Origin: an uncultured Lachnospiraceae bacterium
GTDB lineage: Bacteria; Bacillota; Clostridia; Lachnospirales; Lachnospiraceae
Assembly (NCBI GenBank): GCA_902777355.1
Contig: CACYTU010000018.1
Coordinates: 52,509 to 107,625, forward strand
Direction: 5' to 3'
Length of the DNA: 55,117 nucleotides
The stretch's first letter is position 1. Every line of letters starts with the position of its first letter. The notes under the pieces are model-generated. The model had not been told where the DNA came from, made no database searches, and saw nothing but the letters and a program-made list of their open reading frames with translations. This document shows positions 1 through 55,117 of the stretch, in pieces. The position numbers were made by a program, and so were the translations under genes.

Positions 1-99
1 GCCTGAGGCGGAAGTAAAGCAAGCCTGAGAAGGATAAAAAGCCTGAGGCGGAAGTAAAAGTCTGAGGCGGAAAACAAAACAGCCTGAGACGGGAGAAAG
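1..99. repeat. Short degenerate tandem repeat in spacer
   Basis: Four to five imperfect copies of a unit of about 20 bp built on the core GCCTGAGGCGGAAGTAAA lie directly before the first terminator. No reading frame is supported. Other spacers in this window carry tandem copies of the preceding gene's 3' end, so these may derive from the 3' end of a gene lying to the left of the window (cysS is the usual neighbour of mrnC in Firmicutes). That origin is inference. Confidence 0.6.
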
Positions 100-128
100 A
101 AGCCCCGGAGCGCAAGCCCGGGGCTTTT
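100..128 (+). terminator. Intrinsic terminator upstream of mrnC
   Basis: The arms AAGCCCCGG (100-108) and CCGGGGCTT (118-126) pair perfectly around a 9-nt loop and run into TTTT. It would end a transcript entering from the left. The mrnC start follows only 24 bases later, so it may instead attenuate read-through into mrnC. Confidence 0.75.
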
Positions 129-151
129 GCATTTCAGATGTGGAGGAACAG

Positions 152-706
152 ATGGGAGAGAGCCCGTTCGGAGAAGAATCACTGATCGAAAAAGAAAAAA
201 AAGAGACCGGCACATCGGGGGCGGAGGACCGGACAGAATCCGAATCCGGCGATAACCGGGAAAATTTCCTGAAAGCTGTCGATATCTTTGCCCTGAACGG
301 AATGGATGTGGACATAAGGACTTATTCTCCGCTGGCTCTTGCCTTCCTGGGAGACGCGGTCTACTCTCTGTTTATCCGGACTACAGTGGTGGCCAGAGGC
401 AACAGGCAGGCAGAGAAACTTCACAATGAGACGACCAGAATGGTCCAGGCAAGGAAACAGTCGGCGATCGGAAAGGCAGTTTACGACCTGCTGTCACCCC
501 AGGAACAGAAAATTTACCGGAGAGGCAGGAATTCGCATCCCATGCACCACGCCAGGGGAGCCTCATTGGAGGAGTATCTGCATGCGACTGCGCTGGAGAC
601 CCTCTGCGGCTATCTGTTTCTGCAGGGTGAGACGGAGAGGATCGCCGAGATCCTCAGACAGGGGATCGAACTGACCGCAAGGAGAAACGGGGAACTGATG
701 TTTTGA
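152..706 (+). CDS. mrnC: Mini-ribonuclease III
   Basis: Mini-RNase III is a dimeric endonuclease that matures the ends of 23S rRNA in Firmicutes. It has the RNase III catalytic domain but no double-stranded-RNA-binding domain. The protein is 184 residues. After an acidic, poorly conserved N-terminus it shows the family signature LAFLGDAVYSLFIR with the catalytic Asp, then a helical region with NSHPMHHARGASLEEY, and ends without a dsRBD. I place the start at ATG 152 because GGAGG (142-146) lies 5 nt upstream; the alternative GTG at 140 overlaps that site. The following rlmB and sigH reproduce the usual Firmicute order (cysS-mrnC-rlmB-sigH), without the NYN-domain gene often found between them. 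Confidence 0.9.
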   Translation: MGESPFGEESLIEKEKKETGTSGAEDRTESESGDNRENFLKAVDIFALNGMDVDIRTYSPLALAFLGDAVYSLFIRTTVVARGNRQAEKLHNETTRMVQARKQSAIGKAVYDLLSPQEQKIYRRGRNSHPMHHARGASLEEYLHATALETLCGYLFLQGETERIAEILRQGIELTARRNGELMF

Positions 707-870
707 ACGTTTTTTCACGCAAGTCCACGGAAATCCACTGAAATCCCGCCTGGAAGCCTGGTAAAGATTCCGGGCGGGCATGCTGCGGCATGAGAAAAAC
801 TGAGAAACACGAGAGAGCGGAAGAAAAGTTTCTTGCGCGAAAGGGTTTGTAAAACAGGTATATAAAATAT

Positions 871-1827
871 ATGCAGGACAGGAATACACACAGATCTGAG
901 AACAGCAGCATTAGAGGTGGTCACAGGAGGGAGCGGACTAATGCCGAAGACGGGCATAGGACTTTCCGCTCTTCCGGGACAGGGAAAAACCGCAGCCGGG
1001 AGGAGAACCGGTATCAGGAGGAGAGAGACCGGTATTCCCGCAGGGAGAGCTCCAGGAGCACAGGGCTCCGGGACGGGGAGACAGACGAGAACAGGATTGA
1101 GGGAAGAAATGCCGTGATTGAGGCCTATAGGGCCGGCAGAACGATTGAAAAGATTTTCCTGCTGGAAGGTCCTGCCGAAGGAGCCATGCAGACAGTGCTT
1201 CGTCTTGCCAAAGAAAAGCATACTCCGATCCGTTTCCTCAGCCGTCAGCGGCTGGACCAGATGTCTCAGACCGGAAAACACCAGGGGGTAATTGCCCAGG
1301 CGGCGGCTTTTCATTACAGCGAGATAGAAGATCTGTTTTCCAGGGCTGCGGAGAAGGGTGAGGATCCCTTCTTTGTTCTGCTGGATCAGATCGAAGACCC
1401 GCACAATCTCGGGGCTATCATCAGGACCGCCAACCTGGCGGGAGCTCACGGAGTCATCATTCCAAAGGACCGCGCGGCAGGCCTGACGGCGACAGCTGCC
1501 AAGACTTCCGCCGGGGCTGTTCACTACACACCTGTGGTCAAGGTGACAAATCTTGGCCGGACAATGGAGGAACTCAAGAAACGCGGGCTCTGGTTTGTCT
1601 GCGCGGATATGGGGGGAACGCCTATGACCCAACTGTCCATGACCGGCCCGATCGGGCTGGTGATCGGAGCGGAGGGAAGCGGGGTCAGCCGTCTTGTCAA
1701 AGAAAAATGTGACATGACAGCGGCTATTCCCATGAAGGGTCAGATTGATTCCCTCAACGCGTCTGTAGCCGCGGGAGTCCTCATGTATGAAATCGTCCGC
1801 CAGAGAGAAGCTGCGGGGAAAGTATAA
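871..1827 (+). CDS. rlmB: 23S rRNA 2'-O-methyltransferase, TrmH/SpoU family (RlmB)
   Basis: This enzyme methylates a 23S rRNA guanosine ribose using S-adenosylmethionine. The SpoU core begins near residue 72 (ENRIEGRNAVIEA), with the substrate-binding L30e-like part first and then the knotted SAM-binding domain: DQIEDPHNLGAIIRTANLAG, the GAEGSGVSRLV loop, and SLNASVAAGVLMYEIVRQR at the C-terminus. The first 70 or so residues are an extremely Arg/Ser/Glu-rich, probably disordered extension absent from compact RlmB proteins such as that of E. coli. The annotated ATG has only a weak ribosome binding site (ACAGG). A better Shine-Dalgarno plus ATG at 941 is in another frame and cannot be used. The 3' end is partly duplicated after the stop (1807-1822 and 1842-1857). 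Confidence 0.9.
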   Translation: MQDRNTHRSENSSIRGGHRRERTNAEDGHRTFRSSGTGKNRSREENRYQEERDRYSRRESSRSTGLRDGETDENRIEGRNAVIEAYRAGRTIEKIFLLEGPAEGAMQTVLRLAKEKHTPIRFLSRQRLDQMSQTGKHQGVIAQAAAFHYSEIEDLFSRAAEKGEDPFFVLLDQIEDPHNLGAIIRTANLAGAHGVIIPKDRAAGLTATAAKTSAGAVHYTPVVKVTNLGRTMEELKKRGLWFVCADMGGTPMTQLSMTGPIGLVIGAEGSGVSRLVKEKCDMTAAIPMKGQIDSLNASVAAGVLMYEIVRQREAAGKV

Positions 1828-1929
1828 CCACAAATATGTAAGAAGCCGCGGGGAAAGCGGCAGAAAATGCCGGGTCAGCTCGTGCTGCTCTTACATATGA
1901 GTCTGAGAGCCATGCGCATAAGCACAAAT

Positions 1930-2583
1930 ATGAATAAAGAATATTATAAAAGCCTGGAGGACGATGAACTGATCGCCCTCTCCAGGGAGCAGGACAGCAG
2001 GGCGATTGAGGCGCTGATCAGCCGCTATAAGGGCATGGTCCTCAAGAGAGCAAGGTCCATGTACATACTGGGAGGAGACTCCGAGGACCTGATTCAGGAG
2101 GGGATGATCGGCCTGTTCAAAGCCCTCCGGGATTATGACTGTGGGAGAGACGCGAGTTTTGCCACATTCGCGGCACTGTGTGTGTCCCGCCAGCTTTATA
2201 CTGCCGTGCAGGCCTCGGGGAGAAAAAAGCACATGCCGTTGAATACTGCGGTCTCGCTCAATGCCCCTGTAAACAACGGCGGCGAGACCGGAAGCGAGGC
2301 AGGCATACAGCTGGAGGATTCTGTCTCCGAGGAACAGGGCACCCTGCTTTCTTCCGGTTACGGGTTCAATCCCGAAAAGATCCTGATCGATAGGGAAAAC
2401 CTCCTGCGTCTGCAGGAGCATATTGAGTCGGAACTCAGCCCCTTTGAAAAGGAGGTTCTGGATCTCCATCTGACAGGAATGAATTATGTCGAGATAGCGC
2501 ACATTCTGAACCGTGACGAAAAGTCTACGGACAATGCCCTGCAGAGGATCCGGGCAAAGGTGAGGAACTTCAAAGATCAATAA
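1930..2583 (+). CDS. sigH: RNA polymerase sigma factor SigH (Spo0H-like)
   Basis: This is a sigma-70 family factor of the SigH type, which in spore-forming Firmicutes directs early stationary-phase and sporulation genes. Region 2 is clear (LISRYKGMVLKRARSMYILG, then DLIQEGMIGLFKALRDYD, the region 2.2-2.4 core). Region 4 is a helix-turn-helix near the C-terminus (FEKEVLDLHLTGMNYVEIAH). The middle part carries an unusually long, poorly conserved linker (about residues 105-150). The start is not decided by a strong ribosome binding site. ATG 1930 gives the usual N-terminus MNKEYYKSLEDDELIALS; in-frame ATGs at 1867, 1897 and 1912 would add up to 21 residues. Position directly after rlmB matches B. 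subtilis. Confidence 0.85.
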   Translation: MNKEYYKSLEDDELIALSREQDSRAIEALISRYKGMVLKRARSMYILGGDSEDLIQEGMIGLFKALRDYDCGRDASFATFAALCVSRQLYTAVQASGRKKHMPLNTAVSLNAPVNNGGETGSEAGIQLEDSVSEEQGTLLSSGYGFNPEKILIDRENLLRLQEHIESELSPFEKEVLDLHLTGMNYVEIAHILNRDEKSTDNALQRIRAKVRNFKDQ

Positions 2584-2647
2584 TCAATGACCAATGATCT
2601 GCCTGCGGCGGTGCGAATGGGGGTATCCGGGAGGGTTTATATCAGTT

Positions 2648-3253
2648 ATGTACAGTTTTTTTGCTACTATTTCACGGATGAAGTATATCGAGAGATGGGC
2701 CCTGATGAGAAGCACCCGGCCTGAAAACCTCTCGGAACATGCTCTCGAGGTGGCTTCGATCGCCCACGCCCTGTGTGTGATCGGAAACAAACGCTACGGC
2801 AGGCAGCTGAATGCGGAACGCGCGGCAATGCTGGGGCTCTATCACGACGCGACCGAGATTATCACGGGAGATATGCCCACTCCTGTAAAATACCACAGCA
2901 GTAATATAAGAAAGGCTTATGGCATGGTGGAAGAGGCGGCAGCAGGGAGGCTCCTGGGCCTTCTGCCGGAGGACCTCAGGGAATCCTTTGAAGAGATCCT
3001 GCTTCCTGCAAAAGACGGGGATGACCTTTCTGATTCCGAGAGGTATCTCAGGCGCCTTGTCAAGGCGGCGGACAAGCTGTCTGCCCTCATTAAGTGTATC
3101 GAAGAGGAAAACGCAGGAAACGCAGAGTTCCGGACAGCCAAGATATCCACGGCCGCCATGATCGATAGTCTGTCGGAGGAACTCCCGGAGGTAAGGGATT
3201 TCTGCAGGGATTTCCTGCCCGCTTACGGCAGGACTCTCGATGAACTGCTGTAG
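2648..3253 (+). CDS. HD-domain hydrolase, YfbR-type 5'-deoxynucleotidase
   Basis: The 201-residue protein is an HD-superfamily metal-dependent hydrolase resembling YfbR, which dephosphorylates deoxynucleoside 5'-monophosphates. Visible metal-binding elements are RPENLSEHALEVASIAH (first His), LYHDATEIITGDMPTPVKY (the HD pair plus the following conserved stretch), and a distal Asp in KAADKLSALIKC. I chose ATG 2648 because the family-like N-terminus (MYSFFATISRMKYIERWALM) begins there and GGGAGG lies about 13 nt upstream. The 3' end of the gene, including the stop, is repeated three more times downstream. The biochemical assignment is by family resemblance only. Confidence 0.75.
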   Translation: MYSFFATISRMKYIERWALMRSTRPENLSEHALEVASIAHALCVIGNKRYGRQLNAERAAMLGLYHDATEIITGDMPTPVKYHSSNIRKAYGMVEEAAAGRLLGLLPEDLRESFEEILLPAKDGDDLSDSERYLRRLVKAADKLSALIKCIEEENAGNAEFRTAKISTAAMIDSLSEELPEVRDFCRDFLPAYGRTLDELL

Positions 3254-3350
3254 CAGACAGGACTCTTGATGAACTGCTGTAAGCAGACGGGACTTTCAAT
3301 GAACTGCTGTAAGCAGGCGGGACTCTCGATGAACTGCTGTTAGCAGACGA
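3231..3350 (+). repeat. Tandem duplication of the HD-gene 3' end
   Basis: Four units of 29-31 bp follow each other at 3231, 3260, 3290 and 3320. Each contains the core GATGAACTGCTGT followed by AGCAG, so CTGCT...AGCAG can form a small hairpin. The first unit is the actual 3' end and stop codon of the HD-domain gene; the others lie outside the gene. This suggests slippage or unequal exchange at the gene end. Confidence 0.9.
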
Positions 3351-3425
3351 AAGCTCCGCATAATCTGATCTGCCGGGGGACGGGGCATGAAGGGACCGGA
3401 ACCGGGGCAGTGAGGGGAGGATTTC

Positions 3426-4199
3426 ATGCTTATTTCTGTTCTTACTATTATGCCGGAACTGTTTGCAGACTTATTAAACAGTCCCGTGCTGGCGCGGGCT
3501 GTGAGCAAGGGGGAACTCGAGCTGGAAATCGTGGATATACGCGACTATGCACCAGGGAGCTTCCGGCATATCGATGACTCGCCCTTCGGGGGAGGAGCCG
3601 GGATGGTGATGCGGTGCCAGCCGGTCCTGGATGCCCTGCGCAGCTGCAGGGCTAGAGGAAAAGAGGTGTGCGGGCAGGAGGGCGCCTCCCGCAGACGCAC
3701 TGTGATCATGAGCCCTGCGGGGACTCCATATACCCAGGAAAAAGCAAGGGCTTTTTCCGGGCTGAGCCATCTGATCCTCATCTGCGGGCACTATGAGGGA
3801 ATGGATGCCCGAATTTATTCCCATGCGGATGAACAGGTCTCCATCGGCGACTATATCCTGACAGGAGGGGAACCTGCCGCCCGGGTCGTGATCGACTCCA
3901 TCGCCCGTCTGCTTCCGGGAAGCCTGCGGGACGCAAGCACCCGGGAGGAATCTTTTGAGAACGGCCTTCTGGAATATCCGCAGTACACACAGCCTGCTGT
4001 CTACGAGGGAGAGGCGGTTCCTGAAGTCCTCCGCTCAGGGAACCATGAAAAAATCCGCAGATGGAGACTGCAGCAGTCGCTCCTGCTGACCAGAAAAATG
4101 CGGCCGGATCTGTTCGCTGCACATGTCCTGACAGCGGAGGAAGAGGAGCTTCTGGCAGAGGCCGACAGGGAGCCGGACAATACTGTTTCTGTCGAATAA
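3426..4199 (+). CDS. trmD: tRNA (guanine37-N1)-methyltransferase
   Basis: TrmD methylates G37 next to the anticodon, preventing +1 frameshifting. The 257-residue protein has the complete SPOUT-knot architecture: N-terminal MLISVLTIMPELFADLLNSP, SPFGGGAGMVMR, the knot region with LILICGHYEGMDARI and IGDYILTGGEPAARVVID, and the C-terminal VPEVLRSGNHEKIRRWR used for tRNA recognition. A ribosome binding site GGGGAGG sits just upstream. In most bacteria trmD sits with rpsP, rimM and rplS; here it stands alone after the HD gene, so those genes must be elsewhere. Confidence 0.95.
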   Translation: MLISVLTIMPELFADLLNSPVLARAVSKGELELEIVDIRDYAPGSFRHIDDSPFGGGAGMVMRCQPVLDALRSCRARGKEVCGQEGASRRRTVIMSPAGTPYTQEKARAFSGLSHLILICGHYEGMDARIYSHADEQVSIGDYILTGGEPAARVVIDSIARLLPGSLRDASTREESFENGLLEYPQYTQPAVYEGEAVPEVLRSGNHEKIRRWRLQQSLLLTRKMRPDLFAAHVLTAEEEELLAEADREPDNTVSVE

Positions 4200-4345
4200 A
4201 TCAGTGATCAGGCGATATATAAAACAGGGACAGGCCGGACTGAAAATAAAGACAGTCCTGACTTAGTACAGGGCTATGCCGGATTAAAAACAGAAAAAGG
4301 CTGTATTTAATACAGATACAAGCCGGCCTTAAAGGCTGAGGGAAA

Positions 4346-4386
4346 GCCCGGGCAGATCAAGATCAGAAAGAGATCTGCCCGGGTCT
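4346..4386 (+). terminator. Terminator-like hairpin after trmD
   Basis: GCCCGGGCAGATC (4346-4358) pairs with GATCTGCCCGGGT (4372-4384; final pair G-T). The tail is CTTAAT, so the U-run is weak. It is the best candidate for the end of the trmD transcript. Confidence 0.6.
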
Positions 4387-4389
4387 TAA

Positions 4390-4480
4390 TATGACACGGC
4401 CCCCGTAATGTATTTTCCGCCTTGCGGCGGACGCGGGCCGGTCGGGGGTAGAGGGCGGCGTGGCTGCCTCTACCCTATTT
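4390..4480 (+). repeat. Dispersed repeat family R1, copy A
   Basis: This is a full-length member of a repeat of about 90 bp found several times in the window. It starts ATGACACGGCC, continues with GTAATGTATTTTCCGCC, a CCGCC-TTGC-GGCGG hairpin and GGCCGGTCGGGGG, and ends in a second hairpin with arms GGTAGAGG (4447-4454) and CCTCTACC (4467-4474). The spacer 4200-4616 holds nothing else I can identify apart from the preceding hairpin and the dnaJ ribosome binding site. Confidence 0.8.
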
Positions 4481-4616
4481 GTTATCATAGAAAATTGGTT
4501 ATGGGTACAGTTATCCTTGACTGACTGCATCAAGTGTGTTATATAGTATATATAACAGATAAAACAAAAACCATGTCCGGGACAATGTTCCTCCTCACAG
4601 AAAGGAGGTGAGAATC

Positions 4617-5837
4617 ATGGCAGAATATAGAAAACCCAAAGAAAAAGACCTGTACTCCATTCTGGGCCTTGAACGCGGAGCAGACGGGGCACAGATTAAA
4701 AAAGCATACAGAAAACTTGCGAAAAAGTATCACCCGGATTCCAATAAGGGAGACAGCGCGGCGGAGAAGAAGTTCAAGGATATTTCCGAAGCAAACGCTA
4801 TTCTGGGAGATCCTGAGAAGAGAAAAATATATGATGAATTCGGATATGCGGCTTTTGAGAGCGGCATGGATCCCAAGGAATATGCGAAACGGATGCATGA
4901 AGCGAAGGCGGCCGGATTCGGAGGCGCCGGCGGCTTCGGCAATTTCGGCGGTTCATTCCGGGGCTTCGGAGGAGCCGGGGCGGAAGGTTTCGGCTCAGGA
5001 GCTTTCGGAGGCGGCGGAGGCAGCAGGACCGGATTTTTCCGCAGCGGGGACGGTACTTATTCAAGCTTCAGTTTTGAAGGCGGCGATTCCGACTACAGCG
5101 ATCTTTTTGAAAATCTGTTCGGAGGCGCCACAGGAACCGGCAGGGGAACGGGAAGCTTCAGGTCTTCCGGTACAGGCACCAGAGGAGCGGGAAGCGGCGG
5201 CTTCAGGCGCGCGGGTGCCGGGGGTACCGGCCAGGGCAGTTCCTACAGCTATTACGGGGACGGTGCACCGCCCGAGAATCTGGATGTGACGACGTCTGTG
5301 CGGATCTCCTTTGAAGAAGCTGTTCTGGGCTGTGACCGCACGATCCGTCTGATGAAGGATGACGGCAGCGGCACACAGACCCTGCGCGTCCATATCCCTT
5401 CCGGCATTGACGACGGAAAATCAGTCCGTTTGCGCGGCAAAGGACATATGTCCGCTGACGGAAAAAGGAGGGGCGATCTTCTCCTCAAAGTCTCGGTTGA
5501 TGCTTCTAAAGATTTTACAAGGAAGGGGCAGGATATCTTCACAACGGTCTATGTGCCGTTTACGACGGCAGTATTGGGCGGAGAGGCTCAGGTTCTGCTG
5601 CCGAACGGCAAAAAGATCATTTGCAAGGTTCCGCCCGGGACGGATGCGGGTAAAAAGATCAGGATCCGCGGCAAGGGGATCCAGATAGAAAAAAGCAGCG
5701 CCCCAGCAGGTGACCTCTTTGTCACAGTCCAGGTCCGCGTCCCCGCTAACCTGACAGAAGCGGAGATCAAAAAACTTCGGGAGTTTGAAAAAATGAACAG
5801 GGAACTGCACTCCGGCGGGACATCAGCTGGTAAATGA
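4617..5837 (+). CDS. DnaJ-family co-chaperone without zinc finger (CbpA/type B)
   Basis: This Hsp40 co-chaperone stimulates DnaK ATPase and delivers clients. The N-terminal J domain (about residues 8-75) contains the essential HPD tripeptide (YHPDSNKGD). It is followed by a long Gly/Phe/Ser-rich linker (about 100-220). Two C-terminal substrate-binding beta domains follow, visible as VRISFEEAVLGCDRTIRL, HIPSGIDDGKSVRLRGKGH and KVPPGTDAGKKIRIRGKGI. There is no CxxCxGxG zinc finger, so it is not canonical DnaJ. The AAAGGAGG site at 4600-4607 fixes the start at ATG 4617, not the GTG at 4608. Neighbours give no clue to a dedicated partner. Confidence 0.9.
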   Translation: MAEYRKPKEKDLYSILGLERGADGAQIKKAYRKLAKKYHPDSNKGDSAAEKKFKDISEANAILGDPEKRKIYDEFGYAAFESGMDPKEYAKRMHEAKAAGFGGAGGFGNFGGSFRGFGGAGAEGFGSGAFGGGGGSRTGFFRSGDGTYSSFSFEGGDSDYSDLFENLFGGATGTGRGTGSFRSSGTGTRGAGSGGFRRAGAGGTGQGSSYSYYGDGAPPENLDVTTSVRISFEEAVLGCDRTIRLMKDDGSGTQTLRVHIPSGIDDGKSVRLRGKGHMSADGKRRGDLLLKVSVDASKDFTRKGQDIFTTVYVPFTTAVLGGEAQVLLPNGKKIICKVPPGTDAGKKIRIRGKGIQIEKSSAPAGDLFVTVQVRVPANLTEAEIKKLREFEKMNRELHSGGTSAGK

Positions 5838-5917
5838 TGCAAATGATAAAGAAGCTGCATGACCTGAAGAGAAGACGAAATACAATCCCCTGATGACCTG
5901 ACGGGAGGGCTTAAAGC

Positions 5918-6060
5918 TGGAATCTTCATAGAGAAAGCAGGAATCTTCATAGAGAAAGCAGGAATCTTCATAGAGAAAGCAGGAATCTACATAGAGAAAG
6001 CAGGTATCTGTATAGAGAAAAATTAGATATCTGTACAGAGAAAAGAAGACATCTGCGCAG
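5918..6060 (+). repeat. 21-bp tandem repeat array downstream of dnaJ
   Basis: At least five units of 21 bp (core GGAATCTTCATAGAGAAAGCA) are followed by three more diverged ones. Because 21 is a multiple of three, both strands show artificial repetitive ORFs, which I do not believe are genes. The unit is not an obvious copy of the dnaJ 3' end. The rest of the spacer 5838-6318 contains the terminator at 6070-6123 and no gene. Confidence 0.85.
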
Positions 6061-6068
6061 AGAAAAAG

Positions 6069-6131
6069 AAAAGGACAGGAATTTTCCGTGCCCGGAAAGG
6101 CGGGCGGAATCATTCCTGTCCTTCTTTTTTG
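6069..6131. terminator. Bidirectional intrinsic terminator between dnaJ and bcd
   Basis: AAGGACAGGAAT (6070-6081) pairs with ATTCCTGTCCTT (6112-6123). On the plus strand it is followed by CTTTTTTG, and on the minus strand by TTTTCTTTTTC, so it can serve both the dnaJ transcript and the oppositely oriented bcd transcript. Confidence 0.85.
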
Positions 6132-6318
6132 TTTTAATAGAGAATCTTTACCGGAAGCAAAGATGTAATACCGGATGAAGGGTAAAGGTTCATCATCTGG
6201 AAGGCTTATGCTGCAGTCAGCTGTCGAAAACCTCTGTCTGCCGGAGCCGGATCATCAGAATGTCCGAATGCGGATCTGAGCAATACATTCCTGGAAGCCT
6301 TCGTGTTCTCACTTCGAA

Positions 6319-7464
6319 TTAGCGAAGCATGGAACCGGACATGACCATCTTCATAACTTCGGATGTGCCCTCGTAGATCTCGCAGATCTTGACGTCGCGG
6401 AGCTTGCGCTCAACACTGTACTCACGGCAGTAGCCATAGCCGCCCATGTACTGAACAGCGTGACGGCAGACATCGTTCGCGATGGTGGAAGCGAAGAGCT
6501 TAGCCTGTGCAGCGAGGAAGTTGTAGTTCTCGTGGTTGTCCTTGGCAACAGCTGCCTGCCAGGTCAGAAGACGGGCTGCGTTGATGTTTGCCTGATCCTC
6601 AGCCATACGGAACTGGGTGTTCTGGAAAGCGGTGATGGGCTTGCCGAACTGCTTTCTCTCTTTGCAGTACTTGATGGCTTCGTCAAGAGCGCCCTGAGCG
6701 ATACCGACAGACTGTGCAGCGATACCGATACGGCCGCCGTCGAGAGCCTTCATGGCAACCTTGAAGCCCTTGCCTACGCCGCCGAGGATGTCGTCTTTGT
6801 GGACGCGGACGTTGTTGTAATAAACCTCAGCGTTGGAAGCGCCGCGGATACCCATACGCTTGATGTCGGGCTGAACTTCGACACCGGGAGTTTCCTTGGA
6901 AACGAGGAATGCAGTCATTCCCTTGTGAGCAGGGACGGACTTGTCGGTAAGAGCGAATACCAGGAAGGTATCAGCGAAACCGGAGTTGGTTGTGAAGATC
7001 TTGGCGCCGTTGATTACGTAGTAGTCGCCATCCTGCTCTGCGGAAGTGGTAGCACCTGCAACGTCGGATCCGGCATTGGGCTCTGTCAGGCTGAAGCAGC
7101 CGACCTTGGAACCATCAACCAGGGGACGAAGCCATTTCTCTTTCTGCTCGGGAGTTGCGAACTCATCGATGATACCCGCGCAAAGAGAAGTGTGAACAGA
7201 AAGGGTCAGGCTGGTGCTGGCGTCGACCTTGGAGATTTCTTCCATCATCAGAGTGTAGGTCAGAACGTCCATGCCTGTGCCGCCGATTTCCTCTGAGAAA
7301 GGAATGCCGAAGAAGCCGAGCTCCTGCATCTGCTGAACAAGGCCCATGTTCATCTTCTCATTCTCATCCATTTCCTCTGCTGCTGCGGCAACCTGCTCCT
7401 GAGCAAATTTGCGGAAAAGTTCCTGCATATCCTTCTGCTCGTCTGTCAACTGAAAGCTTACCAT
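6319..7464 (-). CDS. bcd: Short-chain acyl-CoA dehydrogenase (butyryl-CoA dehydrogenase type)
   Basis: This FAD enzyme of the acyl-CoA dehydrogenase family, 381 residues, is closest in appearance to clostridial butyryl-CoA dehydrogenase, which reduces crotonyl-CoA. Signatures are SFQLTDEQKDMQELFRKFA at the N-terminus, FSLTEPNAGSDVAGATT, ITAFQNTQFRMAEDQANI, YMGGYGYCREYSVERKLRD, and the catalytic Glu in ICEIYEGTSEV. The start ATG at 7464 is preceded by GGAGG on the minus strand; an in-frame ATG 30 bases upstream lacks this. It stands alone, without etfAB, thl, crt or hbd, so it may be a second copy or act on another short acyl-CoA. Confidence 0.88.
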   Translation of the reverse strand: MVSFQLTDEQKDMQELFRKFAQEQVAAAAEEMDENEKMNMGLVQQMQELGFFGIPFSEEIGGTGMDVLTYTLMMEEISKVDASTSLTLSVHTSLCAGIIDEFATPEQKEKWLRPLVDGSKVGCFSLTEPNAGSDVAGATTSAEQDGDYYVINGAKIFTTNSGFADTFLVFALTDKSVPAHKGMTAFLVSKETPGVEVQPDIKRMGIRGASNAEVYYNNVRVHKDDILGGVGKGFKVAMKALDGGRIGIAAQSVGIAQGALDEAIKYCKERKQFGKPITAFQNTQFRMAEDQANINAARLLTWQAAVAKDNHENYNFLAAQAKLFASTIANDVCRHAVQYMGGYGYCREYSVERKLRDVKICEIYEGTSEVMKMVMSGSMLR

Positions 7465-7539
7465 ATTATGCCTCCTCATAAAAAATGTGTGCATAGTGCC
7501 GGACTTTCAGCCGCCCGGCGTCAATTGAATTTCTAATAA

Positions 7540-7573
7540 TTAGCATACTAACTATTGCGTCAAAATGCAATAG
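7540..7573 (-). promoter_or_regulatory. Candidate bcd promoter with overlapping palindromes
   Basis: On the minus strand TTGCAT (plus 7565-7570) and TATGCT (plus 7542-7547) are 17 nt apart. Two inverted repeats overlap them: CTATTGC-N8-GCAATAG (7552-7558 and 7567-7573) around the -35 region, and TTAG-CATA-CTAA (7540-7551) over the -10. The hexamers are far from consensus, so promoter and operator calls are tentative. Confidence 0.4.
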
Positions 7574-7662
7574 CTTTTGTGATTTTTTTGTCTAAGATTA
7601 TCCTTTTTTTGCTACACACTGACCGGCATGTGACATGGGCCGGAGAAAAATATAAAAAACGG

Positions 7663-8367
7663 TCATGAATCCTGCACACGGACCATCTGGTAACCGATTC
7701 CTATATGGGTCTCGATCAGGTTGAAACCGGGCTGGGCAGCCTTGAGCTTTTTGCGCAGGGAGGTCATATAGACGCGGAGCGAAATGATATCCGTCTCTAC
7801 ACCTCCGCCCCAGATTCTGCCTATGATATAGGAGTGGGTCAGTACTTTTCCCACATTTCCGGCCAAAAGAGTCAGCAGACGGTATTCTATGGCTGTCAGC
7901 CTCACTTCTTTTCCCGCCAGGGTGACCTGCCTGGAGGCGTAGTCGATCGTGAGGTCTCCGTTGACGAATACCGGTGTCTTTTCACTGCCGGAGGAGAGAT
8001 ATTTCATGCGCCTCTGGGCAGCCCTTATGCGGGCCAGAAGCTCCTCGATGGAAAAGGGCTTTGTCAGATAATCGTCGGCCCCGCTGTCAAGGGCCATGAT
8101 CTTGTCGCTGTCCTCACCGCGCGCGCTGATGATAATGATCAGCGCTTCTGACCATGAGCGCACAGTCCGGATCACCTCGATTCCGTCTATGTCGGGAAGA
8201 CCCAGATCGAGAAGAATCAGATCCGGGTGATGTGAGGCGCACAGGGAGATGGCTTCGTTCCCTGTAGATGCAGCTATGTATGTGTAATGGTTGATCTTCA
8301 ATGTGGTTGTAATGAGATTGGATACCGACCTGTCGTCTTCAACCACCAGTATTTTCATCTCATTCAT
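7663..8367 (-). CDS. kdpE: OmpR-family response regulator, KdpE type
   Basis: The 234-residue protein has a receiver domain (MKILVVEDDRSVSNLI with the acidic pair, LILLDLGLPDIDG with the phosphorylated Asp, and the switch Lys in DDYLTKPFSIEELLARI). A winged-helix OmpR/PhoB DNA-binding domain follows from about residue 130 (LTAIEYRLLTLLAGNVGKVL, then SLRVYMTSLRKKL). A GAAAGGAAG site precedes ATG 8367. It is the partner of the KdpD-type kinase encoded just upstream on the same strand. No kdpFABC lies nearby; the potassium genes present are ktrAB, so the likely target is ktr or a distant operon. Confidence 0.9.
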   Translation of the reverse strand: MNEMKILVVEDDRSVSNLITTTLKINHYTYIAASTGNEAISLCASHHPDLILLDLGLPDIDGIEVIRTVRSWSEALIIIISARGEDSDKIMALDSGADDYLTKPFSIEELLARIRAAQRRMKYLSSGSEKTPVFVNGDLTIDYASRQVTLAGKEVRLTAIEYRLLTLLAGNVGKVLTHSYIIGRIWGGGVETDIISLRVYMTSLRKKLKAAQPGFNLIETHIGIGYQMVRVQDS

Positions 8368-8397
8368 AGCAATTACTTCCTTTCAAGTTGGTTTTTC

Positions 8398-8575
8398 AGG
8401 TTGTTTTTTCAGTATGAATATTCAAACCGAATATTTTCAAACCGAATATTTTTAAACCGATTATTTTAAACTGAATATTATTAAGCTGATTTTTACGAGC
8501 TGAATATTTACGGGCTGAATAATTGTAAGCCGATTCTTTTAAACCGAATATTTTTACGCTGATTTTCTCAAGCCG
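8398..8575 (-). repeat. Degenerate 15-bp tandem repeat between kdpD and kdpE
   Basis: About ten degenerate copies of AAACCGAATATTTT (plus-strand reading) fill the 255-bp gap between the two regulator genes. An open frame on the minus strand (8396-8626) merely translates the repeat into KIFGL-like pentapeptides and is not credible as a gene. It would place about 200 nt of AT-rich repeated RNA between the kinase and regulator cistrons. Confidence 0.7.
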
Positions 8576-8622
8576 GACTTTTGGGCTTTTTACCGCATAG
8601 TTTCCGGAAGAGTACTTCAGGG

Positions 8623-10965
8623 TCATTCCGGAAGGGGGATCTTCTGGGCGGGAAGAGTAAAGCGGAAAACCGCTCCGCGGGGAGTGTCTGCACCGCCGTC
8701 CGCGGGGATCCGGTCGTTGTCGGAAACCTCGATCTCTCCTCCGTGGGCGTGGATGATCATGGCGCAGAGATTGAGCCCGATCCCCATGCTGCGGTAACTG
8801 TCCTCCAGGACGTGTTTCCCTGTATAAAACAGTTCGAACACATGTGGCTTGTCTTCATCGGGAATGCCGGGACCGTTGTCGGCGACTTCGACACAGACCA
8901 TATCTGAATCCTGCTTCATGCGCACATGGACAGAAGAGCCGGCAGGGGTATATTTGATGGCGTTGTTAAGCAGATTGACCATGACCTGCATGATCAGCCT
9001 GGGATCCATTGCGGCAAAGAGGTCCTGATCTGAGCTTTCAAAACAGATCTTGTGGTCAGGATGGGGAGAGATGTGTCTGAGGCTCTCTTCAATGACATCC
9101 TCCATGCTTTCGACAGTCTTGTGAAGGTCGCTGCTGCTCTCCAGGCGGGTCATGGAGAGGATGTTTTCAAACTGGGAATTGAGCCATCCCGAATCCTCCA
9201 GAATATCGCTGTAGATTTTTTCCCTTTCTTCGGGAAGAAGATCCTTATCGTAGCTGAGCAGGTTGGACGCATTCCCGTAGATGGAGGTCAGGGGGGTGCG
9301 CAGATCATGTGAAAGGGAGCGCAGAAGATTGGCACGCAGTCTCTCGTTCTCGGCCAGGATCTCCGCTTTCCGCTGTTCCTCCCCCATGCGCTCATTTTCA
9401 AGAGCCATGGTGCACTCGTGGACAATGGAAAGAAGGATGGTGTTTTCAAAATCGGTGAAAGGGCGTCCGTTCATGGAAATTCCAATCAGACCGAAACAGT
9501 TTTCCCCGGAATAGACACTGAGATAGCGGCAGGTGCATTCAGAATAGTGCGAGGTGAAAGCGCCCGCCTGATGACGGTTTTCGACAGACCACCGCATGGC
9601 TTCTGCCTCGGACTTGAAGACTGAGGCCGGGACTGTCTGATCTCCCGCGGTAAAAATGAGAGGGGCTCCAAAATCTCCGGGGATGGAATCGTAGTCCCTG
9701 TCTTCTCCTTCATGAAAAATGATGGGATCACCGGAAGGTACCTCAAAAGCGCCGGCTCCATCGAGGGGGAAAGGGATGAACAGAACCGCCCTGTTCAGCA
9801 GATGGACCAGCTGCCTGCTGGTGGTCCGTATGATCTCGCTGCTGTCCGATGCCATCTCCAGCTGATTGGATGTGTCCAGAAGTATTTTGGCCTGATAGGC
9901 ATTTTCCGCGGACATACTGGCGATATTTTTCATCCGGATGGTAACGGTTCCGGTGATCATGGCGGCGACGATCGTCACCAGATAGGTCATCAGGTACGTG
10001 GCGTCATATACCAGCAGCGTATATCTTGGCTCAATAAACAGAAAATTGAACAAGAGGACATACAGGACAGCGGCCAGAAGGCCGTAGAGACGGCTTGAGG
10101 TCATGACAGACGCGATCAGCACCGCCAGGATATAGATCGTGACGATATTGGAGTTGCTGAAACGCGAGTGGTAAAAGGCGAAGGACAGGAAAGTCGCGGC
10201 AGCCATTACGGCCAGAACACTCAACAGATCCCAGGGGTTCCAGGAGAGCTTCTCCCTGTTTTCCCTGATCGCTTCGGGATAAGCCGAAGAAGCCGGATCG
10301 GGGATGATATGAATATCTACTGTCGGCAGATAATTGAGCAGGCGCTCATTGATGGGCCTTCTGGCCTGAAAGAAAAAAGAAGGCGGGCTGTAGCCCAGAA
10401 ACAGGTCGGTCACACCGATATGCCTGGCGTATTCGGCGATAGCGAGAGGGACGTCATTGCCTATGACCGTGTGGATCTCAAATCCTTTTTCCCTGGCGTA
10501 CAGGATATTTTCAAGCAGAAGAGAATCTTCGTTGGGCTCTTTCCCTGTCCTGCTGATAAAGAGGGCGATGGGAGCCCCGGAATAGCTGCCCGTGTCAGCA
10601 GCGGAGAAGGTCCCGGCAAAATCTGATTCCGGTTTAGGAACAGAGGACTGGAACGGACCAGATTCAGACCCGGCATCTCCGTACGCCGGAGTCTTACCGG
10701 TTCCGGCATCCTGGGAAGCCGGACTTTTTGATCCTCTATATTCGGAAACAGGGGAAGCTCCGGCGCGGCGATTTGCAAAGAAGTCAGTCTGCCGGTCCGG
10801 GGAAAAGGGAAAGGCAGTCCGCGCCGCGGTCCGGATCACACGTTTGTTGCTGGGAGATGACGACAGGCAGACCATGACGACAGGGCGGGGAGAGCCCCCG
10901 CCCTGCACGGTGTAATCACTTTTTTGTTTTTTGATATCGGAATGATTCATATGTGCCTCGTGCAT
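8623..10965 (-). CDS. kdpD: KdpD-type sensor histidine kinase lacking the N-terminal KdpD domain
   Basis: The 780-residue membrane kinase contains a universal-stress-like domain split by a Ser/Pro/Gly-rich insertion (about residues 28-52 and 132-225, insertion about 53-130). DUF4118 membrane helices follow (about 245-350, including FEPRY-like FIEPRYTLLV), then a GAF-like region (about 360-520), a HisKA dimerisation helix with the phosphorylated His in SLSHDLRTPLTSIYG (about 550), and an HATPase domain (NLLNNAIKYTPAG, VADNGPGIPDEDK, GIGLNLCAMI). The roughly 210-residue N-terminal Walker-type KdpD sensor domain of E. coli KdpD is absent. The start is uncertain: ATG 10965 or ATG 10950, neither with a strong ribosome binding site. 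It lies downstream of ktrBA and a small membrane-protein gene on the same strand. Confidence 0.88.
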   Translation of the reverse strand: MHEAHMNHSDIKKQKSDYTVQGGGSPRPVVMVCLSSSPSNKRVIRTAARTAFPFSPDRQTDFFANRRAGASPVSEYRGSKSPASQDAGTGKTPAYGDAGSESGPFQSSVPKPESDFAGTFSAADTGSYSGAPIALFISRTGKEPNEDSLLLENILYAREKGFEIHTVIGNDVPLAIAEYARHIGVTDLFLGYSPPSFFFQARRPINERLLNYLPTVDIHIIPDPASSAYPEAIRENREKLSWNPWDLLSVLAVMAAATFLSFAFYHSRFSNSNIVTIYILAVLIASVMTSSRLYGLLAAVLYVLLFNFLFIEPRYTLLVYDATYLMTYLVTIVAAMITGTVTIRMKNIASMSAENAYQAKILLDTSNQLEMASDSSEIIRTTSRQLVHLLNRAVLFIPFPLDGAGAFEVPSGDPIIFHEGEDRDYDSIPGDFGAPLIFTAGDQTVPASVFKSEAEAMRWSVENRHQAGAFTSHYSECTCRYLSVYSGENCFGLIGISMNGRPFTDFENTILLSIVHECTMALENERMGEEQRKAEILAENERLRANLLRSLSHDLRTPLTSIYGNASNLLSYDKDLLPEEREKIYSDILEDSGWLNSQFENILSMTRLESSSDLHKTVESMEDVIEESLRHISPHPDHKICFESSDQDLFAAMDPRLIMQVMVNLLNNAIKYTPAGSSVHVRMKQDSDMVCVEVADNGPGIPDEDKPHVFELFYTGKHVLEDSYRSMGIGLNLCAMIIHAHGGEIEVSDNDRIPADGGADTPRGAVFRFTLPAQKIPLPE

Positions 10966-10989
10966 CGCACACTGCCGCTATAGTATACC

Positions 10990-11217
10990 TTATGATGATA
11001 AATTGGAAAAATCATTTCCTGCGTATTTGCTGTGGCCAACCACATGTTTGGAAAAATTCTTCCTGGAAGCAGTGCCTTTGGCATTTGATTTTGTACGTTT
11101 CCTGTCGGAGAGCTTGTTCAGCACTCTCGTAAACATATAATACACCAAAGCGCCGTATAAAGCGAAGCCGATGATGACAAAAATATTTTCTGCTATAAGA
11201 GTCATAATGTGCGTCAT
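10990..11217 (-). CDS. Small single-pass membrane protein of unknown function
   Basis: The 75-residue protein has one clear transmembrane helix (about residues 9-32, FVIIGFALYGALVYYMF) followed by a strongly basic tail (KLSDRKRTKSNAKGTASRKN). ATG 11217 is chosen because GGGAGGAG precedes it at 7 nt; longer in-frame starts run into a dispersed repeat. I recognise no family. Its position between ktrA and the kdpD-like kinase, in the same direction, makes an accessory or coupling role with the Ktr transporter or the kinase conceivable, but that is inference from context alone. Confidence 0.65.
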   Translation of the reverse strand: MTHIMTLIAENIFVIIGFALYGALVYYMFTRVLNKLSDRKRTKSNAKGTASRKNFSKHVVGHSKYAGNDFSNLSS

Positions 11218-11268
11218 GATTTTCTCCTCCCTGAATGATTGCGCATAAGCGCGTCGTTTATTCATACA

Positions 11269-11302
11269 TGTTTGCGGGCACTCGCCCGTGGGCACAAGTA
11301 TG
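11269..11302 (+). repeat. Dispersed repeat family R3, copy 1
   Basis: The core TTTGCGGGCACTCGCCCGTG folds as CGGGC-ACTC-GCCCG. A closely similar sequence lies in inverse orientation at 49213-49246. It sits in the gap between ktrA and the small membrane-protein gene. Confidence 0.5.
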
Positions 11303-11350
11303 TTATTTCGTATGTTTACATGTTTTTCAGATGTTTTCTTCTCAGATGTT

Positions 11351-12049
11351 TTACAGAAGCTTCTGAATATGTTCGGGCATCCCCAGAACCAGGAGAGTAT
11401 CTCCCTGGTTCAGTGTGGTATCAAAGCGCACATCCATGTTCATAGTCTTTTTGGTGTGCTCTGCGGGAACTCCGTTCGCGTAGCGGCTGTAGGAGGGGGA
11501 TTTTCCATCCGTCCGGACACCAAGTATATTGATGTGGTACTTCCTGCGGACATCCAGATCTCCCACGCGTCTGCCGCTCCATCTATCCGGAACATTGATC
11601 TCGAAGATGGCGTACCCGTCTGACAGTTCGACATAGTCGGAAATATTATCGGAACTGAAACGTATGGCTGTCCAGAAGCCCAGTTCCCGTTCAGGAAAGA
11701 CGACCGCATCCGCTCCATTGCGGAGCAGAAACTTTTCCTGTCTGCTGCTGGTGGCCCTGGCCACCACTTTTTTTGCCCCCAGTTCCTTGAGCGTGAAGGT
11801 GGTCTGAAGGGAACTGAGAAAATCATCTCCGATCGACACGATACATAAGTCGTAGCTCGCGACACCCAGGGTCTTCATAAAAGACTCCTCAGTGCTGTCC
11901 CCTATCCTCGCGTCGGAGGTATAGGGAAGTAGACGGTTGATGCGGTTTTCATCATGATCTACGACCATGACCTGATGTCCCAGATCATGCAGCTTGATGG
12001 TTGCAAAGCTGCCGAATCTTCCTGCGCCTATTACAAGTACATTTTTCAT
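11351..12049 (-). CDS. ktrA: Potassium uptake regulatory subunit KtrA (RCK domains)
   Basis: This cytosolic gating subunit forms a ring under KtrB and binds NAD(H)/ATP in its RCK_N Rossmann domain (VLVIGAGRFGSFA, the GxGxxG loop; acidic VVDHDE at the end of beta-2). An RCK_C domain from about residue 140 is where c-di-AMP binds in characterised homologues. Length (232 residues) is typical. GGAGG lies 8 nt before ATG 12049. It follows ktrB by about 160 bp of repeat-containing spacer and is presumably co-transcribed with it. Confidence 0.92.
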   Translation of the reverse strand: MKNVLVIGAGRFGSFATIKLHDLGHQVMVVDHDENRINRLLPYTSDARIGDSTEESFMKTLGVASYDLCIVSIGDDFLSSLQTTFTLKELGAKKVVARATSSRQEKFLLRNGADAVVFPERELGFWTAIRFSSDNISDYVELSDGYAIFEINVPDRWSGRRVGDLDVRRKYHINILGVRTDGKSPSYSRYANGVPAEHTKKTMNMDVRFDTTLNQGDTLLVLGMPEHIQKLL

Positions 12050-12099
12050 TTATTTGTTACCTCCGGTCTTCCTGCCCGCGTTTTTATCCATGATCGTGC

Positions 12100-12118
12100 A
12101 GGACTCGCGAGCGGGTCC
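12100..12118 (+). repeat. Dispersed hairpin repeat family R2, copy 1
   Basis: AGGACTCGC-GAGCGGGTCC forms a stem-loop in which every position pairs apart from one T-G wobble. Related copies lie at 37400-37419 and 44914-44932. Here it sits in the ktrB-ktrA gap. Confidence 0.65.
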
Positions 12119-12137
12119 GGGACTGCCCGGACAGGTT

Positions 12138-12216
12138 CCTGAATGTATAAATTATTCAATGTATAAATTATTAAATGCATAAATTATTGAATGTATAAAT
12201 CTACTGAATGTATTAA
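12138..12216 (-). repeat. Tandem repeat beginning at the ktrB stop codon
   Basis: On the minus strand, units of 16-17 bp with the core TTTATACATTCAATAA are repeated about five times starting exactly at the ktrB stop codon (TTAATACATTCAGTAGA is the first). This is another array tied to a gene end. Confidence 0.75.
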
Positions 12217-13553
12217 CCCACTGAGACGTTTTCTGCGGGAAGCCTTCCGGTGTTCTGCCTGACAGAGGAGGCGAGAGCATATCCGAGTGTGAGGCCTCCG
12301 ATTCGTCCGAAAAACATAAAGCAGATCAGTAGAATTCTGGAGAAAACGGAAAGACCTGTCGTGATCCCGGTGGTGAGTCCGACCGTGCCGAGTGCGGACG
12401 CGCATTCAAACATGGACGGCAGTACGGGAAGTCCCTCAATGTTGGATACCAGCATGGTTCCTCCCAGCAGGAGAAAGATGTAGAGAGTCAGGAGAGCAAT
12501 CGCGTTGTGAATGACATCCTGGTCGATTCTTCTGCGGAAGCAGTTGACGTCGGTCCTGCGTCTGAGATAGGCACCTGCCGAGATAATGAGCACCGCCATC
12601 GTGGTGACCTTCATACCACCGGCTGTTGATCCCGGGGCGCCGCCGATTATCATCAGAAAGATCGTGATCAGCCAGCCGTTTTCACTCATTTGTCCATAAT
12701 CGAAGGTATTGAAGCCTGCCGTACGGGGCGTCACGCTCTGGAACAGGGAGAGCATGAGTCTCTCTATGCCTGAATATCCCCGGAATTCCAGAAAATAAAA
12801 GAACAGGAAGGGAAGCAGGATCAGGACTGCGGTCGACGCCAGTATGAGCTTTGTCTGCAGGCGGAGCTTTCTCAGCCGGAAGCGGTTTTTTAAAAGATCG
12901 TTCCACGTAAGGAATCCGGCTCCGCCCAGGATGATCAGGAGCATGATCGTCACATTGACTGTGACATTGGCGGCACATGAAGTCAGCGAAGAAAACTGCT
13001 GCTCTACACCCATCAGGTCAAATCCCGCATTGCAGAAGGCCGAGACGGAATGGAATACGGCATATCCTGCCCCGCGCGGAAGGCCGAACCTTCCGACGAA
13101 AAACGGGAGCAGGCAGAGGGCGCCTGCAGCCTCGATACAGAAGGTACCTGTCACAAGGAATTTCATAAACCTGATGACTCCGCCGATCTGGGGGGCTGAG
13201 ACCGCGTCCTGGATGACGATCCTGGGAACCAGGCCAACCTGTTTTCCGGTGAACGTGACGATCGCGACACCTGCGGTGACGACACCGAGTCCTCCGATCT
13301 GGATCAGGATCATGATGACGATCTTGCCGAAGAGAGTCCATTTTGTCGCGGTGTCGTAGACGACCAGACCCGTCACACAGGCCGCCGAGGTCGATGTAAA
13401 GAGCGCGTTCAAAAAAGGAACTCCTCCTTCGGTAGTGGAGGCGATAGGCAGAGACAGCAGAATGGCCCCGGTCAGTATCAGGAAAACAAAGCTGAGCAGG
13501 ATGATCCGGAACGAAGTCAGACGATCCTGAATATATATTCTTACGTTTAGCAT
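12213..13553 (-). CDS. ktrB: Potassium transporter KtrB (TrkH family)
   Basis: This is the membrane pore subunit of Ktr/Trk potassium uptake, 446 residues with multiple hydrophobic helices arranged as four M-P-M repeats. Filter-like P-loop segments are visible in order: SAACVTGLVVYD, SAFCNAGFDLMG, SVTPRTAGFNTFD and SALGTVGLTTGIT. These carry the conserved filter glycines. GCGAGGA precedes ATG 13553. It heads the minus-strand potassium cluster ktrB-ktrA-small membrane protein-kdpD-kdpE. Confidence 0.93.
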   Translation of the reverse strand: MLNVRIYIQDRLTSFRIILLSFVFLILTGAILLSLPIASTTEGGVPFLNALFTSTSAACVTGLVVYDTATKWTLFGKIVIMILIQIGGLGVVTAGVAIVTFTGKQVGLVPRIVIQDAVSAPQIGGVIRFMKFLVTGTFCIEAAGALCLLPFFVGRFGLPRGAGYAVFHSVSAFCNAGFDLMGVEQQFSSLTSCAANVTVNVTIMLLIILGGAGFLTWNDLLKNRFRLRKLRLQTKLILASTAVLILLPFLFFYFLEFRGYSGIERLMLSLFQSVTPRTAGFNTFDYGQMSENGWLITIFLMIIGGAPGSTAGGMKVTTMAVLIISAGAYLRRRTDVNCFRRRIDQDVIHNAIALLTLYIFLLLGGTMLVSNIEGLPVLPSMFECASALGTVGLTTGITTGLSVFSRILLICFMFFGRIGGLTLGYALASSVRQNTGRLPAENVSVG

Positions 13554-13702
13554 TATAGATGTCCTCGCTGACGATTTACGGAAAACGGCCGGCGGCTGTG
13601 TCTGCCCTTAATCTGTCCTTGCAGGAGGACGGCAGATGCAATGCCGCAAAAATGCCGGAAGAATCTTCGGAAAACGCGCCCCCGCCGGGAGGCTGACTTA
13701 TT

Positions 13703-13796
13703 AATGACACGGCTTGTGTAATGCAGTACTCCGCCTTGTGGCGGACACGAACCGGTCTGGGGAGGCAGAGGACGGGTTGGCTGCCTCTGCCTTTAT
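13703..13796 (+). repeat. Dispersed repeat family R1, copy B
   Basis: Starts ATGACACGGCTTGTGTAATG, contains CCGCC-TTGT-GGCGG, then GAACCGGTCTGGGG, and ends with arms GGCAGAGG (13764-13771) and CCTCTGCC (13784-13791). Relative to copy A the third stem pair changes from T-A to C-G, keeping the pairing. The rest of the 13554-13960 spacer shows only the crp-side terminator and no gene. Confidence 0.8.
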
Positions 13797-13865
13797 TGAT
13801 GCTATTATCCGTCAGGAGGCGTTAAAAGAGGGTTAAAAAGAGAAAGGGGGGCATTAAAATCGCAT

Positions 13866-13890
13866 TAAAAAAGCCCTCTCGAGAGGGCTT
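13866..13890 (-). terminator. Intrinsic terminator of the Crp/Fnr gene
   Basis: The 20-bp perfect palindrome AAGCCCTCTCGAGAGGGCTT (13871-13890) is followed on the minus strand by TTTTTTAATG. It lies about 70 bp beyond the stop of the minus-strand Crp/Fnr-type gene. Confidence 0.85.
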
Positions 13891-13960
13891 AAAGCAGGCG
13901 GAAAACAGCAGATCGGCCAGGGGCAGATTAAGATCGCATTGCGGATCCGGTCCGCCGGCA

Positions 13961-14650
13961 TCAGAATTCCCTGGAGACATGTATTTCGAAATGTTCTTTT
14001 TTGAAGTCGATGAGTCCTTCATCCCTCAGGGCGGAGAGCTCCCGCGACAATGCGCTGCGGTTGACACAAAGATATTCCGCCAGCTCGGACCTGGTGAGAG
14101 GAATCTCGATGGAGGAGCTTCTCTGGTGCTGGGCTTCCATGGAGAGATAGCAGAGTATTTTGTCCCGTACAGAGCCTTTGGAGATGATTTCTATTTTGTC
14201 CATCAGATTCCGGTTCCTCTGTGCAACCATATTGAACAGGTTCTGGGCCAGTCTGTGGTGGAAGGGGCATGACTGGTTGCAGGGGTGCAGGATCCTTTTG
14301 ACCGGGAGAAACAGCACGAGGGACGGTGAGGTGCAGACGAAAGAGAGGCTCAGAGTTTCCGTATCCTTGTCTGTTTTTTCCAGAGGAAGGTTTTCTCCAA
14401 AGAGTCCCCCTTCTTTCAGGTAGGAGATCAGAGCGCGGTTTCCCCAGATGTCTTCTTTATAAATATTAACGCTTCCCTCGATCACAATGCCTGCGTTTCC
14501 TTCGAGTTCATTGTGGAGAACGATATGGTCATCTTTTTTGAAGCGGCGGATTCTGATGCCGAGACACTCGAACAGAAGTGTGCAGTCGGCAGGACTGATC
14601 CCACTGAAGATGGGAAGACAGGAGATATCCGTGATTCTGGCATTGGGCAT
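13961..14650 (-). CDS. Crp/Fnr-family transcriptional regulator
   Basis: The 229-residue protein has an N-terminal cyclic-nucleotide-binding-like beta roll (about residues 10-125; GNAGIVIEGSVNIYKED, GGLFGENLPLEK), a dimerisation helix (about 135-160) and a C-terminal helix-turn-helix (LTRSELAEYLCVNRSALSRE). The motif HPCNQSCPFHH lies just before the dimer helix; its two Cys and neighbouring His could sense redox state or metal, but the pattern is not the FNR [4Fe-4S] signature. The start is ATG 14650, with GGAGG 5 nt upstream. It is divergent from the molybdopterin oxidoreductase-asr operon and very probably controls it. Confidence 0.88.
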   Translation of the reverse strand: MPNARITDISCLPIFSGISPADCTLLFECLGIRIRRFKKDDHIVLHNELEGNAGIVIEGSVNIYKEDIWGNRALISYLKEGGLFGENLPLEKTDKDTETLSLSFVCTSPSLVLFLPVKRILHPCNQSCPFHHRLAQNLFNMVAQRNRNLMDKIEIISKGSVRDKILCYLSMEAQHQRSSSIEIPLTRSELAEYLCVNRSALSRELSALRDEGLIDFKKEHFEIHVSREF

Positions 14651-14764
14651 TACTTCCTCCATTTATTTCGTATCCATTCTTGTATCTATTCATCGAAGTG
14701 ATGAGAACCATGATGAATAATAATCAAATCCAAATTAATTATATTCCAAAATTATATTCCGGAA

Positions 14765-14780
14765 TGTTGCGTGTGCAACA
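14765..14780. promoter_or_regulatory. Candidate Crp/Fnr operator in the divergent region
   Basis: TGTTGC-GTGT-GCAACA is a perfect inverted repeat with 6-bp arms and a 4-bp spacer, the geometry of FNR/CprK-type boxes. A TATAGT candidate -10 lies at 14797-14802 on the plus strand, which would put the box centre about 37-40 bp upstream of the start of transcription. Confidence 0.55.
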
Positions 14781-14824
14781 GTTTTTCAAACGAATTTATA
14801 GTAAAATTTACCAGAAAACAGGGG

Positions 14825-14867
14825 AAACTATGCTTGTTAGCTTGTACAAACTAACGAATCATAGTTT
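14825..14867. promoter_or_regulatory. Large nested palindrome before the reductase operon
   Basis: Outer arms AAACTATG (14825-14832) and CATAGTTT (14860-14867) enclose inner arms GTTAG (14836-14840) and CTAAC (14851-14855), centred on the self-complementary TTGTACAA (14842-14849). It is 75-118 bp upstream of the first start codon, so it could be an operator or, in the transcript, a leader hairpin. Confidence 0.55.
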
Positions 14868-14942
14868 TCCTGAAACTATAAATGCAAATAAACTATGGAA
14901 AAAGAAGAGTAGTTTGCGGCACTCAGCCATGGAGGTGAAAGT

Positions 14943-17012
14943 ATGCAAAAAGTGCAATCGACCTGCAATTTCTGTGCGATCGACTGTAATCTGGACTTCT
15001 ATGTGGAGGACGGAAAAATTGTGCGCACAGTACCCACGAAAGGCTATCCGGTCAACGACGGGTTCAGCTGCATCAAAGGGCTCTCGCTGAGCAAACAGCA
15101 GACCACGGTCAAGCCCGGAGCGCTTCCCAAAATCCGTCAGGGAGACGGTTCCATGAAGGAAGTCAGCTGGGATCAGGCCTTCAATCATGTGGCCGGGAAG
15201 ATTAAAGAACTTCAGGAGAAATACGGCAGGGAGAGCGTCGCCGGCATCTCCACCGGACAGCTCACGCTGGAGGAGTTCGCCATCTTCGGGCATGTGATGC
15301 GCAATTATCTGCAGACTAACGTTGACGGCAATACGAGACTATGCATGGCTTCCGCTGCGGTCGCCCACAAGGGAACCTTGGGCTATGATGCTCCCGGCTA
15401 TACACTTCAGGATCTGGAACTTTCCGATACATTAATCTTTATCGGGGCCAATCCGGTCGTCGCCCATCCCATCGTCTGGGGGCGTGTCCGCAACAACAAG
15501 GTGCCCGGACACAAGATCATCGTCATCGATCCCAGAAGGTCCGAGACGGCAATGAACGCGGATTATCACTATGAGATCCGTCCCCGTTCCGACCTGGCAC
15601 TCATGTATACTCTGGCCAACATCCTGATTGAAAAAGACTGGATCGACCATGAGTTTATCGAGGCCCACACCAACAAGTTTGACGAGTTCGCACAGTTCGT
15701 GAAGGCATTCCCGATTTCCCGCGGCGTAGAGGCCACAGGCATCAGCGAGGACCGCATCATGGAACTTGCCACCATGATCCACACCGGCAAGGCTGTCTCC
15801 TTCTGGTGGACCATGGGTGTCAACCAGGGTTATGAGGCAGTGACCACAGCCCGCGCCATCATGAACCTGGCTCTGATGACCGGCAATATCGGAAAGCCCG
15901 GTACCGGCGGCAACTCCATCACGGGACAGTGCAACGCCATGGGCTCCCGTCTCTTCTCCAACACGACCTGCCTGTTCGGGGGCGGCGACTTCACTGATGA
16001 AGCCGAGAGCAGGAGGCTGGCGGATATTATCGGGATCGATCCTGACCTGATGGCAAAGAAGCCCACCATTCCCTACAACAAGATCATTGAGGGCATCAAT
16101 GCCGGAGAGATCAAGGGCCTGTGGATCCTCTGCACTAACCCCCGCCACAGCTGGACCAACAATGAGACCTTCGCTGAGGCGGCCAAGAAGCTGGAGCTCT
16201 TTGTTGTACAGGATATTTATGACAATATCGAGAGCGCGGAGGACGCCACTGTTTATTTCCCCGTCGTTCCTGGGATCAAGAAGGCAGGGACCTACATCAA
16301 CCTGGAGCGCCGCATGTCCGCCATGCGTCCGGTCCTCCCCCGCGGAGAAAACGAGATTTCCGACTACGAGTGTATTCTCGGCGTAGCCAAAGCCCTCGGC
16401 ATGGGCAGTGCCATCGAGCGCTGGGAGACCCCCGAGCAGTGTTTCGATATGCTCAGGGATATCTCCAGGGGCAGACCCTGCGACTTCAGCGGCGTAAAGT
16501 GGGATGAGGGCCGTCAGTGGCCTTATCCCGAAGGAAGGGAAGCCGAGTTCGCCGACGATCAGCGCAGACTTTATTCTGACGGTGTCTTCTTTACACCTAA
16601 CGGAAAGGCCAATTTCCTCTTTGAGGAACTTCTGGATAATCCTTATGTACAGACCGAGGAATTCCCGCTCATCTACAACACAGGGCGCGGAACCGTCGGC
16701 CAGTGGCACACCCAGAGCCGCACCAAGGAAGTCAAGTTCGTCGAGGACGTCTCCCTCAAGAAGGCCTACCTCTACATGAACACAAAGATGGCAGAGGAAA
16801 ACGACGTACATGAGATGGATCAGGTCCGCGTCTATTCCGTGAACGGACAGAACGCAGTCTTCTATGTCAAAGTGACTGACAATGTTCCCTATGACCAGCT
16901 CTATGCTCCGATCCACTACATCGAGTGCAACAAGCTGACACCTTCCAGCTACGACAAGTATTCCAGAGAGCCCAATTACAAAGGCGGAACCTGCCGCTTT
17001 GAAAAGGTTTGA
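14943..17012 (+). CDS. Molybdopterin oxidoreductase, nitrate reductase-like catalytic subunit
   Basis: The 689-residue protein of the DMSO-reductase superfamily binds one N-terminal [4Fe-4S] cluster (CNFCAIDC at residues 8-15, then FSCIKG) and bis-MGD molybdenum. NTRLCMASA at about residue 139 places a Cys, not Ser or Sec, as probable Mo ligand, as in the Nap/Nas/NarB group. Other family stretches are SDTLIFIGANPVVAHP, VIDPRRSETA and TGNIGKPGTGGNSITGQ, plus a C-terminal molybdopterin-dinucleotide domain with NTGRGTVGQWHTQSRTKEV. There is no Tat signal peptide, so it is cytoplasmic. A strong GGAGGTGA precedes ATG 14943. Assimilatory-type nitrate reductase is my best guess; formate or an oxyanion of sulfur are alternatives given the asr neighbours. 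Confidence 0.8.
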   Translation: MQKVQSTCNFCAIDCNLDFYVEDGKIVRTVPTKGYPVNDGFSCIKGLSLSKQQTTVKPGALPKIRQGDGSMKEVSWDQAFNHVAGKIKELQEKYGRESVAGISTGQLTLEEFAIFGHVMRNYLQTNVDGNTRLCMASAAVAHKGTLGYDAPGYTLQDLELSDTLIFIGANPVVAHPIVWGRVRNNKVPGHKIIVIDPRRSETAMNADYHYEIRPRSDLALMYTLANILIEKDWIDHEFIEAHTNKFDEFAQFVKAFPISRGVEATGISEDRIMELATMIHTGKAVSFWWTMGVNQGYEAVTTARAIMNLALMTGNIGKPGTGGNSITGQCNAMGSRLFSNTTCLFGGGDFTDEAESRRLADIIGIDPDLMAKKPTIPYNKIIEGINAGEIKGLWILCTNPRHSWTNNETFAEAAKKLELFVVQDIYDNIESAEDATVYFPVVPGIKKAGTYINLERRMSAMRPVLPRGENEISDYECILGVAKALGMGSAIERWETPEQCFDMLRDISRGRPCDFSGVKWDEGRQWPYPEGREAEFADDQRRLYSDGVFFTPNGKANFLFEELLDNPYVQTEEFPLIYNTGRGTVGQWHTQSRTKEVKFVEDVSLKKAYLYMNTKMAEENDVHEMDQVRVYSVNGQNAVFYVKVTDNVPYDQLYAPIHYIECNKLTPSSYDKYSREPNYKGGTCRFEKV

Positions 17013-17029
17013 GAGGAGGCCTGCGATTT

Positions 17030-17461
17030 ATGTATAGAATAAAGATTGACCGCAGCCGCTGCATCGGATGTCTCACCTGTGTGACCGCCTGCGTGGTCAG
17101 CCATGAGACAGAGAGCGGCGACGCGCGCAACCGTGTTGTCATTGACAGCGAGACCAAGCCGGCCCCGATCTTCTGCCGGCACTGCAACCATCCCGAATGC
17201 GTTTATACCTGCATGACCGGCGCCATGAAAAAGGATCCCGAGACGGGCTTTGTCACATATGACAAAGAGCAGTGCGCCAGCTGCTACATGTGCGTCATGT
17301 CATGTCCCTTCGGCATCCTGAAACCCGACAGCATCCACTTCCGTGAGATCATGAAATGCAATATGTGTGTCCACAGAAGTGAAGACGGTAAGACGCCCAA
17401 TCCTATGTGTGTGGAGAAATGTCCGATGCATGCGATCACCCTTGAGGAAGTGAAGGAATAA
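17030..17461 (+). CDS. 4Fe-4S dicluster-type electron transfer protein
   Basis: The 143-residue ferredoxin-like protein has four Cys groups: CIGCLTCVTAC, CRHCNHPECVYTC, CASCYMCVMSCPFG and CNMC...CVEKCP. This matches the HycB/CooF/NarH-like fold that holds up to four clusters. It presumably relays electrons to the molybdopterin subunit immediately upstream. The start at ATG 17030 follows GAGAGGAGG and lies 18 bp past the upstream stop, indicating one operon. Confidence 0.87.
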   Translation: MYRIKIDRSRCIGCLTCVTACVVSHETESGDARNRVVIDSETKPAPIFCRHCNHPECVYTCMTGAMKKDPETGFVTYDKEQCASCYMCVMSCPFGILKPDSIHFREIMKCNMCVHRSEDGKTPNPMCVEKCPMHAITLEEVKE

Positions 17462-17638
17462 GGAGAAGGCAGGGGGACAGCACCGGAGATCTATTTTACC
17501 GGATCTGATTCTGATCCGGACACTTTTCCGGCAGACTCTGTTTTGAATGGCGGAGAGTTTTCATCCTGAACAGATCCGCGTATTTCTGTCACCGGTTCCT
17601 GCCCATACCTCACACTTCTGTCAGTGAAAGGAGAATAT

Positions 17639-18845
17639 ATGAAAAAATATGTTGTGCTCGGATCCTCCGCCGCGGGCGTCAACGGGATCCGTGAGCTGCG
17701 CAAATACGATAAAGAAGCCGAAATCGTCCTGATCTCTAAGGACAAAGATATTTATTAAGAGAAGCCTGGAGCGGCTCCGCTTTGTCGAGAAGGATTTCGA
17801 GACGCTCTACAGGGTAAACTGGAAAAAGGGCATCGAGGTGACCGGCCTGGACCGCGCCGCAAAGGAAGTCATTCTGGACGACGGCAGCAGGGAGAGCTAT
17901 GACAAGCTCCTGATCGCCACCGGCTCCCACACCTTCTTCCCGCCGATCAAAAACATGGCGGGTTCCCCCAATATGATCGGTTTCCGCAACATCGACGATA
18001 TTGAAGTCCTCAAAGAGGTCGCGAAGACCAAAAAGAACATCGTAGTCCTGGGTTCAGGCCTGGTCGGGATCGACTGTGCCACCGGCTTCCTTGAGCTTGG
18101 CGTCAAAGTCGTCCTCTGTGATTTCGCAGGCTGGCTGCTCAACAAACAGCTGGATCCGGAAGCTGCCAAAGCCTATATCGATGCCTTTGCGGCACGCGGC
18201 GTGGAACAGCACTACGGCGTCGGCGTCAATGAAGTGCAGATCAATGACGATCACGAGATCACCGCTGTCGTTCTCAGCGACGGCACCGTGATCCCCTGCG
18301 ATTTCTTCGTCGTCACTGCGGGTGTGCGCTCCAATGTCGAATTCCTGCAGGATTCCGGCCTCGAGCTGTCCCGGACAGGTCTTGTCTATGATGAGACGGG
18401 CAAAACCAATGACCCTGATATTTACGGCGCCGGCGACGTCTCCGGCCTGAGCCCCATCTGGCCTGTCGCCGTCAAGGAAGGAATGATCGCGGCTGCCAAT
18501 ATGGCGGGCGTCAAAGAGAAGATGACGGACTTCTTTGCCAGCAAGTCCACCATGCGCTTCCTTGACATTTCCACCATGTCCCTGGGCAATGTCAACCCCG
18601 ATCCTGCGGATGAGTCCATCAAGGTCGAAACCTACCGCAAGGGAGATGTCTACAAGAAGATCGTGCACAAAGACGGAAAGATCATCGGCGCACTGCTTCA
18701 GGGAGATCTTGCCTACGGCGGTGTTCTGCAGCAGATGATCGCCCGCCAGATTGATGTGCGCAAGGTCAAAAAGCCTCTGTTTGATATAGACTACTCCGAT
18801 TTCTTCCATATCCGCGACAACTCTTACGAGTTCTACTACGATTGA
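17639..18845 (+). pseudogene. FAD/NAD(P)-dependent pyridine nucleotide-disulfide oxidoreductase, frameshifted
   Basis: A good ribosome binding site (AAAGGAG) and ATG 17639 open a reading frame that gives the FAD-binding N-terminus (MKKYVVLGSSAAGVNGIREL...SKDKDIY) but stops at TAA 17756. The rest continues in another frame from about 17757 (SLERLRFVEKDF...) through the NAD-binding fold (NIVVLGSGLVGIDCATGFLE) and the second FAD motif (DIYGAGDVSG) to 18845. Family members normally have roughly a dozen extra residues after the IY position, so a small out-of-phase deletion is likely. If the assembly is right, the gene is broken, unless the GTG at 17838 restarts translation of a protein without its FAD-binding N-terminus. 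Its place in the operon suggests it was the NAD(P)H-linked electron donor. Confidence 0.8.
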
Positions 18846-18884
18846 CGCTTGAAAAAACTTTACTGCGGTTCACAGTACCGCAAA

Positions 18885-18970
18885 ACCAAAAATGCAATGT
18901 CAGTAAAAATGCAATGTCAGTAACAATACAAAGTCAATAACAATACAAAGTCAGTAAAAAATACAATGTC
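18885..18970 (+). repeat. Short tandem repeat before the TDT-type gene
   Basis: Five to six degenerate copies of a unit of about 17 bp, core AATACAATGTCAGTAA, fill the spacer between the oxidoreductase and the membrane-protein gene. I see no coding sense in it. Confidence 0.75.
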
Positions 18971-19097
18971 TGCATTGCAAAAAAAACAAAAACATAAGGG
19001 GATGTTGAGCGGCTGCAAGGGAGGATCGGCCTATAAGGAAATTCTCCCTGCCCGCTCATATACAAAGCGCTGCGGCGCTTTTGAAAGGGTTAAACGT

Positions 19098-20045
19098 ATG
19101 GAAAGATTGGAAAAAATACCTGTACCTGCAGTTGCCACAATGCTGAGTTTCCTGACATTGGGCAATGTCTACGGCGGTCTTGGTTTTGTCTGGCTGCGCT
19201 GGCTCATTATGGCCATCGGAACCGTTTTTATCATCTGCTACATCCTCAAAATCGCCCTCTACTCCGGAACATGCATCAAGGAGTATGACCAGACGATTCC
19301 CTCCAGCCTATACGGAGCCTTCTGTATGGTACTCATGGTTCTGGGCAGTTTTTATAATGAAATGGGATTCGGCTTCGGCCGTATCATCTGGTTTATCGCT
19401 GTTGCCATTCACTGTGTGCACATCATTGTATTCACCATCAAGCACACTTTCGGCAAAATCATCTCGAAAAAGGATTTTATCAACATGATGCCCAGCTGGT
19501 TCGTCACCTACAACGGCTGGATGGTCGCCTGCGTCACCGGCGGTAAAATGAACGCCGCTCCCATTCTCAAGGTGATCACCATCTACGGCTGCATCATCTA
19601 CCTGGTACTGCTTCCCTTTATGCTCTGGCGCCTCATGAAGGTGGAGATCAAAAATGCCGCTTATCACACCATGGCTGTTCTGCTGGCGCCCTGCAGTCTC
19701 TGCGTCGTCAGCCTGATCAATGTCTACGGCACGCCCAACAAGGCCCTGCTGACACTCATGTATGTGTGTGTGCTTGCATCGCTTCTCTTTATCATCATCA
19801 AACTCCCGGATTTCTTCTCCTTCCAGTTCTATCCGGGATTTGCCGGCCTGACCTTCCCTATGGCCATCGGCGTAGTCGCCTCCCAGAAGATGGCGGGTTA
19901 CCTGAATGACGTGGCAGGAAATGCGGCGCTCGGCAATGCCGTGACTCAGCTGGTCGGTCTTCAGATTTTCCTGACTACTATGCTGGTCGGTTATGTCGTC
20001 TTGATGTTCACCCGCATGCTCCTGAAGAAGCAGCCCCGCGGCTGA
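19098..20045 (+). CDS. TDT/TehA/SLAC1-like integral membrane protein
   Basis: The 315-residue protein has about ten hydrophobic helices and begins MERLEKIPVPAVATMLSFLTLGN, which resembles the first helix of tellurite-resistance/dicarboxylate transporter (TDT) proteins. That family includes TehA, plant SLAC1 anion channels and fungal SSU1 sulfite efflux pumps. ATG 19098 is chosen because the conserved N-terminus starts there and GAAAGGG precedes it; 44 extra in-frame codons upstream look non-coding. Lying inside a reductase operon next to asrABC, an anion (sulfite, nitrite or nitrate) channel role is plausible. The family call is by eye, and the substrate is inference. Confidence 0.7.
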   Translation: MERLEKIPVPAVATMLSFLTLGNVYGGLGFVWLRWLIMAIGTVFIICYILKIALYSGTCIKEYDQTIPSSLYGAFCMVLMVLGSFYNEMGFGFGRIIWFIAVAIHCVHIIVFTIKHTFGKIISKKDFINMMPSWFVTYNGWMVACVTGGKMNAAPILKVITIYGCIIYLVLLPFMLWRLMKVEIKNAAYHTMAVLLAPCSLCVVSLINVYGTPNKALLTLMYVCVLASLLFIIIKLPDFFSFQFYPGFAGLTFPMAIGVVASQKMAGYLNDVAGNAALGNAVTQLVGLQIFLTTMLVGYVVLMFTRMLLKKQPRG

Positions 20046-20157
20046 TGGGAGCCGTCGGCGGACGACAGACCGGAACTATCCAATCGAAGGGGTCCCTGCG
20101 GGATTTCTTCCAAACGCCGGGGCGCCTAAGCGCGCACCAGAAATGGAGGTACTGAAA

Positions 20158-21186
20158 GTGGGTTATATTTTGACAAAAGAGGGCTTTGACCGGGTCCTGT
20201 CCGAGCTTGGAAAAAAATACAGGCTCTACGCTCCCGTGCGCAAAGTCGGCGAGGGGAGATTTACCGACACGGATGTCGTACGCTACGACTTCGTAAAGTC
20301 CGTCGATGAGATCGAACTGGGACAGAAGTCGGACTATGCATTCAAAGAGATCCTGACCCCGCTCTCCGAGACACTCTTTTTCTTTACAGAGAATGAGGTC
20401 AAGACAGCGGACCGCGATCCCGGCGAAGCGATCATCTTCCTCAAAAGCTGCGACATGCACGCCGTGAAGCGCCTCGACCAGATTTATCTTGACAACAAGT
20501 TCGCGGATCCTTTCTACAAAGAAATCCGCGACCGCGTCCATTTTGTCCTTCTGGGATGTCCCAAGTCCGGCGCTGACTGCTTCTGCGTGGATATGGGCAC
20601 AAACCGGACGACCGAAGGCTACCTCTTCTCCCTGGACAAGACCGGGGACGGATTCAAATGCAATGTCCTTGACAGCTCCCTGGACGGAATTTTCTCCGCC
20701 AACAGCCAGGCTCAGCAGGATGTAGAGCCCGAATATGTGACTGAAAATCAGACCCGCGTCACAATTCCGGATCAGATCCCCAACAGTATTTACAAGAATG
20801 CCGTCTGGGACGAGTACAGTGCTCGCTGCATAGGCTGCGGCCGCTGCAACTTCGCATGTCCCACCTGCACCTGCTACACCATGCAGGACGTCTTCTATAC
20901 GGACAACGGCAAGGTCGGCGAGCGCCGCAGAGTCGGAGCCTCCTGTATGGTCGACGGCTATACCAACGTCGCCGGCGGCGGCCAGTACAGACGCTCAAAG
21001 GGCGAGCGCATGCGCTTTAAGGTTCTGCACAAGATCTACGACTTCAAAAAACGCTTCGGCTATCAGATGTGCGTAGGCTGCGGACGCTGCGACGCGATCT
21101 GCCCTGAGTACATTTCCTTCTCCGCCTGCATCAACAAGGTCAACAAGGCCGTGCAGGAAGAGGCAGCAGCAAAGGAGGTGAAATAA
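20158..21186 (+). CDS. asrA: Anaerobic sulfite reductase subunit A
   Basis: AsrA is the ferredoxin-like electron-input subunit of the cytoplasmic AsrABC complex that reduces sulfite to sulfide. The 342-residue protein carries two C-terminal 4Fe-4S motifs, CIGCGRCNFACPTC and CVGCGRCDAICP, and a central conserved stretch with IFLKSCDMHAVKRLDQIYLD. The start is decided by the ribosome binding site: GGAGG at 20145-20149 is placed for GTG 20158 (MGYILTKEGFDRVL...). The ATG at 20143 would use the Shine-Dalgarno as codons. The stop overlaps the asrB start (TAATG). Confidence 0.92.
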   Translation: MGYILTKEGFDRVLSELGKKYRLYAPVRKVGEGRFTDTDVVRYDFVKSVDEIELGQKSDYAFKEILTPLSETLFFFTENEVKTADRDPGEAIIFLKSCDMHAVKRLDQIYLDNKFADPFYKEIRDRVHFVLLGCPKSGADCFCVDMGTNRTTEGYLFSLDKTGDGFKCNVLDSSLDGIFSANSQAQQDVEPEYVTENQTRVTIPDQIPNSIYKNAVWDEYSARCIGCGRCNFACPTCTCYTMQDVFYTDNGKVGERRRVGASCMVDGYTNVAGGGQYRRSKGERMRFKVLHKIYDFKKRFGYQMCVGCGRCDAICPEYISFSACINKVNKAVQEEAAAKEVK

Positions 21187-22004
21187 TGGGAGCAGCGAAT
21201 GTGTCCATGAACATGCAGGATAACCCCTACGTGCCTTTTCCCTCCAAGATTCTGGAAGTGATCCGGCACACACAGAAAGAGTACACCTTCCGCATGGAGT
21301 TTGTCGGCGATGTAAAGCCCGGCCAGTTCTTTGAAGTCTCCATGCCCAAATACGGCGAAGCCCCGATCTCTGTCAGCGGTATCGGAGAGAACTTCGTTGA
21401 TCTCACCATCCGCAAAGTGGGACGCGTCACCGGTGAAGTGTTTGAAAAATATGAGGGGCAGAGCCTTCTCATGCGCGGCCCCTACGGCAACGGATTTGAT
21501 GTCTCCCTGTACGAGGACGGTGAAGTCATCGTCGTCGCCGGCGGCACGGGCGTATCCCCTGTCCGCGGCGTCATCGAGGCGCTTTCCCTGACTAAGGACG
21601 CCAAAGACAAGCACGTCATCGTCGGCTTCAAGAGCCCCGACGATATGCTGTTCAGAAGCGACCTCAAGAACTGGGCGGACAGGCTGGACCTGATCCTCAC
21701 GGTTGACGGAGCACCCGAAGGCTATGAGGGCAACATCGGTCTTGTCACCAAGTTCATCCCCGAAGTGCCGATCCGCGATGTCGAAAAAGCACAGGCAGTC
21801 GTTGTAGGCCCTCCGCCTATGATGCGTTTCTCCGTCATGGGCCTTCTCCAGAAGGGCTTCAAAGAAGAAAACATCTGGGTCTCCCAGGAGCGCAAAATGT
21901 GCTGCGGCCTGGGCAAATGCGGACACTGCCGCATAGGAGAAAAATACGTCTGCCTCGACGGCCCTGTCTTTAACTACACCGTCAGCAAGGACATGATCGA
22001 CTAA
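21186..22004 (+). CDS. asrB: Anaerobic sulfite reductase subunit B
   Basis: AsrB is the flavin- and NAD(P)H-binding subunit, related to ferredoxin-NADP reductase and dihydroorotate dehydrogenase PyrK. The 272-residue protein shows the FAD-binding barrel (ISVSGIG in place of RxYS), the pyridine-nucleotide fold beginning VIVVAGGTGVSPVRG, and a C-terminal [2Fe-2S] motif CCGLGKCGHCRIGEKYVC. AGGAGGTGA precedes ATG 21186, which overlaps the asrA stop codon by one base, so the two are translationally coupled. Confidence 0.93.
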   Translation: MGAANVSMNMQDNPYVPFPSKILEVIRHTQKEYTFRMEFVGDVKPGQFFEVSMPKYGEAPISVSGIGENFVDLTIRKVGRVTGEVFEKYEGQSLLMRGPYGNGFDVSLYEDGEVIVVAGGTGVSPVRGVIEALSLTKDAKDKHVIVGFKSPDDMLFRSDLKNWADRLDLILTVDGAPEGYEGNIGLVTKFIPEVPIRDVEKAQAVVVGPPPMMRFSVMGLLQKGFKEENIWVSQERKMCCGLGKCGHCRIGEKYVCLDGPVFNYTVSKDMID

Positions 22005-22149
22005 ACGCCGCGAAGCCTGCAGTATAATCCCGGGGATATCCGCAGGAAACCCCTGATACAGCACCTGTCTTTTCAGGCGCCGCCTGTACAGGAAAGTGGC
22101 TGCCCGGCAGGCCCCTGCTGCAGACTGACCGTCATGGAGGAAATAACAT

Positions 22150-23040
22150 ATGGGTATGGATATAAATTTAAAAAAGCTTAAAAAGAATGCGTTTCGCTAC
22201 TCCAAGGTGAGAGGCGAGACCGCCTCCCGTGTTCGTATTCCCGGCGCCGGCATCAAGATGGAAGATATGGACGCCGTCAACAAAGAGCTTCAGCTCATTA
22301 TTGACGATTCCGGCGTCAACCAGGAAGAGTTTGAGGGCGGCTATCCCGCGGCGGGTACCAGAAATGTCGTGGCCTGCCCTGGCAAACGCCTCTGTCCTTT
22401 CGGCTGCTATGACACCACAGATTTCGCAAGGAAGATGGATAAACTCATCTTCCCCAACAACCTGCACATGAAAGTCGCCTTCACCGGCTGCTCCAATGAC
22501 TGCGGCAAAGTCCGTATGAATGACTTCGGCATCATCGGCATGACCGAGCCCCAGTACGACCCCGACCGCTGCGTGGGCTGCGAACAGTGCGTCAAATACT
22601 GCAACAAGCGGTCTGTCGGAGCCCTCAAGGTCGTCAACGGCAAGATCGAGCGCGACACCAATCTCTGCATCGGCTGCGGAGTCTGCGTCACCTACTGCCC
22701 GACCCGCGCATGGACCAGGAGCAAAGAGCACTACTTCCGCCTTGTCATTCTCGGACGCACCGGCAAGCAGAATCCCCGCCTGGCCGAGGACTTCATCAAA
22801 TGGGCTGACGAAGAGAGCATCCTCAAGATCGTCAAGAACTGCTACGCTTTCGCGGAAGAATACATCGACAAAGAAGCCATCGAAGGCAAGGAACACATCG
22901 GCTACATCTGCGACCGCGCCGGCTTTGAGACCTTCTGCAAGTATGTCATGGAAGGAGTTGAACTTCCCGACAAAGCCGAAGTCGCCACCCGCGTCTACTG
23001 GGGAGGCAAGAGATATGACAGGAGCAACAACCTGAAGTGA
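22150..23040 (+). CDS. asrC: Anaerobic sulfite reductase subunit C (siroheme subunit)
   Basis: AsrC carries the siroheme-[4Fe-4S] active site. In the 296-residue protein the coupled-cluster cysteines appear as ACPGKRLCPFGC and TGCSNDCGK. Two ferredoxin motifs follow (CVGCEQCVKYCNK and CIGCGVCVTYCPTRA), typical of AsrC rather than dissimilatory DsrAB. GGAGG precedes ATG 22150. The gap of 145 bp after asrB has no terminator. Siroheme synthesis genes are not in the window. The 3' end (CCTGAAGTGATCTTAAGACC) is copied in degenerate form downstream of the stop. Confidence 0.93.
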   Translation: MGMDINLKKLKKNAFRYSKVRGETASRVRIPGAGIKMEDMDAVNKELQLIIDDSGVNQEEFEGGYPAAGTRNVVACPGKRLCPFGCYDTTDFARKMDKLIFPNNLHMKVAFTGCSNDCGKVRMNDFGIIGMTEPQYDPDRCVGCEQCVKYCNKRSVGALKVVNGKIERDTNLCIGCGVCVTYCPTRAWTRSKEHYFRLVILGRTGKQNPRLAEDFIKWADEESILKIVKNCYAFAEEYIDKEAIEGKEHIGYICDRAGFETFCKYVMEGVELPDKAEVATRVYWGGKRYDRSNNLK

Positions 23041-23128
23041 TCTTAAGACCGGTAAAATTTCAGGATTTGAAATATTATAGGACCTGAAATAGTACTAGCC
23101 TGAAATAATCTTAAGACCTGAAATAATT
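23029..23128 (+). repeat. Degenerate duplication of the asrC 3' end
   Basis: CCTGAAGTGATCTTAAGACC at the asrC end (with the stop) recurs as CCTGAAATAATCTTAAGACC about 65 bp later. Partial copies of CCTGAAATA lie between and after. Confidence 0.7.
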
Positions 23129-23222
23129 GCAAGAACAGGGCAGAGACCGCCCTTCCGGCCTCTGCCCTCGCAGGCCTGTGTCCTCCGCAAAACAAAAGAT
23201 AATACACAGGCAGTTCTATAAG

Positions 23223-23277
23223 TAAAGACCCTGCCGGGGGCCGGCCTGCGCCGGTACCCCGGCAGAGTCTTTGTTTT
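23223..23277 (+). terminator. Intrinsic terminator of the asr operon
   Basis: AAAGACCCTGCCGGGG and CCCCGGCAGAGTCTTT form a long interrupted stem followed by GTTTTTG. This closes the reductase operon at its 3' end. Confidence 0.85.
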
Positions 23278-23327
23278 TGACATATTTCCGACTATTCATA
23301 TAATGAAGATATCGGAGATTTTCCTCT

Positions 23328-23500
23328 TTTTTTTCAAAAGAGCTGAAAACTATTTTCATAAGAGCTGAGAACTATTTTTCAAAAGAGCTGAAAACTATTA
23401 TTCATAAGAACTGAAAACTGTTTTCATAAGAGCTGAATTCTTTTTCGCAAGAGTTAAAAAAATGCGTAAGAATTAAAATAATTACATAAGAGTCAAAAAA
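23328..23500 (+). repeat. Tandem repeat upstream of the radical SAM gene
   Basis: About eight degenerate units of 20-24 bp with the core TTTTCATAAGAGCTGAAAACTA lie before the radical SAM start. Together with the asrC-end repeats and the terminator they fill the 570-bp spacer; no gene is seen in it. Confidence 0.8.
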
Positions 23501-23610
23501 TGCTGCCATCCGATGTGTCTGTGCCTGCCCTTGAATCAACAACAGGCAATCGGCAAAGAAGAGGGCAGGCATCTGATGGGATTACAGGATCGGGAAAGGA
23601 AAATAAGACA

Positions 23611-24480
23611 GTGAGATATTACGGAATCGTCTACAGGCCGCCCAGTGAGGCGTACAGCCTGATCGTTCAGGTGACACTGGGGTGCAGCCACAACACGTGT
23701 GCCTTCTGTTCCATGTACAAAGAGAAAAATTTCATCATTCGGCAGCTGGGTGACGTGCTGCAGGATTTCGCCGAGTGCCGGCAGATGTACAGTCATGTGG
23801 ACCGCATTTTCCTGGCTGACGGAGACGCCCTGATCTGCAGGACGGATTACCTGCGCAGGATCCTCAGATATATAAAGACCAACTTCCCGGAATGCCGCAG
23901 GGTGACCTGCTATGCCTCGCCGATCAGCCTGCTTCTCAAGTCAGAGGAGGACCTGAAGCTGCTCAGGGAAGAGGGACTCAGTATGGTCTACATGGGATTG
24001 GAGTCCGGCTGTGACGATGTGCTCAGGAGAATGTGCAAAGGACATACATCCGCGGAAATCATCGAGGCAGGCCGTAAGGCCCGCCGCTGCGGGCTTGCCC
24101 TGTCTGTGACGGCCATCTCCGGACTTGGCGGAAAAGAGTGCATCCGTGAGCACGCCATAGATACGGCACGGGCTCTCTCGGCTATGAACCCCGAGTATAT
24201 AGGAGTTCTGACCCTGCTGATCGAACAGGGGACGCCGCTGGAGACCTGGGTGCGGGAGGGAAGCTTTGTCCTTCCCGATCTGCCCGATATTCTGGAGGAG
24301 ACGGAGATCCTTGTGAAAAATATCGATTCCCCCGGCAGTGTTTTCCGTATGAACCACGCATCGAATTATCTGGACCTGAGGGGCACCTTCAATGAGGACC
24401 GGGAAGAGATGCTGGAAAGAATTCATCGTGCCATGGACTCCGGGCGGGGGCTGAGACCGGAATACTATCGCGAGCTCTGA
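23611..24480 (+). CDS. Radical SAM protein of unknown function
   Basis: The 289-residue protein is a radical S-adenosylmethionine enzyme with an Elp3/MiaB-like TIM barrel: QVTLGCSHNTCAFCSMYKEK holds the cluster cysteines with C-x4-C-x2-C spacing, IFLADGDALI follows the second strand, and VYMGLESGCDDVLRRM is the SAM-binding region. Start GTG 23611 is preceded by AAAGGA and matches the compact N-terminus MRYYGIVYRPPSEAYS; the upstream in-frame extension is low-complexity. No substrate-specific domain is visible. It lies 62 bp before the mobBA fusion and may be co-transcribed, but a role in cofactor synthesis is not shown. Confidence 0.8.
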   Translation: MRYYGIVYRPPSEAYSLIVQVTLGCSHNTCAFCSMYKEKNFIIRQLGDVLQDFAECRQMYSHVDRIFLADGDALICRTDYLRRILRYIKTNFPECRRVTCYASPISLLLKSEEDLKLLREEGLSMVYMGLESGCDDVLRRMCKGHTSAEIIEAGRKARRCGLALSVTAISGLGGKECIREHAIDTARALSAMNPEYIGVLTLLIEQGTPLETWVREGSFVLPDLPDILEETEILVKNIDSPGSVFRMNHASNYLDLRGTFNEDREEMLERIHRAMDSGRGLRPEYYREL

Positions 24481-24542
24481 TCGGATGATGTACCCGCGGG
24501 CGTTTATGGCTGGCCGGACCGGAGAACAGGAGACACAGACAG

Positions 24543-25787
24543 ATGACGCGGAAAAAGTATTTTGCTGCAGTCTGCGGTATAAAAAACAGCGGAAAAACCA
24601 CCCTGCTAGAGGGAATCATACGGACCCTGACCGGCAGGGGACTGAGGGTGGCTGTGATCAAACACGACGGCCATGATTTTGAGTGTGATATACCTGGCAC
24701 GGACAGCTGGCGCTTTGTCAAAGCAGGAGCCTGCGGGGTGTCCGTCTATTCAAAAAGCCAGTTTTTTATAAGAAAGATGAGAGAAAACCGCGGACCGGAA
24801 GAGGTATTTCTGCGCTCATTGACCAAGGCCTTTCCTGAAGCGGATGTTCTTCTGATCGAGGGATGTAAGGACTACCCTTTCAGAAAAATTGAAGTGGTCC
24901 GCAGCCCGGTCTCAGATAAGCCTGTTTCCAATCCCGCCGGACTCTTTCTGGTCGTCTCGAATCTGCCGGAGGAAGAGACCGGATTCCGCACCCTGCCCTT
25001 TGAGGAACTGGACAGGATCGCGGACGCCATCCTGGAGACAGAGACCGAAGATATTTTTGAACAGCAGGCTATGGGCACAAGGCTGATTCCTGAGGAAGCG
25101 GTTCCTGAAGAATTGATTCCGGTTGATAAGGAGTTGAAGAAGATCCAAATGCCTGCTCAAAAAGCCCTGGACAGGTCAGCAGACTGCTGTGCTGTACTGC
25201 TCCGGGGAGGCAGGAGCCGGCGGATGGGCATGGACAAGGCTCTGCTTTCCTGGGAGGGGAAGACTTTCCTGCAGACGATAGCAGACCAGATGGATATTTT
25301 TGAAGAAAAGTATCTGTCCGTGGCAGCGGAGCCGGACAAGGCGGCATGCCCGGAAGTCACGCATTTGGACGGGCTTTTGCAAGGGTGGAAGGTTCTGCCC
25401 GACAGGATCCCAAACTGCGGGCCCATGGGAGGAATCTGGACGGCGCTTTCGGCCTGCAGGGCGGAGTGGGCCCTTACTGCTTCCTGTGATATTCCGGCAG
25501 TGAGGCAGAGTTTCTTTTTAAAACTGCTGGACAGCCGTTCGGAAGATGTGGACATAGTCTGTCCGGTCACATCCGACGGAAGAATGCACATGACATGCGC
25601 TCTCTACCGCCGCTCGGCAGCCCCCTTGCTGGAAGCCCGGCTCAGGGAAGGAAATTACCGCATGCGCAGCCTGTTTTCCTGCTGCAGGGTAAAGACGGTT
25701 CCGGTTACGGACCCGGAAGAAGAGCGGATGCTGTCAAACATCAATACGCCGGAGGAACTTGACAGAGTCCGCGGGCGGCATGACTGA
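24543..25787 (+). CDS. Fused MobB-MobA molybdenum cofactor guanylyltransferase
   Basis: The 414-residue protein joins two activities of the last step of bis-MGD synthesis. Residues 1-165 are MobB, a GTP-binding P-loop adapter (CGIKNSGKTTLLEG Walker A; VLLIEGCKDYPFRKIE). After a linker of about 45 residues, MobA begins near residue 213 (CAVLLRGGRSRRMGMDKALL nucleotide-binding loop, GPMGGIWTALSAC, ASCDIPAV with the metal-binding Asp, and SNINTPEEL at the end), which attaches GMP to molybdopterin. It lies next to moeA and a few kilobases from a bis-MGD-dependent enzyme encoded on the same strand. Confidence 0.9.
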   Translation: MTRKKYFAAVCGIKNSGKTTLLEGIIRTLTGRGLRVAVIKHDGHDFECDIPGTDSWRFVKAGACGVSVYSKSQFFIRKMRENRGPEEVFLRSLTKAFPEADVLLIEGCKDYPFRKIEVVRSPVSDKPVSNPAGLFLVVSNLPEEETGFRTLPFEELDRIADAILETETEDIFEQQAMGTRLIPEEAVPEELIPVDKELKKIQMPAQKALDRSADCCAVLLRGGRSRRMGMDKALLSWEGKTFLQTIADQMDIFEEKYLSVAAEPDKAACPEVTHLDGLLQGWKVLPDRIPNCGPMGGIWTALSACRAEWALTASCDIPAVRQSFFLKLLDSRSEDVDIVCPVTSDGRMHMTCALYRRSAAPLLEARLREGNYRMRSLFSCCRVKTVPVTDPEEERMLSNINTPEELDRVRGRHD

Positions 25788-25925
25788 CCGAATTTGCCAT
25801 TAACTGCCTTTATGGCAGAGGCAGGCCGGACAGGATGGTTACTGCGTCCGCGCACGCCCCTCAAAAAGGATATTTGGAACATAGAAACTAAGTAAGGCAG
25901 GTGCCCGGCGCGGAGAGGAAAGAAG

Positions 25926-27209
25926 ATGCTGGAAAAATGTGATTACAGACTGGTGAGGGATATGATGCTGGAGGCAGTATATCCCGTGGATACAGAGACG
26001 ATTCCCCTGGAAGAAGCGGCGGGACGCGTGCTGGCGCAGGAACTTGTCGCCGCGGAAAATGTGCCTTCTTTTAACCGCTCCCCTTACGACGGGTATGCCT
26101 TTCGCGCAGAGGACGCAGCCGGGGCTTCGAAGGAGTCCCCTGTGACCCTGAAAATAATCGATTACATTCCCGCAGGCCATGTGCCGCATGCCCGGATCAC
26201 ACAAGGGACGGCCGCCCACCTGATGACCGGCGCTCCTGTTCCGGATGGGGCGGACGCGGTGCTGCCTTTTGAAAAAACTGCCTTTACGGAGACGGAAGTG
26301 AGTATTTTTGCCCCTGCCGCTCCCGGAAGCAACGTGATTCTGGCTGGAGAGGATGTGCTGAAAGGAACAAAACTGGCAGCCCCAGGCGTCAGGATCGACG
26401 CGGGACTTGCGGGCGTGCTGGCGGGCCAGGGACAGTTCAGGCCGCTGGTATACAGAAAGCCCCTGATCGGGATCATTTCCACAGGGACCGAGATCGTGGA
26501 GGAGAACGAGAATCCGGGTCCCGGAAAGATTTACAACACCAACCGTTATTCTCTGCAGGCGGCCTGCGCCCTGGCCGGATGCCGCAGCGTCTACATAGGG
26601 ACAGCCAGGGACGATGTATCGGCGATCAGTGCCATGATCGGACAGGCGCTGGAAAGCTGCGACGCGGTGATCCTCTCCGGGGGTGTGTCGGTCGGAGACC
26701 TGGACTGCACACCTGAGGCCATGGAACAGGCCGGAGTCACTCTCCTTGCCAGGGGAGTCGCGATGAAACCCGGCATGGCCGGTGCTTACGGTATTTTCCG
26801 CGCGGACGACTATAAAACCGGAGACAGGTGCGGGGATAAGGACAGGGAAAAGGAAAGACCTGGAATCTGCGGGATTCCGGTGTTCGCCCTCTCCGGAAAT
26901 CCCACAGCCTGTATGACAGCTTTTTATGCGGTCGCCATGCCGGCTCTTAAAAAAAGAATGGGACTGGCGGAATGCCTGCCGGTTTCTGTGCGTGTGTCCA
27001 TGGACGCAGATTATCAGAGAAAGAAACAGTCTCTGAGGCTGCTCAGAGGGAGAATTGATTTCACGGCATCGACGCAGAAAATACTGATTCCCGAAAAACA
27101 GGGTAATCAGATGCTCAGCAGCCTGGCGGGCTGTAATGCCTTTGCAGTGATCCCGGCAGGCCAAAGTGTGCCTGCGGGAGAGACAGCGGAGGCCTTCCTC
27201 ATGGACTGA
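25926..27209 (+). CDS. moeA: Molybdopterin molybdenumtransferase MoeA
   Basis: MoeA inserts molybdate into adenylylated molybdopterin. The 427-residue protein has the canonical order: N-terminal domain with GRVLAQELVAAENVPSFNRS-type sequence and SPYDGYAFRAED, then PAGHVPHARITQGTAAHLMTGAPVPDGADAV, the MogA-like domain with ISTGTEIVEEN and SGGVSVGDLD, and PVFALSGNPTACMTAF, before the C-terminal beta domain. The usual PGP-type substrate loop appears as MKPGMAGAYGIF. GAGAGGAAAGAAG precedes ATG 25926. Confidence 0.93.
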   Translation: MLEKCDYRLVRDMMLEAVYPVDTETIPLEEAAGRVLAQELVAAENVPSFNRSPYDGYAFRAEDAAGASKESPVTLKIIDYIPAGHVPHARITQGTAAHLMTGAPVPDGADAVLPFEKTAFTETEVSIFAPAAPGSNVILAGEDVLKGTKLAAPGVRIDAGLAGVLAGQGQFRPLVYRKPLIGIISTGTEIVEENENPGPGKIYNTNRYSLQAACALAGCRSVYIGTARDDVSAISAMIGQALESCDAVILSGGVSVGDLDCTPEAMEQAGVTLLARGVAMKPGMAGAYGIFRADDYKTGDRCGDKDREKERPGICGIPVFALSGNPTACMTAFYAVAMPALKKRMGLAECLPVSVRVSMDADYQRKKQSLRLLRGRIDFTASTQKILIPEKQGNQMLSSLAGCNAFAVIPAGQSVPAGETAEAFLMD

Positions 27210-27225
27210 GCAAGCGGCAGGCATT

Positions 27226-27391
27226 CAGCACACGATATGCCGGTAAATACAATATTTGTAAACCTGAGGTGTGAAAGGCGGTCGATCTGCGGTACAGCAC
27301 CCGGTCAGCACACGATATGCGGGCACACAGTATTCGCGGATACAATATATGTAAACCTGAGCTGTGAAAGGCGGACAATCTGTGATACAAT
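27226..27391 (+). repeat. Diverged direct repeat of 70-80 bp before zapA
   Basis: Copy 1 (27226-27294) and copy 2 (27306-27388) share CAGCACACGATATGC at the left, TACAATAT-TGTAAACCTGAG in the middle and TGTGAAAGGCGG on the right. Copy 2 carries an extra insertion of about 14 bp. Both contain TACAAT hexamers that could be -10 elements of tandem promoters. Confidence 0.65.
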
Positions 27392-27442
27392 AATTTGACA
27401 TCACTTTTCAAATATACCCGTTTTTTTCGAGAGGGCAGCGAT

Positions 27443-28633
27443 ATGGGAGTTAAAAACGATATTGATATCACGATCGGCGGCAAGACATTTACGCTCAGCG
27501 GAGTGGAGAGCGAGGAGTATCTCCGAGAGGTAGCCGCTTACCTGAATACGAAGATCAAAGAGTTCTCGGAGGATTCGTCTTACTGGAGGCTGCCGAACGA
27601 TCTGCGCAATGTGATGCTGCAGTTCAACCTTGCGGATGACTATTTCAAGGAACACAGCAGGGTGTCGGCTCTGGAAGCCCGGGTTCAGGATCTCGAGGAG
27701 CAGGGCAGCCGGTCGGCCAGAGAGATAGAGGAGCTGCGTGCAGCCGCTCAGGAATCAGGGGCCAGGATCAAAACGCTGGAGTCAGATGCCGACGGACTGC
27801 GCGATCAGGTAAAGAAGGCCTCGGCTGCGGAGAATTCAGCCTCCAAGCGTTTCGGCGCCGAGAAAGGCCGTGCGGACAGGCTGACAGAAGAACTCGAGGC
27901 GCTCCGCCGCAGCAAGGCAGAGGCTGACAAGGCAGTACAGCGCCTGCGCCAGGAGCTTGCTCAGACCAGGGAGTCTCTTCAGAGTGAACTGAATAAGACG
28001 AGGACGGATCTGGAACAGAAACTTTCCGCCTCGGAGTCGCAGCGGAAGAAGGAAGTTCAGGATCTGGAGAACCTTCGCCAGAAAGAGGCAAGGGAACTTC
28101 ATGAACAGCGTCAGAGGGAGGTCCAGGGCATCCGGTCCAAACATGAGAAAGAGCTGAAAGAGAGCGCCATGACCAGCGCCAGGACCCTGAAGGAGAGAGA
28201 AGAGGCCCTTCAGCGCGAACTCACGGACACCAGAGATCAGCTCACGCGGCAGCTTCAGGAGACAAAGACCGAATCTGCCGGGAGGCAGGAAGCCCTGGAA
28301 AAGGCAGAGGAGGAGATCAAAAAGCTTCGTTCCCAGTGCGACATCGCAAAGCTGAACGAGGAGAATACCCGCAAAAAACTGACTGCTCTCCAGGCGGATT
28401 TTAAAGACAAGCTGGCCGCTGACACTCTGCAGTACCGTGAGCAGGCCGAACAGGCGAAGCAGGAACTGGAGAAGACGCAGGATGAACTCATAAACCTTCA
28501 GGAGACGGAAGACAAGCGTCTTCGGGCGGCTGCAAAGGTCCGCGGCACCATGCAGGAACTGATGCAGCAGTACGGACGTTTCGGCCAGTCCCTGGAAGAG
28601 GCGGCGGAACAGATGCGCTCGCTGGAAGAATGA
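27443..28633 (+). CDS. zapA: ZapA-domain protein with a 300-residue coiled-coil extension
   Basis: Residues 1-85 match cell-division protein ZapA, which bundles FtsZ filaments (NDIDITIGGKTFTLSGVESE, then EYLREVAAYLNTKIKEF and RNVMLQFNLADDYFKEHSRV). From about residue 75 to the end (396) runs an almost unbroken, highly charged coiled coil rich in Glu, Lys, Arg, Gln and Leu, with no predicted membrane segment. Ordinary ZapA proteins are 80-130 residues, so this is three to four times longer. GAGGG precedes ATG 27443. A long rod could act as an FtsZ spacer or tether; that function is inference. Confidence 0.82.
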   Translation: MGVKNDIDITIGGKTFTLSGVESEEYLREVAAYLNTKIKEFSEDSSYWRLPNDLRNVMLQFNLADDYFKEHSRVSALEARVQDLEEQGSRSAREIEELRAAAQESGARIKTLESDADGLRDQVKKASAAENSASKRFGAEKGRADRLTEELEALRRSKAEADKAVQRLRQELAQTRESLQSELNKTRTDLEQKLSASESQRKKEVQDLENLRQKEARELHEQRQREVQGIRSKHEKELKESAMTSARTLKEREEALQRELTDTRDQLTRQLQETKTESAGRQEALEKAEEEIKKLRSQCDIAKLNEENTRKKLTALQADFKDKLAADTLQYREQAEQAKQELEKTQDELINLQETEDKRLRAAAKVRGTMQELMQQYGRFGQSLEEAAEQMRSLEE

Positions 28634-28777
28634 TAAACGCAAGGGAAAACAAACAGAAAACGCCCTGTAAAAACATTATCTGTACAGTATCGGAAAAACT
28701 AAACTAACAGAGCAGAAGACCACAGCAGAAGAGGCCTGAAGTACAGGCCGCAGACAAAAACAGAATAAGTAAAAAGC

Positions 28778-28827
28778 AGACCTCCTGCAAAAAAAACTGA
28801 TGGTTTTTGCAGGAGGTCTGTTTTATT
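28778..28827 (+). terminator. Intrinsic terminator after zapA
   Basis: AGACCTCCTGCAAAAA and TTTTTGCAGGAGGTCT pair over 16 bp around a short loop and are followed by GTTTTATT. The remaining spacer up to 28977 has a short TGTTTAGATGATA direct repeat (about 28864-28893) and no gene. Confidence 0.88.
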
Positions 28828-28977
28828 GTTGCATTCAATATACTCTGCCGATATTTACCGTACTTGTTTAGATGATACTTTGTTTAGATGATATTTATCG
28901 TAAGTATTTTTGATTATATCGAAAGCAATTTCGATATTATTTACTTTTCTTGTTTTTACTGAAATATCTGCATCTGA

Positions 28978-30042
28978 TCAGTCCAGCTTCATATCGCCGT
29001 CCTTGATCATGCCCGCGTTGCGGAAAGGAATCGCAATGATGGGAGTGAGGACAGCGGGGAGGACGATGCAGATCAGGATCAGGCCGATCCAGTCCATTCC
29101 GGTGATGCCGGCCTTTGTTCCGGCTGCAATATCATTGATCCAGCCGGTGTAGACGCCGATCTGTCCGACCAGTCCGCAGGTTCCCATGCCGGAGGCCACG
29201 GGAGCCCCGTTCATCTGCATGCGGAAGACGCAGGTAGCGATAGGGCCGGTGATGGCCGAGGTGATGATGGGAGGCAGCCAGATAAAAGGATTGCGGACGA
29301 TATTGCCCATCTGCAGCATGGAGGTTCCGATGCCCTGTGAGACCAGTCCGCCCCACTTATTTTCCCTGAAGGACATGAATGCGAAACCGACCATCTGGGC
29401 ACAGCAGCCTGCGACCGCAGCTCCGCCCGCAAGTCCCGTGAGTCCCAGCGCGGCGCAGATGGCAGCGGAAGAGATGGGGAGTGTGAGGGCGATTCCGACG
29501 ACGACGGAGACGATGATGCCCATGAGGAAGGGCTGCTGATTGGTCGCCCACATGATGATGGCTCCGACGCTGGCGGCGGCGGCGCCGATGGCGGGAGCAA
29601 TGAGTGTGGCGAGGCCCACACCTGTGAGGATCGTCACCAGAGGAGTCACCAGGATATCGACCTTTGTCTCTTTGGAAACAGCTTTGCCGATCTCGGCGGC
29701 AATGATCGCGATGATGAGTACCGACAGGGGGCCGCCGGCTCCTCCCAGCTCATTGGCGGCTTTTCCGACAGTGACAAGGGAGAAGAGCACCAGAGGCGGT
29801 GCCTGCAGGGCGAAACCGATCGCGACCGCCATTGCGGGGCCGCTCATGGAAGAGGCGTGGGCGCCGACATCGACCAGAGCCTGGATGCCCAGCTGGGTGC
29901 CCAGAGTATTGAGGATAGTCCCGATCAGCAGGGAGGCAAAAAGACCCTGAGCCATGGCTCCCAGCGCGTCGATTCCGTAGCGCCGTGCCGAGATCTCAAT
30001 GTTTTTGCGGCGGAGAAAGCTCTCTTTGTTCTTATTTTCCAT
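28978..30042 (-). CDS. PTS IIC-type integral membrane protein
   Basis: The 354-residue protein has about ten hydrophobic segments and begins with the family-like ISARRYGIDALGAMAQGLFAS. GFALQAPPLVLFSLV and VTPLVTILTGVGLATLIAPAIG follow, then glycine-rich helices. This resembles the PTS_EIIC_2 group of stand-alone IIC proteins of unknown substrate; no IIA or IIB gene is adjacent. The start is unclear: the minus-strand ATG at 30042 has AAAGGA about 13 nt upstream, while the longer in-frame ATG at 30141 has no ribosome binding site but would add 33 residues. Sugar transport is not established for this group. Confidence 0.75.
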   Translation of the reverse strand: MENKNKESFLRRKNIEISARRYGIDALGAMAQGLFASLLIGTILNTLGTQLGIQALVDVGAHASSMSGPAMAVAIGFALQAPPLVLFSLVTVGKAANELGGAGGPLSVLIIAIIAAEIGKAVSKETKVDILVTPLVTILTGVGLATLIAPAIGAAAASVGAIIMWATNQQPFLMGIIVSVVVGIALTLPISSAAICAALGLTGLAGGAAVAGCCAQMVGFAFMSFRENKWGGLVSQGIGTSMLQMGNIVRNPFIWLPPIITSAITGPIATCVFRMQMNGAPVASGMGTCGLVGQIGVYTGWINDIAAGTKAGITGMDWIGLILICIVLPAVLTPIIAIPFRNAGMIKDGDMKLD

Positions 30043-30402
30043 TTTCTTTTTGAGGTCCTTTCTGAATTCGTCCAAGCAGACGTCAGCGAGCGTTAACAAC
30101 TTTCCTGACAGCTGTCTTGTCAGGTGTGCTGTCTGCTCCATTATTCAGTCAGATCACTGTTTTGTCAAGAATAACTACTGTTTATTCACTGTATTTTTAC
30201 AAATACTGTTTTTGCAAATACTGTTTCTACAAAAACTGTTTTTACTTAAGAGAGAAAAAAAGATTAGAGAGAAAAAAAGAAAATCTGTAACTGATTGGAG
30301 AGAATCGGGATCATTTTCCAAAAGGGAAGGCGGCATCGGACTTCAAGGAAACAACTTTGATGATAAAAAAAGTAAACTGTGTTTCTATGTTTTACAGAAA
30401 GA

Positions 30403-30458
30403 AACCGACCGGCCTGTGTCCGCCGCGGGCGGAAATTATATTACAAGGGCTGTGTCAT
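30403..30458 (-). repeat. Dispersed repeat family R1, copy C (inverted, partial)
   Basis: Read on the minus strand it starts ATGACACAGCCCTTGTAATA and continues with TTTCCGCC-CGC-GGCGGACAC and GGCCGGTCGG. It then ends, lacking the second hairpin. It lies in the 780-bp spacer between the PTS-like gene and galE. Confidence 0.75.
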
Positions 30459-30566
30459 GAAAAACGTCCCTTTACTGATAACTGTATGACCAGTAAGTAC
30501 ACGCCCTCGATAGGGAGTATACTGTAACACCGGTAACGAATAGTGGGAGACTTTATTCCGCAGTGT

Positions 30567-30595
30567 TTGAACAATCCGGGAAAACAGTGTATTAT
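30567..30595 (+). promoter_or_regulatory. Candidate galE promoter
   Basis: TTGAAC (30567-30572) and TATTAT (30590-30595) are 17 nt apart. This would give a galE leader of about 320 nt that includes a GATCAG repeat tract. No riboswitch is recognised in it. Confidence 0.45.
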
Positions 30596-30785
30596 AGAAA
30601 TCGGTTATTGTTGATGATTTGACAGCCGGTTTTCTGTTATTTTCCGGTTTTTTCAGGCCTTTCTGAGACGAATATATACTGAAACAATTTTACGGAAAAA
30701 ACCTTGCGGAAACAGAAACAGCCGCCGGGATGACGGGAGCCGGCATTCGCTGAAAAAAAGAGAAAGGAGAGAAGCGCTGACAGCC

Positions 30786-30888
30786 TTCTTCAGGATCAGA
30801 TTAGGATCAGATCAGGATCAGATCAGATTCAGGATCAGATCAGGATCAGATCAGATTCAGGATCAGATCAGGATCAGGATCGGATCAG
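30786..30888 (+). repeat. GATCAG-type tandem repeat upstream of galE
   Basis: About fifteen copies of the hexamer-like unit AGATCAGG, some with an inserted TTC, run almost to the galE ribosome binding site. A polymerase-slippage-prone tract in a leader could vary in length between strains. Confidence 0.85.
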
Positions 30889-30925
30889 AATCCGGGAAGG
30901 GCCCTGGACGGCGCAGTGAAAGATT

Positions 30926-31945
30926 ATGGCAATTCTGGTGACAGGTGGAGCAGGTTTTATCGGGAGCCACACAGTCGTGGAACTGCTCGATGCAGGATAC
31001 GATGTAGTGATCGCGGACAATCTTTATAATTCGAAAGAGATCGTGATCGACCGCATTGAGAAGATCGCGGGCCGCCGGCCCAAGTTTTATAAACAGGATA
31101 TCTGCGACAGGGCGGGCCTGGAAAAAATATTCGATGAGGAAAAGATTGATTCTGTGATCCATTTCGCGGGTTACAAAGCAGTGGGCGAATCCACCCGTAT
31201 GCCTATTGAATATTATCGCAACAATCTGGATTCCACTCTGACCCTCTGCGACGTGATGAGAAAGCACGGCTGCAAAAAGATCGTTTTCTCATCCTCAGCG
31301 ACAGTTTACGGAGATCCCGCCTTTGTGCCGATCACAGAGGAATGCCCCAAGGGTGTTACGACCAATCCCTACGGAGAGACCAAGTCCATGCAGGAGCGCA
31401 TCCTGACCGATATCTGGCGTGCGGACAATGAGTGGCGCGTCATGCTGCTCCGTTATTTCAATCCCATCGGGGCACACAAGAGCGGCCTGATCGGTGAGGA
31501 CCCCAAGGGAATCCCCAATAACCTCCTGCCTTACGTCGCCCAGGTTGCCTCCGGCAAGCTGGAAAAGATCCATGTCTTCGGCAACGATTATGACACGCCC
31601 GACGGAACCGGCGTGCGCGACTACATCCATGTCGTAGACCTGGCAAAGGGGCATGTCAAGGCCATCGAGGGCCTTGAGAGACTGGATGGCGTGAATATCT
31701 TCAACCTGGGCACCGGCACCGGCTACAGTGTGCTGGACATCATCAAGGCCTTCTCTGCCGCCTGCGGGAAAGATCTTCCTTACGTCATCGATCCCCGCCG
31801 TCCCGGCGATATCGCGACCTGCTATTCGGATCCTTCCAGGGCAAAAGAGATCCTGGGCTGGACGGCGGAAAAGAATCTTCAGGATATGTGCGCCGATGCA
31901 TGGCGCTGGCAGTCACTTAATCCCGACGGATTTGTGGAGGAATGA
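30926..31945 (+). CDS. galE: UDP-glucose 4-epimerase
   Basis: GalE interconverts UDP-glucose and UDP-galactose with bound NAD. The 339-residue SDR-extended protein shows MAILVTGGAGFIGSHTVVEL (Rossmann glycines), VIHFAGYKAVGES, the Ser in FSSSATVYGDP, NPYGETKSMQERIL as the catalytic Tyr-x3-Lys, RYFNPIGAHKSGLIGEDP and GTGVRDYIHVVDLAKGH. Its stop overlaps the start of the next gene, suggesting the epimerase supplies sugar nucleotide to the surface-polymer genes that follow. The ribosome binding site is weak. Confidence 0.95.
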   Translation: MAILVTGGAGFIGSHTVVELLDAGYDVVIADNLYNSKEIVIDRIEKIAGRRPKFYKQDICDRAGLEKIFDEEKIDSVIHFAGYKAVGESTRMPIEYYRNNLDSTLTLCDVMRKHGCKKIVFSSSATVYGDPAFVPITEECPKGVTTNPYGETKSMQERILTDIWRADNEWRVMLLRYFNPIGAHKSGLIGEDPKGIPNNLLPYVAQVASGKLEKIHVFGNDYDTPDGTGVRDYIHVVDLAKGHVKAIEGLERLDGVNIFNLGTGTGYSVLDIIKAFSAACGKDLPYVIDPRRPGDIATCYSDPSRAKEILGWTAEKNLQDMCADAWRWQSLNPDGFVEE

Positions 31946-33489
31946 TGGGAAAAACTAAGAAGGTGCTCAGACGCGCGGCGGGAGGACTCCTGTTTTTTGT
32001 CCTGCTGGCCGTGATGATTCTGCGTCTTGACGGTGCGCTCAAGCTGATTCAGGAGGACAATCTCTGCCCCCGCTACTATAAGTTTCCGAAAAACACCTTT
32101 GATGTCACTTTTCTCGGGGCGTCTTTTGTCATGTACGGAATCTATCCCATGGAACTGTATCGGGATTACGGAATTGCCTCTTATAATCTTTCCACGGGAA
32201 ATCAGACAATGGAGGCCTCCTACTATCTTGCCAAAGAGTCCATTGAGAAAGATCATCCTGCCCTCATCGTCCTGGACACCAATATGGCGTGGATCGGTGA
32301 GGAGACGCTCGAGTCACAGTATATTCACTATATCACGGACACAATGCCTTATTTTTCCCGAAACAGGCTGGATATGATCCGGAATCTTTCCGAGAAAGGG
32401 GAAGACCTTCTGCCCCTGTATTTTCCGCTGATCGCCTTCCACAGCAGGTGGGAAGAGCTGACTTATGAAGATGCCCTTCCCCAGGCAAAGGAGATGGAGT
32501 ACGGCTGCAAGGTGACCGGCAGAGTGGACGCCGCGGAGCCCTTTGACGATCCGGAAAACATGGAGATGGGACTTCCGGAAATTTCACGCAAGTACATCGA
32601 GAAGACGATCGAACTCTGCAGGGAGAATGATACGCAGCTTTTGATGATCAGCGTGCCGGTCATAGGAAAAAACAAGTTTTTCGGCCAGGGAGGATATAAT
32701 CTCAGGTGGACCGCAGCAAATGAGGTGGAGAAGCTGGCAAAGGAAAACGGCGTGCCCTGTGTCAATTATTTCAATGAGGGGAAGACCCTGGGCCTTGACG
32801 TAAAAACAGATACATATGACGGAGAGCACTTTAACCGCTGGGGGGCTGCAAAGCTCACCGCTGCGCTCGGAGAATATATTCATAAGAATTTTGACATTCC
32901 GGACAGGAGAAAAGAGGGAGGCGCTTACAAGACGATTGCCTCGGATCTGGAAAAATATCCTGTTGTCCGCATGAAGGACTCACTGAACAGGGCTCTGTTT
33001 CTGCGTGACTATGCGGCTACACTGGCAAGTGACGCAGGAGGGGCAGACGGGGATGCCGTGAGCGACGCCCTCGTGCTGGTCACTCTGCGGGGACCTGTGG
33101 ACGGTGAGATCCTGACAAAGGAAGACGCGGGACTATTGCAAAAATCCGGCCTGAAACAGAACCTGAGTCAATGGGAGGGTCATTCCTGGATCGCGGTCAT
33201 CGACGGGGGCAAGGTCGTTTATGAGAGTGCCCCGAAAGAGGATGATTTCGATGACTCTTATGAAGGAGTCTCAGGAAAGCTCAGGTACAGGGTGTCCAGC
33301 GGCAGGGTCGACGAGGAGACGGGAAAGATCCGGACCGACGCCTCCATTATGGTCAATGGACTGGAATACACCTCGGAGAACCGGGGCCTTCATTTCGCCG
33401 TGTTTGACAAGACGACCGGAGAACTGATGGATTCCTGCTACATCAATATCCACAGCAGGGCTCTGGACTGCACCCACGATAACCACTGA
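31945..33489 (+). CDS. DltD/AlgJ-like SGNH-fold membrane-anchored protein with extra C-terminal domain
   Basis: The 514-residue protein has one N-terminal transmembrane helix (about residues 10-28, AGGLLFFVLLAVMIL) and an extracytoplasmic SGNH-like domain. DVTFLGASFVMYG provides the Ser position (GAS), and DTYDGEHFNRWGAAK a typical DxxH-type end block. From about residue 350 a second domain follows with VTLRGPVDGEILTKED, WIAVIDGGKVVYE, SIMVNGLEYTSENRGLHFAV and FDKTTGELMDS. This resembles ILEI-like modules of surface proteins; that resemblance is from memory and weak. GGAGG precedes ATG 31945, which overlaps the galE stop. In Dlt systems the SGNH protein completes acyl transfer to the polymer outside the cell. 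Confidence 0.72.
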   Translation: MGKTKKVLRRAAGGLLFFVLLAVMILRLDGALKLIQEDNLCPRYYKFPKNTFDVTFLGASFVMYGIYPMELYRDYGIASYNLSTGNQTMEASYYLAKESIEKDHPALIVLDTNMAWIGEETLESQYIHYITDTMPYFSRNRLDMIRNLSEKGEDLLPLYFPLIAFHSRWEELTYEDALPQAKEMEYGCKVTGRVDAAEPFDDPENMEMGLPEISRKYIEKTIELCRENDTQLLMISVPVIGKNKFFGQGGYNLRWTAANEVEKLAKENGVPCVNYFNEGKTLGLDVKTDTYDGEHFNRWGAAKLTAALGEYIHKNFDIPDRRKEGGAYKTIASDLEKYPVVRMKDSLNRALFLRDYAATLASDAGGADGDAVSDALVLVTLRGPVDGEILTKEDAGLLQKSGLKQNLSQWEGHSWIAVIDGGKVVYESAPKEDDFDDSYEGVSGKLRYRVSSGRVDEETGKIRTDASIMVNGLEYTSENRGLHFAVFDKTTGELMDSCYINIHSRALDCTHDNH

Positions 33490-33506
33490 CGCGGCGGGAG
33501 GTACAA

Positions 33507-35129
33507 ATGGCATTTTTTTCATGGCAGTTTATTCTGTTTCTGACCTGTTCGCTGGTCATTTATTATTTAGTGCCGGGCAGATTCCAGTGGATGGTCCTGC
33601 TGGTTTCCAGTACCTGGTATTATCTCAACGGAGGGAGCCTCCGCACCGTCATCTATGTCCTTGTCACCATTGTCACTACTTTCTTGGGCGCTTATTTCAT
33701 GGACAGGATCCAGAGCGGCGTGGATGCAAGGCTGAAGGGGAAAAAGGCGGACGGAACGGTCGTCAAGCCCACGAGAGAAGAAAAAAAGCAGTATAAGGCA
33801 GAGGGTCAGAAACGGAAAAGAAGAATTCTGATCCTGGTGCTTCTGATCAATTTCGGCATCCTGCTGGTCCTCAAGTACGGCAATTTCTTCGCGGTCAATA
33901 TGAATGGGCTTCTGTCCGGCCTGGGCGCCCGGCAGCGTCTGCCGGAGCTCCGCTTCCTGCTCCCACTTGGCCTGTCTTTCTACACTTTCCAGACCATGGG
34001 CTACCTGATCGACGTCTACAGGGGCAAATATGCCGCGGAAAAGAATATTTTCCGCATGGCGCTTTTCACCACATATTTCCCCTCGATCCTGCAGGGACCC
34101 ATCAACCGCTATGATGATCTGTCCGGGCAGCTCTTTGAACCCCATAAGTTTGATGACATGCGCTTTCGCGAAGGCATTCTGAGAATGTTGTGGGGCTTTT
34201 TCAAAAAGATGATCATAGCCGAGAGGGCGGTCATCATTGTAAACGAGATCTTTGACGGGTTCGTGCAGCATCGCTACCAGGGCTTTACTCTCGTGTTCGG
34301 CATCCTGCTCTACGGAGTCCAGCTCTATGCGGACTTCGCCGGAGGAATGGATATCATCTTCGGTGCCTCCGAAATGTTCGGGATCCGCCTTCGGGAAAAC
34401 TTCCGGCAGCCCTATATGGCACGGAGTATTTCCGAGTTCTGGCAGAGATGGCACATGTCCCTGGGCAACTGGATGAAGGATTACGTATTTTATCCCATCG
34501 CCCTCTCCAGGCCCTTCGCCAAGATGCAGAAAACACTGAAAAAGAAGGTGAATCCCTATTTCGGAAAGGTCTTCCCTTCTTTCCTGGCCTCTTTTATGGT
34601 CTTTATCCTGGTGGGTATCTGGCACGGCGCCAACTGGAAATTTGTCTTTTACGGCATTTACCAGGCGACTTTTGTCTCCACGGAGACGCTGTTTGAGAAA
34701 CCCTATGCCGATATGCGTAAATTTTTCCATGTGCGGGAGGAAGCGGCCGGCTGGAAGCTGTTTCAGATGATCCGGACACTGACCATCCTGTCCTTCGGCC
34801 GTTTTGTAGACGTTGTGCCCAATATGGACGATGTGATCAGGGTCATAAAGGCTGTCTTTTCCAAATTCAACCCCTGGATCTTCTTTGACGGCAGCCTGTA
34901 CGAGCACGGTGTGAACGAGACCAATTTCAATCTGATGGTCCTGCTGATCATTCTGATGGCCGTTGTGGATGTCATCAATGAGAGAGGAAAGACAGTGCGC
35001 GGCGTGATCGCCCGTCAGCAGTTCCCCTTCCGGTGGGCGGTTTATCTCACAGCTATTGCGGCGGTGGCCGTCTTCGGAATGTACGGGCCGGGGTTTGACA
35101 TGGCCAGCTTCATTTATGCTCAGTTCTGA
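33507..35129 (+). CDS. MBOAT-family membrane O-acyltransferase (DltB/AlgI-like)
   Basis: The 540-residue polytopic protein of the MBOAT family moves acyl groups from a carrier across the membrane. Conserved stretches are LPLGLSFYTFQTMGYLIDVY, TYFPSILQGPINRYDDL, DFAGGMDIIFGASEMFGI, RSISEFWQRWHMSLGNWMKD and the catalytic His in ILVGIWHGANWKF. GGGAGG precedes ATG 33507, 17 bp after the SGNH gene. A charged cytoplasmic loop around residues 70-110 is longer than in typical DltB. With the downstream adenylation and carrier proteins it forms a D-B-A-C set. Confidence 0.9.
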   Translation: MAFFSWQFILFLTCSLVIYYLVPGRFQWMVLLVSSTWYYLNGGSLRTVIYVLVTIVTTFLGAYFMDRIQSGVDARLKGKKADGTVVKPTREEKKQYKAEGQKRKRRILILVLLINFGILLVLKYGNFFAVNMNGLLSGLGARQRLPELRFLLPLGLSFYTFQTMGYLIDVYRGKYAAEKNIFRMALFTTYFPSILQGPINRYDDLSGQLFEPHKFDDMRFREGILRMLWGFFKKMIIAERAVIIVNEIFDGFVQHRYQGFTLVFGILLYGVQLYADFAGGMDIIFGASEMFGIRLRENFRQPYMARSISEFWQRWHMSLGNWMKDYVFYPIALSRPFAKMQKTLKKKVNPYFGKVFPSFLASFMVFILVGIWHGANWKFVFYGIYQATFVSTETLFEKPYADMRKFFHVREEAAGWKLFQMIRTLTILSFGRFVDVVPNMDDVIRVIKAVFSKFNPWIFFDGSLYEHGVNETNFNLMVLLIILMAVVDVINERGKTVRGVIARQQFPFRWAVYLTAIAAVAVFGMYGPGFDMASFIYAQF

Positions 35130-35288
35130 CGGCTGCTGAACAGGTTCAGAATATAAGACATCTTTCTCTAAAGATGCCGGAATCAAAAGGTGGGAGAAGA
35201 CCTGGCGCCTTATCCGTCTTTTGACCTTTACATCATCAAACATGCGGAATACATATGTGGATTGCCGCGAAAGGCTGAGTGTGACGAT

Positions 35289-36836
35289 ATGAGAAATATA
35301 CTGGAGTATCTCGAGGAGACATGCAGAAGAGTGCCCGACAGGGATGCTTTTATCTGTGAGGGTGACCGCATCTCCTTTTCGGAACTCAGGCGAAGAGCCT
35401 TCGAATACGGGATGAAGCTGGCGGAGCGGGCCGGCGGAGTCCGCAACCGGCCGATCTGTGTGATCGGAGAGCGTGAGATCGACGCCCTTGTGTGCATGCT
35501 GGGCTGCGTCTACAGCGGCAATTATTACGTGCTGGTCGATGCCTCACTGCCGGACGGCCGCATAGAGGCAATGCTGGAGTCGGTGGATTTTCTCGGTGCG
35601 GTCAGCTGCAGCGGGAAGGCTTATCATGTCCCCGGGCTGGTCTTTTCCGATGTATATCATGAGGACACAGAGGATGGCTCCTCCGAAGGGGCTGACGGAT
35701 GCGGCCCCTATACTGGCGGGGAGACAGACCGGGCTGTGCGCTCGATCATAGAGAGGACCTGTTCCTTCGACCCCCTGTACGGGGTCTTTACATCAGGAAC
35801 GACAGGGGTTCCCAAGCTTGTCGTAAAGAGCCATGCCTCTATGATCAGCTTTATCGAAGACTTTACGGAGATGTTCGACATCGATGAGAACGAGGTGCTC
35901 GGCAACCAGTTTCCTTTTTATTTTGACGCTTCGACCAAAGATTTGTACTGCTGCCTGAAATGCGGGCTGACTGTCCACATCATCCCCAAACAGTTCTTCT
36001 CTTTTCCCCAGCTGCTGCTCAATTATCTGATTGAGAACCGGATCACCACCATTATCTGGGTGCCGTCCGCCCTCTCTCTGGTGGCAAACGGCGACGGACT
36101 GGAGACGATCGGAGTCCCTCAAACGGTCAGCAAGGTCTTTTTCGTAGGGGAGCAGATGCCTGTCAGGCAGCTGAATTACTGGAAGAGGCATATGCCGGAG
36201 ACGCGTTTTATCAATATCTACGGCTCGACAGAAGTGGCAGGCAACTTTTTGTACTACATCTACGAGGACATGCTGCCCGACGACCAGAGGCTGCCTACAG
36301 GCAGGCCTTTCCCCAATACAAAGGTCTTTCTGCTGTCAGAGGACGGACAGCTGATCACTCAAAGCGGAAGAGAAGGGGAAATATGTGTGGTCGGCGACAC
36401 GCTTTCGCTGGGCTACTACGGAAACAGGGAGATGACCGACAAGGTTTTCGTGCAGAATCCCCTGGTCGGATATCGTGAGACCATGTACAGGACCGGGGAC
36501 ATGGCTGTGTACGATGAAAAAGGAAATATCGTGTGGGCAAGCCGGAAGGATTTCCAGATCAAGCATATGGGATACCGGATTGAACTCAGCGAGATTGAGA
36601 TTACTCTCGGCGCCGTCCCCGGAATAGAGGAGTGCTGCTGCTCCTATGACCCGGATAAAAAGAAAATCCTTTTCTATTACACCGCTGCCTCAGACATGAA
36701 GAAGGAGATTGGAAAACAGGTCAGGGCGAAACTGCCCAAGTACATGTTCCCGTCCAAATATATCCGGCTGGACAGCATGCCCCACAACGCAAACGGAAAA
36801 ATAGACAGGAAAAAACTCGCGCAGCCGGGACAGTAA
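35289..36836 (+). CDS. DltA-like amino acid adenylation enzyme
   Basis: The 515-residue ANL-superfamily enzyme activates a carboxylate as an adenylate and loads it on a carrier protein. The phosphate loop is FTSGTTGVPKLVVKSH. NIYGSTEVAGN, YRTGDMAVYDEKGNIVWASR, the hinge FQIKHMGYRIELSEIE and the catalytic Lys in NANGKIDRKKL follow. I start at ATG 35289 because family proteins begin near NILEYLEETCRRVPDRDA; an in-frame GTG at 35190 would add 33 atypical residues. D-Alanine is the usual DltA substrate, but the specificity pocket cannot be judged here. A direct repeat follows, in which the gene's 3' end is copied. Confidence 0.85.
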   Translation: MRNILEYLEETCRRVPDRDAFICEGDRISFSELRRRAFEYGMKLAERAGGVRNRPICVIGEREIDALVCMLGCVYSGNYYVLVDASLPDGRIEAMLESVDFLGAVSCSGKAYHVPGLVFSDVYHEDTEDGSSEGADGCGPYTGGETDRAVRSIIERTCSFDPLYGVFTSGTTGVPKLVVKSHASMISFIEDFTEMFDIDENEVLGNQFPFYFDASTKDLYCCLKCGLTVHIIPKQFFSFPQLLLNYLIENRITTIIWVPSALSLVANGDGLETIGVPQTVSKVFFVGEQMPVRQLNYWKRHMPETRFINIYGSTEVAGNFLYYIYEDMLPDDQRLPTGRPFPNTKVFLLSEDGQLITQSGREGEICVVGDTLSLGYYGNREMTDKVFVQNPLVGYRETMYRTGDMAVYDEKGNIVWASRKDFQIKHMGYRIELSEIEITLGAVPGIEECCCSYDPDKKKILFYYTAASDMKKEIGKQVRAKLPKYMFPSKYIRLDSMPHNANGKIDRKKLAQPGQ

Positions 36837-36896
36837 GACTTCTGAAAACAGGACCGGAAAAAGCCTGCGCAGCCGGGACAGCAGGTTTCTGAAAAA
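36819..36896 (+). repeat. Duplicated 3' end of the DltA-like gene
   Basis: GCGCAGCCGGGACAG followed by an A/T/C-rich stretch ending TTCTGAAAA occurs at 36819-36848 (containing the stop codon) and again at 36867-36896. Confidence 0.8.
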
Positions 36897-37066
36897 CATT
36901 CCGGCAGACCTTGCCAGGAGATACGTAGATTCTCCGGCCCGGCCGCGGGGAAAGAGAAATTCATTAAAACCACAGCTTCCTTTGCGGGCAGGCAGAATTA
37001 ATGACCACGAAAAAATGAACAGAAAAAACGGGCTGCCCGAAAGCATCCCGGATGGAGAAAACAACT

Positions 37067-37306
37067 ATGGATGAAAACAGAGCGGAACTGATGGAAATAC
37101 TGGAAGAGACCAGACCGGAGATTGATTTTGAGACCGAGACAGCGCTGATCGATGATCAGCTGCTGGATTCCTTTGACATTATCTCCATCGTCAGTGAGAT
37201 CAACGATGCTTTCGACATCAGTATTAATGTCAATGACCTGCTTCCGGAGAATTTCAATTCGGTAGACGCGATCCTTGCCCTGATCAGAAAACTGCAGGAG
37301 GAATAA
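37067..37306 (+). CDS. Acyl/aminoacyl carrier protein (DltC-like)
   Basis: The 79-residue acidic four-helix protein has the phosphopantetheine attachment Ser in LLDSFDIISIVSEIND (usual D-S-L/M-x motif). It is the natural partner of the adenylation enzyme and MBOAT protein directly upstream. The start ATG 37067 is preceded by GGAG at 9 nt; an in-frame ATG at 37052 has no ribosome binding site. The last codons and stop (AAACTGCAGGAGGAATAA) are repeated twice more downstream. Confidence 0.88.
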   Translation: MDENRAELMEILEETRPEIDFETETALIDDQLLDSFDIISIVSEINDAFDISINVNDLLPENFNSVDAILALIRKLQEE

Positions 37307-37347
37307 AAAACTGCAGGAGTGATAAAAAACTGCAGTGACAAAAACTG
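37285..37347 (+). repeat. Tandem copies of the carrier-protein gene 3' end
   Basis: The units AAACTGCAGGAGGAATAAA, AAACTGCAGGAGTGATAAA and AAACTGCAGTGACAAA follow each other; the first is the true end of the gene, stop codon included. Confidence 0.85.
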
Positions 37348-37399
37348 TCTGATGTGCCGCGGAAGATGCTGCCCAATGGGCAGCCCTCATCCGACACGC

Positions 37400-37419
37400 A
37401 AGACTCGCAAGCGGGTCTT
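37400..37419 (+). repeat. Dispersed hairpin repeat family R2, copy 2
   Basis: AAGACTCGC-AA-GCGGGTCTT forms a 9-bp stem. Compared with copies 1 and 3 the outer pairs G-C become A-T on both arms, preserving the stem. It lies between two convergent genes and is preceded by CATCCG as in copy 3. Confidence 0.7.
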
Positions 37420-37463
37420 GAATCCGGAGATTTGCAGCGCGGGGCAGTTCAAACCCCTGCCGT

Positions 37464-37907
37464 TCAGCTTTCGCTGATCAGTTTTTTCTTGAGGAGGTCA
37501 AACTCTTCCTGAGACAGATCTCCCTTGTCCCTGAGTTCCGCAAGCTTCCTGATTTCATCGGCAATACTGACGGAAGAGCTGCTCTCTGCGGGGCTGTGGT
37601 CCCCGAAGATATCGGTCTTGACGAAGGCGGAAGAAGCACTGTGCTCCTTGTTTTTCCGGACATAGGGCATGAGCGTCTGCATAGCCCTGCGCATTTTTTC
37701 GGTGTCTCTGAGAAAATATGTCACGTGCAGGACTTCTCCGTCACGGGTGGAAAGCTGGACCAGGCCGTTGACCAGACGGGCAGGGGCAGAGACAGAGCGC
37801 ACATCCGTGATATCCTCGTAGGAATATGTCCTGCGGCCTATGCGGAGACAGTTGTCCAGAAAGACTGCATTTGGCGTTGTATAAGTTCCTTCAATGACAA
37901 TTTTCAT
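37464..37907 (-). CDS. PH-like/SHOCT-domain protein
   Basis: The 147-residue cytoplasmic protein has a beta-rich N-terminal half (MKIVIEGTYTTPNAVFLDNC, DITDVRSVSAPARLV, HVTYFLRDTEKMRRAM) reminiscent of bacterial PH-like domains. A Ser/Ala-rich linker follows, and a C-terminal SHOCT helix pair (DEIRKLAELRDKGDLSQEEF, DLLKKKLISES). SHOCT domains mediate oligomerisation or interaction. The start at minus-strand ATG 37907 has GAAAGGA upstream. It is divergent from the hybrid kinase. No function can be assigned. Confidence 0.75.
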   Translation of the reverse strand: MKIVIEGTYTTPNAVFLDNCLRIGRRTYSYEDITDVRSVSAPARLVNGLVQLSTRDGEVLHVTYFLRDTEKMRRAMQTLMPYVRKNKEHSASSAFVKTDIFGDHSPAESSSSVSIADEIRKLAELRDKGDLSQEEFDLLKKKLISES

Positions 37908-38012
37908 ATTGATTCCTTTCGTGCTTAATCGACCGCAACAGTGACCCATACAGTAGAGTATAGCATAGTGGATGCGTCACAGTAACGGCATTTTTATTCA
38001 GTGGAGTAGATA

Positions 38013-40769
38013 ATGGATCGAATATCGGGGATCAGGACCGGTAAGATGTTTTATTTGCCGGATTCTATTTCAAAAGATCTGCTTCTGAACAGATTTTGGG
38101 AAGAATATATCAGGATTTTCTTTATCGATATCGAAGAGGATGATTTTTATATTCTCTACGAGAGGGAGGCGGATCCTGTCATTACGGAGCTTGCTCAGAA
38201 GGCGGGAAGTTATTCCGAATTCAATCATATGACCAGCAGTGTGTTTCCGGACCCGGAATATGCCTTCTGGCTGGAAGAGGAGGCGGGTCTGCCTCATGTG
38301 TCTGAGACGCTGAAAACAAAGGATTTTTATAATTTTGCCTTCCCCACCAGGGAGGATAACAAGTGGATGAGCCTTGAGGTCCGCCTTCTGGAAAAGAGGG
38401 GGGACAAGCCTGTCTACGCCATGATCGGCCAGCCCGGGCCGGAGCGCGAAATGAGGGAGGAACCTTTATTTGCGGTTGAAAACGGGATTTTGGCGCAGGT
38501 GGCGAAAGTCTATAAGGATACTCCGGAGAACAGGAGTGCCTGGGAATCCCGCTATCTGGATGTCCTGAAAAAAGATGCTGTCGGCCTTTATGAGATCAAT
38601 TTCACCAGGTATGAGATTCTTTCGGGAAAAACCACCAATCAGGATATGTTCTACACAGCTCCCGGTATGGAAATACCCGGTCCGCTGGATGTTCATCTCA
38701 GGAGCTGGCGGGAGAGAATCGTGGAGACCGGCGACCGCGAGTATTTTGATTCTATCATGAACCGGCAGAACGTTCTGGACCGCTTTTCCGAGGGGAAGAG
38801 CGATTATGATTTTTCCTACCGCATCCTGGACAGAAACGGAAAGCCCTATTATCTGAGGGAGAGCATCCTGCTCACACAGGATGAGAATACCGGTGAAGTG
38901 GTCGGTGTCTTTGTCCTGCGCGATATTACCGCGCAGAAGCAGGTCGAAGAGGAGAGTGACCGCAGGAAACGAATGATCTCGGCCCTCTCCCGGGATTATA
39001 CAACCGCTTTTCTGGTCAATCTGGAATCGGACAGTTACGTGATCTACCGGCGCAACGAAACGGTTATGAGAAAGTATTCTGACTGCTTTGTGCCTTCTTA
39101 TGCCGATACAGTCGATGCCTTTGTGGAGAAAGGCGTTTTTCACCAGGACCAGGAAAAATTCATACATTTTCTCCGCCCGGATGTTCTTCGCAGAAATATG
39201 GAAGGGAAGGAGGTCTTCACCTTTATCTTCAGAACACAGGGCAGCGGCGGAGCGATTTACCAGCAGGCGAAGATCGTCAGGACCGGAACCTTGGATACAC
39301 CGCTGAGTGAACTGATCATCGGATTCGCGGATAAGACGGAGGAGAAGCGCAGCGAGGAACAACAGCGGGTCCTTTTGGAAAACGCGCTGGAGCGCGCGAC
39401 AAACGCAGACAGGGCCAAGAGCATATTTCTGACTAATATGTCCCATGATATACGGACACCTATGAACGCAATTCTGGGATTCACCCATATTGCCATGGGA
39501 CATCTGGATGAAAAGGAGCGGGTGCTTGACTGCCTGCACAAGATCATAGATTCCAGTGATCATCTGATGAATCTGATCAATAACGTCCTGGATATGAGCA
39601 GGATCGAGAGCGGACGGCTGGAGCTGCACGAAGTGAATGCCGACCTGAATGATACCATCACCTATGTACGCAGCGCGCTTCTTCCACAGATTCGTGAGAA
39701 AAAACAGGATTTTGTGGTCTGCATTGACTCCGTGAGTGGAATGAAATACAGGTTTGACCCTCTGGTTTTCCGCCAGCTCCTTCTGAATCTGCTGGGAAAT
39801 GCCGTGAAATATACAGGTCCCGGAGGAAAGATATCGCTGGAGATTGCGGAAGAAGCGCCGGCTCCTGCCGGCTATGCCTCGATTTCAATCAGGGTGCGGG
39901 ACAATGGGATCGGTATGAGCCGTGATTTTGTCGCGCGTATTTTTGAGCCTTTTGAGAGAGAAAATAATTCCACCCTGAGCCGGGTGCCCGGAAACGGACT
40001 CGGCATGGCAATCTGCAAAGGAATCGTGGAGGCCATGGGAGGCACGATCGATATACAGACGGAGCAGGGAAAAGGGACGGAGATCATCATCCATCTCTTC
40101 CTGCATCTGCAGGAAAAAGATGACCTGTTTCTGCCTTCCGATCTGCTGAGCGGGACGGATTCCGTGGCAGGCGGAGGAAGCCGGGGCGCGGATACCGCAC
40201 CGGACTTCGACAGCTCATACAGGGCGGAGCACGGGACAGATCCGGCTAAAGAACCGGATAAAGAAGATAAAGAAATAGAAGAAACTGTTCCCGGTCAGAT
40301 TCCCAAGAAGGGAGAACGGGACCTTTCGGCAAGAGAACTTTTCGTGGAACTGGATCCCCGCGGCAAGAGGATTCTTGTGGTGGAGGACAATGAACTCAAT
40401 ATGGAGATCGCCTGTGAGATACTGCGGGAAGCAGGATTTGAAACTGACTGCGCCGTGAACGGCCGCGAGGCGGTGCGCAAGGTAGCCGTTTCCCGGAAGG
40501 GATATTATGACGTGATCCTGATGGATGTGCAGATGCCCGTTATGGACGGCTATGAGGCGACAGCCAGAATCAGGGGAATGCAGGATCTGGATCACGCGGG
40601 GATTCCCATCATCGCAATGACAGCGAATGTGTTTGAGGAAGATATGCGCAAATGCCTTGAGGCAGGCATGGATGCCTTTATCGCAAAGCCTGTGGACATA
40701 CAGACGATCATCCGCACACTCACTCCGGTCCTTCAGGCACATGGAAGGATCAGAGCGCGTCAGAAGTGA
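38013..40769 (+). CDS. Hybrid sensor histidine kinase with receiver domain
   Basis: The 918-residue protein has no clear transmembrane helix. An N-terminal sensory region and a PAS domain (about 190-315, ending with [19 protein letters not shown]) are followed by another PAS-like segment (about 325-450). A HisKA helix comes next ([19 protein letters not shown], with the phosphorylated His), then HATPase ([43 protein letters not shown]), an acidic linker and a C-terminal receiver ([40 protein letters not shown]). It is a soluble, internally coupled kinase of the type common in gut Lachnospiraceae; no dedicated output regulator is adjacent. The start ATG 38013 has a modest GGAG upstream. Confidence 0.88.
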
Positions 40770-40847
40770 GGGTGCGGGCCGCGCTGCAGGCACTGGCATG
40801 AACAGAAGTACTCGAAACAACATTTCATGAATAAGAAAGGGTTTGTG

Positions 40848-41687
40848 ATGAAGAGCTTTGTGAAAAAATGGAAAAATCTGCTGATGATTTCTTTCCTTTG
40901 CGCGGCTGTGGCTCTGAGCACAGGATGCGGAGGAAAAAGCTCCGGCAGTGTGGAACAGACTGAGCTGCCTGTGGTCGAGGAATCGGTCGAAGAACAGGAA
41001 ACTCAGGAAAATCAGTCTGCGGACAATACGGAGTATGAGTCCGGGGGGGAGGAAACAAACAACTCATCCGGGGATGAAAGCGGATGGGGAGAAGACGGTT
41101 ACACAACCGACGGAGAAACATACGGAGATGACACTTACTCAGATGAAAACGAAGGCGAAGAAGAGCAGGACTGGAATGCATCCGATGACGGTGAAGACTA
41201 CTCAGGAGACGACAGCTATTCTGTAGCCGATGACGATGAAGGCGGGGATACAGACCCGGAAGACAGCGGGTATAATGAGCAGGAGAACGGATCCGGCAGC
41301 GGCAATAAAGACCGGGATTACGGAGATGAATATGAGGGAAGTGGCGGAGAGATCAGCGAGAACGGCGTCTACACCACCAAAGAGGACGTTTCACTTTATC
41401 TCCACACCTACGGCAGACTCCCCAACAATTTCATGACCAAGAAGGAAGCGAAGAAGCTGGGATGGTCCAGGGGTTCTCTCGAGGAATATGCTCCGGGAAT
41501 GTGCATTGGAGGAGACTCGTTCGGCAATTATGAGAAAATCCTCCCTAAAGGCAACTACCACGAGTGTGATATCAATACCCTGGGGAAGAATAGCAGAGGA
41601 GCGGAAAGACTGGTCTTTTCGGATGACGGCAGGATATACTATACAAATGACCACTACAGGTCTTTCACCCTTTTATATGAAAAATAG
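40848..41687 (+). CDS. Lipoprotein-anchored barnase-family ribonuclease
   Basis: The 279-residue protein has a signal peptide with a lipobox-like end (VALSTGC, Cys27). About 140 residues of extremely acidic Asp/Glu/Ser/Gly low-complexity linker follow, then a C-terminal barnase-type RNase domain of about 105 residues. Against barnase, the catalytic positions appear kept: Lys in MTKKEAKKLGW, the general base Glu in HECDIN, Arg residues in NSRGAERLVFSDD, and His in TNDHYRSFT; IGGD and the SFTLLY end also match. AAAGGG precedes ATG 40848, which begins a normal signal peptide; ATG 40827 has no ribosome binding site. It is a likely antibacterial or defensive toxin whose inhibitor is encoded next. 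Confidence 0.85.
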   Translation: MKSFVKKWKNLLMISFLCAAVALSTGCGGKSSGSVEQTELPVVEESVEEQETQENQSADNTEYESGGEETNNSSGDESGWGEDGYTTDGETYGDDTYSDENEGEEEQDWNASDDGEDYSGDDSYSVADDDEGGDTDPEDSGYNEQENGSGSGNKDRDYGDEYEGSGGEISENGVYTTKEDVSLYLHTYGRLPNNFMTKKEAKKLGWSRGSLEEYAPGMCIGGDSFGNYEKILPKGNYHECDINTLGKNSRGAERLVFSDDGRIYYTNDHYRSFTLLYEK

Positions 41688-41694
41688 TAAACGC

Positions 41695-41850
41695 CGGACT
41701 GTTTTATGGAAGAAATTTTGTGGAAGAATTGTAATTTTATAGAAAAAATTTAATAGAAGATTTTTTAATAGAAGGTTTTAATAGAAGGTTTTAATAGAAG
41801 AATTTTAACAGAAGGCTTTTAACAGAAGATTTTTATTATGGAAGAAACAG
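41695..41850 (+). repeat. AT-rich tandem repeat between toxin and inhibitor genes
   Basis: About nine degenerate units of 14-16 bp with the core TTTTAATAGAAGG or TTTTAACAGAAGA separate the barnase-type and barstar-type genes. No promoter stands out clearly within it. Confidence 0.8.
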
Positions 41851-41926
41851 AGGAAAAAACGTTTTTGACAGAAGCAGTTTTCCAACAGGGCGGTCGTTTT
41901 CCCGATCAGCCTTATGAGAGGTGATT

Positions 41927-42433
41927 ATGGAAGAATATGTTGTGGACTTTTCCGGTGTAACAGATAAAGAATCCTTTCATGCGTGCCTGAAAAAGTCGCT
42001 TCCTCTGCCGGAATGGTATGGGGAAAATCTCGACGCGCTTTATGACTCGTTGACAGAACTGGACGATGCATGTATCTATTTTAAAAACTGCGGGCAGGCA
42101 GCAGCAAGCCTCGCCGATTATTATAACAGTTTTTTAAATGTCATTGCGGACGCCCAGATGGAGGTTCAGGGGCTGTTCTGCTTCCTGGAAGACAAGGCCG
42201 GGGGAGATGCTCTGAAAAATGCTCTGAATGCTCTTTCCGCAGACGGAGAGGAGGCTTGGGACATGGAATCCGGTGAGGAGGATGACGACTTGGGCCGGGA
42301 CCCCGGAGAGGAGGCTTGGGGCATGGAATCCGGTGAGGAGGATGACGACTTGGACCGGGACCCCGGAGAGGAGGCTTCAGGCGTGGAATCCGGTGAGGAT
42401 GACGACTTGGACCGGGATCCCGATGAAGAATGA
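41927..42433 (+). CDS. Barstar-family ribonuclease inhibitor with acidic repeat tail
   Basis: Residues 1-90 match barstar, the intracellular inhibitor of barnase-type RNases: FSGVTDKESFHACLKKSLPL, then PEWYGENLDALYDSLTELDD, which carries the Asp pair (barstar D35 and D39 positions) that blocks the barnase active site; Trp replaces barstar Tyr29. The last 60 residues are three 17-20-residue acidic repeats (core ESGEEDDDLDRDPGEEAWGM) encoded by 60-bp tandem units, absent from normal barstar. The start is ATG 41927 behind GAGAGGTGA. It protects the producer against the adjacent lipoprotein RNase. Confidence 0.85.
   Translation: MEEYVVDFSGVTDKESFHACLKKSLPLPEWYGENLDALYDSLTELDDACIYFKNCGQAAASLADYYNSFLNVIADAQMEVQGLFCFLEDKAGGDALKNALNALSADGEEAWDMESGEEDDDLGRDPGEEAWGMESGEEDDDLDRDPGEEASGVESGEDDDLDRDPDEE
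42239..42425 (+). repeat. 60-bp in-frame tandem repeat within the barstar gene
   Basis: Three units beginning GAGGAGGCTTSRGRCRTGGA cover the 3' part of the gene. Units one and two are nearly identical, and the third has a 3-bp deletion (GAGGATGAC in place of GAGGAGGATGAC). All preserve the frame. Confidence 0.9.
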
Positions 42434-42443
42434 GGAATCCGGA

Positions 42444-43142
42444 ATGAATAAGGAAAAGAGAACTTTGATCATAACAGATATACACGGATGTTATGACGAA
42501 TGCAGAGCTCTTCTGGAAAAAATGTCTTTCGATGAAGAGACCGACACGCTCATTAACCTTGGGGATACCATTGACAGAGGACCGATGATTTACGAGACAT
42601 TTCTTTACCTGCGCGGTCTGAAGGAGCGGATGGGTGAAAGATGTATCCTGATCAGAGGCAATCATGAGCAGATGATGCTCGATGCCGTTGAAAACGGCGG
42701 CAGGGACAAGGACTTGTGGTACTATAACAGCGGTGAGAAGACGGTCTACGCTTTTCTTCATCATAAGCACAGGATTCAGGAATATCTTGACTGGTATCTT
42801 GAAATGCCTTATTATCACGTAACTGACAGCTTCAACTGCGTTCATGCCTGTCTCAAAGATCCCGATCCTCTGAAGAACACGATCGATACGCTGATCTGGG
42901 GAAGGGATACGGACTACAGCGGAAAACTGGTTCTGACCGGCCATACGCCCTATAAGGGCCCGCTCTATTTTCTGGGAGAGGATGTCGGAATGATCCGCGA
43001 GAATGTCTGGACAGTTCTTCCCCCGACCGGCATGATCGCTCTGGATACAGGCTGTGTCTACGGGTACAGGCTCACGGGAATGATCATACGGGAGAATAAT
43101 TCCTTTTTAGTTTGTTCAGTTGCATCAGGTGTGAAAAAATGA
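42444..43142 (+). CDS. PPP-family metallophosphatase
   Basis: The 232-residue protein carries the calcineurin-like signatures in order: ITDIHGCYDE (GDxHG variant), INLGDTIDRGP (GDxxDRG), LIRGNHEQM (GNHE), then VHACLKD and TGHTPYKG supplying later metal ligands. It resembles bacterial PrpE/ApaH-type phosphatases that act on phosphoproteins or dinucleoside polyphosphates. The start ATG 42444 lies 10 bp after the barstar stop with GAGG upstream, so the two are probably co-transcribed. The link may be fortuitous. Confidence 0.85.
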   Translation: MNKEKRTLIITDIHGCYDECRALLEKMSFDEETDTLINLGDTIDRGPMIYETFLYLRGLKERMGERCILIRGNHEQMMLDAVENGGRDKDLWYYNSGEKTVYAFLHHKHRIQEYLDWYLEMPYYHVTDSFNCVHACLKDPDPLKNTIDTLIWGRDTDYSGKLVLTGHTPYKGPLYFLGEDVGMIRENVWTVLPPTGMIALDTGCVYGYRLTGMIIRENNSFLVCSVASGVKK

Positions 43143-43178
43143 TATGATGCCCCATGCAAAAGGGGGTGGAGTGATAGA

Positions 43179-44702
43179 ATGTCATCAAATACAAAAAAGG
43201 AAAAGACAAGCGAGAAGACGAAAGAGATGAGTTCTTCCGTAAAAAAGAAAGTCATCAGGAAGCCGGGTCTGATCCGGAACCTGCACGCGCTCGGAGCTGT
43301 GCTCACTCTCGTCCAGGCGATCACAGCGGCTCTTTTTATTTATTTAATGAACGGGACGGGCATGATTCCCTGGAAATATGTCCTGATGACGTTCGGCGGA
43401 CTGGCGGCGCTGGTCCTGATCGCTGTCCTGCTGGTCAGTATACGCAACCGGACAACGAGAATTATAGCTGTTGTGCTCAGTATTCTTGTGATTTCCGTAC
43501 AGCTGGTCGGGAGCACTTACCTGTACAAGACGATGAACCTGCTCAAGAGCTCTGAGAATTCTTATAAAGTAGATACGCTGGATGTCGTCATACGCAGCGA
43601 CGATCCCGCGGAGACGATCAAAGATACTGCAGATTATTCTTTCGGCATCGTTGATGACCTCAGCAAAGATGAAAAGACAGCCCTGCAGCAGAGTCTGACC
43701 CGGAAGACCGGCAAGAAAATTGAATTCAGGGAATACAGCACTGCGTCGGAGGCGGTCAAGGCTCTATTGGTTGACAAGGAAGTAGACGTCATTGTATACC
43801 GCGAGGCATATGGCCCGATCCTGGAGGAAGTGGTGGATTCTTTCTCAACCGGTACAAGGGTGATCGATACACATGAAATCCGCACAGAACTGGCTTACGA
43901 GTATGTCGAGCCCGGTGAATCCTTTAATCTCCTGATCAGCGGTATCGATGTCAAGGGAGACATCTCCCAGAACAGCCGCAGCGATGTCAATATCATTGTC
44001 ACTATCAATCCCAAGACGAAAAAGATCCTCATGACCAGCACTCCCCGTGACTTTTATGTGGAGATTCCCGGGGTCACGAACGGGCAGCGCGACAAGCTCA
44101 CTCATGCAGGTATCTATGGTGAGGATGCCTCGATCAGAACACTTGAGGCGCTGTACGGAATCGACATCACAAATTACGTCCGCGTTAATTTTACGACCCT
44201 GATCGATATTGTGGACGCGATCGACGGAGTGGACGTCTGGTCGGATTATGAATTCGAATGCTATACAGACTCCGAGGTCTATATCAACAAGGGCTGGAAC
44301 CATCTCAACGGGCGTCAGGCCCTGGCGTTCTGCCGTGAGAGGTTCAGCTTCCCCGACGGCGACAACCAGCGAGGCAGGGACCAGGAGGCTGTTCTCAAGG
44401 CGATCATAGAAAAGGTGATGTCACCTGCGCTGATCGTAAATGCCAACGCCCTGATCGAAAGCATGCACGGCTCATTCCAGACCGACCTTCCTGAGTCAAA
44501 GATCGCGGAGCTGATCAACCAGCAGCTGTCGGAGGGAACCGACTGGCTGATCCTGCGGCAGGCAGCCGCCAGCGGCGAGGGCGGTCTGAGATACACTTAC
44601 TCGGCGGGAATGGCATCCACGACAGAACCGGATTGGTACAGCGTGAAAAAGAACGCAGCGCGTATCATGAGTATACTGGAGGAAGAACCGGACATTGAGT
44701 GA
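43179..44702 (+). CDS. LytR-CpsA-Psr (LCP) family cell-wall polymer ligase
   Basis: The 507-residue membrane protein has three N-terminal transmembrane helices (about 30-55, 68-90, 97-117). A region of about 100 residues (about 130-230) follows, looking like a periplasmic-binding-type fold (LDVVIRSDDPAETIKDTADY ... EVDVIVYREAYGPILEEV). Then comes the LCP catalytic domain (NLLISGIDVKGD, SRSDVNIIVTINPKTKKILM, TSTPRDFYVEIPG, DKLTHAGIYG, FCRERFSFPDGDNQRGRDQE), whose conserved Asp and Arg residues bind the polyprenyl pyrophosphate. LCP enzymes attach teichoic acids or capsule to peptidoglycan. GGGGTGGAG precedes ATG 43179. Confidence 0.9.
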   Translation: MSSNTKKEKTSEKTKEMSSSVKKKVIRKPGLIRNLHALGAVLTLVQAITAALFIYLMNGTGMIPWKYVLMTFGGLAALVLIAVLLVSIRNRTTRIIAVVLSILVISVQLVGSTYLYKTMNLLKSSENSYKVDTLDVVIRSDDPAETIKDTADYSFGIVDDLSKDEKTALQQSLTRKTGKKIEFREYSTASEAVKALLVDKEVDVIVYREAYGPILEEVVDSFSTGTRVIDTHEIRTELAYEYVEPGESFNLLISGIDVKGDISQNSRSDVNIIVTINPKTKKILMTSTPRDFYVEIPGVTNGQRDKLTHAGIYGEDASIRTLEALYGIDITNYVRVNFTTLIDIVDAIDGVDVWSDYEFECYTDSEVYINKGWNHLNGRQALAFCRERFSFPDGDNQRGRDQEAVLKAIIEKVMSPALIVNANALIESMHGSFQTDLPESKIAELINQQLSEGTDWLILRQAAASGEGGLRYTYSAGMASTTEPDWYSVKKNAARIMSILEEEPDIE

Positions 44703-44792
44703 GGAGCATAGATCAGAGAATAAAGATCAGAGCAGAATAAAGATCAGAGCATAAAGATCAGCTGAAATGATAAAGATCAGCTGAAATAAAGA
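44695..44792 (+). repeat. AAAGATCAG tandem repeat after the LCP gene
   Basis: Six degenerate copies of ATAAAGATCAGAGCA or ATAAAGATCAGCTGAA begin within a few bases of the LCP stop codon. Confidence 0.8.
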
Positions 44793-44802
44793 TAATTTTG
44801 CG

Positions 44803-44838
44803 GCGGCAGGATCCGGCTGGATCCTGCCGCATTTCTTC
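44803..44838 (+). terminator. Intrinsic terminator after the LCP gene
   Basis: GCGGCAGGATCC (44803-44814) pairs perfectly with GGATCCTGCCGC (44819-44830) around a GGCT loop, followed by ATTTCTTCTTT. Confidence 0.85.
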
Positions 44839-44913
44839 TTTACTCCGCAATTACCTGCCGCTTAAAACAGTAGTGGGACATACGCGAAAAAAAGAAACCC
44901 GCATCCGTCTCGC

Positions 44914-44932
44914 AGGACTCGCGGGCGGGTCC
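44914..44932 (+). repeat. Dispersed hairpin repeat family R2, copy 3
   Basis: AGGACTCGCGGGCGGGTCC lies in the convergent spacer between the LCP and PAP2-type genes, preceded by CATCCG as in copy 2. About 10 bp further on a short stretch (ATACAGCCCATGTAATGT, 44945-44962) resembles the start of repeat family R1. Confidence 0.65.
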
Positions 44933-45083
44933 TTGATTTGTACGATACAGCCCATGTAATGTGAAAAAAATAATCCGGCCAGGGCCAGATGTCATTTGAC
45001 TGATGATCTGTACCGAAGCCGGATTTATGATCCTGATAATAATAAATATGCAGTTTGAAGAGACATCCGATCAATGGATGGGA

Positions 45084-45905
45084 TCACTGCTGGGTGCGCA
45101 GGGGACGCAGGGCAGGGGCTCTGCGGCGGCCGCCGATAAATGTAAATTCAAATCTGTACACCAGGATATAGGTGAACAGGAAAAACGCGAACGCGATCAC
45201 TACATCTGAGAAGGAATGCTGTTTGATAAACATTGTTGACAGAGTGATCAACAGGCCGAGGACAGTGGTGACAGCCCTCCAGAAGCCGCGCACACGTGCG
45301 GAGTAAAGCTTTCCGGTATCGGTCTTCCAGTTCCACTGCCACATGGCAGCTACGACAGCCAGACTGTTGAATACGTGAATGCTGGGAGTGAGGTTGGTGG
45401 GTGTGTCCGCCAGATACAGCATTCCGACCATCCGGGTGAAAACATTGTCCACCGGCATTGTCTCCGGTCTCAGCAGATGGATGTTGGGGAAAACTACTGA
45501 CACTATGATGAAAACCGTCATTCCGATCGCCAGAACCGTACACAGCTTGTGATAAGCCTCCTCATTGACCATCAGGAGGAAGAGGATGGCGCATGTCACA
45601 TAAGGGAACCACAGCAGATAAGGAATGACGAAAACCGGAACAAAGGGAATCACATCGTCGACGACTGTGTGGATCACTGTGTAATGAAGCCTGTTCCACT
45701 GCTCGATCAGCATAAAGGAAACCATGTAGGCGAGCATGTAGCAGATCATGGGGGTCAGCACCTTGATTTTTTCAGGAGGAAGGATTTCCGGGAGAAACCT
45801 CTTTCCTGCAGAAAGGACCCTGCCTGCGCCTGATACTGCTGTATTTGTATTGTTATTTGTATTGTTTTTTTCTACTTTTCTCTTTCTAATAATATATCTG
45901 ACCAT
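45084..45905 (-). CDS. PAP2-related integral membrane phosphatase
   Basis: The 273-residue protein has about six transmembrane helices and a reduced acid-phosphatase motif set: LLRPETMP (position of the RP motif), LTPSIHVFNSLA (PSxH in place of PSGH) and IKQHSFSDVVIA (HxxxD). This is the pattern of PAP2-like and inositol-phosphoceramide-synthase-like proteins that act on lipid phosphates or undecaprenyl pyrophosphate. It converges with the LCP gene, and both would work on cell-envelope lipid intermediates. The first 35 residues are a low-complexity Asn/Thr/Lys-rich extension. The start is ATG 45905 with GAGGG upstream. Confidence 0.8.
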   Translation of the reverse strand: MVRYIIRKRKVEKNNTNNNTNTAVSGAGRVLSAGKRFLPEILPPEKIKVLTPMICYMLAYMVSFMLIEQWNRLHYTVIHTVVDDVIPFVPVFVIPYLLWFPYVTCAILFLLMVNEEAYHKLCTVLAIGMTVFIIVSVVFPNIHLLRPETMPVDNVFTRMVGMLYLADTPTNLTPSIHVFNSLAVVAAMWQWNWKTDTGKLYSARVRGFWRAVTTVLGLLITLSTMFIKQHSFSDVVIAFAFFLFTYILVYRFEFTFIGGRRRAPALRPLRTQQ

Positions 45906-46129
45906 ATTGTACCCTCACGGCTGTCTGCCGCAATTAAGTGTGATGAAAGCAGCGTGTTTCTTCGCGCATCCAGCGCACAAAGCGATATTATCGCCAAAAA
46001 CACCGGTTGGCAAGAGGAAAAACCAATAATTAATAAATATTTCACGTATTTTAAACGCTTTTAAATGAGTTTCACTGTATTTTGAGCATTTTTACGGGCC
46101 TTCCGACAGCTCTCTGACATAGAAATGTC

Positions 46130-46260
46130 GTTACTGTCCACGCCCCCTCGAAGTGCGTGGACATGTAACGCTGCGTGCGGCGATTCCAATGCGCATATGC
46201 GCTGCCGCGCGCCGTACAACTCGGGTTTTGCGCGAAAAAGCCGCGCAAAACACCTCGAAT
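46130..46260 (+). ncRNA. GC-rich stretch of consecutive strong stem-loops upstream of glyA
   Basis: Three stems follow each other. GTTAC-t-GTCCACGC (46130-46143) pairs with GCGTGGAC-at-GTAAC (46155-46169). GCGTGCGGC (46173-46181) pairs with GCCGCGCGC (46204-46212) and encloses the palindrome GCGCATATGCGC. TTTTGCGCG pairs with CGCGCAAAA (46225-46249). A small GACAT-AGAA-ATGTC hairpin lies before them at 46116-46129. Structured RNA or a palindromic element are both possible. No promoter or terminator is evident, so the RNA label is tentative. Confidence 0.4.
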
Positions 46261-46305
46261 TTCAGGCGGGTCTGTAACGAAATGTCTTATCCCTTCAATC
46301 GGGAA

Positions 46306-46503
46306 CGGAGGCGGAGACGAGGCAGAACCTGCATCCGTCCCCTGGAAAAGGGAGGCGAAGACAAGGCCGAACCTGCATCCATCCCCTGGAGAACGGAGGC
46401 GAAGACGAGGCAGAACCTGCATCCGTCCCCTGGAAAACGGAGGCGAAGACGAGGCCGAACCTGCATCCGTCCCCTGGAAAAGGGAGGCGAAGACAAGGCA
46501 GAA
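46306..46503 (+). repeat. 44-bp tandem repeat array
   Basis: Four full 44-bp units (starting 46306, 46350, 46394, 46438) and a partial fifth (46482) share GGAGGCGAAGACGAGGC and GAACCTGCATCCGTCCCCTGG. The period is not a multiple of three, so ORFs through it on either strand change frame from unit to unit and are artefacts. There are no spacers, so it is not a CRISPR array. Confidence 0.92.
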
Positions 46504-46766
46504 AGCGGACAAAAATGCCTTTTTCCGGACCGGGAACCGCATGATTTGTAACATATTATCTATAGAGAGTATTATAAAAGCACAATGTTTATGTTTTTTT
46601 ATACTTGCGAAATGAAATGGTTCTTGCTATATTCTTCATTGTGGCTGTTCAAAACTCTATATTTTGACAGAAATAGTTTTTTAGGGAAAACACATTATCA
46701 TATATCTATATCCATAAGTTCTAAATCTATAAGTTCTATATCTAAATGTGTGTCAGGAGGAAGTAA

Positions 46767-48005
46767 ATGTATTCGATTGAAGAAGTAAGAAAAGTCGATC
46801 CGGAAATCGCCGCCGCGATTGAGCAGGAAGTTCAGCGTCAGAATGATCATATCGAACTGATCGCATCTGAGAACTGGGTCAGCAAAGCGGTCATGGCTGC
46901 CATGGGAAGTCCTCTCACAAACAAGTATGCGGAAGGTTATTCCGGCAAGCGCTATTACGGCGGCTGCCAGGTGATCGATGTTGTGGAGACGCTTGCAATC
47001 GAGCGCGCCAAGAAGCTTTTCGGCTGCACTTATGCGAACGTACAGCCTCATTCCGGTGCCTCCGCAAATCTTGCGGTCGAGTTTGCTATTCTGAAGCCCG
47101 GGGATACTCTGATGGGTATGAACCTCAATCAGGGCGGACACCTCACACACGGCAGCCCCGCGAATATCTCGGGCACATATTACAATATTGTACCTTATGG
47201 AGTAGATGAGAACGGTTTCATCGATTATGACGAGCTCAAGAGGATCGCTGTTGAGACAAAGCCCAAAATGATCATCGCAGGTGCTTCCGCATACTGCAGG
47301 ACCATTGATTTCAAGAAGTTCCGCGAGGCGGCTGATGCCTGTGGAGCAGTACTGATGGCTGATATCGCTCATATCGCGGGTCTCGTTGTCGCCGGCCTTC
47401 ATCCGAGTCCCTTCCCCTATGCGGATGTCGTGACGACCACTACCCACAAGACCCTGCGCGGACCCAGAGGCGGCCTGATCCTGGCTATGGAGGAGACTGC
47501 CAAGAAATACAACTTCAACAAGTGCGTCTTCCCCGGCACACAGGGCGGCCCGCTTGAGCACGTGATCGCAGCTAAGGCCGTCTGCTTTAAAGAGGCTCTG
47601 GATCCTTCTTTCAGGACTTACCAGGAGCAGATCGTCAAAAATGCCGCGGCACTTTGCGCAGGCCTGCAGAAGAGGGATGTGGAGATCGTTTCCGGCGGCA
47701 CAGACAACCATCTGATGCTGGTGGATCTCACCAAAGAGGACCTGACAGGCAAGGAAGTCGAGAAGTGGCTTGATGAGGCACATATCACAGCCAACAAGAA
47801 CACAATCCCCAACGAACAGCGCTCTCCTTTTGTGACCAGCGGTATCCGTCTGGGAACACCTGCGGCGACCACCCGCGGTCTGGTTGAGGAAGACATGGAC
47901 AAGGTAGCCGAGGCAATTGCCCTTGTCATCAAGAACAAAGAAGACGGCATTGAGCCCGCGAAGGCACTCATCGCCGAGATCACAGCCAAATACCCTCTGA
48001 ACTGA
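46767..48005 (+). CDS. glyA: Serine hydroxymethyltransferase
   Basis: This PLP enzyme interconverts serine and glycine with tetrahydrofolate, the main source of one-carbon units. The 412-residue protein is complete: [69 protein letters not shown], the PLP-binding Lys in [16 protein letters not shown], and [24 protein letters not shown] precedes ATG 46767. No glycine or other known riboswitch is visible in its 860-bp upstream spacer, which instead holds the stem-loop stretch and the 44-bp array. Confidence 0.96.
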
Positions 48006-48153
48006 CCGGGACTGATCACGGCCGTGCCTGTCACGAACCTGAACTGATCCTACGGTGTACAGACACAGACCTGTTTTGTCCGCAGGAAACTCAAAAAAGT
48101 CGGAACAGAGACCTTATATAGTCAGAATAAAAATAAAGATGCAATAAAGACCA

Positions 48154-48184
48154 GGCGGCACCATGGAAGGTGCCGCCTTTTTTA
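48154..48184 (+). terminator. Intrinsic terminator of glyA
   Basis: GGCGGCACC (48154-48162) and GGTGCCGCC (48169-48177) form a perfect stem around ATGGAA, followed by TTTTTTT. Confidence 0.92.
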
Positions 48185-48277
48185 TGACACAGCCTGTGAA
48201 ATGTATTTTCCGCCTTATGGTGGACACGGTACGGTCCGGGGGGGGAGAGAGGACGGCGTGACCGCCTCTGCTCTATT
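48184..48277 (+). repeat. Dispersed repeat family R1, copy D
   Basis: Starts ATGACACAGCCTGTGAAATG, continues TATTTTCCGCC and GGTCCGGGGGG, and ends with the hairpin arms AGAGG and CCTCT, then CTATTG. It directly follows the glyA terminator. Confidence 0.8.
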
Positions 48278-48335
48278 GACACAGGCCTGTGCAATATGGT
48301 TTTTCGCCTTGCGGCGGACGCCTGCCCTGTAATGT
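48277..48335 (+). repeat. Dispersed repeat family R1, copy E (partial)
   Basis: GACACAGGCCTGTGCAATATG followed by TCGCC-TTGC-GGCGGACGCC is a second, shorter copy in tandem with copy D. It lacks the 3' hairpin. Confidence 0.65.
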
Positions 48336-48413
48336 CTTTTAAAGAATACTCGTAGACAATTGTATGTAAATATCTGAAAAAAGTGACAATTTACATAAAA
48401 AACGAAAAATTAA

Positions 48414-48442
48414 TTGACAAATATAGGGCTTCTGGCTATAAT
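48414..48442 (+). promoter_or_regulatory. Near-consensus sigma-A promoter of the large ncRNA candidate
   Basis: TTGACA (48414-48419) and TATAAT (48437-48442) are both perfect hexamers with 17-nt spacing, preceded by an A-rich UP-like stretch (AAAAAACGAAAAATTAA). Transcription should start near 48449. Confidence 0.85.
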
Positions 48443-48448
48443 ATACAC

Positions 48449-49210
48449 ATAAAGTACTTCAAGAAAAGGTGACGAGAAGCTCACCGATCATTCTTCAATA
48501 TCAGTTTAAAGATGTCCGCAGAGACAGGATTCGGATATAAGATCAGTCTCAAAGGACTGGTCAGACGGGAACTGTTCCAAAGAGCAGTTCTGCAGAATCA
48601 ATTAAAGGCAGCCTTAGCTGACCTGTTGATTCTCAAATTTTTCCGATCCCTCAGCAGACATTCGGATAATTGATCAGGAAGAGGAAAGGAAGGTACATAC
48701 GCCACCGGAAACAGTTAAGTCACAACTTAAAGCAGTTACAATTGAATATTTTCCGCAATTGAGTACACAATGAGAAGTGATGAATTACAGCATCGGATAT
48801 TTTGAAGGATAAGGTCACAATCCATTGGGTGCACCGGACGAATAAAAACCCGACATAATCGGATTCGGAAACCGGAAAAGTGCAGGATGGGAACAAGGAT
48901 GGAACAGTCCTTTTTCGGATCATCACACTGATCAGATAGTAGATGAAGAGGTTGAGAGGTAAGTTTCGAAAGGATAGCTTTCAGTGAGAATTGAACCTGT
49001 ATCTGGAGAAAGCACAATATGTGCAGCAGAATCTGAAGCGTACATCACAGTACAATCAGTACAAAAGTGAAGAGGAAAGAGAGCGGAGAGCCAGACAAAA
49101 AGGAGGATAGTCCATTGGATGGTGTTTTCTGAGGAAGAGTGTTCGTTGCAGTAAGCCCGTTGGAAAAGACGGCAGATGAATACTCTTCCTTGTTTTTGTT
49201 TTTTTTTTTT
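48449..49210 (+). ncRNA. Large structured non-coding RNA candidate, about 760 nt
   Basis: A perfect promoter upstream, a strong terminator at the end and no plus-strand ORF of 60 codons define a stand-alone non-coding transcript. Stems include GGTGA/TCACC (48468, 48481), GATCAGTC/GACTGGTC (48541, 48555), GAACTGTTC-CAAA-GAGCAGTTC (48569-48590) and AGAATCAA/TTGATTCT (48594, 48626). A nested element at 48830-48884 has TGCAC/GTGCA, CCGG/CCGG, CGAAT/ATTCG and CCGA/TCGG; GCAC/GTGC follows at 49012. The region is richer in A and T than the flanking genes. It does not show RNase P, tmRNA or SRP hallmarks. Size and lineage recall ornate large RNAs such as ROOL or OLE, but I cannot confirm membership from memory. 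Confidence 0.7.
49133..49210 (+). terminator. Intrinsic terminator of the large ncRNA candidate
   Basis: GGAAGAGT (49133-49140) pairs with ACTCTTCC (49182-49189). An inner imperfect stem includes CCGT/ACGG. A U-tract of about 20 nt follows (TTGTTTTTGTTTTTT and on). Confidence 0.88.
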
Positions 49211-49212
49211 AT

Positions 49213-49246
49213 CATATTGGTTGCCATGGGCGAGTGCCCGCAAAAT
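49213..49246 (-). repeat. Dispersed repeat family R3, copy 2
   Basis: On the minus strand TTTTGCGGGCACTCGCCCAT, then GG, matches copy 1 at 11269-11302 and has the same hairpin. It lies just after the ncRNA terminator. Confidence 0.5.
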
Positions 49247-49247
49247 A

Positions 49248-49360
49248 AAACGGAAGCGGCCGGGGCCGCCTCCGAAATGAAACAGATTAAATTGAGTTTA
49301 TAAGATTCTGAATGTAAAAGGACTGAGAATGTGAGACTGCCGGCAGGCAGTTTTTTTATT
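49248..49360. terminator. Two hairpins downstream of the activase-like gene
   Basis: The CGGAAGCGGCC...GGCCGCCTCCG hairpin (about 49250-49276) is followed on the minus strand by TTTTATTTT and may end the activase transcript. ACTGCC-GGC-AGGCAGT (about 49337-49352) is followed on the plus strand by TTTTTTT. No gene that the second one would terminate is visible apart from the ncRNA candidate. Confidence 0.5.
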
Positions 49361-49436
49361 GGTATAGCGGTTGATCTGCCGGTCTGCCCTGCAGCTGATT
49401 CCGTGCGGCAGGCCGCCTCTGCACCGGTGTCTTTTC

Positions 49437-49552
49437 TTATCTTTTACCGGAGAAGAGCTTCCTTCTTTTACCGGAAAAGATATTTTATTCTTACCGGAAA
49501 AGATATTTTATTCTTACCGGAAAAGAACTTTAATTTTTACCGGAAAAGAACT
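49437..49552 (-). repeat. 23-bp tandem copies of the activase gene 3' end
   Basis: On the minus strand the unit AAGTTCTTTTCCGGTAAAAA begins in the last codons (KFFSGKN) and runs through the stop. Four further units of 23-24 bp continue downstream, with AAGTTC changing to AATATC or AAGCTC. Confidence 0.92.
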
Positions 49553-52500
49553 TGAGGAGGCCGCGCCTTCTCTTCTTTCCGGAGGAGGTCCTGCGTGCTC
49601 TTTCTGTTCTTTTTTTGGATGAGGCGGGCTCTTCAGTGCCGGGCACACATCCGATCGAAGCGTTGTCGCTGTCGATATCCGGCGCGAGCTCCATGGCGGT
49701 TCTCTCGGCGGTGATCCGGTCCTGATCCTCTGCTGCGGCATCGCCGGGAGTGCCGGCCAGCTGACCGTTTTTCTTTTTGACCATATTTTTCTGGGCGGTC
49801 GCCAGCATCAGCTTGATGCGGTTCAGCTGGTTTACTTCGCTGGCACCGGGATCATAGTCGATCGCGGCGATATTGGCCAGAGGGTATTCCCTGCGGATCG
49901 CCTTGATGACGCCCTTGCCGACCACGTGGTTGGGCAGGCAGCCGAAGGGCTGGATGCAGACGATGTTCTCCACACCGTCTTTGATCAGTTCGATCATCTC
50001 ACCGGTGAGGAACCAGCCCTCGCCGGTCTCGTTTCCGATGGAGACGATCGGCTCGGCATACTCGACCAGCTTGTAAATGCTGGCGGGCGCCTCAAAGTGG
50101 ACGCTCTTTTCATAAGCTCTGTAAATGGGCTTTAAGGCGGCTTCAATAGCCTTTATACCCAGAGTGCTCTTCTGTGCCGTCTTCTTGCTGGTACCCAGGT
50201 GCTCAGCCTTGTAGACCTGATTGTAGAAGCAGTACAGCATGAAGCCCATCAGATCAGGGACAGTGGCTTCAGCTCCCTCCTGCTCAAGCAGGTCGACCAG
50301 GTAATTGTTTGCAGCAGGGGCATACTTGACCAGGATCTCGCCGACGATGCCTACACGGGGACGGCGCTCTTCCCGGATCGGGATGGAGTCGAAGTCTTCG
50401 ATCATCTTAACAGCCAGGCGCTGGACTTTGGGAAGGTTGAGTCCGTTCGTCTTGGTCAGAAAATCGGTGCATATCTGCAGCCATTTCTGATGTTTGGCTT
50501 CAACATGGCCTTTTTTGAGTTCATAGGGACGCATGCGGTAGACGCAGCGCATCATGACGTCGCCGAAGACGATGGCGTAGGCGGCACGGGTGATGATCTT
50601 GAGGTTCAGTTTGAAGCCCGGATTTTCTTCCAGACCTGACATGTTGACGGAGACTACCGGGATCTGGCCCATGCCCGCCTTGGTGAGCGCGCGGCGGATA
50701 AAGCCCACATAGTTGGAAGCCCGGCATCCACCGCCTGTCTGGGTCATCAGGACGGCTGTCCTGTCCAGGTCGTATTTGCCCGAATCCAGAGCCTCCATGA
50801 TCTGGCCGACCACGAAGAGGGAAGGATAACAGGCGTCGTTGTTGACATATTTGAGTCCGAAGTCGACTGCCCGGCGGTTGTCGTTGGGCAGAACCACGAG
50901 ATTATAGCCGCAGGCCCGGATCGCCGGCTCCAGAAGCTCGAAGTGGATCGGTGACATCTGAGGGCAGAGGATCGTGTAGTTTTTGCGCATCTCAACGGTG
51001 AAAGGCACTTTTTTGATCGCTGTCGAGCGGATTTTCCGCTTTGTATTCTTTTCGTCGCGGATGCGGATGGCGGCGATCAGTGACCGCACCCGGATGCGGG
51101 CGCTGCCCAGATTGTTGACTTCATCGATTTTGAGGCAGGTGTAGATCTTGTCGGAGCCTGCCAGAATATCATTGACCTGATCCGTGGTCACGGCATCGAT
51201 GCCGCAGCCGAAGGAATTGAGCTGGATCATCTCCAGGTCGTCCCGCAGGCGGACATAGTTGGCCGCCGCGTACAGGCGCGAATGATACATCCACTGATCC
51301 AGGACGGTGATCGGCCTGTCCGGGGTGGACAGGTGGGAGATGGAATCCTCCGAGAGAACCGCGATACCGTAGGAGGTGATCATCTCAGGGATGCCGTGGT
51401 TGATCTCCGGATCGATGTGGTAGGGGCGTCCCGCCAGAACGATTCCCTTGACATGGTTTTCCTCCATGAATTTAAGGACTTCTTCGCCCTTTTTGCGGAT
51501 ATCTATGCGGGACTGCTCAAGCTCCTCCCAGCCGGCCTGGCAGGCGGCGCGGATCTCCTCAGCGGGGATATCGGCGCCGAACTCTCTCTCCATAGCTTCC
51601 GTGATGGTGCGGACGCTGGTAAAGGCCATGAAAGGATTGCGGAATTTCACTTTGCCGTCCGTGATCTCCTCCACGTTATTGCGGATGTTTTCCGGATAGG
51701 AGGTGACGATCGGGCAGTTGTAGTGGTTGTCCGAAGAGGCAAACTCTGTGCGCTCATAGAAGAGGGAAGGATAGAAAATAAAATCCACCCCTTTTTCGAT
51801 CAGCCACATGACATGTCCGTGAGCGATCTTGGCAGGATAGCAGGCGGACTCGCTGGGGATTGACTCTATGCCCATTTCGTAGATCCGGTGTGTCGAGAGC
51901 GGCGAGAGCACTACGCGGAAGCCCAGCTTCGCGAAGAAAACAGCCCAGAAGGGATAGTCCTCGTACATGTTCAGGACACGGGGGATACCGACAGTGCCTC
52001 TGGGCGCCTGGTCCGCGGGCAGCGGACGGTAGCCGAAGATCCTGCCGAGTTTGTATTTGTAGAGATTGGGCATGTTGTTCTGCGAGGCTTCTTTGCCCAG
52101 GCCCCGCTCACAGCGGTTGCCGGAGATGAACAGGCGCTCCTGAGCGGGCTCATGCTGCCTGAGGGCTTTATCGGAGGAGCCGGATGTTTTTGAAGATGCG
52201 GTCTTGGAAGGTGCTTTGGAGGACTCAACACCGAGAGCCCTTGCGGCCTTCTCCGCGGTCTCCAGAGCAGTGTCTCTGGCTTTTCCGGCTGTCTCGAGGG
52301 CAGTGTTCCGGGCGCGCTCAGCAGTCTCGAGAGCAGTGCTTCGGGCCTGGCTGGCTCTTTCCAGCGCAGTCTCCCTGGCGTGTTCCGCCGCCTCACCGAT
52401 CGGGCTTTCACCTATGGTCTTAGCGGCGCGGCCGGCAGCTCCGCCGATCGTGCTCTCTTCAATAGCCCTGGCGGCGCGCTCCGCAGTCTCGCGGGCGGTA

Positions 52501-54650
52501 GTTCTGGCATGTTCTGCGGTCTCCAGAGCGGTATCTCTGGCATGTCCGGCGGTCTCCATGGCGGTGTCCCGTGCATGTTCTGCCGCTTCTCTGGCTTTTT
52601 CCGCTGCCTCACCTACGATCGAACCTTCGATAGCCCTGGCGGCGCGGGAAGAGAGACTGTCGGGATCTTTTTTTGAAGACTTCGGATGCTTTGTTTTTGA
52701 GCTCTTTGATGAGCCGGAGGACTCAGCGCCTTCTCCGGTTACGGGCACACGGTCCTCGAAGGCGGACTCTTCGCTGTCACCTCTAAGGAAGTGGTTGATC
52801 GTCAGTCTGCAGTTGTTGGTGCAGCGTCCGCAGGTCGTCAGTGTTGTCTCGAACTGCAGGTTTTCAATCTCGTCAAAGGAGAGCATGGTGGTCTTCTGCC
52901 TGCCATCGTAGCGCTCGCGGGCGATGAGGGCAGCGCCGAAGGCACCCATGATACCGGCGATATCGGGTCTGGTGACCTGTCCGCCCGAAATTGTCTCCAC
53001 ACTGCGCAGAACGGCGTCGTTGTAGAAGGTTCCGCCCTGGACGACAATATTTTTGCCAAGCTGGGAAGCATCCGACACCTTGATGACCTTGAAGAGGGCA
53101 TTTTTGATGACAGAATAGGCGAGCCCCGCCGAGATATCCGAGACATCCGCGCCCTCTTTCTGGGCCTGCTTGACGCGGGAATTCATAAAGACGGTGCAGC
53201 GCGTGCCCAGATCGATCGGGTGCTTGGCGAAGAGGGCCGTCTTTGCGAAATCCTCCACGGAAAAAGCCAGTGATTTGGCAAAAGTCTCAATAAAAGATCC
53301 GCAGCCTGAAGAGCAGGCCTCGTTGAGCAGGACATTGTCGACCGCGTGGTTTTTAATGCGGATACATTTCATGTCCTGGCCGCCAATGTCCAGGATGCAG
53401 TCTACTTCGGGGTCGAAGAAGGCCGCGGCATAGTAGTGGGCGATGGTTTCCACTTCGCCCTCGTCCAGCATGAAGGCGGCCTTCAGCAGGGCTTCGCCGT
53501 AACCGGTCGAGCAGCTGCGGACGATCTGCGCGTCCGCAGGAAGCAGGCGGTGCAGCTCTGTCATCGACGTGATGGCAGTCCTGACGGGGCTGCCGTTATT
53601 GTTGCTGTAAAAAGAATAGAGAAGAGAGCCGTCCTCCCCGACCAGGGCAAGCTTGGTGGTGGTGGAGCCGGCATCGATTCCCAGAAAGCATTTTCCGTGA
53701 TATTGGGACAGGTCCGCTCGCTGCACTCGCGCCTTTTCGTGGCGGCGGCAGAACTCGTCATACTCTTCCTTTGAAGAGAAGAGGGGATCCATACGTCCGA
53801 TCTCAAACTCCATGTGGAGCTTTCCGGACAGTCTTTCGGCCATTCCCGACAGGGACACGGAATTGTCTTCCTGCGCGTTCATGGCGCTTCCCATGGCGGC
53901 AAAAAGATGTGAATTCTCCACATCAATGGTGTGTTCCTCATCGAGCTTCAGTGTGCGCACGAAGGCCTTCTTGAGCTCGGGAAGGAAGTGCAGGGGACCG
54001 CCCAGAAAAGCCACATGTCCGCGGATGGGCTTGCCGCAGGCAAGTCCGCTGATAGTCTGGTTGACTACGGCTTGGAAAATGGAGGCGGCAAGATCCTCCC
54101 GTGTGGCGCCCTCGTTGATCAGGGGCTGGATGTCAGACTTGGCGAAAACGCCGCAGCGGGCCGCGATCGTGTAGAGCGAGCGGTAGCCGCGGGCAAAGGA
54201 ATTCAGCCCCGCCGCGTCGGTCTGCAGGAGGCTGGCCATCTGGTCTATAAAAGAGCCTGTGCCGCCGGCACAGATTCCGTTCATGCGCTGTTCGATACTG
54301 CCGTTTTCAAAATAGATGATCTTGGCGTCTTCTCCGCCCAGCTCGATCGCGACGTCGGTCTTGGGAGCAATTTTTTCAAGGGCGGTCGATACGGCGACGA
54401 CTTCCTGAACGAAGGGCACGTGGAGGTGGTTGGCGAGAGTCAGGCCGCCGGAACCGGTTATGACCGGATGCACGGTGACATCGCCGAGCTGCGCCAGGGC
54501 ATCCTGGACGAGTTCGCGCAGTGTGCCTTGAATATCAGCGTGATGGCGGCGGTAATCGGCAAACATGATCTTGCAGGAAGCATCCAGAACCGCAATCTTT
54601 ACGGTGGTGGATCCGATATCGATCCCCAGGGTGTAGTCTCTTGAAATCAA
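49530..54650 (-). CDS. Giant 2-hydroxyacyl-CoA dehydratase activase-like protein with repeat insertion
   Basis: The 1706-residue protein contains two BcrA/BadF/HgdC ATPase domains (GIDIGSTTVKIAVLD near residue 9; GIDAGSTTTKLALVG near 325) with cluster cysteines in NGICAGGTGSFIDQM and NEACSSGCGSFIET. A CGRCTNNCRLTINHF element near 610 and a DUF2229-type dehydratase-like part follow (from about 880: GIPRVLNMYEDYPFWAVFF, IPSESACYPAKIAHGH). Homologous activases use ATP to drive a single electron into radical dehydratases; the partner of this large form is unknown. Residues 625-837 are a 213-residue Ala/Glu/Arg repeat insertion. The start is TTG 54650, fixed by AAAGGAG 8 nt upstream. The C-terminus is very basic. 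Confidence 0.85.
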   Translation of the reverse strand: MISRDYTLGIDIGSTTVKIAVLDASCKIMFADYRRHHADIQGTLRELVQDALAQLGDVTVHPVITGSGGLTLANHLHVPFVQEVVAVSTALEKIAPKTDVAIELGGEDAKIIYFENGSIEQRMNGICAGGTGSFIDQMASLLQTDAAGLNSFARGYRSLYTIAARCGVFAKSDIQPLINEGATREDLAASIFQAVVNQTISGLACGKPIRGHVAFLGGPLHFLPELKKAFVRTLKLDEEHTIDVENSHLFAAMGSAMNAQEDNSVSLSGMAERLSGKLHMEFEIGRMDPLFSSKEEYDEFCRRHEKARVQRADLSQYHGKCFLGIDAGSTTTKLALVGEDGSLLYSFYSNNNGSPVRTAITSMTELHRLLPADAQIVRSCSTGYGEALLKAAFMLDEGEVETIAHYYAAAFFDPEVDCILDIGGQDMKCIRIKNHAVDNVLLNEACSSGCGSFIETFAKSLAFSVEDFAKTALFAKHPIDLGTRCTVFMNSRVKQAQKEGADVSDISAGLAYSVIKNALFKVIKVSDASQLGKNIVVQGGTFYNDAVLRSVETISGGQVTRPDIAGIMGAFGAALIARERYDGRQKTTMLSFDEIENLQFETTLTTCGRCTNNCRLTINHFLRGDSEESAFEDRVPVTGEGAESSGSSKSSKTKHPKSSKKDPDSLSSRAARAIEGSIVGEAAEKAREAAEHARDTAMETAGHARDTALETAEHARTTARETAERAARAIEESTIGGAAGRAAKTIGESPIGEAAEHARETALERASQARSTALETAERARNTALETAGKARDTALETAEKAARALGVESSKAPSKTASSKTSGSSDKALRQHEPAQERLFISGNRCERGLGKEASQNNMPNLYKYKLGRIFGYRPLPADQAPRGTVGIPRVLNMYEDYPFWAVFFAKLGFRVVLSPLSTHRIYEMGIESIPSESACYPAKIAHGHVMWLIEKGVDFIFYPSLFYERTEFASSDNHYNCPIVTSYPENIRNNVEEITDGKVKFRNPFMAFTSVRTITEAMEREFGADIPAEEIRAACQAGWEELEQSRIDIRKKGEEVLKFMEENHVKGIVLAGRPYHIDPEINHGIPEMITSYGIAVLSEDSISHLSTPDRPITVLDQWMYHSRLYAAANYVRLRDDLEMIQLNSFGCGIDAVTTDQVNDILAGSDKIYTCLKIDEVNNLGSARIRVRSLIAAIRIRDEKNTKRKIRSTAIKKVPFTVEMRKNYTILCPQMSPIHFELLEPAIRACGYNLVVLPNDNRRAVDFGLKYVNNDACYPSLFVVGQIMEALDSGKYDLDRTAVLMTQTGGGCRASNYVGFIRRALTKAGMGQIPVVSVNMSGLEENPGFKLNLKIITRAAYAIVFGDVMMRCVYRMRPYELKKGHVEAKHQKWLQICTDFLTKTNGLNLPKVQRLAVKMIEDFDSIPIREERRPRVGIVGEILVKYAPAANNYLVDLLEQEGAEATVPDLMGFMLYCFYNQVYKAEHLGTSKKTAQKSTLGIKAIEAALKPIYRAYEKSVHFEAPASIYKLVEYAEPIVSIGNETGEGWFLTGEMIELIKDGVENIVCIQPFGCLPNHVVGKGVIKAIRREYPLANIAAIDYDPGASEVNQLNRIKLMLATAQKNMVKKKNGQLAGTPGDAAAEDQDRITAERTAMELAPDIDSDNASIGCVPGTEEPASSKKRTERARRTSSGKKRRRGLLKFFSGKN
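52140..52778 (-). repeat. In-frame 33-bp minisatellite inside the activase-like gene
   Basis: The insertion is built largely from 33-bp units encoding 11-residue repeats of the type ETAEHARDTAL. It falls exactly between CRLTINHFLRG and ERLFISGNRCERGLG, which are nearly contiguous in the usual family pattern. Flanks of the array are Ser/Lys-rich. Confidence 0.85.
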
Positions 54651-54907
54651 ATTGGGAGCTCCTTTCAATAGAGTTATCAAACGGGGCAGACCCCGCTTTA
54701 AGTTTTATAAACAGAGAAAACAAGCCTGTCCGGCTGCGGCGCGAAAGCGGGCAGCAGAGAGCATGAACAGGTTTGTACATTTGGACTTGCGGAAAATGAT
54801 AAGGTTATTTCACCGCAGGTTCTGATCCGCCGTACTTACCCGGTCTGTAACTCCCTGTTTTATAGACAGCTGAACACAGCTGTTTTGAGTGTATTCCTGA
54901 AACTGTA

Positions 54908-54936
54908 ATTATAATAGAAGGGGCGTGAAAAATCAA
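54908..54936 (-). promoter_or_regulatory. Candidate promoter of the activase-like gene
   Basis: On the minus strand TTGATT (plus 54931-54936) and TATAAT (plus 54908-54913) are 17 nt apart, giving a leader of about 250 nt before TTG 54650. The leader contains an ACAGCTG-AACA-CAGCTGT hairpin. The window end (54937-55117) shows a GCAGGC...GCCTGC hairpin and no gene I can support. Confidence 0.6.
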
Positions 54937-55117
54937 TCGCAGGCTGCTTGCCTGCGCGCTTCTCAAACGCATACGCCGCAGTTTACAATCTGACTGCCCG
55001 ATGATAAAATGTTATCTACCTGAATCCGTGAAGTTGATTTTTTCAAAGGCTCGTAAAAGCCCATATTTGCAGTGTTTATCGTATGTTTTTGTCTAAGATA
55101 GTCATTCACCTGTCAGG

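What the first reader, a model, noticed from the sequence alone, without database searches (positions are those of the whole stretch)
48414..49210. A free-standing structured non-coding RNA gene of about 760 nt
Seen: perfect TTGACA-N17-TATAAT, no plus-strand ORF of 60 codons over 760 bp, at least eight independent stems including a four-tier nested element at 48830-48884, and a strong terminator with a long U-tract. The region is richer in A and T than its neighbours. Known: large ornate RNAs (OLE, GOLLD, ROOL, HEARO) occur in Firmicutes, some in gut or rumen Lachnospiraceae. Inference: this is a member of such a class or a new class. There is no adjacent prophage, tRNA or HNH gene, unlike many ROOL, GOLLD or HEARO contexts.
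Basis: partly seen in the sequence, partly recalled or inferred. Interest (0 to 1): 0.92.

Follow-up and report, generated by a model that had tools for sequence, protein, structure and literature searches.

The report
Structured RNA ending in mini-gene
Between two ordinary genes lies a strongly promoted, folded RNA gene of a family not found in the RNA database searched, whose end carries a ribosome landing site and a five-codon mini-gene; relatives occur across one family of gut bacteria and in large phages, which suggests an RNA made to catch ribosomes.

Summary
In detail: perfect TTGACA-N17-TATAAT at 48414-48442, no plus-strand ORF over 53 codons, strong folding (z -7.05), terminal hairpin plus U-tract. 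No Rfam 15 family matches. Homologues lie downstream of glyA in 27 of 80 fetched glyA loci and elsewhere in many more Lachnospiraceae (R2 model: 136 of 397 sampled family genomes at E<=1e-8). The RNA is not simply non-coding. Its 3' end carries a Shine-Dalgarno sequence, a start codon that switches among UUG/AUG/GUG, five or six codons (usually M-D-x-x-x), a stop codon and, at once, the terminal hairpin: an ORF in 118 of 122 sites with a located SD, against 550 of 5648 control places, and in 18 of 20 later hits. A near-consensus promoter precedes 114 of 118 sites. A long-range stem and the terminal hairpin covary. About 150-nt phage RNAs carry the module twice (24 of 27 unique sites). Flanking genes have mixed orientation: a free-standing gene. 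Best reading: a new family of structured RNAs that engage initiating ribosomes through a minigene, working like CreT or lambda-type minigenes. Transcription, ribosome binding and role are inferred.

The parts
48414..48442 (+). promoter TTGACA-N17-TATAAT
   Evidence: 12/12 consensus; promoter of >=10/12 within 860 nt before 114 of 118 family sites, 21.5 expected from shuffles in 50-nt blocks
48449..49211 (+). predicted RNA, 5' end inferred from the -10 box, 3' end from the U-tract
   Evidence: fold z -7.05 (on 48449-49195); 10 aligned full-length copies including the window, 84% mean column identity; no transcript data
48468..48485 (+). 5' hairpin GGTGACGAGAAGCTCACC (UGACGAGAA(A)G loop motif recurs in several relatives)
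   Evidence: near-invariant and paired in the 10 copies; its pairs do not vary, so they give no covariation support
48684..48706 (+). E1: SD-like GAAAGGAAGGTAC...CCACC, no start codon here
   Evidence: read from sequence; strict motif found in 65 of 114 family RNAs
48761..48767 (+). conserved GAGTACA just before P2
   Evidence: alignment; anchor found in 40 of 54 sites with P3
48777..48782 (+). P2 5' strand GTGATG
   Evidence: pairs with 49043-49048; permutation test 16 of 30 collapsed sequences, permutations mean 7.2, max 13 of 5000; found blind by RNAalifold
49043..49048 (+). P2 3' strand CATCAC
   Evidence: as above
49050..49062 (+). P3 mini-hairpin GTAC-AATCA-GTAC
   Evidence: one of its four pairs changes to A-U in 2 of 20, the other three never vary; P3-like motif in 54 of 126 family sites
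49102..49106 (+). E2 Shine-Dalgarno GGAGG
   Evidence: SD located in 122 of 126 sites
49115..49132 (+). mini-ORF TTG GAT GGT GTT TTC TGA (M-D-G-V-F, stop)
   Evidence: 118 of 122 SD sites have such an ORF; starts TTG 69, ATG 46, GTG 3; stops TAG 52, TAA 51, TGA 15; control 550 of 5648; 18 of 20 later hits
49131..49191 (+). terminal hairpin (arms 49131-49147, 49175-49191, inner stem between)
   Evidence: 15 of the 19 pairs predicted belong to it, 10 of these with changes on both sides in at least one of 20 sequences
49190..49211 (+). U-tract of the terminator
   Evidence: sequence; 6.6 T of 12 at the hairpin end across 121 sites, 3.0 further on

Best explanation
A free-standing gene for a structured RNA of a family found in Lachnospiraceae and in large phages and not matched by Rfam 15. 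SHOWN by comparison: own near-consensus promoter, covarying long-range stem P2 and terminal hairpin, hairpin P3 in a subtype, and a 3' module made of a strong Shine-Dalgarno sequence, a start codon (UUG here), five or six codons and a stop codon at the base of the terminal hairpin. The swap among UUG/AUG/GUG and among the three stop codons, with the near stop in the frame of the start, shows that the module is kept to be read by ribosomes. INFERRED: the RNA acts in trans by engaging initiating ribosomes. A 30S subunit binds E2 (and, without initiating, E1), starts, and ends after five codons at the hairpin, so the RNA ties up ribosomes or initiation factors, or drops short peptidyl-tRNAs, as minigene RNAs do. 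In the glyA-linked subtype SD and start codon can fold into a hairpin, so the trap may be conditional. Phages carry a minimal two-minigene form, perhaps to act on host translation.
For: Promoter 114 of 118 sites. Mini-ORF 118 of 122; same procedure at other SD-like places of the same loci 550 of 5648. ORF of 5-6 codons in 115 of 118; read in the other two frames from the same place 1 and 0 of 118. 18 of 20 later hits, with promoter in 18 of 20. P2 permutation test; P2 and P3 found blind in a 172-pair consensus fold with 43 pairs changed on both sides; terminal hairpin. Downstream genes: 67 same strand, 55 opposite, 6 none over 128 sites (naive ORF calls), the window's own convergent. Phage form: 33 of 34 matches of an E1 pattern run into a stop after 2-4 codons; 24 of 27 unique sites have a second element with a 3-5 codon ORF; the bacterial model R2 finds second elements, which did not pick the loci, at up to 37.3 bits, E 5e-9. 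RNase P and tmRNA lie elsewhere in the genome.
Against: No RNA-seq, ribosome profiling or genetics. R1 and R2 were trained on copies that have the start codon, so finding starts is partly built in (stops and frame less so), and sites are not phylogenetically independent. Anti-SD-complementary sites are only mildly enriched (4.9 against 3.6 per RNA, 115 RNAs). P3 was not found in 72 of 126 sites, and 14 of the 54 with P3 lack the GAGTACA anchor, among them nine glyA-type copies; P2 fails six-of-six pairing in 16 of 40 tested. Strict E1 is missing in 49 of 114. The SD/start-hiding hairpin has weak support in the glyA subtype (7 of 1000 permutations), not in the window's own letters, and none elsewhere (197 of 1000). 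151 of 397 family genomes give no R2 match at E<=1e-3. The letters CCNNTGGA are kept more tightly than coding alone requires, so the element has a structural role too.
Confidence: 0.5

Rival explanations
1. The ribosome sits on the mini-ORF and on E1 only to protect the RNA from RNases (as STAB-SD and some minigenes do); the real function lies in the variable structured middle (scaffold, small-molecule or protein binding).
For: E1 resembles STAB-SD, an SD-like sequence near the 5' end that binds 30S without initiating and blocks RNase J1 (PMC4113751 passages); a mini-ORF RBS protecting an mRNA is on record (PMC8708949 passages); the long glyA-type middle is conserved in 10 copies and has compensatory pairs.
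Against: The middle is the part that varies most: predicted RNAs of 124-781 nt and phage forms of about 150 nt with almost no middle (by eye). What nearly all share is the minigene module.
Confidence: 0.27
2. Cis-acting leader: ribosome position on the mini-ORF decides whether the terminal hairpin stops transcription of the next gene.
For: Stop codon at the base of a terminator-like hairpin; five of six downstream same-strand proteins tested in one block of relatives have a GH3 domain.
Against: Orientation of the next gene is mixed (67 same, 55 opposite, 6 none of 128); in the window it is convergent; some GH3 copies have a promoter-like sequence of their own behind the hairpin (read by eye).
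Confidence: 0.1
3. The product is the peptide (fMet-Asp-x-x-x), for example a signal.
For: Second codon Asp in 102 of 118 ORFs, and GAA/GAG in 5 more.
Against: Residues 3-5 vary; phage first ORFs are only 2-4 codons, mostly starting M-G; conservation extends to nucleotides outside the codons.
Confidence: 0.07
4. A diverged member of a known large RNA class (OLE, ROOL, GOLLD, HEARO) or of RNase P, tmRNA or 6S.
For: Size and free-standing position of the window copy.
Against: No such family at E<=10 over 48380-49240; none at gathering in 8 + 20 further loci apart from one tRNA; RNase P (308 bits), tmRNA (123 bits) and a sub-threshold 6S-like hit (38.6 bits) lie elsewhere in the genome.
Confidence: 0.02

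Closest known systems
CreT RNAs of CreTA modules (type VIII toxin-antitoxin)
   Same: Small RNA with a mini-ORF of a few codons, in two of the three cases described a strong SD, and a hairpin; acts as RNA on translation; in the Acinetobacter case AUG, GUG and UUG starts all work (PMC10097628, PMC8501985: passages read).
   Different: CreT sits beside CRISPR-Cas with a creA antitoxin and in archaea overuses rare codons; the family here is free-standing, mostly larger, ends in a conserved terminal hairpin, and its codons 3-5 vary. No toxicity is known here.
Minigenes (lambda bar type, axe-txe mg2, LEE1/LEE4 mini-ORFs)
   Same: Two-to-six-codon ORF behind a strong RBS; peptidyl-tRNA drop-off or ribosome protection (PMC8708949 passages; lambda bar recalled).
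   Different: The leader minigenes described in the passages act in cis; here the minigene closes a separate structured RNA gene kept in a bacterial family and in phages.
STAB-SD of cry3A
   Same: SD-like sequence near the 5' end without initiation (PMC4113751 passages); E1 looks alike.
   Different: STAB-SD is an mRNA 5' UTR element, without structured RNA gene or minigene.
OLE, ROOL, GOLLD large ornate RNAs
   Same: Large structured bacterial or phage RNAs (PMC12286853: search listing and start of abstract only).
   Different: No covariance match; those have no conserved SD-start-stop end as far as I recall.

Membership tests
Any Rfam 15 family | covariance-model match at gathering score | tested here: not met
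   window 0 matches; 8 loci of relatives 0; 20 loci one tRNA only
OLE / ROOL / GOLLD / HEARO | match to its covariance model even at relaxed threshold | tested here: not met
   E<=10 over 48380-49240: 7 hits, none of these; that these families are in Rfam is recalled
RNase P / tmRNA / 6S | the genome's only copy, or model match | tested here: not met
   separate places elsewhere: RNase P 308.4 bits, tmRNA 123 bits, 6S-like 38.6 bits under its cut-off
CreT | SD plus start codon plus mini-ORF in a small RNA | tested here: met
CreT | adjacent creA (degenerate CRISPR RNA) and type I CRISPR-Cas | not tested
   no search for CRISPR arrays or cas genes was made; the immediate neighbours are glyA and a CoA-enzyme activase
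CreT (archaeal) | tandem rare codons in the mini-ORF | tested here: inconclusive
   codons 3-5 vary; ATA is the commonest codon 4 (22 of 93 five-codon ORFs) but absent in the window; codon usage of the hosts not computed
Cis leader / attenuator | same-strand gene downstream | tested here: not met
   mixed orientation, convergent in the window
Minigene | 2-6 codon ORF behind a strong RBS that is translated | tested here: inconclusive
   sequence features met; translation itself not testable with these tools

The most novel reading that the evidence does not exclude
A whole bacterial family and large phages share structured RNAs whose job is to capture initiating ribosomes with start-few codons-stop modules: in the cell a foldable, conditional ribosome trap that tunes translation capacity, in the phage a minimal two-minigene version used in taking over translation.
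Probability: 0.3. Interest if true: 0.95.

Novelty: categorically new. Interest (0 to 1): 0.85.

Why it matters
It would be a widespread RNA family in Lachnospiraceae, many of them from gut and rumen samples by their record titles, that acts on ribosomes through a minigene, a principle seen in the papers I read only in CRISPR-linked CreT RNAs and in leader minigenes. Copies in phages would tie it to phage-host conflict over translation. A carrier with a strain number exists (Sarcina sp. DSM 11001, L028), so transcription and ribosome binding can be tested directly.

Tried and rejected
Known-class reading: Rfam at gathering and at E<=10, no match. Substitute for RNase P, tmRNA or 6S: rejected. 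Protein gene: no Pfam match above cut-off. Leader or attenuator: rejected as a general explanation. Purely structural reading of the SD-like and TTGGA letters: rejected because start and stop codons swap within their synonym sets and the near stop lies in the frame of the start. Rare-codon trapping as the general mechanism: codons 3-5 vary. Plasmid or catalogued-phage origin of the window copy: no blastn match; one weak blastn hit of a phage copy to Geobacillus virus E3 covers 47 bases inside an annotated hypothetical gene and was not pursued. P3 as a probe in viral contigs: 66 matches, none followed by E2, taken as chance. A pattern for the phage E2 gave 0 matches. A second E1 pattern gave 9 viral stretches that I did not study apart from L266 and L267. 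MAFFT of spliced P2 pieces did not align the 5' strand, so a permutation test replaced it.

Literature: the listings show no description of this RNA. PMC11109978 (50 genomes) was seen only as passages: no glyA, Lachno-, Roseburia or Butyrivibrio in its main text. Supplements were not open, and most subscription papers are not held.

Rows left out before counts: four sites (L149, L203, L206, L169) and four with under 300 nt upstream; five sites (those four and L144c); eight near-identical glyA copies plus repeats were collapsed for the second test; the 28 glyA rows were collapsed to 14. L203 and L206 (weak R1 hits) look false and L149 is a cut hit. In one search the two misses, L391 and L392, look like false hits of R2; the 20 were picked by hand from the list, several from genera already in the training set, and L389 looks the same as training locus L131.

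Full report
WHAT IS THERE. The finding lies between glyA (46767-48005, plus) and a convergent BadF-type CoA-enzyme activase (49530-54680, minus). The promoter at 48414-48442 matches the consensus 12 of 12. The longest plus-strand ORF is 53 codons and none of the five ORFs tested has a Pfam match above cut-off. The predicted RNA folds far better than shuffles (z -7.05), is AT-richer than its neighbours and ends in a hairpin with a U-tract. No Rfam 15 family matches.

RELATIVES. A DNA search finds it in 16 of 61 sampled genomes: 15 of the same genus, own genome included, and one weak match in another family. Eighty glyA loci were kept from a scan. A profile of 11 copies (one cut by a contig end) finds the RNA in 27 of the 80 at E<=1e-3, always downstream of glyA on its strand; eight of the 27 are in the profile. 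Model R1 of the 3' domain (20 sequences) matches 101 of 397 sampled family genomes; in the class sample four of 245 genomes outside the family match, all weakly. Of 41 loci from these searches only three have glyA within about 1.5 kb. Five of six downstream proteins tested have a GH3 domain; upstream ones include a LUD-domain protein and an aspartokinase-like one. Model R2, of the end module only (90 sequences), matches 246 of 397 family genomes at E<=1e-3 and 136 at E<=1e-8 (picked by hand, counted). In the phylum sample the best match outside the family is 33.9 bits (398 genomes). In the order sample 65 of 392 genomes pass E<=1e-6, three of them outside the family; of those three only G1188 has promoter and mini-ORF, the other two look false. 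The window's genome has a second copy on another contig, upstream of an asparagine synthetase-like gene on the same strand.

THE MINI-ORF. Copies end in SD, start codon, a few codons, stop codon and the terminal hairpin. Anchored on hairpin and SD, 118 of 122 sites with a located SD (126 sites in all) have an ORF of at most nine codons: 93 of five codons, 22 of six, 2 of nine, 1 of one. Starts are TTG 69, ATG 46, GTG 3; stops TAG 52, TAA 51, TGA 15; codon 2 is GAT or GAC in 102. The procedure prefers a start with an early stop, so it was run on other SD-like places in the same loci: 550 of 5648 give an ORF of at most nine codons, 107 one of five or six. From the same start the first stop comes after five or six codons in 115 of 118 sites, in the other two frames in 1 and 0. 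Of the four sites without a start call, three (L190, L192, L125) had the SD picked inside the ORF and one (L149) is a cut hit; the one-codon case (L156) is an SD mis-pick too. A stricter letter pattern failed on 10 rows; by eye seven of them still have start and in-frame stop (L172, L178, L183, L191, L208, L146, L150), the other three are L149, L203 and L206. In 29 glyA-type copies chosen by P3 and a TTGGA-like motif all 29 have the ORF (the start letters were part of the choice). Twenty later hits give a mini-ORF in 18 and a promoter in 18. This is the strongest evidence that the module is read by ribosomes.

STRUCTURE. In the 3' domain 19 pairs are predicted, 11 with changes on both sides, one of them in P3, the rest in the terminal hairpin. 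A blind consensus fold of 10 full-length glyA-type RNAs gives 172 pairs, 43 with changes on both sides, and contains P2 and P3. P2 links the stretch after GAGTACA with six bases before P3. P3 was found by a fixed motif in 54 of 126 sites, and 40 of these also have the GAGTACA anchor. With anchors that do not use pairing, 24 of the 40 pair six of six, against a permutation mean of 12.2 (max 19 of 5000); after collapsing close relatives 16 of 30 against 7.2 (max 13), with 12 strand combinations such as GTAACG/CGTTAC, GCAGCA/TGCTGC, GTAGTG/CACTAC, GTGATG/CATCAC. Subtypes without P3 share promoter, E2 and hairpin. In the glyA subtype codons of the mini-ORF can pair with letters before the SD; support is weak (7 of 1000 permutations reach the observed mean in 14 copies; 197 of 1000 in the 90 others).

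FREE-STANDING. A promoter of at least 10/12 lies within 860 nt before 114 of 118 sites (21.5 expected from shuffles in 50-nt blocks); predicted RNAs are 124-781 nt, median about 375. The next gene is on the same strand in 67, opposite in 55 and not found in 6 of 128 sites, by naive ORF calls. The hairpin is followed by a T-rich tail (6.6 of 12 against 3.0), though many tails are broken by G. So it is a gene of its own and not a leader.

PHAGE FORM. The pattern AAAGAGAGGTAYNGTCCAWTG has 34 exact matches on 33 stretches of viral contigs, where I reckon about one by chance (my estimate, from no call). In 33 of 34 a stop follows after 2-4 codons; one (L282) starts a 156-codon gene. Of 27 unique sites, 24 have a second element with an ORF of 3-5 codons, typically ATG GAC AAT GTA GCT TAA, inside an about 150-nt unit (by eye): promoter, AAATAAATAT, first minigene, second minigene, ATATTTATTT (complementary to the 5' end), then a terminator. 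Many of the 24 are close relatives. The gene behind is often a DNA polymerase III alpha-like protein (recognised by eye, no domain search). R2, trained on bacteria only, was given 16 of these loci and finds second elements, which did not select the loci, at up to 37.3 bits, E 5e-9. Two more matches lie in or beside tRNA arrays (L265, Rfam tRNAs; L272, by eye). No match to the window copy in catalogued phages or plasmids. Hosts of these contigs are unknown.

MECHANISM. Shown: conservation of an SD-start-few codons-stop module at the end of a folded RNA gene with its own promoter. Inferred: ribosomes initiate there; E1 is a second 30S site without start codon in the bacterial form (in phages it is itself a minigene). 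The simplest use of such an RNA is to engage initiating ribosomes, as CreT RNAs and minigenes do (PMC10097628, PMC8501985, PMC8708949; passages). The main rival is that ribosomes merely protect the RNA, as STAB-SD does (PMC4113751 passages). The anti-SD enrichment is mild (4.9 against 3.6 sites per RNA), so I do not claim a general 30S sponge from composition.

LIMITS. Many of the loci are draft metagenome bins; the window's own genome is 84% complete with 5% contamination. E-values of R1 and R2 are rough by their own note. Sites are not phylogenetically independent. There is no expression or ribosome data. The literature check is limited to open-access full text, without supplements.

Noticed in passing
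L264:1690-1845, L268, L270, L277, L287, L297 and others: About 150-nt phage transcription units with two minigenes, closed by AAATAAATAT/ATATTTATTT, often just before a DNA polymerase III alpha-like gene.
   Followed up: partly
L265:527-570 and L272: The same minigene element in or beside phage tRNA arrays (L265 has 17 tRNA hits; L272 by eye).
   Followed up: no
L112 (plus strand, about 1020-1360): One long relative carries several extra elements of the kind GGTAC..ACCAATGGACAGGTAA, three-codon ORFs in a row before the usual end.
   Followed up: no
L144 (G172 contig 57, 183388-184270): Three tandem copies of the RNA end module in one genome, one with a two-codon ORF ATG GGA TAG.
   Followed up: no
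G000:C20:14657-14808 (L139, L143): Second, diverged copy in the window's own genome, upstream of an asparagine synthetase-like gene.
   Followed up: partly
L150, L163, L175, L197, L147 and window 48468-48485: A hairpin with a loop like UGACGAGAAAG recurs at different positions in several subtypes; possibly a protein or ribosome binding motif.
   Followed up: no
49530-54680: The neighbouring CoA-enzyme activase has an alanine/glutamate-rich insert that matches LEA_4 weakly (E 1.3e-4).
   Followed up: no
49440-49560: Short tandem-like repeats of TTACCGGAAAAGA at and just beyond the end of the activase gene.
   Followed up: no
46287-46550: Repetitive stretch upstream of glyA that gives overlapping repeated ORFs on both strands.
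   Followed up: no
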